This document shows, piece by piece, positions 1 to 41,279 of a stretch of DNA of 41,279 bases. A program made the position numbers and the translations under genes. The DNA comes from an uncultured Mycoplasmatota bacterium. GTDB taxonomy: Bacteria > Bacillota_I > Bacilli_A > RF39 > UBA660. Each line of letters starts with the position of its first letter. The stretch's first letter is position 1. The notes beneath the pieces are model-generated. The model did not search any database. It had not been told where the DNA came from and saw only the letters and a list, made by a program, of their open reading frames with translations. The stretch spans positions 1 to 41,279 of the forward strand of contig CANSFI010000015.1 of the NCBI GenBank assembly GCA_947646095.1. Direction: 5' to 3'.

Positions 1-10
1 TTTTCTTTCA
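1..10 (-). CDS. Possible 5' end of a leftward gene cut by the window edge
   Basis: On the minus strand an ATG (complement of 8-10) begins MKE and runs off the window. It is preceded by AAATGGAGAG about 10 nt upstream, almost the same translation-initiation context seen before tnpV and before the 161-aa gene at 3746. Only three codons are visible, so this is a start-site call and nothing can be said about the product. The first codons match those of the 161-aa gene (MKEK), which may be chance. Confidence 0.25.
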
Positions 11-130
11 TAATAAAAATCTCTCCATTTCTTTTATTGTATCATGGAAAGATTTTTATTTACACAAAATTATTTACAGACTCGCTGGCTAGGACATATA
101 TTTTGACTTGTATTCACATTTATTTAGTTC

Positions 131-162
131 AAATTTAAAAGGACTGCTTGCTTTACAGTCCT
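131..162 (-). terminator. Intrinsic terminator of the tnpV operon
   Basis: On the minus strand AGGACTG pairs with CAGTCCT across a short loop, followed by TTTAAATTT. It lies just past the tnpV stop and closes the leftward tnpX-like/tnpV transcript. Confidence 0.6.
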
Positions 163-166
163 ATTT

Positions 167-520
167 TCATACATAAATTATTTCTTTTAAGATAATTTCT
201 TCTGCCATATTTTTATAATTATTCATTAGTTTTGCCCATTCAATTTGGTTATTAATTTTATTTTTTTCAGATAGTAATTCATCAGAATTTTTGTATTGCT
301 TCATTAAAATATTTAATCTATTTTCTGCTTCAATACTAACTGAAACAAGATGATTTGTTAGTTCATTTTTCATTAAAAGAGTTGTATAAAGTGGCTTATT
401 ATTTTCTTTCAGATAGTGTAACCTTAAATAGCCATACTTGTTTATTTTTTCATTATTTTGTTTTTCTATTGTTAAATTCGGTAATAAATAATCACCAACT
501 TTTGTATAGTTTAATTCCAT
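167..520 (-). CDS. tnpV: TnpV-family transposon-encoded protein
   Basis: 117 aa. The N-terminus (MELNYTKVGDYLLPNLT), the following KYGYLRLHYLKE stretch and the ending AEEIILKEIIYV match what I recall of the TnpV family of Tn4451-type mobilizable transposons of Clostridia. Its biochemical role is not established; in such elements it sits next to the large serine resolvase tnpX and is thought accessory. Here it lies downstream of a serine recombinase and a small ORF on the same strand, with gaps of 4 and 18 nt, so the three are probably one operon. SD GGAGAG precedes the ATG. The family call is from memory of the conserved N-terminus and is fairly secure; function is inference. Confidence 0.75.
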   Translation of the reverse strand: MELNYTKVGDYLLPNLTIEKQNNEKINKYGYLRLHYLKENNKPLYTTLLMKNELTNHLVSVSIEAENRLNILMKQYKNSDELLSEKNKINNQIEWAKLMNNYKNMAEEIILKEIIYV

Positions 521-524
521 TTTT

Positions 525-767
525 TTATCTCTCCATTTCTTTATTCTTAATATTTTCTTCGTAAAAATCTACCGATTTCGTTTTGCTATTGTATTTAAAA
601 TATCCCTGTTCATTGTTTTTATCTACAACTTTAATAGTAAATCTATCAATTAAAATTACAACAAAATCACTAATAAATAATTGCTTTTTTAGATAATCAA
701 GAACTTTAAATTGCTCTATGGTATCTACTTGATTTTTCAAAATATTTTCTTTTGCTAATCGTTTCAT
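525..767 (-). CDS. Small element-associated protein, unknown function
   Basis: 80 aa, N-terminus MKRLAKENILKNQVDTIEQF. It has an amphipathic, mixed alpha/beta look with no cysteines and no membrane segment. It starts 18 nt after the serine recombinase and ends 4 nt before tnpV, so it is translated within the same leftward operon. Tn4451-type elements carry small accessory ORFs in this position, but I cannot assign it to a named one. It could be a recombination directionality factor, though no helix-turn-helix is evident by eye. Confidence 0.65.
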   Translation of the reverse strand: MKRLAKENILKNQVDTIEQFKVLDYLKKQLFISDFVVILIDRFTIKVVDKNNEQGYFKYNSKTKSVDFYEENIKNKEMER

Positions 768-785
768 TGAAAAATCCTTTCATTT

Positions 786-2576
786 TTAATTTGCTTTTGA
801 TACTTCTTTTTTAGGTACTAATAGTAGAAAATCTTTAGCAACATTTCCTTCAAAATAAGGACAACCTATTATACCATCTACATAAAAATGACTATGTGCT
901 TTGGCAAAAAAATCATCTACAAACTTACTCGAATATTCATTTCTTTTCATCTTTAAAATTGATAAAACATCATAATCTTTTTTCTTTGTTTCTAATTCTT
1001 CTTTCGTCATTTCATTTAGATATTTGATTCCAACATTATCATTTTGAAGAACAATGTTTAAATATTTTAGAAACTCTTTACTGCTTTTGGTGATAAATTC
1101 ATCTGTAAATTTTATATTTTTAATGTCAATATTGTAGTTATCATCTCTTGTGATTTCTATTTGTGATATTAGTCTATGAATCATATCTCTCTTGGCTTCT
1201 CTTGATAGTAAATTATAGAAAAAGGTAAAGTCAAACATCTTAACATTTTTAAATATCAATTTGTCATCTTCCTTTTTACAATCTAATTTTTTTAATAGTT
1301 CTGTTGTATATTCTTTTGATTCATTATCTGGATCAAGGGTTATTTTCTTTTTGTTTAGTTTCTCAATCTCTTTTTTGATAACATCGTTTTTGTGGTTAAT
1401 TGTCTCAACATCTAATGTAGAACTTAAATATAAATCAACTAATCTTTTTTCTTGTAATTTTAGTTTTTCAATGGCTTTCTCGATTTCTTTTACATCATTA
1501 CTTTTTGTAGAATTACAAGTGATAATTTCATTATTTGTACCCATCATAAAGATAGTTAATTCTTCTAAAACTCTCCTTAATTTAACTTCAATTTTCTCGG
1601 TATTATAATGAAGTCCATAGCCACTACAATTATGATTTTTACATCTTAAATGGTAATAAACTTTTTGTTTTCCATTTGGATATTTAAAAGATTCAGAGGA
1701 AGCCATAATACTACCACATATCGGACATTTTACTAATCCTGAAAATAAATGAATAAACTCTCCATAGTTTGAATGCTTATTTTTTACTAATACATTTCTA
1801 GTAGCATTCCAAGTAACTTCATCAATAATTGGCTCACAATAGTCTTTTACTCTTAAAATATCTTGTGGTTTTCGCTTATATTTCCCATATTCAAATATGC
1901 CTATATAGATAGAATTAGTAAGTATTTTATAAACTCTATCACTTCGCCATTTTCCATTTTTTAAATAAGCATTATTATCATCCATAATAGTAGCAATGCC
2001 TCTAGTAGAATGTCCTTTTTGGCAAAGTTTAAATATTTCTTTAACAACTTGGGCTTCAATTGGCTCTATTTCTAAATGTCCTGTATCTTTATTTCTAATA
2101 TAGCCGAAAGGCGCTTTACTAGGGTGAACATGCTCTAAAGCCATTTCTTCCATAGCTCTTTTTGTTCTTGCTCCAATTTCTTTTCTTTCCCTTTGACCGA
2201 ATACTAAATTCATACCAAAAATCATTTCACCATTAGCAGTAGATACATCATAAGGCTCTAAAATAAGTTCTATTTTAACATCGTGTTCTTCACAGTAATT
2301 AAGTAGCCAAAATCCATCATAGTTATTTCTAGTCAGTCTATCCACTTTAATAGCAATTAACTTATCAATCTTTTTAGATTTAATATCTGCAAGTAATCTT
2401 TGCATTTCTGGTCGCATTAAATCTTTTCCAGAATGACCTGCGTCATTATAAACATCAACAATACTATAATCGTTTTTCTCACAATATTCTTTAATCATAC
2501 GAAGTTGTGAATCAATAGAATAACCATTATCTCTTTGGTCGTCTGTACTAACTCTTACATATACTGCACATCTCAT
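786..2576 (-). CDS. Large serine recombinase (TnpX-like)
   Basis: 596 aa. The N-terminal resolvase domain (about 1-150) begins MRCAVYVRVSTDDQ with catalytic Ser10, followed by KVDRLTRN and the ERKEIGARTKRAM helix. A recombinase domain follows (about 160-270), then a zinc-ribbon pair CPIC...CKNHNC (about 285-320) and a Lys/Glu coiled coil (about 370-425), the standard order for large serine integrases. It would catalyse excision and integration of the element. The final 100 aa, ending in a segment rich in aromatic residues, is not assigned. SD GAGGAGATGA overlaps a short direct repeat; the gene heads the operon with the 80-aa ORF and tnpV. Only about 20-25% similar by eye to the second recombinase at 9004, so the two come from different elements. 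Confidence 0.93.
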   Translation of the reverse strand: MRCAVYVRVSTDDQRDNGYSIDSQLRMIKEYCEKNDYSIVDVYNDAGHSGKDLMRPEMQRLLADIKSKKIDKLIAIKVDRLTRNNYDGFWLLNYCEEHDVKIELILEPYDVSTANGEMIFGMNLVFGQRERKEIGARTKRAMEEMALEHVHPSKAPFGYIRNKDTGHLEIEPIEAQVVKEIFKLCQKGHSTRGIATIMDDNNAYLKNGKWRSDRVYKILTNSIYIGIFEYGKYKRKPQDILRVKDYCEPIIDEVTWNATRNVLVKNKHSNYGEFIHLFSGLVKCPICGSIMASSESFKYPNGKQKVYYHLRCKNHNCSGYGLHYNTEKIEVKLRRVLEELTIFMMGTNNEIITCNSTKSNDVKEIEKAIEKLKLQEKRLVDLYLSSTLDVETINHKNDVIKKEIEKLNKKKITLDPDNESKEYTTELLKKLDCKKEDDKLIFKNVKMFDFTFFYNLLSREAKRDMIHRLISQIEITRDDNYNIDIKNIKFTDEFITKSSKEFLKYLNIVLQNDNVGIKYLNEMTKEELETKKKDYDVLSILKMKRNEYSSKFVDDFFAKAHSHFYVDGIIGCPYFEGNVAKDFLLLVPKKEVSKAN

Positions 2577-2597
2577 AAAATAATCATCTCCTCACTT

Positions 2598-2748
2598 GTT
2601 TCCTCACTCAGAAGCTAAAATTCAGACCCGAGTTATGAAAAAAGTTAAAATTTTACGCATTTTTTACACTTTTTTATTAGTTTCCTCATTAAAAAGGAAT
2701 TTTACAAAGTCTAATTAAAAAATTAGTCCTCTCATCTGTTTCCTCACT
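2598..2748. repeat. Three direct copies of GTTTCCTCAYT upstream of the recombinase
   Basis: GTTTCCTCACT occurs at 2598-2608 and 2738-2748, with a near copy GTTTCCTCATT at 2680-2690. On the coding (minus) strand they read AGTGAGGAAAC. The copy nearest the gene merges with its SD (AGTGAGGAGATGA). The set occupies the recombinase leader and could be an operator, a recombinase accessory site or simply duplicated leader sequence. A short hairpin CTAATT/AATTAG sits between the last two copies. Confidence 0.6.
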
Positions 2749-2767
2749 AAAACGAAAAAAGTAAACC

Positions 2768-3052
2768 CTAAATTTTCAATTTCTTTAAAATTTGAATAAG
2801 TTCTGATAATGAATATTTTTGATTATGTTCTTTAATATAAAACGGTTTGTTAGATATTTCGTTAATTTTATATTCTAGTATTGTAAGAGTAGTAGGATAT
2901 GTAATTTGATACTCTGTAGGCTCTATAACCTGTAAATTAGTATGTAATAAGTGTTTAACTGTTCCTTTCTTAACTTTGTAAGTATAGTCTTTGATTACCT
3001 CCAAGATTTTGTTATTTGGCTTTAATGTTTCCATAGTTTTAAAATCCAACAT
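2768..3052 (-). CDS. Small element-end protein, paralogous to the ORF at 11140
   Basis: 94 aa if started at MLDFKTMETLKP, which has a strong SD (AAGGAGGA) 7-8 nt upstream; the longer ORF-track start at 3154 has no such signal and runs back over a putative attachment sequence. The C-terminal half reads NLQVIEP...EYKINE...YSLSELIQILKKL. The protein before the second recombinase (11140-11415) shows the same layout, NLNFIEP...ISELENYL, so the two are probably distant homologues. Function unknown. Position immediately upstream of each recombinase suggests an element regulator or directionality factor; that is inference. Confidence 0.65.
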   Translation of the reverse strand: MLDFKTMETLKPNNKILEVIKDYTYKVKKGTVKHLLHTNLQVIEPTEYQITYPTTLTILEYKINEISNKPFYIKEHNQKYSLSELIQILKKLKI

Positions 3053-3144
3053 CAAAAAAGTCCTCCTTCCTAGAAAGAGAACTTTAAGCATTTTATATAA
3101 AATAAAAAACTCACGAACTTGTTGCAGTCCGTAAGTTGTTTTCA

Positions 3145-3172
3145 AATGGAGCAAATGGTGTAGATATCTACA
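3145..3172. other. Putative attachment-site copy with adjoining palindrome
   Basis: AATGGAGCAA (3145-3154) repeats the sequence covering the 3' end of tRNA-Gly(GCC) at 11520-11529. It is followed at once by a perfect palindrome TGTAGATATCTACA (3159-3172). The position is between the small ORF of the first recombinase module and the cargo of the second, where a junction of two tandem elements is expected. Ten bases is short, so this is tentative. Confidence 0.35.
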
Positions 3173-3260
3173 ACTTTTTCACTTCTTAACGACTTGATAT
3201 ATAAAATATCAATCACTAATGACATTTTAGCACAATTATTTCATAAAATAAATATATTGA

Positions 3261-3746
3261 TTAGTTTTTTTCAATTATCTTCTTAATATTTATATTATCT
3301 ATTAAATTAGTATAAGTGGTTAAATCTATGAAAAAATTTTTATTTATAAATTCATTTTTAATCATTGTTAAGTATTTGTTTATTTCAAGTTTTATCTCTT
3401 TGTCATCTTTATCGTCAGTGAAAAAGTGTAATCCAATAGTTGGTAAGTATACAATGAAGTGTTTAGATTTAGCATTGTAATGAATGCTTTTATCCTCTGT
3501 CATAAATAATTCAAAAATTATATCTTTATTCTTAATTAAAATTTGTATGTAGCCTACAATTTGATTATATTTCCATACAGAGACCGTAAAATATATTTTA
3601 TTTAACCAATATTCATAATCTCCCAATTCACTGTTTATTTTTAAATATTTTTCTATTTCTCGTTGTTTAAATTTTTCCCATTTATTGTCAAAGACATTTT
3701 GAGGCATTGAATATATTGGAATTTCAAATAATATTTTTTCTTTCAT
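3261..3746 (-). CDS. Unrecognised 161-aa protein paired with the nuclease gene
   Basis: 161 aa, starting MKEKILFEIPIYSM, predicted soluble, with alternating beta-rich segments in the middle (VSVWKYNQIVGYIQILIKN) and a helical Lys/Asn-rich C-terminus. It begins 17 nt after the PD-(D/E)XK gene with SD TGGAGAA, so the two are co-transcribed. I do not recognise the family. Constant pairing with a nuclease inside a mobile element would suit a partner or regulator, but nothing in the sequence proves it. An AT-rich stretch lies beyond its stop and I see no clear terminator. Confidence 0.7.
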   Translation of the reverse strand: MKEKILFEIPIYSMPQNVFDNKWEKFKQREIEKYLKINSELGDYEYWLNKIYFTVSVWKYNQIVGYIQILIKNKDIIFELFMTEDKSIHYNAKSKHFIVYLPTIGLHFFTDDKDDKEIKLEINKYLTMIKNEFINKNFFIDLTTYTNLIDNINIKKIIEKN

Positions 3747-3763
3747 TTATTTTCTCCATTTCT

Positions 3764-5218
3764 TTATTTAAAGAAGTTTTCTATAAATTTTTTATTAAAA
3801 AAACTATTCACTTGCTCTCGATAAATACCGTTATTTATCATAAATTCTGTATCAACATCGTGATTATTGTCAATGAGCATTTTATATACTCGTTCATTAT
3901 TTTCATCAGTTAAAAATCCAAAAGCATCTATCTCATCTACATCTAATTTTAATTTTTTATTTTTGTTAAGCATTTTAAATCTTTTATGTAAATATTCAAA
4001 GACTGGTTTAGAGTTGTATTTTGTTAAATTCATAATTGTTAAAAAATCAATAAAATTCCAATTAATTGGATAAATATCTACAGGATTGATTAAACTTTTA
4101 TCTAATTTTTGAACACAAGTTTGTAAATATTCTATATTGTACAAGCTTAAATTTATGAAAATTACATTTTTGTTTTTGAAATCAAAAGAAAAATTCTTTT
4201 TTGATTGTTTTGAATACATTTTACTTCCATTATTTTTAATGTAATTATAAAAATCATTTATAGTTTTAAACCCATTCCCGAATGCTTTCAAAAAAGCATT
4301 TTTCATTTCTTTATCATTTTCTGTTTTTTGTATATTGAATTTAGAACTTTTACATTCAAAAATAATAATATCATCCGATGTTTCTAATAAAATATCAATT
4401 TCGTGATTACCAAAACTATCTTTATAATTTAAACCTCTAAAGATGTTAGATTTTGGAAAAGCATCAATCAATTCTTTAAAACAGTATTTTTCAAAAGTTT
4501 TTCCACGATTCGAATAATAATTGTCAATATTATCATTTTCTTTATAATAATTGACAACTCTATCTTCTAATACATCATATACATTGTATAAAAAATCCCA
4601 AACGAAATATAAAATATATTTATTTTCATATTTTAATAATAGCGATGTATCATCTATTTTTTTCATATTCTTAATGTCTATTGATATAATTTGTAAAATG
4701 TTATCAATGGATTTATCGTTATTGGGAAAGAAACTGCATAGTTCTTCTTTAGTAATAAAGTAATTTGTAGAATGTGGAAATGTCATCTTATATTCTTTTT
4801 TTCTCTTTTTATTTTTTTCGAGATAATAATTATTAAATAGATTTATTCTAAGTATAATTATGCTTACAAGATTGATAAAAAGTTCATATTCAAAATTAAA
4901 TATTTGATTCCATCTCTTTTGACCAATTGTTATATAAATAATTTGTAGTCTTGTAATAGTTTGTTCAAATGGGTATGTAAAATGTAGAAATTCCTTTTCT
5001 GTAAAAAACTGATCTTTTATGTCAGCATTTAAATAATTGAGAATTTTAAATCTAATATTGTCATTATAGTTTTTTATATACTTTTTTGCATTAAAATCAT
5101 TGTTCTCAATATTTCTTAGTTCATAAACAAACTTGATAAATTCTCTATCTGTTGAAAATTTAATTGTATGTTTTAGGTTAAAATAGTTTAAATATATTTC
5201 TTTAAGTAAAAAGTCCAA
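3764..5218 (-). CDS. PD-(D/E)XK nuclease-domain protein
   Basis: 484 aa. Residues about 238-295 carry a nuclease core of the restriction-endonuclease-like/NERD kind: Glu243 in a helix (RGKTFEKY), Asp275 (NHEIDILL) and Glu288-x-Lys290 (IIIFECKSS). The N-terminal 230 aa are helical and unrecognised, and the C-terminal 180 aa include a possible second helical domain. The start is TTG at 5218, chosen because GGTGAT (an SD used across this window) sits 6 nt upstream and an extended -10 (TGGTATAAT) sits just beyond. It heads a leftward two-gene operon and is divergent from the HEPN/kinase operon. Carried on a mobilizable element, a defence role (restriction or abortive infection) is plausible but inferred. 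Confidence 0.85.
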   Translation of the reverse strand: MDFLLKEIYLNYFNLKHTIKFSTDREFIKFVYELRNIENNDFNAKKYIKNYNDNIRFKILNYLNADIKDQFFTEKEFLHFTYPFEQTITRLQIIYITIGQKRWNQIFNFEYELFINLVSIIILRINLFNNYYLEKNKKRKKEYKMTFPHSTNYFITKEELCSFFPNNDKSIDNILQIISIDIKNMKKIDDTSLLLKYENKYILYFVWDFLYNVYDVLEDRVVNYYKENDNIDNYYSNRGKTFEKYCFKELIDAFPKSNIFRGLNYKDSFGNHEIDILLETSDDIIIFECKSSKFNIQKTENDKEMKNAFLKAFGNGFKTINDFYNYIKNNGSKMYSKQSKKNFSFDFKNKNVIFINLSLYNIEYLQTCVQKLDKSLINPVDIYPINWNFIDFLTIMNLTKYNSKPVFEYLHKRFKMLNKNKKLKLDVDEIDAFGFLTDENNERVYKMLIDNNHDVDTEFMINNGIYREQVNSFFNKKFIENFFK

Positions 5219-5236
5219 GTCTACATCACCATAAAT

Positions 5237-5303
5237 ATTATACCATATTTTAATTGGAATTTAGGTTTAGAGTGTAGTAAATAAGCCAAAAATATAGTAT
5301 AAT
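5237..5303. promoter_or_regulatory. Divergent promoter region between the two cargo operons
   Basis: Minus strand: extended -10 TGGTATAAT with the hexamer at 5237-5242, placing transcription start about 12 nt before the TTG of the nuclease gene. Plus strand: -10 TATAAT at 5298-5303, followed by SD GGAGG and the ATG at 5333. The -35 boxes are weak on both sides, which leaves room for an activator or shared repressor. Confidence 0.55.
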
Positions 5304-5332
5304 CATATTAAGAAATTGCTTGGAGGTATTTG

Positions 5333-5983
5333 ATGAAAGTTATTAAGACTATAGATTTATGGACAGAACAACATGATAATCATTATGAATGCTTTAATGG
5401 AGCTTTTGTTGATGGATTTGAAGACAAAAAAATACCATTTAATGAGTACAAAATAATTAAGAATTGTAATTGTATAATAACTGTTAATAATCATGAAATT
5501 AATATTGATAATAAGCACAATGCAATAGTCTTTTATAAGGATAGTATACCTGTAAGACTAATGGTGATGAATAAAAATACTGATATTGATAAATGCATTT
5601 CTATAGCATTATCTCAGCGATTTAATGATTCGACTTTAAATGATTATTATGATAAAAATAATATAAAATTCAAAATGATTGATATGAACGAAGAACCAAT
5701 TTTCAAAGATACTGATAATACTAAATCTGAAAATGATGTTGGATCTTGCGATAGATGGAATTTATTATATTGTATGTTAAAAGGCAGTTATACTGAAAGT
5801 GATACTTCTTATGGTAATTTCCAAAGTGATAGATATGAGTTTATTCCAGATATATTTATAAAATATGAATTAACAACTGATACTGAAAAGTTTGAGATTG
5901 AACATAAATGCGCATTTATCAATACTATAAAAACTAGATTAATTCCTATACAAGAAAACTCTTCATTAACCAAACAAGGGTAG
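5333..5983 (+). CDS. Unrecognised 216-aa protein, first gene of the HEPN/kinase operon
   Basis: Starts at the ATG at 5333 (MKVIKTIDLW), 6 nt after SD GGAGG; the track's TTG one codon earlier is less likely. Predicted soluble, acidic, beta-rich in the first half (NEYKIIKNCNCIITVNNHEINI) with a cysteine pair NCNC and a later SCDRWNLLYC segment. No signal peptide or membrane helix. I do not recognise the family. It ends 13 nt before the HEPN gene, so it is the first gene of a three-gene rightward operon and may be a sensor, antitoxin or effector of it; this is guesswork from position. Confidence 0.7.
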   Translation: MKVIKTIDLWTEQHDNHYECFNGAFVDGFEDKKIPFNEYKIIKNCNCIITVNNHEINIDNKHNAIVFYKDSIPVRLMVMNKNTDIDKCISIALSQRFNDSTLNDYYDKNNIKFKMIDMNEEPIFKDTDNTKSENDVGSCDRWNLLYCMLKGSYTESDTSYGNFQSDRYEFIPDIFIKYELTTDTEKFEIEHKCAFINTIKTRLIPIQENSSLTKQG

Positions 5984-5996
5984 ATTGGAGTAGAAT

Positions 5997-6449
5997 ATGA
6001 ATATAAATGATGACTTTATAGAAATTTGTAAATATGCTCATGGATGGAACTGGGTACCAGATTTGGATATTGTGCAAAAAATATATAATACATATCCTGA
6101 ATCATATTCCGTTTTAACCCCATTTGCTTATACATATTTAGAAGAACTAATTCGTTCCACTACTTCTGAATATGGAATGGAATTATTAGATGAAAATGGA
6201 AATCCTAAATATAGAAGAACTGGTAAAAAACTAATTAAATTAGCAAAAAAGGAAAATAAAAATAAAATCGAATATATTTCATTATTAAATGAATTAGAGC
6301 ATTATTTTGATGATTCAAGTACTTTCGATAGAGGAGACAATAGAAATAGTGTTAATCACGGATATATGCATCCTAGATTTTGGACAAAAGAATCTTTTGA
6401 ACAATTAATCCATGATATAGCTAGAATATCAAAATTTGCAGGATTTTAA
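5997..6449 (+). CDS. HEPN-domain protein (candidate RNase toxin)
   Basis: 150 aa, all-helical by appearance. The decisive feature is Arg116-x4-His121 (RNSVNHG), the RX4-6H signature of HEPN ribonucleases, followed by the hydrophobic helix SFEQLIHDIARIS seen at the end of such domains. HEPN proteins act as toxins in TA and abortive-infection systems, usually with a nucleotidyltransferase (MNT) antitoxin. None is present here; instead an APH-fold kinase follows 33 nt downstream. The ATG at 5997 has SD TTGGAG and lies 13 nt after the upstream gene. The RNase function is inferred from the motif and fold pattern; a non-catalytic HEPN scaffold is the alternative. Confidence 0.75.
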   Translation: MNINDDFIEICKYAHGWNWVPDLDIVQKIYNTYPESYSVLTPFAYTYLEELIRSTTSEYGMELLDENGNPKYRRTGKKLIKLAKKENKNKIEYISLLNELEHYFDDSSTFDRGDNRNSVNHGYMHPRFWTKESFEQLIHDIARISKFAGF

Positions 6450-6482
6450 ATAATAATTAATTAGAAAGTGAGATGATTAAAT

Positions 6483-7484
6483 ATGGAGACATTTGAATTA
6501 CAGGATTTCAATAAAAGGATTGGTCTAAATACTGATTTAAAAAATATTTCATTAGAAATATGCAAAAGATATGACTTAGGAGATTTTATTTCTAATGAAT
6601 TAATAGAGATAGGATATGAAGATTATAATTATTATTTAACTACATCTAGAGGTAAATATTGCGTAAAAATATTTAGTAAAGCTAGAACAAGCGAAGATGT
6701 TAATAACTATTTAGAAAGAATAAGAGCTGTAGCAAATAGTAATATTAATGCTCCTAAACCTTTATTAATAAATGGTGATATAAACTTATCTTTAGAATAT
6801 CAACAAAATAATTATGAAATATGTGTTTTTGAATATATTGATGGAAAGAACTTTTTTCAATTACAAGAAAATCCTAGTATAGATACTATAAAAGAGCTTG
6901 CAAAACAAACTTCTATGATTAATAATTTAGATATAGAACCTAATTTTATTTACGATTCTTGGGCAATTATAAATTTTGAAGAAGAATATAATAAAAAAAG
7001 AGAATATGTATCTTCAGAATATAAGGAACAATTTGATAGACTATTAGAAGAGTTAAGGAAAATTGATTTTGATCGTTTACCAAAAGCTTTTGTTCATGGT
7101 GATATAATTAGTACAAATGTTATGGTTGATAAAGATTCTAAAATATGGATTATTGATTTTGCTGTTTCAAATTATTTACTTAGAATAATCGATTTAGCTG
7201 TTATTTCTTGCAATATGTGTTTAGATAAGGATTCCAAAGAAAGAACTTATGAAAATATTTCTTTATTGCTAAGTGAATATAATAAGTACAATAAACTATC
7301 AGAATACGAATTAGAAACTTTTGGAACTTTCTATAAAGTTGCAAATGCTATGCATATTCTTCAAACTCAATATATAATAAAAACGGATGGTGATTCTGAA
7401 GAAAATCAATATTGGTTGAATGAAGGTATAATAGGAATGTCATATAGTGATTATGCAGAATTTCAAAAAGGATTAAAATTATAA
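6483..7484 (+). CDS. APH/choline-kinase-fold phosphotransferase
   Basis: 333 aa. Ordered kinase features: Lys62 in GKYCVKIF (ATP lysine), hinge-like VFEYIDGKNF (about 115-124), catalytic HGD at 205-207 with Asn212, and metal-binding IDF at 224-226. This is the aminoglycoside phosphotransferase / homoserine kinase II superfamily. The substrate cannot be read from sequence: antibiotic, small molecule or protein are all possible. It is the last gene of the operon with the HEPN protein, so phosphorylation of the HEPN protein or its target is an attractive but unproven idea. A strong bidirectional terminator follows directly. Confidence 0.85.
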   Translation: METFELQDFNKRIGLNTDLKNISLEICKRYDLGDFISNELIEIGYEDYNYYLTTSRGKYCVKIFSKARTSEDVNNYLERIRAVANSNINAPKPLLINGDINLSLEYQQNNYEICVFEYIDGKNFFQLQENPSIDTIKELAKQTSMINNLDIEPNFIYDSWAIINFEEEYNKKREYVSSEYKEQFDRLLEELRKIDFDRLPKAFVHGDIISTNVMVDKDSKIWIIDFAVSNYLLRIIDLAVISCNMCLDKDSKERTYENISLLLSEYNKYNKLSEYELETFGTFYKVANAMHILQTQYIIKTDGDSEENQYWLNEGIIGMSYSDYAEFQKGLKL

Positions 7485-7524
7485 AAGATGATAAAGAGCA
7501 TCAACGCTCAATATCATCTTTTTC
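7483..7524. terminator. Bidirectional terminator between the kinase and mobV
   Basis: AAAAGATGATA (7483-7493) pairs with TATCATCTTTT (7512-7522), with an inner GAGC/GCTC stem; T-rich tails exist on both strands. It serves the rightward cargo operon and the leftward mobV gene, whose stop lies inside the loop. Confidence 0.75.
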
Positions 7525-8883
7525 TATTATAAATTTATTTTTATTATTTGTATTTTTGTTATCTTGAAGAATGTTGAAATCTTCTTCATCTAAAGCTCCA
7601 TACTCATATAATTCCGTAGCAAATTCCATATATTTTTCCTTATCTTTATTTCTATAAATTCTATCCATAAGAAATTTAACGAGATTGTAAATTAAATTTT
7701 TAAGATGTTCAAGTGCAGATTTTAGTGAATGATTTTCTTCTTTTAAATCATTAATTTCATTATCTTTTGACTTGATTTTTTTATTTAAATTATCAACCTC
7801 AGAATTGAGTTCTTCATTGTTTTTCAATAATAATCTAATTCGATCACGATTGTTAAGAAGTTCACTTTCCACTTCTTTTATTGTAACAGATAATTCTTGA
7901 ATGTTTTGGTATTCTGCAATAGTTCTATCAACTAAATCAAAAAAAACAATAGCTTTATCTCTATCAACTACATCTAAGACTAATTGACTTTTAATTAAAC
8001 CTTTTGACTTTAAATTTTCAAGCATATCTCTAATTTCTTTTGTACTATTTTTTAAATTATCAGTTTTGTCTTTTGCTTTATTTAATGTGTTTTGATGTAT
8101 TTCAAGAGATTTTTTCATCTTTTGATAATTTCCCATTTCTGAAATATGATAATCACGATTTCGACCTTTTAATTTAGATTTTAACTTATAATTAGTGTGA
8201 TACTCTTTATTGAAAGATTCCATACAATGAACTCTCATTTTGTCTTGAATTTTTGTTAAAGATTCTTTAGTAAAGACATTAGACTTTCCAACTTGTTTAG
8301 ACATACCATACTTATTTTTAGATTTAATTGGAACTCCAATTATATGAAGATGTGGACTTGTTTCATCATAATGAATTATAGCACTTGCTATCTTAAAATC
8401 AGGAACTAATTTTTCTAAATCTTTAACTTGTTCTTCAAACACATTAGTCATTTTCTTTTTATAGCCCATATCTTTTGTACTCCAAAATTCCATATCGCCA
8501 AGTTCAATAATTATCTCACAAGCTAAATCCTTTTTTGTGTTATTACTAACATGAGTGAAATAATCTTTTATCTTTCTATCATCACGAATTTGTCTATTAT
8601 TATATTCGATTCTTGCTTCTTCAAACTCATCCTTATATAATTTTTTAACATCATTTACGATTGAATTAGTTCCTATAATAATTTCAATATCATATTCTCC
8701 GTCATCATACTTTCTACAATTATGATTATCACATTTTGATAATCCTGCTGCATTTTGGATAGCATTATTACTATTAGATGTTGTACCACTTAAATTAGAT
8801 TTTGCACTTGCTTTACTACTATTTTTCTTATTTTTATCATTACTTAAATGAAAAGAATAACCTAAACTAGGTATATAAATCAC
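7501..8883 (-). CDS. mobV: MobV-family relaxase (Pre/Mob, TnpZ-like)
   Basis: About 460 aa. A Ser/Asn-rich head is followed by AAGLSKCDNHNCRKYDDG, then NNRQIRDDRKIKDYFTHVS and the metal-binding histidine motif HYDETSPHLHIIGVPI (about 167-182), all typical of MobV/Pre relaxases. A long coiled coil (about 270-400) and an acidic tail follow. The enzyme nicks one strand at oriT and leads DNA transfer using a helper's conjugation machinery; Tn4451-type elements carry the same kind of gene as tnpZ. The track start is GTG at 8883, only 2-5 nt after AAAGGAG, so the exact start is uncertain. Hairpins just upstream form the likely oriT. Single leftward gene ending in a bidirectional terminator. Confidence 0.9.
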   Translation of the reverse strand: MIYIPSLGYSFHLSNDKNKKNSSKASAKSNLSGTTSNSNNAIQNAAGLSKCDNHNCRKYDDGEYDIEIIIGTNSIVNDVKKLYKDEFEEARIEYNNRQIRDDRKIKDYFTHVSNNTKKDLACEIIIELGDMEFWSTKDMGYKKKMTNVFEEQVKDLEKLVPDFKIASAIIHYDETSPHLHIIGVPIKSKNKYGMSKQVGKSNVFTKESLTKIQDKMRVHCMESFNKEYHTNYKLKSKLKGRNRDYHISEMGNYQKMKKSLEIHQNTLNKAKDKTDNLKNSTKEIRDMLENLKSKGLIKSQLVLDVVDRDKAIVFFDLVDRTIAEYQNIQELSVTIKEVESELLNNRDRIRLLLKNNEELNSEVDNLNKKIKSKDNEINDLKEENHSLKSALEHLKNLIYNLVKFLMDRIYRNKDKEKYMEFATELYEYGALDEEDFNILQDNKNTNNKNKFIIEKDDIER

Positions 8884-8910
8884 ATCTCCTTTCTTTGTGG
8901 TTTTTTAGCT

Positions 8911-8990
8911 ATATTTTGTTTTGACAAAATATTTAACCCCCTAGGAATTTTGTCATACTAACAAAATACGGGGGCTAAGGCTCGCCTTAG
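8911..8990. other. Candidate oriT: three consecutive hairpins
   Basis: Three perfect inverted repeats lie in about 80 bp directly upstream of mobV: ATATTTTGT/ACAAAATAT (8911-8932), ATTTTGT/ACAAAAT (8947-8967) enclosed by CCCCC/GGGGG (8937-8974), and CTAAGGC/GCCTTAG (8975-8990). The loop CATACTA gives GTTAGTATGACAAAA on the minus strand, resembling stems at nic sites of clostridial mobilizable elements as I remember them. MobV origins usually lie immediately before the relaxase gene, as here. Confidence 0.6.
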
Positions 8991-8996
8991 AATCCA

Positions 8997-11079
<2,083 letters not shown>

Positions 11080-11098
11080 TTATCTATCCACTATATTA

Positions 11099-11127
11099 AT
11101 TATACAACTTTTGTCTTAAAATGTCCA
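11099..11127 (-). promoter_or_regulatory. Promoter of the second serine recombinase
   Basis: Minus strand -35 TGGACA (11122-11127) and -10 TATAAT (11099-11104) with a 17-nt spacer; predicted start about 11092. It lies between the small ORF and the recombinase, so the recombinase has its own promoter. Confidence 0.65.
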
Positions 11128-11139
11128 TCCTGTGAAAGT

Positions 11140-11415
11140 CTAGTTCATAGTGTTTAAGTAGTTTTCTAATTCTGATATTTGTATCTTATTCGCTAGATTT
11201 CCAACATAAATATCAGTAGAATAATTAAATACAAGAAATGTAATACCTTTGATAATAACTCTATGAGGTTCTATAAAGTTTAAATTAGATTTATCAATTC
11301 TTCTAATGCTACCATTAATAAATATGGGCTTAGTTTTACAGAACTTACATATAAACTCTAATCTTTGCTTTAAACTTTCTTCCATTTCAATTTCTTGTTT
11401 AATTATATGAATCAT
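11140..11415 (-). CDS. Small element-end protein, paralogue of 2768-3052
   Basis: 91 aa from the ATG at 11415 (MIHIIKQEIEMEESL), with SD AAGGAAGG 7 nt upstream; the longer track start runs into the tRNA terminator region. The C-terminal half (NLNFIEP...FLVFNYS...ISELENYL) parallels the small protein upstream of the first recombinase. Function unknown. It is the outermost gene of the mobile block, lying about 100 bp from the tRNA-Gly 3' end, where a directionality factor or regulator would be expected. Confidence 0.65.
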   Translation of the reverse strand: MIHIIKQEIEMEESLKQRLEFICKFCKTKPIFINGSIRRIDKSNLNFIEPHRVIIKGITFLVFNYSTDIYVGNLANKIQISELENYLNTMN

Positions 11416-11454
11416 AAACACCATCCTTCCTTTAGGATGATTTCTTTGTAACAA

Positions 11455-11480
11455 CAAAAAAACCAATCTTTCGATTGATT
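11455..11480 (-). terminator. Terminator of the tRNA-Cys/tRNA-Gly transcript
   Basis: Minus strand AATCAATC-GAAA-GATTGGTT followed by TTTTTTTG: an 8-bp stem with a GNRA-type tetraloop and T-run. It ends the leftward tRNA transcript. Confidence 0.8.
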
Positions 11481-11491
11481 TCTATATATCA

Positions 11492-11510
11492 ATGTTCGAA
11501 AAGTTCGAAC
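11492..11510. repeat. Short GTTCGAA repeat/dyad downstream of tRNA-Gly
   Basis: GTTCGAAAAGTTCGAAC contains GTTCGAA twice and is nearly self-complementary. It lies between the tRNA-Gly 3' end and its terminator, close to the presumed element end, and may be a binding site. Confidence 0.35.
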
Positions 11511-11521
11511 AGATTCGTCAA

Positions 11522-11596
11522 TGGAGCAAGTGATGGGAATCGAACCCACGTCTCAGCCTTGGCAAGGCCACGTACTAGCCGTTGTACTACACCTGC
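11522..11596 (-). tRNA. tRNA-Gly (GCC), CCA encoded
   Basis: Full cloverleaf: acceptor GCAGGTG/CACTTGC (one G-U), anticodon loop TTGCCAA giving GCC, T-loop GGTTCGATTCC, and encoded CCA. Its 3' end abuts the mobile block and seems to be repeated at 3145-3154. Co-transcribed with tRNA-Cys, 1 nt upstream. Confidence 0.97.
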
Positions 11597-11597
11597 A

Positions 11598-11671
11598 TGG
11601 AGGGCCTAGTCGGATTTGAACCAACGCTCAGGGAGTTGCAGTCCCATGCCTTACCACTTGGCTATAGACCC
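11598..11671 (-). tRNA. tRNA-Cys (GCA), CCA encoded
   Basis: Acceptor GGGTCTA pairs with TAGGCCC, anticodon loop CTGCAAC gives GCA, T-arm GGTTCAAATCC and encoded CCA. First gene of the leftward tRNA pair. Confidence 0.97.
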
Positions 11672-11835
11672 ATAAATACAATTTAATTTTATAATAAAAT
11701 ATAATAAATGTCAATGAAGTATCAGAAAAAAATCAAAATTCAATAATATTATATGTAAAAATTAAAAACTTGTAACAATTTATTAAAAAAATAATTAAAT
11801 TATGATAAAATATTAAAAGAAAAAGAGATGATATT

Positions 11836-12594
11836 ATGAATTTAATTGCACTTTCATTAACTTTAGGAGTAGGGTTATTTATTCTAATTGGAGCTATTAT
11901 AGTTTTTATAACAAAAAATAATGAAAAAATTGTAAATTTATCAATAAGCATGGCATTTGGAGTAATGATAGCTTTAATATTTTCTGAACTTATTCCCGAA
12001 GCGTTTGAACTTATGGAAAATAGAAATAGAATTTTAACAGCTTTAATAGTAGTAGTTTTCTCATTTCTAGGTGTATTTCTTTTAAAAAGTTTAGATATAT
12101 TAGTTCCACATCATGAACATAATCATAAAGATAAACATGGAGATATAGAAAACTTAGAACATATTGGTCTAGTTTCAAGTATTGCTTTAGTAATACACAA
12201 TATTATAGAAGGTATGGCTTTATACGGAACAGCTTTATCATCAACTAGTTTGGGATTAATGGTTTGTGTTGGAATAGGACTTCATAACATTCCAATGGGA
12301 CTTGTAATTGCATCAACATTTTATAATTCTAATAAAAATAAACTTAAAACAATTTTAATAACACTATGTATTTCACTTTCAACCTTTTTCGGTGGAATAA
12401 TAATGTTTATTTTAAATAATAATATTATTAATAACTTTATTTTAGGGGTTTTAATTTGTATAACTCTTGGAATGATTATTTATATAGCAATTTTTGAATT
12501 GCTTCCTAAAATGTTGTGTAGTAAAGATAAAAAAACAGTAGTAGTTGGAACATCACTTGGCATTCTAATTTTATTTATAAGTTCATTATTTTAA
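11836..12594 (+). CDS. ZIP-family divalent metal transporter
   Basis: 252 aa integral membrane protein with about eight helices. The paired metal-site motifs HNIIEGMA (about 119-126) and HNIPMGLV (about 150-157) define the ZIP family, with a His-rich loop (HHEHNHKDKHGD, about 94-105) between TM3 and TM4. Length is like ZupT/GufA-type importers (about 250-270 aa). It likely imports Zn2+, Fe2+ or Mn2+; the specificity cannot be read. The second motif has Met where ZupT usually has Glu, which may alter selectivity. Monocistronic, starting after AAAGAGATGAT, with a hairpin terminator at its stop. Confidence 0.9.
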   Translation: MNLIALSLTLGVGLFILIGAIIVFITKNNEKIVNLSISMAFGVMIALIFSELIPEAFELMENRNRILTALIVVVFSFLGVFLLKSLDILVPHHEHNHKDKHGDIENLEHIGLVSSIALVIHNIIEGMALYGTALSSTSLGLMVCVGIGLHNIPMGLVIASTFYNSNKNKLKTILITLCISLSTFFGGIIMFILNNNIINNFILGVLICITLGMIIYIAIFELLPKMLCSKDKKTVVVGTSLGILILFISSLF

Positions 12595-12618
12595 ATCACT
12601 TTTAGTGATTTTTCTTTT
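12593..12618 (+). terminator. Terminator after the ZIP transporter
   Basis: AAATCACT/AGTGATTT stem followed by TTTCTTTT, overlapping the stop codon. Confidence 0.75.
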
Positions 12619-12644
12619 AACAAACGTTTGTTTGTGCTATAATG
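12619..12644 (+). promoter_or_regulatory. dinB promoter with a palindromic operator
   Basis: AACAAACGTTTGTT (12619-12632) is a perfect palindrome placed directly upstream of the -10 TATAAT (12639-12644). This is where a repressor would block the promoter. The sequence is not the classical Bacillus LexA box (CGAACN4GTTCG) but has a comparable architecture. Confidence 0.6.
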
Positions 12645-12658
12645 TTAATGGTGATAAT

Positions 12659-13864
12659 ATGGATAGAATAATATTTCATATTGATGTTAATAATGCCTTT
12701 TTGTCTTGGACAGCCATTGATTTATTAAAAAGAGGATATAAATATGATATTAGAAATAGTTATGCTGTTATTGGAGGAGATGAAAAAGCTAGAAGTGGTA
12801 TAGTACTAGCTAAATCAATGCCAGCTAAAAAACTTGGTATATATACCTCAGAAACCTTATATAGCGCGAGAAAAAAATGTAAAGTATTAAAAGTATATCA
12901 ACCAAACTATAAATTTTATAGTGAAATGTCTAAAAAACTATTTGAACTTTTAAAAAATTATTCACCAGATATAGAAATAGCTTCTATTGATGAATGTTAC
13001 ATGGATTATGGTAAAGTAAAAAATATATATGGTGATCCTATAGAATTTGCTTATAAATTAAAAAAAGAAATAAAAGACATCTTAGGATTTACAGTGAATA
13101 TTGGAATAGCTAATAATAAACTATGTGCTAAAATGGCCTCAGATTTTTCTAAACCAGATAAAGTACATACACTATTCGAAACTGAAATTAAAGAAAAAAT
13201 GTATCCCTTAAAAATAGACGATTTATTTGGAATAGGTAAAAAAACAGCACCTAAATTTCATAGTTTAGGGATACATACAATTGGTGATCTAGCTAATTCT
13301 AATATTGAATATTTATCAAAACAATTTAAAAATCAAGCATTAGTATATATAAATATGGCAAAAGGAATAGATAATAATCCTGTTATTAGTGAAGAATCTA
13401 TTCCTGATAGCATTTCTAACGAGACAACATTAAATAGAGATATTAATAATAAATTAGAATTATATCAATATTTATTAGCACTATCAGAATCAGTTGGTAT
13501 TAGAATAAGAAAACAAAAAAAATACGCTAGTGTTATAGCAGTTATCTTAAAAGATAGGTATTTTAAAAGAAGAACCCATCAAAAAAAACTTATAAATCCT
13601 ACAAATATAACTAGTGAAATATATGAAATAAGTAAAGAAGTATTTGATGAAATGTGGGAGTGTGAACCTATTAGATTAATAGGTATTAGATTAGATGGAT
13701 TAATGGATAATTTATATTTTCAAACTTCACTATTTGAAGATGGAAATATAAGAGATGAACAAGAACAAATCGAAGCAGTTATCGACGATTTAAAAGAGAA
13801 ATATGGCTATAAAATAATTAAAAAAGCAGGATTAATAGAAAATAAAATAAGACATAAAGAATAG
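12659..13864 (+). CDS. dinB: DNA polymerase IV (Y family)
   Basis: 401 aa from the ATG at 12659 (MDRIIFHIDVNNAFLSW), preceded by GGTGAT; the track start lies upstream of the promoter and is wrong. Y-family landmarks: the first catalytic Asp in HIDVNNAF, the YSARKKC fingers segment, SIDECYMDYG with the catalytic Asp-Glu pair (about 103-112), the helix-hairpin-helix LFGIGKKTAPK (about 186-196), and a little-finger domain. It performs error-prone translesion synthesis. The C-terminus (FQTSLFEDG) contains a plausible beta-clamp binding QxxLF motif. The palindrome at its promoter suggests damage control. Confidence 0.95.
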   Translation: MDRIIFHIDVNNAFLSWTAIDLLKRGYKYDIRNSYAVIGGDEKARSGIVLAKSMPAKKLGIYTSETLYSARKKCKVLKVYQPNYKFYSEMSKKLFELLKNYSPDIEIASIDECYMDYGKVKNIYGDPIEFAYKLKKEIKDILGFTVNIGIANNKLCAKMASDFSKPDKVHTLFETEIKEKMYPLKIDDLFGIGKKTAPKFHSLGIHTIGDLANSNIEYLSKQFKNQALVYINMAKGIDNNPVISEESIPDSISNETTLNRDINNKLELYQYLLALSESVGIRIRKQKKYASVIAVILKDRYFKRRTHQKKLINPTNITSEIYEISKEVFDEMWECEPIRLIGIRLDGLMDNLYFQTSLFEDGNIRDEQEQIEAVIDDLKEKYGYKIIKKAGLIENKIRHKE

Positions 13865-13906
13865 AAAAAGTTATAAAAAAATGTTATTATATATATGGAG
13901 GTAACT

Positions 13907-16069
13907 ATGAATAAAGATATAATAAAAAATTTAAGTATTGAACTTAATATAAGAGAACAATCTATAGAAACAGTATTAAAACTATTAGAGGAAGGAAATA
14001 CTATACCATTTATTGCTAGATATAGAAAAGAAGCAACAGGAGCTTTAAATGAAGAACAAATAAAAAAAATAGGGGATGTTTATGAATACCAAGTAAATCT
14101 TTTGAAAAGAAAAGAAGATGTAATTCGTCTTATTGATGAAAAAGGCCTTTTAACAGATGAATTAAAAACAAAAATAATGGAATCTACTAAACTAGTTGAA
14201 GTAGAAGACTTATATCGTCCATTTAAAGAAAAAAAGAAAACAAAAGCAACAGAAGCCATTAAAAATGGATTAGAACCTATGGCTAAAATAATGATGTCAT
14301 TCCCAATTAAAGGTACAATAGAGGAACTTGCTAATCGTTTTATTAATGATAATATTAAAACCAAAGATGAAGCTATTATAGGAGCATGTTATATTATAGC
14401 TGAATATATAAGTGATAATGCTTATTTTAGAAAGTGGATTAGAAATTTCATTTATCGTACAGGTGTAATTACTTGTAAAAAGAAAAAAGATGCAAATGAT
14501 GAAAATAAAACTTATGAAATGTATTATGAATATAGTGAAGCGATAAAAGAGATAAAACCACATAGAATACTTGCTATAAATCGTGCTGAAGCAGAAAAAA
14601 TAGTTAATGTTTCTATTGATGTTGATAATAAAAAAATATTAAACTTTTTAGAAGAAAAAGTCATTAAAAATAAAGAATCATTTGTTTATAGTTATGTAGT
14701 TAATGCAATAAATGATTCTTATAAAAGATTAATCAGTCCTAGTGTTGAAAGAGAAATAAGAGCAGATTTAACAGAAAAAGCAGAGATTTCAGCTATTGAT
14801 AATTTCAGTAAAAATTTAGAAAGTCTACTTTTACAGCCACCAATGAAAGAGAAAATAGTTTTAGCATTCGATCCAGGTTTTGTTAATGGATGTAAGCTTG
14901 CAGTTGTTGATAAAACTGGTAAATATCTTGATTCAATTGTTATAAAGCCATTTTTAAATGGAACAAATAAAGATAATTATATAGCTCAAAGCAAAATCAC
15001 TGTTAAAAATTTAATAACTAAATATAATGTTGATATTATAGCAATCGGAAATGGAACTGCATCTCGTGAATCAGAAAAATTTTGTGCTGAATTGATAAAA
15101 GAATTTAATTTATCATGTAAATATGTAATTGTATCAGAAGCAGGAGCATCTATTTATAGTGCATCAAAAATTGCAATTGAAGAATTTCATGATTTAGCAG
15201 TTGAAAAAAGAAGTGCTGTATCAATTGGAAGAAGACTTCAAGACCCACTTTCAGAACTTGTTAAAATACCACCTGAGGGAATAGGTGTAGGTTTATATCA
15301 ACATGATGTTAGTGGAAAGAAATTATCAGAATCACTTAACTTTGTCGTTTCTAAAGCAGTAAATAGTGTAGGTGTAAATATTAATACAGCTAGTCCATCG
15401 CTATTAAAATATGTATCAGGAATAAATAAAAAGAATATCGATAAAATAATTGAATATCGTAATTCAAATGGTAGAATTGCATCTAGAGAAGAAATAAAAA
15501 AGAAAAAGCTTTTAGGGGATAAAACTTATGAACAAGCAATAGGTTTCCTTAGAGTTATTGAAGGTGCTAATATTTTAGATGCAACATCAATTCATCCAGA
15601 AAGTTATGAACTAACATTAAAACTTTTAAAAGAACTTGACTGCGATTTAAATGATGTTGGAAAAGGTAAGCTAATTAATTTACTTGAAAATATAAGTATA
15701 AATGATTATGTTACAAAATTAAATACTGATATATACACATTAGAAGATATTATTAATTCTTTAAAAAGACCTAATAGAGATCCTCGTGATGAGATGCCAC
15801 AACCACTTCTTAAGAGTGATATTTTAGATATAAAAGATTTAAAAGTTGGAATGAAATTACAAGGAACAGTTAGAAACGTTGTTGATTTTGGAGTATTTAT
15901 CGATATAGGCCTTCATAATGATGGTCTTGCTCATATTTCCAAATTAACTGATAAATATATAAAACATCCAATGGAAGTAGTAAATGTTGGTGATATAGTT
16001 GATTGTTATGTTGATGACATTTTTTTAGAAAAAGGAAAAGTATCATTGTCACTTATTGAACCTAAATAA
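13907..16069 (+). CDS. tex: Tex-family RNA-binding transcription accessory protein
   Basis: 720 aa from the ATG at 13907 (MNKDIIKNLSIEL), with SD TGGAGG 7 nt upstream; the track's earlier ATG overlaps that SD. It shows the typical Tex order: N-terminal helical domain with IPFIARYRKEATG, a YqgF/RNase H-like domain (LAFDPGFVNGCKLAVVD, about 325-340, and AIGNGTASRE), helix-hairpin-helix repeats (SVGVNINTASPSLLKYVSGI), and a C-terminal S1 domain (LKVGMKLQGTVRNVVDFGVFIDIGLHNDGLAHIS). Length is standard for the family. Tex binds RNA/ssDNA and affects transcription. Own terminator downstream. Confidence 0.96.
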   Translation: MNKDIIKNLSIELNIREQSIETVLKLLEEGNTIPFIARYRKEATGALNEEQIKKIGDVYEYQVNLLKRKEDVIRLIDEKGLLTDELKTKIMESTKLVEVEDLYRPFKEKKKTKATEAIKNGLEPMAKIMMSFPIKGTIEELANRFINDNIKTKDEAIIGACYIIAEYISDNAYFRKWIRNFIYRTGVITCKKKKDANDENKTYEMYYEYSEAIKEIKPHRILAINRAEAEKIVNVSIDVDNKKILNFLEEKVIKNKESFVYSYVVNAINDSYKRLISPSVEREIRADLTEKAEISAIDNFSKNLESLLLQPPMKEKIVLAFDPGFVNGCKLAVVDKTGKYLDSIVIKPFLNGTNKDNYIAQSKITVKNLITKYNVDIIAIGNGTASRESEKFCAELIKEFNLSCKYVIVSEAGASIYSASKIAIEEFHDLAVEKRSAVSIGRRLQDPLSELVKIPPEGIGVGLYQHDVSGKKLSESLNFVVSKAVNSVGVNINTASPSLLKYVSGINKKNIDKIIEYRNSNGRIASREEIKKKKLLGDKTYEQAIGFLRVIEGANILDATSIHPESYELTLKLLKELDCDLNDVGKGKLINLLENISINDYVTKLNTDIYTLEDIINSLKRPNRDPRDEMPQPLLKSDILDIKDLKVGMKLQGTVRNVVDFGVFIDIGLHNDGLAHISKLTDKYIKHPMEVVNVGDIVDCYVDDIFLEKGKVSLSLIEPK

Positions 16070-16093
16070 CTATTGATTTTTCAATAGTTTTTT
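16068..16093 (+). terminator. Terminator after tex
   Basis: AACTATTGA/TCAATAGTT stem with a TTTTTT tail at the tex stop. Confidence 0.85.
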
Positions 16094-16123
16094 CTTATGA
16101 TATAATAAAAAAGAGGTGGATTT

Positions 16124-18679
16124 ATGATTGAATATTTTCAATTACAAATAGAAGAATTAAATAAATTATCTTTTGTATCATTTTTGAATTATTTTAAAAA
16201 GCTTAGTATAGAAAAACAAATTGAATTAATAAATAATCCTTTTTTACTTTCTTTATCAGATGATAATTTTCGTATTTTACTTTTCAATATTGATGATAAA
16301 TTTGTTGTTAATATTTTAGAAAGTGAAAAACTATATAATAAAGTTTTAAATTTAAAAGGTAATGGGAAAAGAACTATTTTGCAAGTTTTAGAAACTAATA
16401 AACCTTATTTATTGAAATTAATTTTAGAAAGTAATTATTCTGAAAACTTTTTTGAGCAATTTAAAAATTACTTTGAAGATATGGATATTAATAAATTTAA
16501 ACATTTAATTTCAAATATTGATATTAAAAAACTTACTAAAAAATTGGTTGACTATGAAAATGATAATAAATTATCTGAATTTATTAAAACTAAATTTAAA
16601 CAAGAAATAGATAATACTTTTGATGATATTATTAATATCTTAATAAATAAATTACATAATAATAAATTAAACCCTAGTTATCTTTTTAAGATAAACAATT
16701 ATAAAGAATTAATTTTATTTACTAAATTTAATATGTTAATTAAAGTTGATATTGATTCTGATGATATTGTTTTAAATAAAGGACTAGTATTACCTTATAA
16801 AGAAATTATAAAAATAAAAGAAAGTAAAATAAATAAATTGATAGAATTATTACAACAAAAAGAAGATATAAATGATGAAGACTTATTAGAATTAAGTTTA
16901 AAATTATATTATATATTTGGATTTGATAATGCAAAAAAAATATTAGAAGATAAATTTACTAATATGACTAGTTCAGCTTTAACAAGAATATCTGATTTTA
17001 AATATAAATCAGAAAGAAGAGAATATCGTACTAAAAATCAACAAAAATTTTATTATTATGGAATGGTTGATAAAGTTTTAGAATCTTTAAAAAATGGATC
17101 AAATGATATATTTGAATTACTCACTTATAATGGAGATGAAAATGAGATAAATATAATCAAACAAGAATTTGCCTCTTTATTAAATCAATATCCACAAAAT
17201 CAAGAACTTAAAATGAAAATAAAAGAAAAAATAAAAGAAAAAATTGGTTTAAGAGAACAACAATGTAAAGATAGTATATACAAAGATCTTTATAAAAAAT
17301 ACCAAATAACCCCAGGAAAAAAATTGAATATATCTAAATTAATAGGTCTTTTTAAAAGTATTGATTTAAAGAAAATTATTACAACATTTGATTCTAATAC
17401 TTTAAAAGATATAAATACTTTTTTACTAGGAAATACTAAAAGTAATAATGATTGTTTATTTAGATTAATACTAAATGAAGAAGCATTTGGTTTAAATAAT
17501 AATTTAAGTCAACTTATTAATAATTTTAAATTAATAAAAAGTATTGCTTTTAAAGGGAATTTATCTTTAAATTCAGTTTTAGATGTTATTGATATTTTAA
17601 AGGTAAATTTATATCATTTACGTCCTAATGAACAAGATATTTCTTTAGAAATATTAACCAAAGTTATCAATTCTACTGAGTTTTGTACAAAAGATAATAA
17701 TAATATAGTAAGGGAAATTTGTAATTTGCATGTGAATAGAAAAAGTAAAGTATATTCTTCTATTCCTACTGTTAAAGGAAAAAATGGTGATTTTACTTAC
17801 GAGGTAGCTCCTTTTGATGCTGATTATTTATTAATGGCTGGTTGTGAAAGTAAAAATTGTTTCAAAATTTCTGGTAAAGGAGAAGATTTCTTTAGATATT
17901 GCCTTACTAGTAATCATGCTGTAGTTATTTATATAAGCGGTCATAATCATACTTATATTTGCCCAACTGTTAGAAGTGGTAATATAATAAATGTTAATAA
18001 TATTAGTCCAGATATCGAAAAAGATGAAGAAAACTATGTAATAGATACATTAAAAAAATGCTTAATTGATATAATAGAAAAAGCTAATATTCATGAAGAT
18101 CATACTAAAAATATTGAAATAGCAACTTTAACTAGTTGGCATTTAGAAATTTTTTTTAAAAATTGTAATTATGAAAAAATTAGTTTAACAGAATCTATTC
18201 CTTTAGATACGGATTGCTATAATGATTACAATAAACGTGATATTACTAATTATATATTATTAAAAAATGATGAAGATAGTAAACCTATTTATTATTTATC
18301 TTCAGATAAGTTTTATCAAGAAAGAAAACTTAATTATGAATTTGATATTAATACTGAATATGATAAAGAAAAATTATCTTTAATTGTAAATTCCATTTAT
18401 TATACTTCTATCGATTATCAAAAACTAACTGATGATGAAAAAAATAAAAAACGTAGAGATTTTGAAAAATTAGATGTTTCAGAATTTAGATATATTATTG
18501 GAAATAAAGATTGGTATGTTGCAATTGATGAGCAATTTAATATTTTAGCAAATCTTTTACCCTATGATGATAGGGCCAAACAAGATTATTTTAAAACACT
18601 AGCGAACATTTCTAATCTTGTTAATCAAATTAGAGAGGAAAATAATTATGATAGGCAAAATAGTAGAAAAAATAGATGA
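16124..18679 (+). CDS. Large unrecognised protein (851 aa)
   Basis: Start at 16124 with SD AAGAGGTGGA. The first ~540 aa are a Leu/Ile/Asn/Lys-rich helical array (repeated KxLIxNIDIKKL-like units) suggesting a solenoid. From about 560 to 700 the character changes: VAPFDADYLLMAGCESKNCF, GKGEDFFRYCL, VVIYISGHNHTYICPTVRSGN and TSWHLEIFF, with several conserved-looking Cys and His that could bind metal or form a catalytic site. No signal peptide and no membrane helix. I do not recognise the family. The stop overlaps the start of a cold-shock-like mini-protein by 32 nt, so they are co-translated. Confidence 0.8.
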   Translation: MIEYFQLQIEELNKLSFVSFLNYFKKLSIEKQIELINNPFLLSLSDDNFRILLFNIDDKFVVNILESEKLYNKVLNLKGNGKRTILQVLETNKPYLLKLILESNYSENFFEQFKNYFEDMDINKFKHLISNIDIKKLTKKLVDYENDNKLSEFIKTKFKQEIDNTFDDIINILINKLHNNKLNPSYLFKINNYKELILFTKFNMLIKVDIDSDDIVLNKGLVLPYKEIIKIKESKINKLIELLQQKEDINDEDLLELSLKLYYIFGFDNAKKILEDKFTNMTSSALTRISDFKYKSERREYRTKNQQKFYYYGMVDKVLESLKNGSNDIFELLTYNGDENEINIIKQEFASLLNQYPQNQELKMKIKEKIKEKIGLREQQCKDSIYKDLYKKYQITPGKKLNISKLIGLFKSIDLKKIITTFDSNTLKDINTFLLGNTKSNNDCLFRLILNEEAFGLNNNLSQLINNFKLIKSIAFKGNLSLNSVLDVIDILKVNLYHLRPNEQDISLEILTKVINSTEFCTKDNNNIVREICNLHVNRKSKVYSSIPTVKGKNGDFTYEVAPFDADYLLMAGCESKNCFKISGKGEDFFRYCLTSNHAVVIYISGHNHTYICPTVRSGNIINVNNISPDIEKDEENYVIDTLKKCLIDIIEKANIHEDHTKNIEIATLTSWHLEIFFKNCNYEKISLTESIPLDTDCYNDYNKRDITNYILLKNDEDSKPIYYLSSDKFYQERKLNYEFDINTEYDKEKLSLIVNSIYYTSIDYQKLTDDEKNKKRRDFEKLDVSEFRYIIGNKDWYVAIDEQFNILANLLPYDDRAKQDYFKTLANISNLVNQIREENNYDRQNSRKNR

Positions 18680-18836
18680 AAGCTATGGTTATATTAAAGA
18701 TTTAAAAAATAATTTATACTTATTTTCTATTAGTGATATTTTAGATGATACTTCAATCATTATTGGAACAGACGTTTTGTTTAAACCAATTAAAGATAAA
18801 ATTCCTTTAGCAGTTTATATATCAAGATTAAAATAA
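18648..18836 (+). CDS. Cold-shock-like OB-fold mini-protein
   Basis: 62 aa from the ATG at 18648 (MIGKIVEKIDESYGYIKD), SD AGAGGA; the track's longer start is inside the upstream gene. The pattern follows a cold-shock domain strand for strand: GKIV (for GxVK), SYGYIKD (for GFGFI), LYLFSISDI (for VFVHFSAI), GTDVLFKP (for GxxVxF) and LAVYI at the end. The RNP aromatic residues are only partly conserved, so nucleic-acid binding is likely but not certain. It overlaps the 851-aa gene by 32 nt and ends at a strong terminator. Confidence 0.65.
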   Translation: MIGKIVEKIDESYGYIKDLKNNLYLFSISDILDDTSIIIGTDVLFKPIKDKIPLAVYISRLK

Positions 18837-18860
18837 CATATAAAATGTATGTTATTTTTA
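18832..18860 (+). terminator. Terminator after the 851-aa/cold-shock-like operon
   Basis: AATAACATA / TGTATGTTATT stem followed by a T-rich tail. Confidence 0.75.
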
Positions 18861-18889
18861 TTGAAGTAAAAACCTGTCAGTGATATAAT
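18861..18889 (+). promoter_or_regulatory. Promoter of the ABC transporter gene
   Basis: -35 TTGAAG (18861-18866), 17-nt spacer, -10 TATAAT (18884-18889); the gene starts about 42 nt after the predicted start. Confidence 0.7.
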
Positions 18890-18938
18890 TTAAGTTATGT
18901 TTTTAAAATTAAATTCATAAGTTGAAAAAGGAGGAAAT

Positions 18939-21251
18939 ATGTTAGAATTAAAAAAGATAAAAAAAAGCTATACAACAGGTAGTTTTACACAACACGCTTT
19001 AAAAGGAGTTAATTTAGAGTTTAGAGAAAATGAGTTTGTTGCTATACTAGGACCTAGCGGTAGTGGTAAAACAACACTTTTAAATATAATTGGTGGATTA
19101 GATAGATATGATAGTGGTGACTTGATTATAAATGGTAAGTCAACTAAAAAATTTACAGATACTGAATGGGATGCTTATCGTAATAATTGTATTGGTTTTA
19201 TTTTTCAAAGTTATAATTTAATTAATCATATTAGTGTTTTAGAAAATGTCGAAATGTGTATGACTTTAAGTGGAGTATCTGCTTCTAAACGTAAGAAAAA
19301 AGCTTTAGAAGTTTTAAAAAAAGTTGGATTAAAAGAACATGCCCATAAAAAACCAAATCAATTATCAGGTGGCCAAATGCAAAGAGTTGCAATAGCTAGA
19401 GCACTTGCTAATGATCCTGATATAATACTTGCAGATGAACCAACAGGAGCACTTGATACAAATACAAGTAAACAAATAATGGATTTAATAGTAGAAATTG
19501 CAAAAGATAAACTGGTAATTATGGTAACTCATAACCCAGAACTTGCTCATGAATATGCAAATCGAATTGTTGAATTTAAAGATGGATTATTAATAAGTGA
19601 TTCTAATATTATTGATAAATCAGAAAAAAGACAAACAACTTATAATATTAAAAAAACAGCTATGAATTTTTTTACAGCTTTAAAACTTTCATTTAACAAC
19701 ATAAAAACAAAAAAAGGTAGAACCTTACTTACAGCATTCGCATCTAGTATTGGTATTATAGGAATAGCCTTAATTTTGTCACTTTCAAATGGTTTTGATA
19801 TGGAAATAGATGATTTTCAGTCAACAACTTTATCATCAATGCCAATTATTATATCAGAACAAGCTATGAATTTAGATGAAGAACAAATGAAAAAAATGCA
19901 CAACGAAATGAGTGGTATTAAAGAAGATGACTCTTATCCTGAAAAACAAGAAGTATATCCCTTAGAATCTATGCAAGAAATTATGACACATACTAATATT
20001 TTAACTAAAGATTATGTCGATTATATAGAAAAAATAAATCCAGATTATGTTTCAGGTTTAGGTTATGCCAGAGCAACTGCTCTAAATATTGTATCATCAT
20101 CAGATAGTAACTATAAAAAATTAGACACGACATCTATGAATATTACAGCTATTCCTAAAGTGATAAGTAAAGAAAATGAAAGCGTAATTGAAAAAAACTA
20201 TGATATTTTAAAAGGGAAAATTCCTGATAAAAAGGAAGAATTATTATTAATTGTTGATAGTAAGAATAGATTAGATAAAAATTTACTTGAAGCATTAGGA
20301 ATTGATACTTCTAAAGATAGTATAAGTTTTGATGAACTTATGAGTAAAGAATTAAAATTAATTTTAAATAATGATTTTTATAAATCATTAGGGAATTACT
20401 TTACAATGAATCAAGATTTTGAAAGTATGTATAATAGTAAAAATAGTCTTACCTTAAAAATTGTTGGTATCATTAGAGGTAAAGAAGATAAAGCAATGGT
20501 AACAAGTGGTACAGGATTAGCCTACAATTCAGATTTAATTGATTATATTATTGAAAAAAACTCTGAATCTGAGATTGTAAAATTTCAAAAACAAAAAGAT
20601 TATAATGTTTTAACAGGACAAAAATTTGAAATTGATAATAAGGAGATGACTAAAGAAACAATTTTATCATATCTTGGAGATAATAGTTCGCCAGTTATGA
20701 TAAATATCTATCCAAAAGACTTTGAATCTAAAGATGCAATAATTGAATACTTAGATAAGTATAATGAAGATAAACAAGAAGAAAATAAAATATTATATAC
20801 AGATATGGCAGATTTAATGTCATCTTTAACAGGTAATATTATGGATGCTGTAACAATTGTATTAATTGCATTTTCCGCTATTTCATTAATAGTATCATCA
20901 ATTATGATTGGAATAATTACATATATATCAGTATTAGAAAGAACTAAAGAAATAGGTGTTTTAAGAGCACTTGGTGCTAGAAAAAAAGATATTACAAGAG
21001 TATTTAATGCAGAAACATTTATTATTGGTTCTTGTTCTGGAATACTTGGAATAATTATCGCAAGAATTTTAGTATTCCCAGCCAATATGGTTATTGAAAA
21101 TATGTCTGGTCTTGATAATGTTGCTAAAATGAATCCTATTCATGCTTTAATACTTGTTATAATTAGTGTATTACTAACTCTTATAGGTGGATTTATCCCA
21201 GCCAAAATAGCTGCTAAAAAAGATCCAGTTGAAGCTTTAAGAACAGAATAA
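18939..21251 (+). CDS. ABC transporter, ATPase fused to FtsX-type permease (MacB-like)
   Basis: 770 aa. The ATPase domain is complete: Walker A GPSGSGKT (38-45), signature LSGGQ (142-146), Walker B IILADEPT (162-169) and the H-loop MVTHN (about 195-199). It is followed by a permease with TM1 at about 262-283, a large extracytoplasmic region of about 370 aa, and three C-terminal TM segments with the FtsX/MacB motif ERTKEIGVLRALGARKKDI. The ending AAKKDPVEALRTE is typical. Type VII ABC systems act by mechanotransmission, exporting or extracting peptides, antibiotics or lipoproteins. No MacA-like partner is adjacent. SD AAAGGAGG. A fusion of this order is common in Firmicutes. Confidence 0.95.
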   Translation: MLELKKIKKSYTTGSFTQHALKGVNLEFRENEFVAILGPSGSGKTTLLNIIGGLDRYDSGDLIINGKSTKKFTDTEWDAYRNNCIGFIFQSYNLINHISVLENVEMCMTLSGVSASKRKKKALEVLKKVGLKEHAHKKPNQLSGGQMQRVAIARALANDPDIILADEPTGALDTNTSKQIMDLIVEIAKDKLVIMVTHNPELAHEYANRIVEFKDGLLISDSNIIDKSEKRQTTYNIKKTAMNFFTALKLSFNNIKTKKGRTLLTAFASSIGIIGIALILSLSNGFDMEIDDFQSTTLSSMPIIISEQAMNLDEEQMKKMHNEMSGIKEDDSYPEKQEVYPLESMQEIMTHTNILTKDYVDYIEKINPDYVSGLGYARATALNIVSSSDSNYKKLDTTSMNITAIPKVISKENESVIEKNYDILKGKIPDKKEELLLIVDSKNRLDKNLLEALGIDTSKDSISFDELMSKELKLILNNDFYKSLGNYFTMNQDFESMYNSKNSLTLKIVGIIRGKEDKAMVTSGTGLAYNSDLIDYIIEKNSESEIVKFQKQKDYNVLTGQKFEIDNKEMTKETILSYLGDNSSPVMINIYPKDFESKDAIIEYLDKYNEDKQEENKILYTDMADLMSSLTGNIMDAVTIVLIAFSAISLIVSSIMIGIITYISVLERTKEIGVLRALGARKKDITRVFNAETFIIGSCSGILGIIIARILVFPANMVIENMSGLDNVAKMNPIHALILVIISVLLTLIGGFIPAKIAAKKDPVEALRTE

Positions 21252-21275
21252 ATATAGAAATCTATATTTATTTTT
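21250..21275 (+). terminator. Terminator after the ABC transporter
   Basis: AAATATAGA/TCTATATTT stem, T-run after it, starting within the stop codon. Confidence 0.8.
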
Positions 21276-21340
21276 ACTATTTAGATATAAAATTATTATA
21301 AACTATTTATTTTTATGTTATACTTAAAAAGAGGTGGAAA

Positions 21341-21829
21341 ATGGAAAGAGTAGATAAGATAAACTATTACTTAGATATTGCTGAATCAGTGTTAGAAAGA
21401 GGAACATGTTTAAGAAGAAACTTTGGTGCTATTATTGTTAATAATGATGAAATAATTTCAACTGGTTATGTAGGAGCACCTAGAGGAAGAGAAAATTGTT
21501 GTGATTTAAAATATTGTAATCGTGAAAAACTAAACATTCCAAGAGGTGAAAGATATGAGCTTTGTAGGAGTGTTCATGCAGAGCAAAATGCTATTATAAG
21601 TGCAGATAGAAAATCTATGTTAGATTCAACACTTTATTTAGTTGGAAAAAATTATGGGGAGAATACTTATGTAGAAAATGCTAGGCCATGTTCATTGTGT
21701 AAGAAAATGATAATTAATGCTGGTATAAAAGAAGTAATTGTTAGAGATACTAAGCATAAGTATACGATCATAAAAGTCGAAGATTTTATTAATAACGATG
21801 AAAGTTTAGAAGGAGTTCTTGGTTACTAA
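21341..21829 (+). CDS. dCMP/cytidine deaminase family protein
   Basis: 162 aa zinc deaminase. The proton-shuttle and zinc motif HAE is at 79-81 (SVHAEQNAI) and the second zinc motif PCSLC at 116-120. An inserted Cys-rich segment (ENCCDLKYCNREKLNIPRGE, about 51-70) matches ComEB-like dCMP deaminases, which bind a second zinc. The likely reaction is dCMP to dUMP for thymidylate supply. The SD AGAGGTGG precedes the ATG. Monocistronic between two terminators. Confidence 0.9.
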   Translation: MERVDKINYYLDIAESVLERGTCLRRNFGAIIVNNDEIISTGYVGAPRGRENCCDLKYCNREKLNIPRGERYELCRSVHAEQNAIISADRKSMLDSTLYLVGKNYGENTYVENARPCSLCKKMIINAGIKEVIVRDTKHKYTIIKVEDFINNDESLEGVLGY

Positions 21830-21839
21830 TAGTAAACAT

Positions 21840-21893
21840 AGCTTATAAATGAGGTAAAATATCTATTTTTTTACTTTATTTATAAGCTTTTTT
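21840..21893 (+). terminator. Long-stem terminator after the deaminase
   Basis: AGCTTATAAATGAGGTAAAA pairs with TTTTACTTTATTTATAAGCT (with G-U pairs), then TTTTTT. It separates the deaminase from the ibr operon. Confidence 0.85.
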
Positions 21894-21913
21894 ATAAAAA
21901 ATGTTTGATTAGT

Positions 21914-21985
21914 GGTATAATTTAAATATAAAATTGGTAAATTTTACCATTATAAGAAATACATTTATTTATAATTTCTTATTAT
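21914..21985 (+). promoter_or_regulatory. ibr operon control region: extended -10, palindrome and hairpin
   Basis: An extended -10, TGGTATAAT (hexamer 21916-21921), is followed by a perfect 15-nt palindrome TGGTAAATTTTACCA (21935-21949), then a 9-bp hairpin ATAAGAAAT/ATTTCTTAT (about 21952-21985). The palindrome lies just downstream of the predicted start, a classic repressor position. The leader to the ATG is about 80 nt. Confidence 0.6.
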
Positions 21986-22010
21986 CTTATCGCAGTAGGG
22001 AAGTGATTAA

Positions 22011-23288
22011 ATGCCACAAATATATAATGATAAAGATGTATACACTGCAGCTATGGAAAGATTTGAATTTGTTTTTAATAATTTTGACAATTATTACTTT
22101 TCAGTAAGTGGTGGAAAAGATAGTAGTATTATGCTTCAATTAGCCGCTAAAAAAGCTCGTGAAATGCATAAAAAAATAAGTGTTCTTTATGTAGATTTTG
22201 AAGCCCAATATAAAGCCACTATCAATCATATATATGAACTTATTGATGAAATACGAGATGTATTAGACTGTTGGTATTGGATTGCTATGCCACTTGCTTT
22301 AAGAAATGCTGTATCAATTATTCAACCAAAATGGATTTGTTGGAATAGTAAAGAAAAAAATAAATGGGTAAGAGAAATGCCTGATAATAATTGGGTAATA
22401 AATGAAGAAAATTATCCAAAAGAATGGACTTGGTTTCATAAAGGAATGGAATTTGAAGATTTTATTTTATATTTTGCGGAATGGTTTAACAGGCAAAAAG
22501 GTGGTATTACAGCTTGTTTAGTAGGAATTAGAACAGCTGAAAGCTTAAACCGTTTTAGAACTATTACTAATACAAAAAAAGAAAGATTTTTAGATAAAAG
22601 TTGGACTACTAGATTTCATATTAAAAATCATCCTATAGATGTTTACAATATTTTTCCTTTGTATGATTGGAAAACAGAAGATGATTGGACAGCTGTATTT
22701 AAATTTAATTTGAAATATAATGATATTTATGAACAAATGTATAAAAATGGTCTATCAATTCATGAACAAAGATTGTGTCAGCCTTATGGTGATGATCAAA
22801 AAAATGGATTAAATCAATTTAAAGCATTAGAATATGATACCTGGGAAAAAGTTTTAAATAGAGTACATGGGGTTAATTTTGGTAATATTTACTGTAGAAC
22901 TAGTGTTTTAGGATTTATGAAAACCGAAAAGCCAGATAGTATGACTTGGCAACAATATACAGTATTCTTACTTGAAAGTATAGGTTTATATGTGCCAGAA
23001 CTTAGAGATCACTATTATGGGAAAATAAAAGCTTTTTTAAGGTGGCATGAAAAAAAATTTGGTATCAAAGCAAATCAAATTAAAGATGAAGAAGATAAAA
23101 GACTTGAAAATTTAAGAAGGGTTGCTAGTTGGAGAAGAATAGCTAGAGCTATTGAAAGAAATGATTTTTGGATGAAGAGACTTAGTTTTTCTCAAAGTAA
23201 AAAAGATGCTAAAAGACTTGTAGAATTACAAAAAAAATATAAAAATTTAGTTGATAAAAATGATAGTCATTTTAAAGGAATAGAATAG
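22011..23288 (+). CDS. ibrA: IbrA-like DUF3440 PP-loop ATPase (PAPS reductase fold)
   Basis: 425 aa. N-type ATP pyrophosphatase signature SVSGGKDSS at 31-39, followed by LYVDFEAQYKATI. The long Trp-rich region (WYWIAMPLALRNAV; WICWNSKEKNKWVREMP) and GIRTAESLNRFRTI fit the DUF3440 family, whose best-known member is IbrA of E. coli ECOR-9. The fold activates a substrate by adenylation, as in PAPS reductase or DndC; the IbrA substrate is unknown. It is the first gene of a three-gene operon and is followed 10 nt later by a GNAT-like gene and then ibrB. SD GGGAAGTG. The family call is firm; any chemistry is inference. Confidence 0.88.
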   Translation: MPQIYNDKDVYTAAMERFEFVFNNFDNYYFSVSGGKDSSIMLQLAAKKAREMHKKISVLYVDFEAQYKATINHIYELIDEIRDVLDCWYWIAMPLALRNAVSIIQPKWICWNSKEKNKWVREMPDNNWVINEENYPKEWTWFHKGMEFEDFILYFAEWFNRQKGGITACLVGIRTAESLNRFRTITNTKKERFLDKSWTTRFHIKNHPIDVYNIFPLYDWKTEDDWTAVFKFNLKYNDIYEQMYKNGLSIHEQRLCQPYGDDQKNGLNQFKALEYDTWEKVLNRVHGVNFGNIYCRTSVLGFMKTEKPDSMTWQQYTVFLLESIGLYVPELRDHYYGKIKAFLRWHEKKFGIKANQIKDEEDKRLENLRRVASWRRIARAIERNDFWMKRLSFSQSKKDAKRLVELQKKYKNLVDKNDSHFKGIE

Positions 23289-23298
23289 GAAGTTTGTT

Positions 23299-23751
23299 AT
23301 GAAAAGTATTAAAGAATATGATATAAAAAATGAATATAATATTAAAGTATTTATGGGAAATTACAATAAAAGGGAATTCTATAGTTGGATGGGTGAATTT
23401 TTTGCTGATCGTAAATATAGAAAAAAAATGCCATATCTTATTAATGATGTTGATAAAATATGGTATGTAATATATGAAAGAAGAGATAAAATTGTTGGAT
23501 TTTTTGGAATTAAAATTTGCTTAGATAATACTTTAATATCAGATATATATATAGATGAAAATTATAATAGAATGAGTATTTTTGAATATATGGCTAAATA
23601 TTTAGTAGAACTTTATCAAGAAGAAACAATTAAAGTTCTAACTAAAATGCCAAATGAACAAATTATTTGGTCGAATTTAAGTTTTACAATTATTGGAAAT
23701 AGGGGAAATTATGCTATTATGACCAGAAAGGTAAAAAATGAAAAAAATTGA
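23299..23751 (+). CDS. GNAT-like acetyltransferase-fold protein
   Basis: 150 aa. The centre shows the GNAT beta4-beta5 pattern: WYVIYERRDKIVGFFGIKICLDNTLISDIYIDENYNRMSIFEYMAKYL. The pyrophosphate-binding loop (R/QxxGxG/A) is poorly conserved (DENYNRMSIFEY), so acetyl-CoA binding is doubtful. It lies between ibrA and ibrB, overlapping the latter by 14 nt, which argues for a shared function. It may modify or recognise the product or partner of IbrA. I am confident it is a real gene; the fold call is moderate. Confidence 0.65.
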   Translation: MKSIKEYDIKNEYNIKVFMGNYNKREFYSWMGEFFADRKYRKKMPYLINDVDKIWYVIYERRDKIVGFFGIKICLDNTLISDIYIDENYNRMSIFEYMAKYLVELYQEETIKVLTKMPNEQIIWSNLSFTIIGNRGNYAIMTRKVKNEKN

Positions 23752-24277
23752 TTTTCCTGTTTTAAATGTTCAAATGATTTCCACTTCAAAAGTAATAGCG
23801 AATGATTATAATCCTAATAAAGTAGCATATCCTGAAATGAAACTTTTAAAACATTCAATTGAACAAGATGGATATACTCAACCCATTGTTACTTATTATG
23901 ATAAAAAGAAGGATATATACGTTATTGTAGATGGCTTTCATAGATATAGATGTGCTAAAGAATATTTTCATCTAGAAGAAATACCAGTTGTAGTAATAAA
24001 AAAAGATATAAAGAATAGAATGGCTTCTACTATTAGACATAATAGGGCTAGAGGAACTCATCAAATAAAGGATATGAGTATTATAGTTAAAGACTTAGCA
24101 GAATTTGGCTGGAGTGATGAAAAAATATGTAATGAACTAGGTATGGAATTGGATGAAGTAATAAGATTAAAACAAGTAACAGGCCTTAAAGAAGCTTTTC
24201 AAAATCATGAATTTAGTAAATCATGGGATGAATTTGAAAAAAGATATTATTCTGACCAAATAAAAAATAATGATTAG
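23738..24277 (+). CDS. ibrB: IbrB-like ParB/Srx-fold protein
   Basis: 179 aa. N-terminal ParB-like domain: VIANDYNPNK, LLKHSIEQDGYTQPIVTYY, then YVIVDGFHRYRCAKEY (about 65-80, the GxHR-type nucleotide-binding motif) and RHNRARGTHQ (about 104-113). The C-terminal half is a helical part (LAEFGWSDEKICNELGMELDEVIRLKQVTG) like the HTH of ParB/KorB. IbrB is the known partner of IbrA, and the same order is seen here. It starts inside the GNAT-like gene with SD AAAGG. The role could be nucleotide-dependent DNA binding; DNA targets are not visible. Confidence 0.85.
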   Translation: MKKIDFPVLNVQMISTSKVIANDYNPNKVAYPEMKLLKHSIEQDGYTQPIVTYYDKKKDIYVIVDGFHRYRCAKEYFHLEEIPVVVIKKDIKNRMASTIRHNRARGTHQIKDMSIIVKDLAEFGWSDEKICNELGMELDEVIRLKQVTGLKEAFQNHEFSKSWDEFEKRYYSDQIKNND

Positions 24278-24625
24278 TAATTTTTTCTTATATTGTTGGT
24301 TTAAATAAGTAATGGAATAGTTATATGTGATTTCATCATAAAAACCATTGATATTTACATAAATATATCAAAAAATTATATTTATTAGATAATATTTAAA
24401 CAATAATTAAATAGTTTTAAAAATTTAAATAGAGTAGTTATAGTTTTAATATATTCTAAAATAACAATTTAAAAATATTAGTGATTATTTAATTAATAAA
24501 ATAATAATATTAAATATAAGTGTAATATTTCTTTTAGTTTGGGATATATTAATTAATATATCATAATATTATTGTTTAAATATAATTATAAAATTAATAT
24601 AAAATTAGAAATTAAGTAAAAAGTA
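24278..24625. other. Long AT-rich intergenic stretch
   Basis: About 350 bp of almost pure A/T with no ORF, no clear terminator after ibrB and only short A/T inverted repeats. It is probably decayed or non-coding spacer next to the tRNA-Gly integration site. Confidence 0.5.
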
Positions 24626-24654
24626 TTGACATTTTATTTAATTTCTAGTAATAT
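24626..24654 (+). promoter_or_regulatory. Promoter of tRNA-Gly (UCC)
   Basis: Perfect -35 TTGACA (24626-24631), 17-nt spacer, -10 TAATAT (24649-24654), 17 nt before the tRNA. Confidence 0.85.
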
Positions 24655-24671
24655 TAATATTGCCTACAGAT

Positions 24672-24745
24672 GCGGGTGTAGTTCAATGGTAGAACTCCAG
24701 CCTTCCAAGCTGATAACGTGGGTCCGATTCCCATCACCCGCTCCA
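24672..24745 (+). tRNA. tRNA-Gly (UCC), CCA encoded
   Basis: Acceptor GCGGGTG/CACCCGC, anticodon loop CTTCCAA giving TCC, T-loop GGTCCGATTCC and encoded CCA. An integrase remnant pointing at its 3' end and a distant repeat of its last bases suggest past use as an attachment site. Confidence 0.97.
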
Positions 24746-24751
24746 TTTTGT

Positions 24752-24780
24752 TTATAACACTAAAAAAACAATAGTGTTAT
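24752..24780. repeat. Inverted repeat downstream of tRNA-Gly (UCC)
   Basis: ATAACACTA / TAGTGTTAT, 9 bp perfect, loop of As. It lacks a T-run, so termination here would be atypical; an integrase arm or att-associated site is an alternative. Confidence 0.45.
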
Positions 24781-24837
24781 GATATATATAGACTTTATTT
24801 ATAAAATATTAAATGCGGTGGTTATGCTTTCAACATT

Positions 24838-25068
24838 TTAAAATAATAGTCTTATAAAATTAAGGGTTCTAGTAACTCTTTTTTCTTGTTTTAAATCACT
24901 GTGAACATAAATATCTATAGTAGTACTAGTTTTAGAATGTCCTAATCGTGAAGAAACAACTTTCAAGGGTACTTTTTTGTTAATTAATAATGTAGCATGA
25001 CTGTGTCTAAAATCTTGACATAAATCCAAACATAGATGATTTAGAAAGATAAGAAGATTATACGCCAA
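24838..25068 (-). pseudogene. Remnant of a tyrosine recombinase (integrase C-terminus)
   Basis: Only the catalytic C-terminus survives: DFRHSHATLL (the Arg-x-x-His/HxxR box in altered form), VPLKVVSSRLGHSKTSTT and IYVHSD with the nucleophile Tyr, then a normal-looking tail. The upstream catalytic Arg, SAM-like and arm-binding domains are absent; the sequence before DFRH is unrelated. An intact integrase would be about 380 aa. It lies 92 bp from the tRNA-Gly 3' end, in the usual orientation of tRNA-inserted islands, so it is a relic of an integrated element. Confidence 0.85.
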
Positions 25069-25161
25069 TTTTCTTTTTTTACTTTATAGATAGTGATTAT
25101 GTTTGTAATTTATGATAAAATATATTTGAAAGACAAATTACTATTTGTCGAGGAGATCAAT

Positions 25162-25416
25162 ATGAAAAAAGAGAAAAAAGAAAAGATGAGTTTTATAGGA
25201 TTTCTAACTGCTTCAATAATATATTTTATTGGATCAATATTGAATTTCATAGATAAGAATACTGGAACAGGAACAATGTTCCTATGTTTAGGTTTTTCAT
25301 TCCTATGTTTAGCAACTACTCATTTAGATAAAAAAGAAGATAAAAATAATAAAGATAAACAATTATCAAAAAATCACAATTTGAAAGGAAGTGGTAAATA
25401 TGGCAAGATGGTGTAA
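25162..25416 (+). CDS. Small two-helix membrane protein
   Basis: 84 aa from the ATG at 25162 (MKKEKKEKMSFIGFL), SD GAGGAG; the track's longer start has no SD. Two hydrophobic segments (about 11-28 and 36-51) are flanked by Lys-rich ends, giving a hairpin membrane protein with a charged C-terminal tail (KKEDKNNKDKQ). No family recognised. It overlaps the start of a 31-aa membrane peptide by 17 nt. Both lie inside the putative decayed element. Confidence 0.6.
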   Translation: MKKEKKEKMSFIGFLTASIIYFIGSILNFIDKNTGTGTMFLCLGFSFLCLATTHLDKKEDKNNKDKQLSKNHNLKGSGKYGKMV

Positions 25417-25495
25417 AGAACATAAGAAAACAATAGGATGGATGATAATTTTAATAGGTATAGTTGTTGCCTGTGCAATAAACTTATTATGGTAA
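25400..25495 (+). CDS. 31-aa single-span membrane peptide
   Basis: Begins MARWCKEHKKTIGW, with SD AAGGAAG about 8 nt upstream, then one hydrophobic segment MIILIGIVVACAINLLW. It is too short for the ORF track. It overlaps the upstream gene in another frame, as in translationally coupled pairs. Small Lys-rich single-span peptides can be toxins, phage-type holin-like or regulatory peptides; none can be chosen from sequence. Confidence 0.55.
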   Translation: MARWCKEHKKTIGWMIILIGIVVACAINLLW

Positions 25496-25516
25496 ATTAC
25501 AAGTATACTTTAAGAT

Positions 25517-25564
25517 GTAAATAATTTAATATTTATATCTTATTTTTTATATTAAATTATTTAC
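25517..25564. terminator. Perfect 16-bp inverted repeat
   Basis: GTAAATAATTTAATAT and its exact complement at 25549-25564 enclose a 16-nt loop. It lies 20 nt after the small membrane peptide and probably ends that transcript, though the right side has no T-run. It may also mark the outer edge of the IS110-like element. Confidence 0.5.
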
Positions 25565-25741
25565 CAAGAGTTTAAGTGAAAACGGCAAATTACAGAGATC
25601 ATAGAATCTAGCAAATTGACAGTTCAACTTTTATTTCTATTATTAATTTAGTTTAAGATAGTGAGGTCAAAAGAATCTATATAACAAGCTTGATGAAATA
25701 ATGGTGGAAACATAAGACTTAAATTCAGAAAGGAGTAAATA

Positions 25742-26725
25742 ATGAAGTCAGTATTAGGTGTAGATGTTGCAAAGTGTAAAAGTATGATAACGCTATCTAC
25801 AGAGTATGGAGAAGTATTAATTGAACCTAAAGAAATTAAACATAATTTAAAAGATTTTGATGATTTTAAATTAGAAGATTTAACAATATTTATGGAATCG
25901 ACAGGAATCTATCATTTGCCAGTAGAAAGATATTTTAAAGAAAATGGTTTAAATGTTAGTTGTAAGAATAGATATAAGTGATTGATAAATATCTGTTTCC
26001 CAGAGTTTGAAGAAATATTTAAAGGTAGTAGAATTTATGAAGAAACAGCTTTAAACTTTATAAAAACATTTCATCATGATTATATTGTTAAAGAAAAAAG
26101 AATTGATACTTTATATAACAACTTATATAAAACAAACTCTAGATATGATTATTATTACAAAAGACTTGCAAATAAAATTAAAGAGATTTCCCTTAATTCT
26201 TATCCAGGAGTAGATAAAGATCATTCAGATGTTAAAAACTTATCAGATATGGCAGGTATCTTACAAGAAAATATTAAAACAATAAATGAGTTAAAAGATA
26301 AAATGATTGAAACAGCAAAACAATCTCCATATTTTGATATTATTAATTTATTTTATGGTGTTGGAGAAGTATTAACGACTGAGCTACTAGGAGAACTTGG
26401 GGATATTACAAGCTTTGATAATCATAAGCAACTAATTGCTTTTTGTGGTTTAGATCCAACAATAATACAATCAGGAAAAAGTATTAATGTTCATGGAACA
26501 ATCTCAAAACGAGGAAATAAATATGCAAGCTGGATTTTATTTAATATAAGTCAAATGGTAGTTAAGTTAGGACACCAATGTCCAAATCATCCAGTATATA
26601 ATTATTATTTAACAAAAAAAGCAGAAGGCAAACATTACGATGAAATCCTAACTGCATGTTCTATAAAAATATTAAGAATGTTATATACAATGTGCAAAAA
26701 TAATACAACATTTAAAATAAATTAA
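25742..26725 (+). pseudogene. IS110-family transposase, internally deleted
   Basis: The N-terminal part (SVLGVDVAK, then FMESTGIYHLPVERYFKENGLNV) gives the first DEDD Asp and the Glu. It stops at TGA (25979-25981) after about 79 aa and continues in the same frame as INICFPEFEEIFKGS. The C-terminal transposase_20 domain is intact (GVGEVLTTELLGELGDI, LIAFCGLDPTIIQSGKS, GTISKRGNKYASWIL with the putative nucleophile Ser). The total of about 326 aa is shorter than the usual 400 aa or so, because the segment with the last two DEDD acids is missing. Inactive by these losses. The upstream 160 bp is non-coding, as in IS110 elements that carry a bridge RNA. Confidence 0.88.
25742..26725 (+). mobile_element. 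Degenerate IS110-type insertion sequence (ends not defined)
   Basis: IS110 elements lack clear terminal inverted repeats, so the ends cannot be read; the coding remnant is given as the minimum extent. Non-coding flanks at 25565-25741 and 26726-26790 probably belong to it. The downstream flank contains a hairpin CACGAAAA/TTTTCGTG (about 26759-26790). Confidence 0.65.
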
Positions 26726-27130
26726 CAAATTTATTTTATCATATATATCACTATAATACACGAAAAATAAAAAAATGCCGATTTTCGTGATTTTAGTCAT
26801 GGTATAATATTTTTATAAATTTAGTATTGACAAAACTTAGATAGTCAATTTGTAGAACAAATCATAAAAATTGTATTGCTTAAAAAATAATAAATTGGAA
26901 AATAGTTATAGAAATTAGTTATTTACTAGTTTTACTTTAGGAGTTTCAAATAACATTTATTATCGCTCCATATTTATATTTAGTCGAACTTTTTAATTCG
27001 ATTTTTCAATGTTTATATTTATTGTGAATTAAAAGATGAATAATAAAATTTAAAATATTGCTGATGTTTTTATATAAATTTATAATCATATTTAAAATTC
27101 TTAAGCATATATTTTAATGTAGAAAGAGGA
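26726..27130. other. Non-coding stretch between the IS110 relic and spoVS
   Basis: No credible ORF. It holds the hairpin at 26759-26790, an extended -10 (TGGTATAAT, about 26799-26808), a copy of the tRNA-Gly(UCC) 3' end CGCTCCAT at 26964-26971, a small TCGAA/TTCGA stem with a T-run (about 26991-27007), and the spoVS leader with SD AGAGGAGG. Confidence 0.55.
26964..26971. other. Putative right attachment-site copy of tRNA-Gly (UCC)
   Basis: CGCTCCAT, followed by ATTT, repeats the tRNA 3' end at 24739-24746. It would close a 2.2-kb islet that contains the integrase relic, the small membrane proteins and the IS110 relic. The repeat is short, so the call is tentative. Confidence 0.35.
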
Positions 27131-27142
27131 GGAATAATATAT

Positions 27143-27403
27143 ATGGAAACACTTAAAGTTGGAGCTAAATCAAATCCAAATTCAGTTGCAGGAGCACTTG
27201 CTAATGTATTTAGAGAAAAAGGATCAGTAGAAATACAAGCAATAGGAGCTGGTGCTTTAAATCAAGCAATTAAATCAATCGCAATTGCTAGAGGTTTTGT
27301 AGCCCCTAGTGGTAAAAACTTAGTTTGTATTCCAGCCTTCACAGATATAGTAATTGAAGGGGAAGAAAGAACAGCGATAAAACTTATAGTCGAAGCAAGA
27401 TAG
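27143..27403 (+). CDS. spoVS: Stage V sporulation protein S (SpoVS)
   Basis: 86 aa, full length for the family. METLKVGAKSNPNSVAGALANV, IQAIGAGALNQAIKSIAIARGFVAPSG and TAIKLIVEAR are near-consensus SpoVS, an Alba-like small protein needed for late sporulation in Bacillus and also found in non-sporulating relatives. Probably a nucleic-acid-binding regulator. SD AGAGGAGG. The terminator begins within the last codons. Confidence 0.97.
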   Translation: METLKVGAKSNPNSVAGALANVFREKGSVEIQAIGAGALNQAIKSIAIARGFVAPSGKNLVCIPAFTDIVIEGEERTAIKLIVEAR

Positions 27404-27415
27404 TCTTGCTTTTTT
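27393..27415 (+). terminator. Terminator after spoVS
   Basis: AAGCAAGA-tag-TCTTGCTT followed by TTTTT; the stop codon is the loop. Confidence 0.9.
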
Positions 27416-27454
27416 AGTTTTCTAATATTATAATATAATCTAAAAGGTGATATT

Positions 27455-27877
27455 ATGGATTCAAATTTAAAAAGAAGCATTATTTTAGATAATTATCAAA
27501 ATCCTAAAAATAGAGGATTAATTGAAGATGATAGTTATATAAAAGTTAATACCAATAATGAAAGTTGTATTGATGAAATAGATCTTATGGTTAAAATTAA
27601 AGACAATATAATAGAAGATATTAGGTTTGATGGAGAAGCCTGTGCTATATGTACTAGTTCTACATCGATTATGATAAATACTTTAATAGGTAAAAGTGTG
27701 GAAGAAGCTAGAATAATTTACTCGAATTTTGATAAAATGATAAATGAGCAAGAATATAATGAAGATATCTTAGAAGAAGCAATAGTTTATAATGATGTAT
27801 ATAGACAACCAAATAGAAAAAAATGTGCACTACTTCCTTGGTGGGGTATTGATAAAATAATAAATAAAATAAAATGA
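27455..27877 (+). CDS. sufU: Fe-S assembly sulfur-transfer protein SufU
   Basis: 140 aa SufU/IscU-like protein that accepts sulfur from SufS and passes it on for cluster building. Zinc-site residues are present: Cys38 and Asp40 (ESCID), Cys63 (GEACAIC) and Cys124 (RKKCALLPW). It begins KRSIILDNYQNPKNRG, as usual. One oddity is an extra Cys66 in CAIC, where most SufU have CAIS. It lacks the usual neighbours sufC, sufD and sufS but precedes sufB, as in Firmicute suf operons. SD AAAGGTGAT. A terminator-like hairpin separates it from sufB. Confidence 0.94.
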   Translation: MDSNLKRSIILDNYQNPKNRGLIEDDSYIKVNTNNESCIDEIDLMVKIKDNIIEDIRFDGEACAICTSSTSIMINTLIGKSVEEARIIYSNFDKMINEQEYNEDILEEAIVYNDVYRQPNRKKCALLPWWGIDKIINKIK

Positions 27878-27910
27878 TAGAAAATCTCTATCTTTTATTT
27901 TTTTTTTAAT
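27876..27910 (+). terminator. Hairpin with T-run between sufU and sufB
   Basis: GATAGA/TCTATC stem, then a T-rich run of about 18 nt. It would reduce read-through into sufB unless sufB has its own promoter. Confidence 0.6.
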
Positions 27911-27933
27911 ATATAATATATATGGTGATATTT

Positions 27934-29247
27934 ATGAAAAGTAGAAAACAATTAGATAAAGAAACAATAAAAAAAATATCTGCTTTAAAACAGGAGCCTG
28001 AATGGATGTTAGAGTTTAGATTAAATGCTTTAGAAAAATTTGATGAACTTTATAACCCAACATTTGGTCCAGAAATAAAGATAGACTTTTCTGATATCAA
28101 TTACTATAAAAAAGTAACAGACGAAATAGAAAATGATTGGAGTAAATTACCTAAAAATATTAAAGACACATTTGATAAAATAGGACTTCCTGAAGCTGAA
28201 AAAAAATATTTATCTGGAGTACATGCCCAATATGAAAGTGAATCAGTTTATCATAATATGATAAAAGAATTAAATGATAAAAATATTATTTTTTGTGATA
28301 CAGATACAGCTTTAAAAAAATATCCTGATTTATTTAAAGAATACTTTAATAATTTAGTTAAATATGATGAAAATAAATATACAGCTTTAAATGGAGCTGT
28401 TTGGAGCGGAGGGACATTTATTTATATACCTCCTCATACAAAACTTGATCGTCCATTACAAAGTTATTTCAGAATCAATAGTAAAAATATGGGACAATTT
28501 GAAAGAACCATTATAATTGTAGATGAAGAAAGTGATGTTCATTACATGGAAGGTTGTACAGCCCCAACATATACAAGTGATTCACTTCATGCAGCTGTAG
28601 TTGAAATATATGTAAAAAAAGGCGCTAAATGTAGATATACAACGATTCAAAATTGGTCTAATGATGTTTATAATTTAGTCACTAAAAGAGCTATAGTAGA
28701 AGAGAATGGCCTAATGGAATGGATTGATGGAAATATAGGTTCTAAAGTTAATATGAAATATCCAAGTTGTATTTTAAATGGTAAAAATGCTAAAGGAAAT
28801 TGTATTTCTATTGCTGTTGCAACCACCAACCAATTTCAAGATACAGGCGCTAAAATGATTCATTTAGCTTCTAATACTAAAAGTAGTATCATCAGTAAAT
28901 CAATCGCTTTAAAAGGTGGAACTGCTAATTACAGAGGAACTGTAAATATATCTAGAAAAGCAAAGAATTCTTATAGTTATGTAAAGTGCGATACAATAAT
29001 TATAGATGATGAATCTAAAAGTGACACTATTCCTAGAAACATAATTGATAATAGTACATCTTTTATTGAACATGAGGCAACCGTTTCTAAAATAGATGAA
29101 GATAAACTATTTTATTTAATGAGTAGAGGGTTAACTGAGGATAAAGCAAGAGAACTTTTAATGATGGGGTTTATTGATCGCTTTAGAGAAGAATTACCAA
29201 TGGAATATGCAGTTGAACTTAATGCATTACTTAAAAACTATTTTTAA
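27934..29247 (+). CDS. sufB: Fe-S cluster scaffold subunit SufB
   Basis: 437 aa from the ATG at 27934 (MKSRKQLDKETI), behind GGTGAT; the track's earlier ATG overlaps that SD. SufB features: PEWMLEFRLNALEKF, SESVYHNM, the beta-helix core (WSGGTFIYIPPHTKLDRPLQSYFRIN; HYMEGCTAPTY) and SRGLTEDKARELLMMGFIDRF near the end. SufB forms the SufBC2D scaffold on which clusters assemble. The C-terminal Cys (VKCDTIIID) needed for cluster assembly is present. SufC and SufD are not in this window. Confidence 0.97.
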   Translation: MKSRKQLDKETIKKISALKQEPEWMLEFRLNALEKFDELYNPTFGPEIKIDFSDINYYKKVTDEIENDWSKLPKNIKDTFDKIGLPEAEKKYLSGVHAQYESESVYHNMIKELNDKNIIFCDTDTALKKYPDLFKEYFNNLVKYDENKYTALNGAVWSGGTFIYIPPHTKLDRPLQSYFRINSKNMGQFERTIIIVDEESDVHYMEGCTAPTYTSDSLHAAVVEIYVKKGAKCRYTTIQNWSNDVYNLVTKRAIVEENGLMEWIDGNIGSKVNMKYPSCILNGKNAKGNCISIAVATTNQFQDTGAKMIHLASNTKSSIISKSIALKGGTANYRGTVNISRKAKNSYSYVKCDTIIIDDESKSDTIPRNIIDNSTSFIEHEATVSKIDEDKLFYLMSRGLTEDKARELLMMGFIDRFREELPMEYAVELNALLKNYF

Positions 29248-29258
29248 AGGAGGAAATT

Positions 29259-29564
29259 ATGAAAAAAATAAGTATTATTTTATTTATAGGGGCTTTATTT
29301 TTAACAGGTTGTAGAAACAAAGAAGAAGAATATAAAGAAATTTTAGAAAGTTATGCTAAAACCTATTATGAAGATTATATGATAGGAGTAGAAAACCAAC
29401 AACAGGTGGAAATTACAATTGAAATGTTAAAGAATGCTAATGAAAATGGAGCTAGATATGATTTATCTAAACTAAAAAAATGTAAAGATTCCACTACAGT
29501 TGTAGTAGATTTAAATGAAAAAAAAGAAATTGTTAAGTATAACTATGATTTAAAATGTGATTAA
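29259..29564 (+). CDS. Small lipoprotein, unknown function
   Basis: 101 aa. A Lys-led hydrophobic signal (MKKISIILFIGALFLTGC) ends in lipobox LTGC with Cys18, so the mature protein is about 84 aa, anchored outside the membrane. The mature part is helical and charged (KEEEYKEILESYAKTYYEDYM). It begins 11 nt after sufB (SD AAAGGAGG) and may be co-transcribed, though a link to Fe-S assembly is not implied. Ends at a terminator. Confidence 0.8.
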   Translation: MKKISIILFIGALFLTGCRNKEEEYKEILESYAKTYYEDYMIGVENQQQVEITIEMLKNANENGARYDLSKLKKCKDSTTVVVDLNEKKEIVKYNYDLKCD

Positions 29565-29579
29565 TTCACATTTTTTTAA
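29554..29579 (+). terminator. Terminator after the lipoprotein
   Basis: AAATGTGA / TCACATTT stem, T-run TTTTTTT after it. Confidence 0.85.
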
Positions 29580-29691
29580 ATTTTAATCTTTCTTTTTAAA
29601 TATAATTTATTTTATATATAAAATATAAAATGTTCTAATCACATTTAACAAATGTCAATCCTTTTTATTACCAATTATTAAAATCTGTCAT

Positions 29692-29720
29692 TTGAAATTA
29701 TTCTTCATATTGTGTATTCT
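29692..29720 (+). promoter_or_regulatory. ssb promoter
   Basis: -35 TTGAAA (29692-29697), 17-nt spacer, -10 TATTCT (29715-29720). Upstream lies ACATTTAACAAATGT (29641-29655), a small dyad resembling the dinB and recX upstream sequences. Confidence 0.6.
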
Positions 29721-29741
29721 TGATGTGAAAGGAGAAATTAT

Positions 29742-30077
29742 ATGTTAAATAATACTGTTATAGTAGGGAGAATTGTAAGAGATCCTGAATTAAAAGAAAC
29801 TGAAACTGGTAAAAAAGTTACTAATATAACATTAGCTGTACCAAGAAGTTATAAAAATACAGAAGGAGAATATGAAACAGATTTTATTCCATGTGTATTA
29901 TGGTCAGGTATAGCTGAAAATACAGTTACTTATTGTAAAACTGGTGATTTAGTTGGTGTTAAGGGAAGAATTCAAAGTAGAACATACGAAACAGAAGAAA
30001 CTAAACATTCTATAGTTGAATTAGTAGCAGAAAAAGTGACCTTTTTATCTAGTAATAAAAACAAAGAAACAGATTAA
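29742..30077 (+). CDS. ssb: Single-stranded DNA-binding protein
   Basis: 111 aa OB-fold protein: LNNTVIVGRIVRDPELKETETGKKVTNITLAVPR, ETDFIPCVLW and GDLVGVKGRIQSRTYE are standard SSB motifs. It binds ssDNA during replication and repair. It is short because the disordered linker and acidic tip (DDDLPF-like) are missing; it ends SSNKNKETD. This resembles secondary or competence-type SSBs, so another main SSB is likely elsewhere. SD AAAGGAG. Confidence 0.95.
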   Translation: MLNNTVIVGRIVRDPELKETETGKKVTNITLAVPRSYKNTEGEYETDFIPCVLWSGIAENTVTYCKTGDLVGVKGRIQSRTYETEETKHSIVELVAEKVTFLSSNKNKETD

Positions 30078-30390
30078 GTTCTGCTTTTTTAGTTGATTTA
30101 TATGAAATCTGATATTTATTTTTTTAGTTTTTTATTACTAGAATTTATAAATAATGAAACAATAGAACTTATTAATCAAAGCAATAGTTATATGGTAAGA
30201 ATAAAGAAAAAAAGCTTTAAAAGAAATCAATAAAATAAATAAAAATTAGATTAAAAATATATAGAACAAATAAATTTTATACTATATGAATATCAAAGTC
30301 TTTTAAATAAATATATAGAAAATAATAATGAAGAAATTATAGAAGTTACTTTTGAAATTATTATATAAAAATATCTATAAAAGCATATTA
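30078..30390. other. AT-rich stretch with decayed-looking short frames
   Basis: About 310 bp. A 43-codon frame at 30102-30233 lacks an SD, and a later frame (about 30265-30367) has no start. Together they look like remains of one small gene, but I cannot name it. Confidence 0.35.
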
Positions 30391-30418
30391 AAACAAGGTT
30401 TAGTTTCCTTGTTTTTTT
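30391..30418. terminator. Bidirectional terminator overlapping the leftward XRE gene
   Basis: AAACAAGG / CCTTGTTT stem with T-run on the plus strand and TTTTAATA on the minus strand. Confidence 0.7.
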
Positions 30419-30606
30419 GTGTCTTCATAAAAAAGATTATCAGGAGTTGTTTTAAACATTTTAGATATTTCAATGGCTCGTTCATATGATAGTCTTCTTT
30501 TATTATTTTCAATCTGCCAATAGAAAGTTTTGCTTATACCTAACAAATCAGCCATATCTTTATAGCTTAAGTTAGACTTTATACGATAATCTTTTAGTGT
30601 TTTCAT
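30400..30606 (-). CDS. XRE-family helix-turn-helix regulator
   Basis: 68 aa, essentially one HTH_3 domain: LKDYRIKSNLSYKDMADLLGISKTFYWQIENNKRRLSYERAIEISKMFKTTPDNLFYED. The recognition helix is ISKTFYWQIENN. No effector domain. SD GGAAGGTGAT. Its promoter (TTGAAA-17-TATAAT, minus) contains a direct repeat GTTAAT with 11-nt spacing that may be its own operator. Divergent from a second XRE gene, like the repressor pair of a small element or TA-type locus. Confidence 0.9.
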   Translation of the reverse strand: MKTLKDYRIKSNLSYKDMADLLGISKTFYWQIENNKRRLSYERAIEISKMFKTTPDNLFYEDTKKQGN

Positions 30607-30625
30607 AAATCACCTTCCATAATCA

Positions 30626-30654
30626 ATTATACGTTAATCTAAAGTTAATTTCAA
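30626..30654 (-). promoter_or_regulatory. Promoter and operator-like repeats of the leftward XRE gene
   Basis: Minus -35 TTGAAA (30649-30654), 17-nt spacer, -10 TATAAT (30626-30631). The spacer carries GTTAAT twice on the plus strand (30633-30638 and 30644-30649), one helical turn apart. Confidence 0.6.
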
Positions 30655-30742
30655 TGATAAATTTACTAAAAATTAATTTTATTCCTTTTTATATTATTTA
30701 CTGATATAATTTAATTAACAAATAGATAACGGAGGGATTAAA

Positions 30743-31015
30743 TTGTTAATAGGTGAAAGAATTAAACAAGAAAGAATAAACAGGGGTTTAACACAAGAAG
30801 AATTAGGTAAATCACTTGGTGTATCTAAAGTATCTATTTGTGGGTATGAGACAGGTACTAGAACACCTACCGTTGATACATTTTTAAAACTTATTGAAAT
30901 ATTAGACTTAAAACCACAATATGCTTTAGGTTTGGATATGAATGTAGTAGCAGAAAAAGAAGAAGACTATCATATTGTTATGGCCAAAGAAGATATGATA
31001 ATTATTAATGAATAA
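30743..31015 (+). CDS. XRE-family regulator, probably shortened by a nonsense codon
   Basis: 90 aa with a TTG start (SD GGAGGG 6 nt upstream). HTH domain: IGERIKQERINRGLTQEELGKSLGVSKVSICGYETGTRTPTVDTFLKLIEIL. The frame stops at TAA (31013-31015) but continues open for another 26 codons (KKHRELYNKLCSDPKRTIELISRKVK) to a second TAA at 31094-31096, 3 nt before the terminator. A change of TTA to TAA would explain this, turning INELKKH into INE-stop. The lost tail may be for dimerisation. The regulator could still bind DNA. Confidence 0.85.
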   Translation: MLIGERIKQERINRGLTQEELGKSLGVSKVSICGYETGTRTPTVDTFLKLIEILDLKPQYALGLDMNVVAEKEEDYHIVMAKEDMIIINE

Positions 31016-31099
31016 AAAAAACATAGAGAACTTTATAATAAACTTTGTAGTGATCCTAAGAGAACAATAGAATTGATTAGTAGAAAAGTAAAATAATTT

Positions 31100-31135
31100 A
31101 AGAACTAAAATTAATTTAAAATTAGTTCTTTTTTT
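31100..31135 (+). terminator. Terminator after the rightward XRE gene
   Basis: AAGAACTAA / TTAGTTCTT stem and TTTTTTT. It sits directly after the second stop (31096), which supports the longer ancestral reading frame. Confidence 0.85.
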
Positions 31136-31179
31136 CTAAAATAATCTAAAAATATGATACAATTATAATAGGTGATGAT

Positions 31180-32454
31180 ATGAATATAATTGATATAATA
31201 AATAAAAAAGAAGCTAAAGGAGAACTAACTAATGAAGAATTAAAATATGTAGTAGATAATTATCTTAACGGAAATATTGATGATGCTCAGGTAAGTTCTT
31301 TACTTATGGCTATTTGTATTAATGGTATGACTGATAATGAAATATTTGAGTTGACAGACATATTTTTAAATAGTGGTGATAAAATAGATTTAAGTACTAT
31401 TGATGGAATTAAAGTTGACAAACATTCAACTGGTGGCATTGGAGATAAAACAACATTAGTTTTAGTTCCTCTAGTAGCTTCTACTGGTGTAAATGTAGCT
31501 AAAATGAGTGGTAAAAGCTTAGGATTTACTGGAGGTACAATTGATAAACTAGAATCTATTCCAGGATTTAAAACAGATTTAGAACTAGAAGAATTTTTAT
31601 GCCAAGTGAGAAAAATAGGAGCAGCTTTAGTTTCTCAAACTGGTAATTTAGTTCCAGCAGATAAAAAAATTTATAGCCTTAGAGATGTTACAGGTACAGT
31701 CGAATCTTTACCTCTAATAGCAGTATCTATTATGAGTAAAAAACTAGCTAGTGGTGTTGATAAAATAGTTATAGATTTAAAAATAGGTGATGGTGCTTTA
31801 ATTAAAACTATCTCAGAAGCTAAAACATTAGGTCGTATTATGGTAGAAATAGGAAATCATTATGGAAAAGAAGTCGTTTGTGTTGTTACCAATATGAATG
31901 AACCATTAGGACATGCAATAGGTAATAGCTTAGAAGTAATGGAAGCAATAGATACATTAAAAGATAATGGTCCAGATGATTTAAAAAAATTAGTCTTAAC
32001 TTTAGGTTCTTATATGGTTTCAATGGCTAAAAACATATCTTATAATGATGCCCAAAAAGAATTAATTGTTAATTTGAAAAATGGGTTAGCTTATAAAAAA
32101 TTTCTTGAATTAGTTAATATGCAACATGGAAGTATAGAAAATTTAAAAGTTAGTTCTAAAGTATTTTCATTAAAAAGTAAAAAAACAGGTTTTGTTAATG
32201 AAATAAAAGCTCAAAGACTTGGAGAACTTGTTAGAAGTATTGGTGGTGGTAGATATCACAAAGAAGATAATATTAACTACGAAATTGGATTTCTATTAAA
32301 TAAAAAAGTTGGTGATTATGTATTAGAAGATGAAGAACTAATCAAAATTTATTTAGGCGATAAAGATATCAATGTAAATGAAGTCTTAGATTGTTTTAAA
32401 ATTGATATTGAACCAGTAAAAGAAATACCATTAGTTTATGGAGTTATTAAGTAA
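31180..32454 (+). CDS. pdp: Pyrimidine-nucleoside / thymidine phosphorylase
   Basis: 424 aa, close to the family length of 430 or so. The phosphate and nucleoside site motif is KVDKHSTGGIGDKTT (about 79-93), followed by MSGKSLGFTGGTIDKLESIPGF, SLPLIAVSIMSKKLASG and the C-terminal PYNP domain (KTGFVNEIKAQRLGELVRSIGGGR). It cleaves thymidine, uridine or deoxyuridine with phosphate in pyrimidine salvage. Pdp versus DeoA specificity is not decided, but Gram-positive pdp is more likely. SD GGTGAT. No deoC or cdd is adjacent; a distant dCMP deaminase gene is at 21341. Confidence 0.95.
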   Translation: MNIIDIINKKEAKGELTNEELKYVVDNYLNGNIDDAQVSSLLMAICINGMTDNEIFELTDIFLNSGDKIDLSTIDGIKVDKHSTGGIGDKTTLVLVPLVASTGVNVAKMSGKSLGFTGGTIDKLESIPGFKTDLELEEFLCQVRKIGAALVSQTGNLVPADKKIYSLRDVTGTVESLPLIAVSIMSKKLASGVDKIVIDLKIGDGALIKTISEAKTLGRIMVEIGNHYGKEVVCVVTNMNEPLGHAIGNSLEVMEAIDTLKDNGPDDLKKLVLTLGSYMVSMAKNISYNDAQKELIVNLKNGLAYKKFLELVNMQHGSIENLKVSSKVFSLKSKKTGFVNEIKAQRLGELVRSIGGGRYHKEDNINYEIGFLLNKKVGDYVLEDEELIKIYLGDKDINVNEVLDCFKIDIEPVKEIPLVYGVIK

Positions 32455-32700
32455 TAAAAGGAATTGATAATTTATTAATAATTATTTTAAACTAAATTAA
32501 AAGTAAAAGAGAATATAACTATATGTTTTAATCAAAAAAAGCTGTATATTTGCTATAATAAACAAAACTAATATTAAAATAATTCTATATAATGTCTTTT
32601 ACTATAATCTTTCTAAATTAATAATAGTATTGATAAAATAAATAAATTATATGATAAAATAGTTATGTGAGACTATTTTTTTTATGAAAGTAGGTGAATT

Positions 32701-34581
32701 ATGGCTGTAACAAAAACTAACTTTATTAATTATAGTAGATGTCCTAGATATGTAGCTTTATCAGATTTAAAAAAAGATAAGCTAGATAGTATAGTTACAT
32801 TAGAAGAATACTTAAAAGAGGAAGAAGAAGAACATATAAAAGAATTATTGTGTAGTATGTATGATGAAGATAACAATGATTTAATTGATGTCAAAAATGA
32901 ACATTTAGAAACCATGCTTCCATATTATAACAAGGTTGAATTATTAGCAGGATTTCTGGCCCCTAAATATTTTAAAGGAACATTTAAATATTCAGCTAAA
33001 ACATTATCACAAGAAAGTTTTGATTTTAAAATAAATGGCATTAGATATTTGTGTTATGTAGACATTTACAACGAAATAGATGATAACTTTAATATAATAG
33101 AAGTAAAAGCCACAACTACTAATAAATATTTAAAAATCGGAAAAACTATTAGGGATGATTTAGGTAATAAAAAAGTAAATTCTATATTTAAAAAAGGGAA
33201 TGATGGTATATATTATTTATTAGAAGACTTAAATATCAATATAAATGATTATATGGAAGAAGATAAGTATTATGGTTACAGACAGAAACTATTTAATAAA
33301 TTAGATCCAGCAGGTCATTATATATATGATTTAGCTATTCAAAGATATATTATAGAAAACGATTTAAAACAAAATAATATGAATAGTAAAATAAATAATA
33401 TTAAATATTATTTAGCTGTTTTAAATGCGGACTATATATTTGATGGAAAATATGAATTTGATGAACCTGTTTATGATACTGATAGATTTGGTAATGATAT
33501 TATTTGTTATTTTGACATGACTAGTATTACTAAAGAATATCTAGATATAATTGAAACATCACGAAAAAAAGTAGAAATGTATATTAGAAATCTAAAGATA
33601 GATAAATATCCTATTGGTGATTTTTGTGAAAATAAGAAGACAACTGTATGTAAATTTAAACAAATATGTTGGGAACATATTCCAAAAAATAATTCTATTT
33701 TTAATTATATTGATTCCCACCATGGTTTTAAAGATGAAAATGGTGTTAAATATGATACTTTTAGTTTAGTAAATAAAGGTATTGTAAAAATGGAAGATAT
33801 GCCTAATAACTATTTAAATAGGAAGAAAAATATTATTCAAAAAGAAAGTTTAATTAATAAAACTTATGTAAATAAACAAAAAATAGTTGATGGAATCAAA
33901 CAAATCACTTATCCTATTTATCATTTAGATTTTGAGACTTTTCCTTGTCCTCTTCCTAGATACAAAGGTGAAAAATGTTATACTCAATCAGTATTTCAAT
34001 TTTCTCTGCATATTGAAAAAGAACCTAATAAATGTGATAAATATAAAGATCATTACGAATTTTTAGCTTATAACCATAATGATTTAAGAGAAGAACTAGT
34101 TAAAAAATTATGTGAATATATTGATACAGAAAGTGGTGGGACTGTCCTAGTTTATAATGATGCATTTGAAAAAACTAGATTAAAAGAATTAGCTGAAATA
34201 TTTCCAAATTATAAAGATAAACTTTTAAAAATAAAAAATATGATTTTTGATTTAATGAATATAACTAAAACCAAAAGTAGTTTATATGAAAATTTAGGAT
34301 ATGATAAAGAGGAAGCTAAAATGTTTAATTATTATCATAAAGATCAAAGTGGCTCATTTTCTATAAAAAAATTTTTACCTTTATTTAGTAATTTAACTTA
34401 TAAAGGAATGGAAATAGGTAATGGAGTAGAAGCCATGATAGCGTATGCAACTTTCCCTAAATTAAATAAAAGAGAATTTAAACATAAATATCAAAAATTA
34501 ATCGAATATTGTAGACAAGATACATGGGCAATGTATGAAGTTTTAAAGGGATTAAAAAAGGAGGTTGATTATCATGATTAA
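32701..34581 (+). CDS. DUF2779 protein: Cas4-like nuclease plus DEDD exonuclease-like domain
   Basis: 626 aa. The N-terminal half resembles RecB/Cas4 nucleases: Cys14 (SRCPRY), then YVDIYNEI and IIEVKATTT (Asp and Glu-x-Lys, about 120-140). Three more cysteines CENKKTTVCKFKQIC (about 309-323) complete a Cas4/AddB-type Fe-S site. The C-terminal half is DUF2779, an RNase H/DEDD-like domain: YHLDFETFPCPLPRYKG (about 405), TVLVYNDAFEKTRL, and YCRQDTWAMYEVL (about 602). Predicted two-activity DNA (or RNA) nuclease. The next gene overlaps its stop by 8 nt. SD AGGTGAAT. Confidence 0.88.
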   Translation: MAVTKTNFINYSRCPRYVALSDLKKDKLDSIVTLEEYLKEEEEEHIKELLCSMYDEDNNDLIDVKNEHLETMLPYYNKVELLAGFLAPKYFKGTFKYSAKTLSQESFDFKINGIRYLCYVDIYNEIDDNFNIIEVKATTTNKYLKIGKTIRDDLGNKKVNSIFKKGNDGIYYLLEDLNININDYMEEDKYYGYRQKLFNKLDPAGHYIYDLAIQRYIIENDLKQNNMNSKINNIKYYLAVLNADYIFDGKYEFDEPVYDTDRFGNDIICYFDMTSITKEYLDIIETSRKKVEMYIRNLKIDKYPIGDFCENKKTTVCKFKQICWEHIPKNNSIFNYIDSHHGFKDENGVKYDTFSLVNKGIVKMEDMPNNYLNRKKNIIQKESLINKTYVNKQKIVDGIKQITYPIYHLDFETFPCPLPRYKGEKCYTQSVFQFSLHIEKEPNKCDKYKDHYEFLAYNHNDLREELVKKLCEYIDTESGGTVLVYNDAFEKTRLKELAEIFPNYKDKLLKIKNMIFDLMNITKTKSSLYENLGYDKEEAKMFNYYHKDQSGSFSIKKFLPLFSNLTYKGMEIGNGVEAMIAYATFPKLNKREFKHKYQKLIEYCRQDTWAMYEVLKGLKKEVDYHD

Positions 34582-35713
34582 TAATATCAATAAAATTATA
34601 GATGAACTTATAAAAAAAGGTTGTAATATAAGTGATAAAAGAGATTATTTATTAAATAATAGTTTAGATATATTAGAAAATGACAATTATGATTCATTTA
34701 TTTACAATTTGGAAAAGAATATTAATAGTTATATAAATAATGAAACAGGTATTAAAAACCTAAGTATTGGTATTAAAATCAATGATATAAAATTAGTATT
34801 TAATAAAGGTAATATTGATTTCGATAATACTGTTTATGATATAGCAAGTATTACTAAATTTTTTACTTTAAAACTTTGCTATGAATTTAATAAATTAGGT
34901 ATTTTAGATTTTAATTCCAATATAAAAGATATAGATTCAAATTTTATTAATTTAGAATCGTATAAAATAATAGATATATTAAAAATGCATGGATTTATTG
35001 AAACAGAAGGCAAATTATCAGAAACAAATAGCAAAGAAGAATTAATAGAACGTTTGAAGACAGTTAAAGTTAAAGATTTAGAGAAAAACTTATATACAGA
35101 TATTGGGTTTATTATACTACCATTTATTTTAGAAAAATTATATGAAATTAAATATGATAAATTTTTAACTTTTAATGAACTATGTAAAAAATATATATTT
35201 GATAAATATGATTTAAAAAATACTGGATTTAATTTAAAAAATAAAATAATTGTTGGTAATGATTATGGTAATTTACCTAGTGATAAAAAGGCTAAATTGT
35301 TAAATGGCATATGTGGAGCAGCTGGAATATTCACTAATGTTTATGATTTACTTCATTTAAGCGATTCTATACTTAATTATACTTTCTTTGATAGAGATTT
35401 TATAAAAGAAATTTTAAATTATCATTTTTTAGATAATTTAAATAGAAAAAGAAGTTATGGTGGTATTTATTTACACAGTAATAATAAAAGTTATGCGCCA
35501 ATTTATTATTCTTCTGAAACAATCGCTCATCAAGGGTATACAGGAAGCACTATATCTTTTGATTTTAAAACCAATATTAGTCAAGTAATATTGGTTGATT
35601 CTCTTAATAAAGATAATAAGAAAAATGAATTATTTTTTGAATTCTTTCATAAGTTACATGATGAAATTAGTTTAGCTAGTTTAGTTATATATATTGTTGA
35701 TGTTATAAAGTAA
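34574..35713 (+). CDS. Serine beta-lactamase-like hydrolase (class C/PBP4* fold)
   Basis: 379 aa from the ATG at 34574, SD AAGGAGG; the track's TTG start is 9 nt too early. SxxK motif in DIASITKFFT (about residue 92-95). The YxN box is LYTDIGF, so Asp replaces Asn. The third box is HQGYTGS (HxG type). No signal peptide, so it is cytoplasmic or uses another route. Likely an esterase or peptidase rather than an antibiotic hydrolase. It is coupled to the DUF2779 gene (8-nt overlap) and has a paralogue at 36897. Confidence 0.85.
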   Translation: MINNINKIIDELIKKGCNISDKRDYLLNNSLDILENDNYDSFIYNLEKNINSYINNETGIKNLSIGIKINDIKLVFNKGNIDFDNTVYDIASITKFFTLKLCYEFNKLGILDFNSNIKDIDSNFINLESYKIIDILKMHGFIETEGKLSETNSKEELIERLKTVKVKDLEKNLYTDIGFIILPFILEKLYEIKYDKFLTFNELCKKYIFDKYDLKNTGFNLKNKIIVGNDYGNLPSDKKAKLLNGICGAAGIFTNVYDLLHLSDSILNYTFFDRDFIKEILNYHFLDNLNRKRSYGGIYLHSNNKSYAPIYYSSETIAHQGYTGSTISFDFKTNISQVILVDSLNKDNKKNELFFEFFHKLHDEISLASLVIYIVDVIK

Positions 35714-35795
35714 ATGTCAAAAAATGTAAAAAACAATCGAATAGCTTGAATTTATAATTAATATATTATATTATCATAATAGGGAGAGTGATAAT

Positions 35796-35996
35796 ATGAT
35801 TCATCCTTCAATTGATAAATTATTAAATAAAATAGGTTCTAAGTATTTACTTGTTAATGTAGTTGCTAGAAGAGCAAAACAAATGCAAGAAACGGAACAT
35901 TATCAAATGAAAGAAAATGAATATAAATCTAAAAAATCGATCGGAAGAGCTTTAGAAGAAGTTGCAAAAGATTTAATTCAAATTAAAGAGCAGTAG
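35796..35996 (+). CDS. rpoZ: RNA polymerase omega subunit
   Basis: 66 aa, matching the family: MIHPSIDKLLNKIGSKYLLVNVVARRAKQMQE, then KKSIGRALEEVAKDLIQI. Omega stabilises beta' in core polymerase. Usually next to gmk and coaBC in Firmicutes; here it stands alone between hydrolase-type genes, followed by its own terminator. SD GGGAGAGTGAT. Confidence 0.95.
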   Translation: MIHPSIDKLLNKIGSKYLLVNVVARRAKQMQETEHYQMKENEYKSKKSIGRALEEVAKDLIQIKEQ

Positions 35997-36020
35997 TTAT
36001 ATGATTATATAACTTTTTTT
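35995..36020 (+). terminator. Terminator after rpoZ
   Basis: AGTTATAT-GATT-ATATAACT stem and T-run. Confidence 0.9.
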
Positions 36021-36039
36021 AATGAAATAAGGTGAAAAA

Positions 36040-36819
36040 ATGAATACAATATTTAAAAAATATAAAGATAGTAAAATTTATATGGTATCAGGATTAGGTA
36101 CTTTAGGTGTTCCTTATACAATAGATAATATCAATAGTCAAAGTTTTATAGATTTATTAGCCTATAAATTTAAAGAAGAAAAAGTTAATGTAGAATATGT
36201 TAATTTATGCACAATGGCTAGTACTACTTCTTATGAACTAATTAATATTTTAGAAAAAAACTATAGTAAGGGAGCATATTATAAGCAAAATAGACATCTA
36301 AATTCTTTTGTTATTTCAAGTAATAAAAAATATAAACATTCAATAAATCCACTTTTCTTTTATAACTATTATAGAAATATACAAAACCCTGAATTAAAAA
36401 TTACTACTAATTTAATAAATAGTAAAAATCCTATTTTTATATATACATTTGATTATTTAAATATTAATTATATAAAAGATATTAAAAAACTTTTATGTAA
36501 TTTAGAAGATAATATCATAAAAATTATTACAGATATTGATGAATGTTTAAATTATATTATTAATTTAAATAGTGATATAGAAATATATGTACTAGGATTA
36601 TATTCTAATAAAAATAGTAAGATATTAAGTATGATTATTGAATATTTATATAATTATTGTAATGAATTTATAAAATCAATCTGTGAAAGATATCCTAATG
36701 TTCATTATGTAGATATATTTGAATTAAAAAACTTTATAGATTATAATACTCCAACTTTAGAAGGACAAAAGTTTATATCAAAACAAATAATTAAAACTAT
36801 GAATAGTACTATAAAATAG
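36040..36819 (+). CDS. SGNH/GDSL-hydrolase-like protein, catalytic residues doubtful
   Basis: 259 aa. The layout resembles SGNH hydrolases: an N-terminal strand and loop YMVSGLGTLG (block I), NPIFIYTFDYLNI in the block III position (usually GxND), EIYVLGLYSN, and CERYPNVHYVDIFEL before a final NTPTLEGQKFISKQI (the block V position, usually DxxHPN). The canonical Ser and His are not obvious, so it may be a pseudo-enzyme or a different subfamily. It lies between two serine hydrolases, so a role in cell-envelope or ester chemistry is possible. SD AAGGTGA. Confidence 0.55.
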   Translation: MNTIFKKYKDSKIYMVSGLGTLGVPYTIDNINSQSFIDLLAYKFKEEKVNVEYVNLCTMASTTSYELINILEKNYSKGAYYKQNRHLNSFVISSNKKYKHSINPLFFYNYYRNIQNPELKITTNLINSKNPIFIYTFDYLNINYIKDIKKLLCNLEDNIIKIITDIDECLNYIINLNSDIEIYVLGLYSNKNSKILSMIIEYLYNYCNEFIKSICERYPNVHYVDIFELKNFIDYNTPTLEGQKFISKQIIKTMNSTIK

Positions 36820-36843
36820 ATATTAATCTATTTTTAATTTTAT
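36817..36843 (+). terminator. Terminator after the SGNH-like gene
   Basis: AATAGA / TCTATT stem followed by TTTAATTTT. Confidence 0.6.
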
Positions 36844-36896
36844 AAAAAGTTAAAATATTTTTCCATTTACATATATTTTAATATATGGAGGGCTGT

Positions 36897-38078
36897 ATGG
36901 GTATTGATATTATATTCGAAAATTTAATTTCAAATGGTTCAAAATTTAATTTAACAGAATTAAAATTAATTAAAAATGAGTTACAAAAATATATTAATAA
37001 AGATTATTCTTTAAACGATATTTTAAACTCTATTATAGAAGAAATGGAATTAAGAACAGAAGAGTTTTTGCATCATAGTTCTAATTCTATTTCAGGATTA
37101 AGTACTTCCATATATTTATATCCAAATTATAAAATAAATATTATGGGTGGTAGTAAAAGGAGAAATTTTAATGATTTAATTGATTGTGATACACTATTTG
37201 ATATAGCTAGCATTACTAAATTATATACAGGTTTATTATTTAAAAGATTAGAAAAACTAGATTTGATTGATAGAAATACAAAAATAAATGATATAACTGA
37301 TAATTTCAATTTAGATGATTATTCCATAGATGATCTTATAAATATGAGAGGTATTATAAAAACACCTAAAAGATTAGATGAGTGCAAAAGTAGTGAAGAA
37401 GCAATTAATATTTTAAAACAAACATATATAGAGACTAACAATAAAGATGTATATAATTATACAGATATGGGTTTAATTATTTTAACTTATATTTTAGAAG
37501 AAAAGTTAGGTATGGAGTATGATAAAATAATCTATAAATATTTAATAAATCCATTAGGATTAAAAGCTACATATAGTCCATTAAAAAATATAACAGGTAG
37601 TGGAAGATTTGATAATAAACCTAATGATCCTAAAGCTAGAATTTTAAATAAGCCATTAGCGTCAGCTGGTATTTTTACTAATAGTAGTGATTTAATTCTA
37701 TTAAGTAAATATATATTTGAATGTGAAGATATGCAAGAATTTTGTATAAATAAAACAGAAAAAGCTAGAGCTATATTTGGTTCTTATACTCATAGTCCAT
37801 TAGGTTTTTCTAAAACTTATGTACTTGATGAATTTTCTAAATATTCATTTGCTTTTGAAGGGTACACGGGTAGTATAGTACTATTTGATTTAATAAATAA
37901 AATTCACAATAATATTTTAGTAAATTCTGTATATGAAGGAACTACATTAAAGCCAAGTGGCTTTCAAAATGCTATGGCTAATTACCAATATAAAATATCA
38001 CTTGATAGTTTAAAATTATTCATAATTGATAAATACTTTAATAAAGAACAAGAATTTGTAAAAAAAATTAAAGTATAA
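36897..38078 (+). CDS. Serine beta-lactamase-like hydrolase, paralogue of 34574
   Basis: 393 aa from the ATG at 36897 (MGIDIIFENL) with SD GGAGGG only 4 nt upstream; the track's ATG at 36885 overlaps that SD. SxxK in DIASITKLYT (about 104-107); YxN replaced by NYTDMGL; KPNDPKARILNKPLASAGIFTNSSDL is the conserved central region. The third box is FEGYTGS, so the His of HxG is Glu. It shares the same order and phrases (IASITK, YTD-GxIIL, AGIFTN, GYTGS) with the gene at 34574. Activity is less certain than in its paralogue. No signal peptide. Confidence 0.82.
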   Translation: MGIDIIFENLISNGSKFNLTELKLIKNELQKYINKDYSLNDILNSIIEEMELRTEEFLHHSSNSISGLSTSIYLYPNYKINIMGGSKRRNFNDLIDCDTLFDIASITKLYTGLLFKRLEKLDLIDRNTKINDITDNFNLDDYSIDDLINMRGIIKTPKRLDECKSSEEAINILKQTYIETNNKDVYNYTDMGLIILTYILEEKLGMEYDKIIYKYLINPLGLKATYSPLKNITGSGRFDNKPNDPKARILNKPLASAGIFTNSSDLILLSKYIFECEDMQEFCINKTEKARAIFGSYTHSPLGFSKTYVLDEFSKYSFAFEGYTGSIVLFDLINKIHNNILVNSVYEGTTLKPSGFQNAMANYQYKISLDSLKLFIIDKYFNKEQEFVKKIKV

Positions 38079-38092
38079 ATGTGATATCACAT
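38079..38092. promoter_or_regulatory. Palindrome ATGTGATATCACAT
   Basis: A perfect 14-bp palindrome directly after the hydrolase stop and about 20 bp before the sRNA -35. It could be a weak terminator or an operator for the small RNA promoter. Confidence 0.4.
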
Positions 38093-38112
38093 AAAAAATT
38101 TACTAAATAATT

Positions 38113-38140
38113 TTGAAAATACTAAAAGCTATGATATAAT
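38113..38140 (+). promoter_or_regulatory. Promoter of the candidate small RNA
   Basis: -35 TTGAAA (38113-38118), 16-nt spacer, extended -10 TGATATAAT (hexamer 38135-38140). Confidence 0.65.
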
Positions 38141-38146
38141 GTATAC

Positions 38147-38281
38147 AGATGAGGAATTTTTCATACAATAAAAAAGTGATATACTTTACTTTAGTCTGTT
38201 AGGCGTGTCTCTAATAATTTAGGCTATTACTAGCTTATAATGTGAACAACACCATATCAGTGATGATAGGTGTTATTTTTT
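38147..38281 (+). ncRNA. Candidate structured small RNA of about 135 nt
   Basis: A good promoter and an intrinsic terminator (AACACC...GGTGTT plus T-run, 38248-38281) enclose a stretch with no ORF. Internal pairings include UAGGCU/AGCUUA (around 38220-38238). The sequence around GTTAGGCGTGTCTC is less AT-rich than its surroundings. I could not match it to 6S, SRP, RNase P, tmRNA or a riboswitch class. It could also be an attenuated leader of a gene now decayed. Confidence 0.5.
38248..38281 (+). terminator. Terminator of the candidate small RNA
   Basis: AACACC-ATATCA / TGATA-GGTGTT stem, then ATTTTTTG. Confidence 0.8.
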
Positions 38282-38412
38282 GTCTAAACTTTTTATCAAG
38301 TATATTATTATAAGCACTAAAGCTAATTCTAACATATTTGCCTTTTCAATCCATAAGACATCATCTTGCATTTCTGGAGGAACACCTAACAATAAAGTAT
38401 ATCGCTAAAAAT
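38277..38412 (-). pseudogene. C-terminal remnant of a small membrane protein
   Basis: On the minus strand an open frame without a start encodes GVPPEMQDDVLWIEKANMLE, then a hydrophobic segment LALVLIIIYLIKSL, and a stop; a stop codon closes it upstream. The protein-like composition argues for a gene remnant. Family not recognised. Not in the ORF track. Confidence 0.4.
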
Positions 38413-38555
38413 ATTATACTAAATATTTAACTTAAAGCAAATATGTTAACTTTTAATTAATCATTTCAAATTCAGTAAGTCAAAATTTATGTAATAATTT
38501 TAATTTTCAAACTAAATTAATATATAATAAAAAGCAGAATAGGAGAATAAAAAGT

Positions 38556-38800
38556 ATGAAAGGATGGGCAAATATTCCATCAGATGATTATACATTAGAA
38601 GATGATAAACCATCAAAATTTGAATAGCAAGTTGGTACAAATAGTGCATGAACCAATAAAAAGAACAAATGAGAGCAAGATTATTGTTTTTAACATATAT
38701 AATAGATTTTGTTGATTGAAAAACAAGAGAAGCCATGTTAATGATGTTGACTATAGTGGTCTCCACCCAGTTATAAAAGTAAAAAAACTATTTAATTTCT
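38556..38800 (+). pseudogene. Frame-disrupted small gene remnant
   Basis: An SD (AGGAGA) and ATG begin MKGWANIPSDDYTLEDDKPS, stopping at TAG after 23 codons. The next frame continues SKLVQIVHEPIKRTNESKIIVFNIYNRFC, has a TGA, then KNKRSHVNDVDYSGLHPVIK. A frameshift plus a nonsense codon in one ancestral gene explains this. The minus-strand ORF in the track is a shadow. Family unknown. Confidence 0.4.
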
Positions 38801-38852
38801 AGATTTTTTTCTTTTAATATAATAGGATGTTATACAAAAATAAAAAAACGTT

Positions 38853-38878
38853 GTATATCAAACAAATGTATGATATAC
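38853..38878. promoter_or_regulatory. Inverted repeat upstream of recX
   Basis: GTATATCA (38853-38860) and TGATATAC (38871-38878) flank AACAAATGT (38861-38869), a 9-mer also found exactly upstream of ssb. A likely operator 35 bp before recX. Confidence 0.5.
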
Positions 38879-38912
38879 TTATATTTAGAAAAATGTTTAA
38901 TATGGTGATAAA

Positions 38913-39689
38913 ATGAAAATAGAAAAAATAAAAAAACTTAATAGTGGTAAATATAAAATAGAATTAGAAGATAGTAGTAAAATAGTTACATACGATGATG
39001 TAATATTAAAACATAATTTACTTTTTAATAGGGAATTAGATGGTACTAAATTAAATGAACTAAATATTGATACTAAATATTATGATATCTACAGTAAGTG
39101 TCTTAAATATATTGGTAGAAGACTTAGAAGTGAATATGAAATGCTAAACTATTTAGATAAATTTGAATTAGATAATGAAACTAAAAATAATATTATATTA
39201 GATTTAAAAAAAATAAATTTAATTAATGATTTAAATTTTACTAAAGCCTATATTTCAGATAGGATATATTTAAGCAATGATGGATTAAATAAAATCAGAA
39301 AAGATTTAAGTAACCATAAAATAGATATTAATGTTATAGAAGAAGAAATATCTAAAATAGATGAAAATATTATAAAAGAAAAGTTATCTAAAATTATATC
39401 TAAAAAAATAAAAAATAATCATAAAGATTCTAATTATATTATGAGAAAGAAAATATACAATGATATGATTAATTTAGGTTATAGTAGTGAAATGATTAAT
39501 GAATGTTATAATTCATTAGAAACTAATGATAATGATAATTTAAATAAAGAATTTGATAAATGGTATCGTAAATTATCTTTAAAAGAAACAGGGGATAATT
39601 TATATTTAAAAATAAAACAAAAATTATATCAAAAGGGTTATAATTTATCAGATATAGATAAATTAATACAAGTAAAAAGAGATTTATAA
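38913..39689 (+). CDS. recX: RecX, regulator of RecA
   Basis: 258 aa, a typical Firmicute length. An N-terminal segment, then RecX repeats: KCLKYIGRRLRSEYEMLNYLDK, INDLNFTKAYISDRIYLSNDGLNKIRKDL, and a second set SNYIMRKKIYNDMINLGYSSEMINECY and LKIKQKLYQKGYNLSDIDKLI. RecX modulates RecA filaments by capping or promoting disassembly. recA is not in the window. SD GGTGAT. An operator-like inverted repeat precedes it, consistent with SOS-type control. Confidence 0.9.
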   Translation: MKIEKIKKLNSGKYKIELEDSSKIVTYDDVILKHNLLFNRELDGTKLNELNIDTKYYDIYSKCLKYIGRRLRSEYEMLNYLDKFELDNETKNNIILDLKKINLINDLNFTKAYISDRIYLSNDGLNKIRKDLSNHKIDINVIEEEISKIDENIIKEKLSKIISKKIKNNHKDSNYIMRKKIYNDMINLGYSSEMINECYNSLETNDNDNLNKEFDKWYRKLSLKETGDNLYLKIKQKLYQKGYNLSDIDKLIQVKRDL

Positions 39690-39698
39690 TTAATTTTT

Positions 39699-39724
39699 AA
39701 AAGAGTGTAAAAGCTCTTTTTTTA
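39699..39724 (+). terminator. Terminator after recX
   Basis: AAAAGAG / CTCTTTT stem and T-run. Confidence 0.8.
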
Positions 39725-39748
39725 AGTTTTATAATAATATTTTTCATG

Positions 39749-39785
39749 AAAAAAACTATAAAGTATTTTAGAATTTACTTTATAG
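39749..39785 (-). terminator. Terminator after prsA (minus strand)
   Basis: CTATAAAGTA / TACTTTATAG 10-bp perfect stem followed by TTTTTTT on the minus strand. Confidence 0.9.
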
Positions 39786-39802
39786 ATTTATGTTTAAATA
39801 TA

Positions 39803-40777
39803 TTATTTATTTGCTTTAATAGTTTTATTATATTCAGATAAAATATCACTATCAATAATATCTAAATTATATTTTTTACGAACATTAACCCAAGCTTCAG
39901 TTATAGCGTTTTGATCTTCAGAAGTTTTTTCAGTAGTTAATGCAGTTAAGATTTCATCTTTAACATCTTCTTTTTTAGGTTTTTCATCTTGTTTAACTCT
40001 TAAAATAACAAAGTATCCATAACTAGATTTTACAGGTGTAGTAGTATATTCGCCATCTTTTAAATTAACAGATGCATTCCAGAATTCTTCTACAACATCA
40101 TTTTTTTGAAAACCAGAATATAACCCACCATCTTTAGCAGTAGTACTATCATCAGAATGTTCTTTAGCTAAATCTTCAAATTTTTCACCTTTTTTAAGTT
40201 TTTTAATGATATCTTTAGCTTCATCTAAAGCTTGATCTTCAGCTTCAGTTTTCTCTTCAGCAGTCATATCATCTTTAACATCAGGTTTGATTAAAATATA
40301 ACGAACTGTCATTTCACCATAAATATTGTTTTTATAATATTCCTCTATTTCTTTATCAGAGAAAGTAGTCTTAATATAATCTTCAGCTACTTTATTTTTT
40401 TTGAAATCTAAAGCAATAACTTTTTTGAATTCATCTAAATTTTTATATCCAGCATTAGTTAAAGCGGTATCAAAATCTTCTTCATATGATTCATATTGAG
40501 CTTTTAAAGTAGCAATTTGACTATCAGCATACTTTAATGCTTCTTCATCATCTTTTATTTCTTTACTTACGATAAATTCATCAATAAGATTTACTAAAAC
40601 ATTAGTACCACCTTGTTTTTTTAATTCAGCATATAAATCATCTGCAGTAAAATCTTTGCCATCTAGTTTCGCAACAACTTCCTTACCATCTTTTAATTTT
40701 GGTATAGTTTTATTACCACATCCAGTAAGAACTAATCCAATACATAATATAGGTAATAATAATTTTAATTTTTTCAC
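39803..40777 (-). CDS. prsA: PrsA-type foldase lipoprotein (parvulin PPIase)
   Basis: 324 aa from a GTG at 40777 with SD AAGGAG about 10 nt upstream. Lipobox LTGC with Cys20 (MKKLKLLLPILCIGLVLTGC). N-terminal SurA-like region, then a parvulin domain (about 153-265): GEMTVRYILIKP, FEDLAKEHSDDSTTAKDGGLYSGFQKNDVVEEFWNA and SSYGYFVILRV. It assists folding of exported proteins at the outer face of the membrane. The parvulin core motif HI is YILI here, so the first active-site His is absent and PPIase activity is uncertain, as in some PrsA. Monocistronic. Confidence 0.93.
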   Translation of the reverse strand: MKKLKLLLPILCIGLVLTGCGNKTIPKLKDGKEVVAKLDGKDFTADDLYAELKKQGGTNVLVNLIDEFIVSKEIKDDEEALKYADSQIATLKAQYESYEEDFDTALTNAGYKNLDEFKKVIALDFKKNKVAEDYIKTTFSDKEIEEYYKNNIYGEMTVRYILIKPDVKDDMTAEEKTEAEDQALDEAKDIIKKLKKGEKFEDLAKEHSDDSTTAKDGGLYSGFQKNDVVEEFWNASVNLKDGEYTTTPVKSSYGYFVILRVKQDEKPKKEDVKDEILTALTTEKTSEDQNAITEAWVNVRKKYNLDIIDSDILSEYNKTIKANK

Positions 40778-40938
40778 TTTCTGTATTCTCCTTCCAATTT
40801 AAGTATAATGGTTGCATCATACAAACAATATAATATCAAAAATAAAAAAAAATTACAATATATTTGTGCGTATGTAATCACAAAATATGATTAATACCAT
40901 ACAATAATGTGAAAAGATAAAAAAAGGAGGAATGTTAT

Positions 40939-41022
40939 ATGTGTAATACTGGTATATCTAGTGCTGCAATCGTTTTAGTATTATTTATTCTTTTAATAAT
41001 TATACTAGGGGCTTATATTTAA
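40939..41022 (+). CDS. YjcZ-like 27-aa membrane mini-protein
   Basis: MCNTGISSAAIVLVLFILLIIILGAYI. One hydrophobic helix after a short polar head, as in YjcZ-family sporulation-associated mini-proteins (cf. ALIVVLFILLIIVG). SD AAAGGAGG. Not in the ORF track because of length. It is followed 21 nt later by a second mini-protein. Confidence 0.75.
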   Translation: MCNTGISSAAIVLVLFILLIIILGAYI

Positions 41023-41043
41023 GTCTAGAACGGAGGTATAAAA

Positions 41044-41184
41044 ATGGCTTGTCAAAATTCAAAATGTGGTTCAAATCAAGTACCAGAATGTTGCCAAAAT
41101 TCAGGTAGTAATAGCTTTAATTTTATTATAATAATTGTATTATATATTTTACTTGCTATTATCATTGGATCATGTATTTGGTAA
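41044..41184 (+). CDS. 46-aa Cys-rich single-span mini-protein
   Basis: Begins MACQNSKCGSNQVPECCQNSG (four Cys in the head), then one hydrophobic helix FIIIIVLYILLAIIIGSCIW. SD CGGAGG. The Cys-rich head and YjcZ-like helix suggest a spore-coat or membrane-associated peptide. Co-transcribed with the 27-aa gene and closed by a terminator. Confidence 0.75.
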   Translation: MACQNSKCGSNQVPECCQNSGSNSFNFIIIIVLYILLAIIIGSCIW

Positions 41185-41208
41185 AAAGAGATTATTCTCT
41201 TTTTTTTA
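41183..41208 (+). terminator. Terminator after the mini-protein pair
   Basis: AAAAAGAGA / TCTCTTTTT stem followed by T-run. Confidence 0.85.
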
Positions 41209-41247
41209 TTTATAAGGAAAGTGTGTTAGAAAGCGTAACAAAAAAAC

Positions 41248-41264
41248 ATTCACTAATAGTGAAT
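41248..41264. repeat. Short palindrome near the window edge
   Basis: ATTCACTAATAGTGAAT, 8-bp arms around one base; possibly the start of another terminator or operator cut by the edge. Confidence 0.4.
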
Positions 41265-41279
41265 ATCAATACATTGAAA

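Follow-up and report, generated by a model that had tools for sequence, protein, structure and literature searches.

The ibr operon described here lies within a window of 41,279 nucleotides, the whole stretch of contig CANSFI010000015.1 that was analysed, from an uncultured Mycoplasmatota bacterium. Three plus-strand genes occupy positions 22011–24277, namely ibrA, a GNAT-fold gene and ibrB, and ibrA has a single match in the 1.38 Mb genome that carries the contig. The features are as follows.

21913–21921, plus strand: extended −10 TGGTATAAT of the predicted ibrA promoter, read from the sequence
21935–21949, no strand assigned: operator TGGTAAATTTTACCA (consensus TGGWAANNNTTWCCA), a predicted site of autorepression, located just past the −10
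21952–21982, no strand assigned: second inverted repeat, lying in the leader after the operator and before the start codon; its 9-bp arms are at 21952–21960 and 21974–21982
22011–23288, plus strand: ibrA, 425 aa, a DUF3440/PAPS-reductase-like PP-ATPase
23299–23751, plus strand: GNAT-fold third component, 150 aa, named IbrC here
23738–24277, plus strand: ibrB, 179 aa, with a ParB/Srx-fold N-terminal domain and a predicted HTH-like segment
24672–24745, plus strand: tRNA-Gly(TCC), 394 nt past ibrB, a landmark of a variable slot
24838–25068, minus strand: C-terminal remnant of a tyrosine integrase, 76 aa, covering Phage_integrase positions 131–169 of 172

Coordinates and domain matches confirm the gene content given by the first-pass annotation, namely ibrA with its SGGKDSS motif, a GNAT-like middle gene and a ParB-like ibrB, the last two overlapping by exactly 14 nt. 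Downstream, the tRNA-Gly and the integrase remnant are followed by an IS110-type transposase and then by the host genes spoVS, nifU, sufB and ssb. The transposase (25742–26725) is in two pieces, with an in-frame stop at 25979–25981.

IbrA matches the DUF3440 (E=4e-28) and PAPS_reduct (E=6e-12) profiles, and against the PDB its profile finds CysD, PAPS reductase and FAD synthase; no closely related solved structure turned up for either IbrA or IbrB. SGGKDSS occupies residues 33–39, and the PP-loop S[GA]GKDS is present in all 19 diverse IbrA sequences aligned (alignment A2), among which no cysteine is invariant. Retention of the PP-loop and lack of an invariant cysteine speak against sulfur chemistry of the DndC kind and in favour of adenylation. 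As a PP-loop ATP pyrophosphatase of the CysD/FAD synthase/PAPS reductase superfamily, IbrA would most likely adenylate its substrate, with no transfer of sulfur. CasCysH of type IV-B CRISPR-Cas is likewise a PAPS-reductase-like PP-ATPase devoid of the catalytic cysteine and has been argued to adenylate (PMC8175902), an argument that would apply equally to IbrA. Experiments on IbrA or IbrB chemistry were not found in the literature searched.

DndC-like phosphorothioation of DNA, which had been raised at first reading, is not supported. The dnd systems do resemble the ibr pair in combining a ParB-superfamily protein (DndB) with a PP-loop ATPase (DndC), and DndB has been described as repressing its own operon in an ATP-dependent manner (PMC12704722). 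DndC, on the other hand, has catalytic cysteines that IbrA lacks, the ibr locus is without DndA/D/E, and dndA, dndD and dndE are not among the recurrent neighbours in our survey of ibr loci. We regard phosphorothioation as very improbable, and sulfur transfer by IbrA in the manner of DndC was rejected on the absence of an invariant cysteine from the 19 sequences.

The middle protein matches Acetyltransf_1 (E=8e-6), and its AlphaFold model (pLDDT 89.8) has the GNAT fold; a fold search in the PDB returned GNATs, with E-values down to 1.2e-5 and generic N-acetyltransferases nearest. In place of the acetyl-CoA pyrophosphate loop R/Q-x-x-G-x-G/A, the window protein reads NYNRMSIF. Of 28 GNAT sequences, 12 retain R-x-x-G and four (L029, L064, L069, L071) have R-x-x-G-x-G, including the final glycine, whereas R-x-x-G is absent from every copy of the window's own family. 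The most conserved part of the alignment is the N-terminal segment FYxxMGxFF...W (residues 24–56), with 2.56 bits per column as against 1.60 in the CoA-loop segment. A shorter and more degenerate form of 116–127 aa occurs in L014 and L045–L047. Between the window and a same-genus relative (L002), dN is 0.075 for IbrA, 0.112 for IbrB and 0.265 for the GNAT, with dS about 1; the GNAT thus evolves fast yet under purifying selection, as do IbrA and IbrB, and is therefore not a decaying gene. Given that the CoA loop is lost and the FYxxMGxFF...W motif retained, the window copy is probably a non-catalytic partner, and we infer a recognition or docking role in the window's family, with catalysis ancestral. 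IbrC would be a dedicated GNAT-fold partner of IbrA: in the ancestral protein an acyl-CoA transferase site probably worked on the activated substrate or a partner protein, and in the window's family, where the CoA loop is gone, it would probably serve as a specificity or docking subunit. Folding of the natural IbrA–GNAT fusion L062 to model docking gave a low-confidence result (pTM 0.53). Elsewhere in the window, a short gene after sufB (29259–29561) has a weak GNAT match (PF12746, 1.6e-4), and an ORF of equal length and place is found in L186 (13769–14074).

The first-pass annotation had raised the question of whether the middle gene is conserved in other ibrAB loci, and the neighbourhood survey found it recurring in many of them. 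A scan of IMG/VR with the GNAT profile alone retrieved 14 viral contigs, in all of which ibrA and ibrB adjoin the GNAT gene, and a wider GNAT alignment retrieved the same 14. Within the phylum, 295 genomes gave two GNAT matches above 100 bits (161.6 and 118.1), both in ibrA genomes, the remaining GNATs scoring 46 bits or less. The three genes occur in five orders (A-C-B, C-A-B, A-B-C, B-A-C and B-C-A, where C is the GNAT), and IbrA–GNAT fusions were found in a genome contig (L007) and a viral contig (L062). At an IbrA identity to the window's of about 69% or more there are 12 loci, the window's own among them, and each has the GNAT gene between ibrA and ibrB; L027 and L028, with IbrA about 35% identical, have none there. 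Among deduplicated loci retrieved with IbrA, ibrB is present in 121 of 123 and the GNAT in 28, and its absence from the other 95 makes it an optional part. Mapped onto the IbrA tree, presence of the GNAT requires 14–19 changes, compared with about 35 when labels are shuffled; the gene is clustered on the tree, yet has been repeatedly gained or lost. The phage record collection gave no tblastn match to the window GNAT, a fast-evolving copy, so the link between GNAT and phages rests on the IMG/VR and genome loci. Taken together, the survey supports the GNAT as a third component that is conserved in many ibrAB loci.

IbrB matches ParB_N (E=5e-10), and an HTH-like segment is predicted after its ParB domain. 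VDGFHR and TIRHNRARG are invariant in the IbrB alignment, supplying the box II arginine and the box III motif, and align with the GERR region of ParB/Noc, at the places of the ParB nucleotide-binding boxes. ParB folds bind CTP, ATP or GTP, for which the box II arginine is needed (PMC12704722), and NTP-dependent DNA binding by IbrB, as first proposed, is plausible. The serine kinases SerK and SbnI provide a precedent for the ParB/Srx fold as an ATP-binding enzyme, and SbnI is a weak profile match of IbrB; unlike them, IbrB has the additional HTH-like C-terminal segment.

Upstream of ibrA, TATAAT is present in all ten family loci aligned, and the extended −10 of the window is followed by TGGTAAATTTTACCA, a perfect odd palindrome. 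The palindrome alone is weak evidence, because Markov shuffling of 180-nt upstream regions yields one with arms of at least 7 and a loop of at most 1 in 22% of cases. A generic promoter and terminator scan found no more than chance. Its conservation upstream of ibrA in relatives is the reason why we consider the operator real. The pattern TGGWAANNNTTWCCA precedes ibrA in nine of the 12 genomes of the family that carry the GNAT operon, and a pattern search of the whole 1.38 Mb genome gave one match, the site upstream of ibrA (expectation for the window, 0.02). Two loci without a GNAT, L034 and L038, whose IbrA is about 35% identical to the window's, carry the same pattern as TGGTAAATTTTACCA and TGGTAAAATTTACCA, where it covers the −35 region immediately before the −10. 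The earlier reading of this 15-nt palindrome as the operon's operator thus gains support from both conservation and uniqueness in the genome. Something similar to the second leader repeat was found only in the same-genus relative L002.

Sites just downstream of a −10 or over a −35 suit a repressor. L034 and L038 share only IbrA and IbrB with the window, and IbrB has the HTH-like segment, which makes IbrB the likeliest binder; autorepression through binding of IbrB to the operator is the most likely arrangement. In mechanistic terms, IbrB, an NTP-binding protein with an HTH-like segment, would bind TTGGWAAAATTTWCCAA beside the promoter and repress the operon, so that expression might follow nucleotide or system state. 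A host protein could bind the site instead, but the operator is unique in the genome and common to loci that share only IbrA and IbrB. In G005, another genome of the family, in which no ibrA was found, TGGWAANNNTTWCCA has nine copies and a control pattern none; these copies may be the regulon of a different regulator.

The same features bear on the possibility that the operon is a transcription regulator module, in which IbrB would act on DNA as a ParB-type clamp or as an activator, with IbrA and the GNAT modifying IbrB or RNA polymerase so as to switch gene sets. Besides the HTH-like segment and the conserved operator, it can draw on the sole published IbrAB phenotype, which is activation of eib expression in E. 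coli (Sandt 2002, cited in PMC7649339) and not modification. However, uniqueness of the operator means that there is no wider regulon with that site in this genome, and a conserved PP-loop enzyme would be unusual in a pure regulator; we regard this possibility as somewhat unlikely.

Relatives occur in 215 phage records, and on the IbrA tree the window protein is nested among phage and viral IbrAs, its nearest relatives being in phages, which supports phage ancestry of the operon. The operon of this bacterium would then be a domesticated chromosomal copy. Earlier papers describe IbrA/IbrB in phages as well as in a Heimdallarchaeal virus (PMC4490671, PMC4541368, PMC8813620), and one of them reports a glacial phage-plasmid that has the pair together with a type I-E CRISPR system (PMC4490671). 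Use of the tRNA-Gly by an integrase, as suggested at first reading, is only partly supported. The integrase is a remnant and a second attachment repeat was looked for in the window without success, and an integrase-driven island at the tRNA was rejected. In the other genera whose flanks were compared, ibrACB does not stand beside tRNA-Gly. In G001, of the same genus, the interval from a deaminase gene to spoVS contains ibrACB, a predicted type II restriction enzyme, a uracil-DNA-glycosylase-like gene and tRNA-Gly on the other strand, and this difference in contents marks the interval as a variable slot. No clean empty site could be shown, because none of ten loci compared through the upstream deaminase gene has a tRNA within the flanking 2–3.5 kb. 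The restriction enzyme predicted in this slot in L186, of the same genus (9535–10299), matches PADLOC REase_II at 1.5e-14.

A restriction enzyme in the same slot of a same-genus relative is among the points in favour of a toxin–antitoxin-like or abortive defence set, in which IbrA would carry the enzymatic activity, under the control of IbrB or the GNAT. The patchy distribution of ibrA within the family (14 of 386 genomes) fits such a set, and a Listeria pair has been listed as a toxin–antitoxin candidate by guilt by association (PMC7020466). PADLOC 2023, on the other hand, found no system model at the window operon and its only matches were generic methyltransferase models, hit by way of the ParB domain; all three genes are under purifying selection, and phages carry the same genes. 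We consider a defence set of this kind improbable.

In six loci (L009, L010, L015, L051, L064, L084) ibrAB lies inside or beside csf-like genes and a short CysH-like PP-ATPase gene, whose scores are significant but below curated cut-offs; the CysH-like proteins, of 217–268 aa, stand beside a full ibrAB and are not ibrAB itself. Three of these type IV-like CRISPR loci (L051, L064, L084) also have the GNAT gene. At the window locus csf1, csf2 and csf3 were not found near the operon; the association belongs to the six relatives only. The literature searched, which covered part of the key type IV papers, contained no report of ibrAB in this arrangement, and priority is not established. An SNF2-type helicase gene stands near ibrA in 29 loci (among them L007, L008, L014, L043, L045–L047, L062 and L063), often directly upstream, and a second gene, about 380 aa long, is shared by 16 loci.

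Modification of nucleic acid or protein, which had been proposed as the role of the operon, is plausible. One form of it is hypermodification of DNA (or RNA) bases, in which IbrA would adenylate a base or carboxylate, the GNAT would acylate it and IbrB would direct the reaction to DNA, protecting phage genomes. Phage early-region contexts, the helicase loci, the 12 GNAT copies that keep the loop, four of them complete to the last glycine, and the type IV-like operons, where ibrAB sits beside a CysH-like protein of a kind proposed to modify nucleic acid (PMC8175902), are all compatible with it. However, the loci have no base-modification partner gene in common, most are without a GNAT, the fold search points to generic GNATs, and in the window's family the full acylation chemistry would not run, because the CoA loop is degraded. 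We hold base hypermodification to be unlikely. We give no greater credence to a joint adenylation, acylation and NTP-gated DNA-binding machine common to phages and type IV-like CRISPR elements, of which the chromosomal GNAT would be a dead adaptor.

The reading we prefer, to which we grant an even chance, is an autoregulated, phage-derived ibrA–ibrC–ibrB module. It builds on the gene content, conservation, fold, operator conservation and phage ancestry observed here, and would add adenylation by IbrA, a physical partnership with a docking-type IbrC, repression by IbrB and a role in phage–host conflict, in which the module as a whole would probably act by modifying or sensing nucleic acids or nucleotides. 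The same DUF3440 and ParB-like pair is known as IbrA/IbrB in E. coli ECOR-9 and YbdN/YbdM in K-12, and occurs on prophages. In K-12, ybdNM has been described as an operon of two genes repressed by the LysR-type YbdO/CitR (PMC9068703); the window operon, in contrast, has a GNAT gene between the pair and a palindromic operator before them. A ParB fold is likewise linked with an acetyltransferase in a GTP-binding fusion of a ParB-CTPase fold (PMC12704722), whereas the ibr genes are separate, or the GNAT is fused to IbrA.

The pair is spread over phages, bacteria and archaeal viruses, and looks like the core of a larger system, since the GNAT and a control site recur with it. A dedicated third protein, a predicted autoregulatory operator and a type IV-like CRISPR link provide three handles on IbrA/IbrB, and if IbrA and CasCysH work alike, an understanding of either should throw light on the other. 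In loci of B-A order, a conserved protein of about 130 aa (YHYTKWEDYxxGMY...NxxAWLGQAACC) lies between ibrB and ibrA; copies include L053:4574–4969, which has no Pfam match, L067:3336–3758, L069:3366–3776, L071:3391–3819 and others in L083, L085, L093 and further loci, and a similar domain is fused to IbrB in L052.
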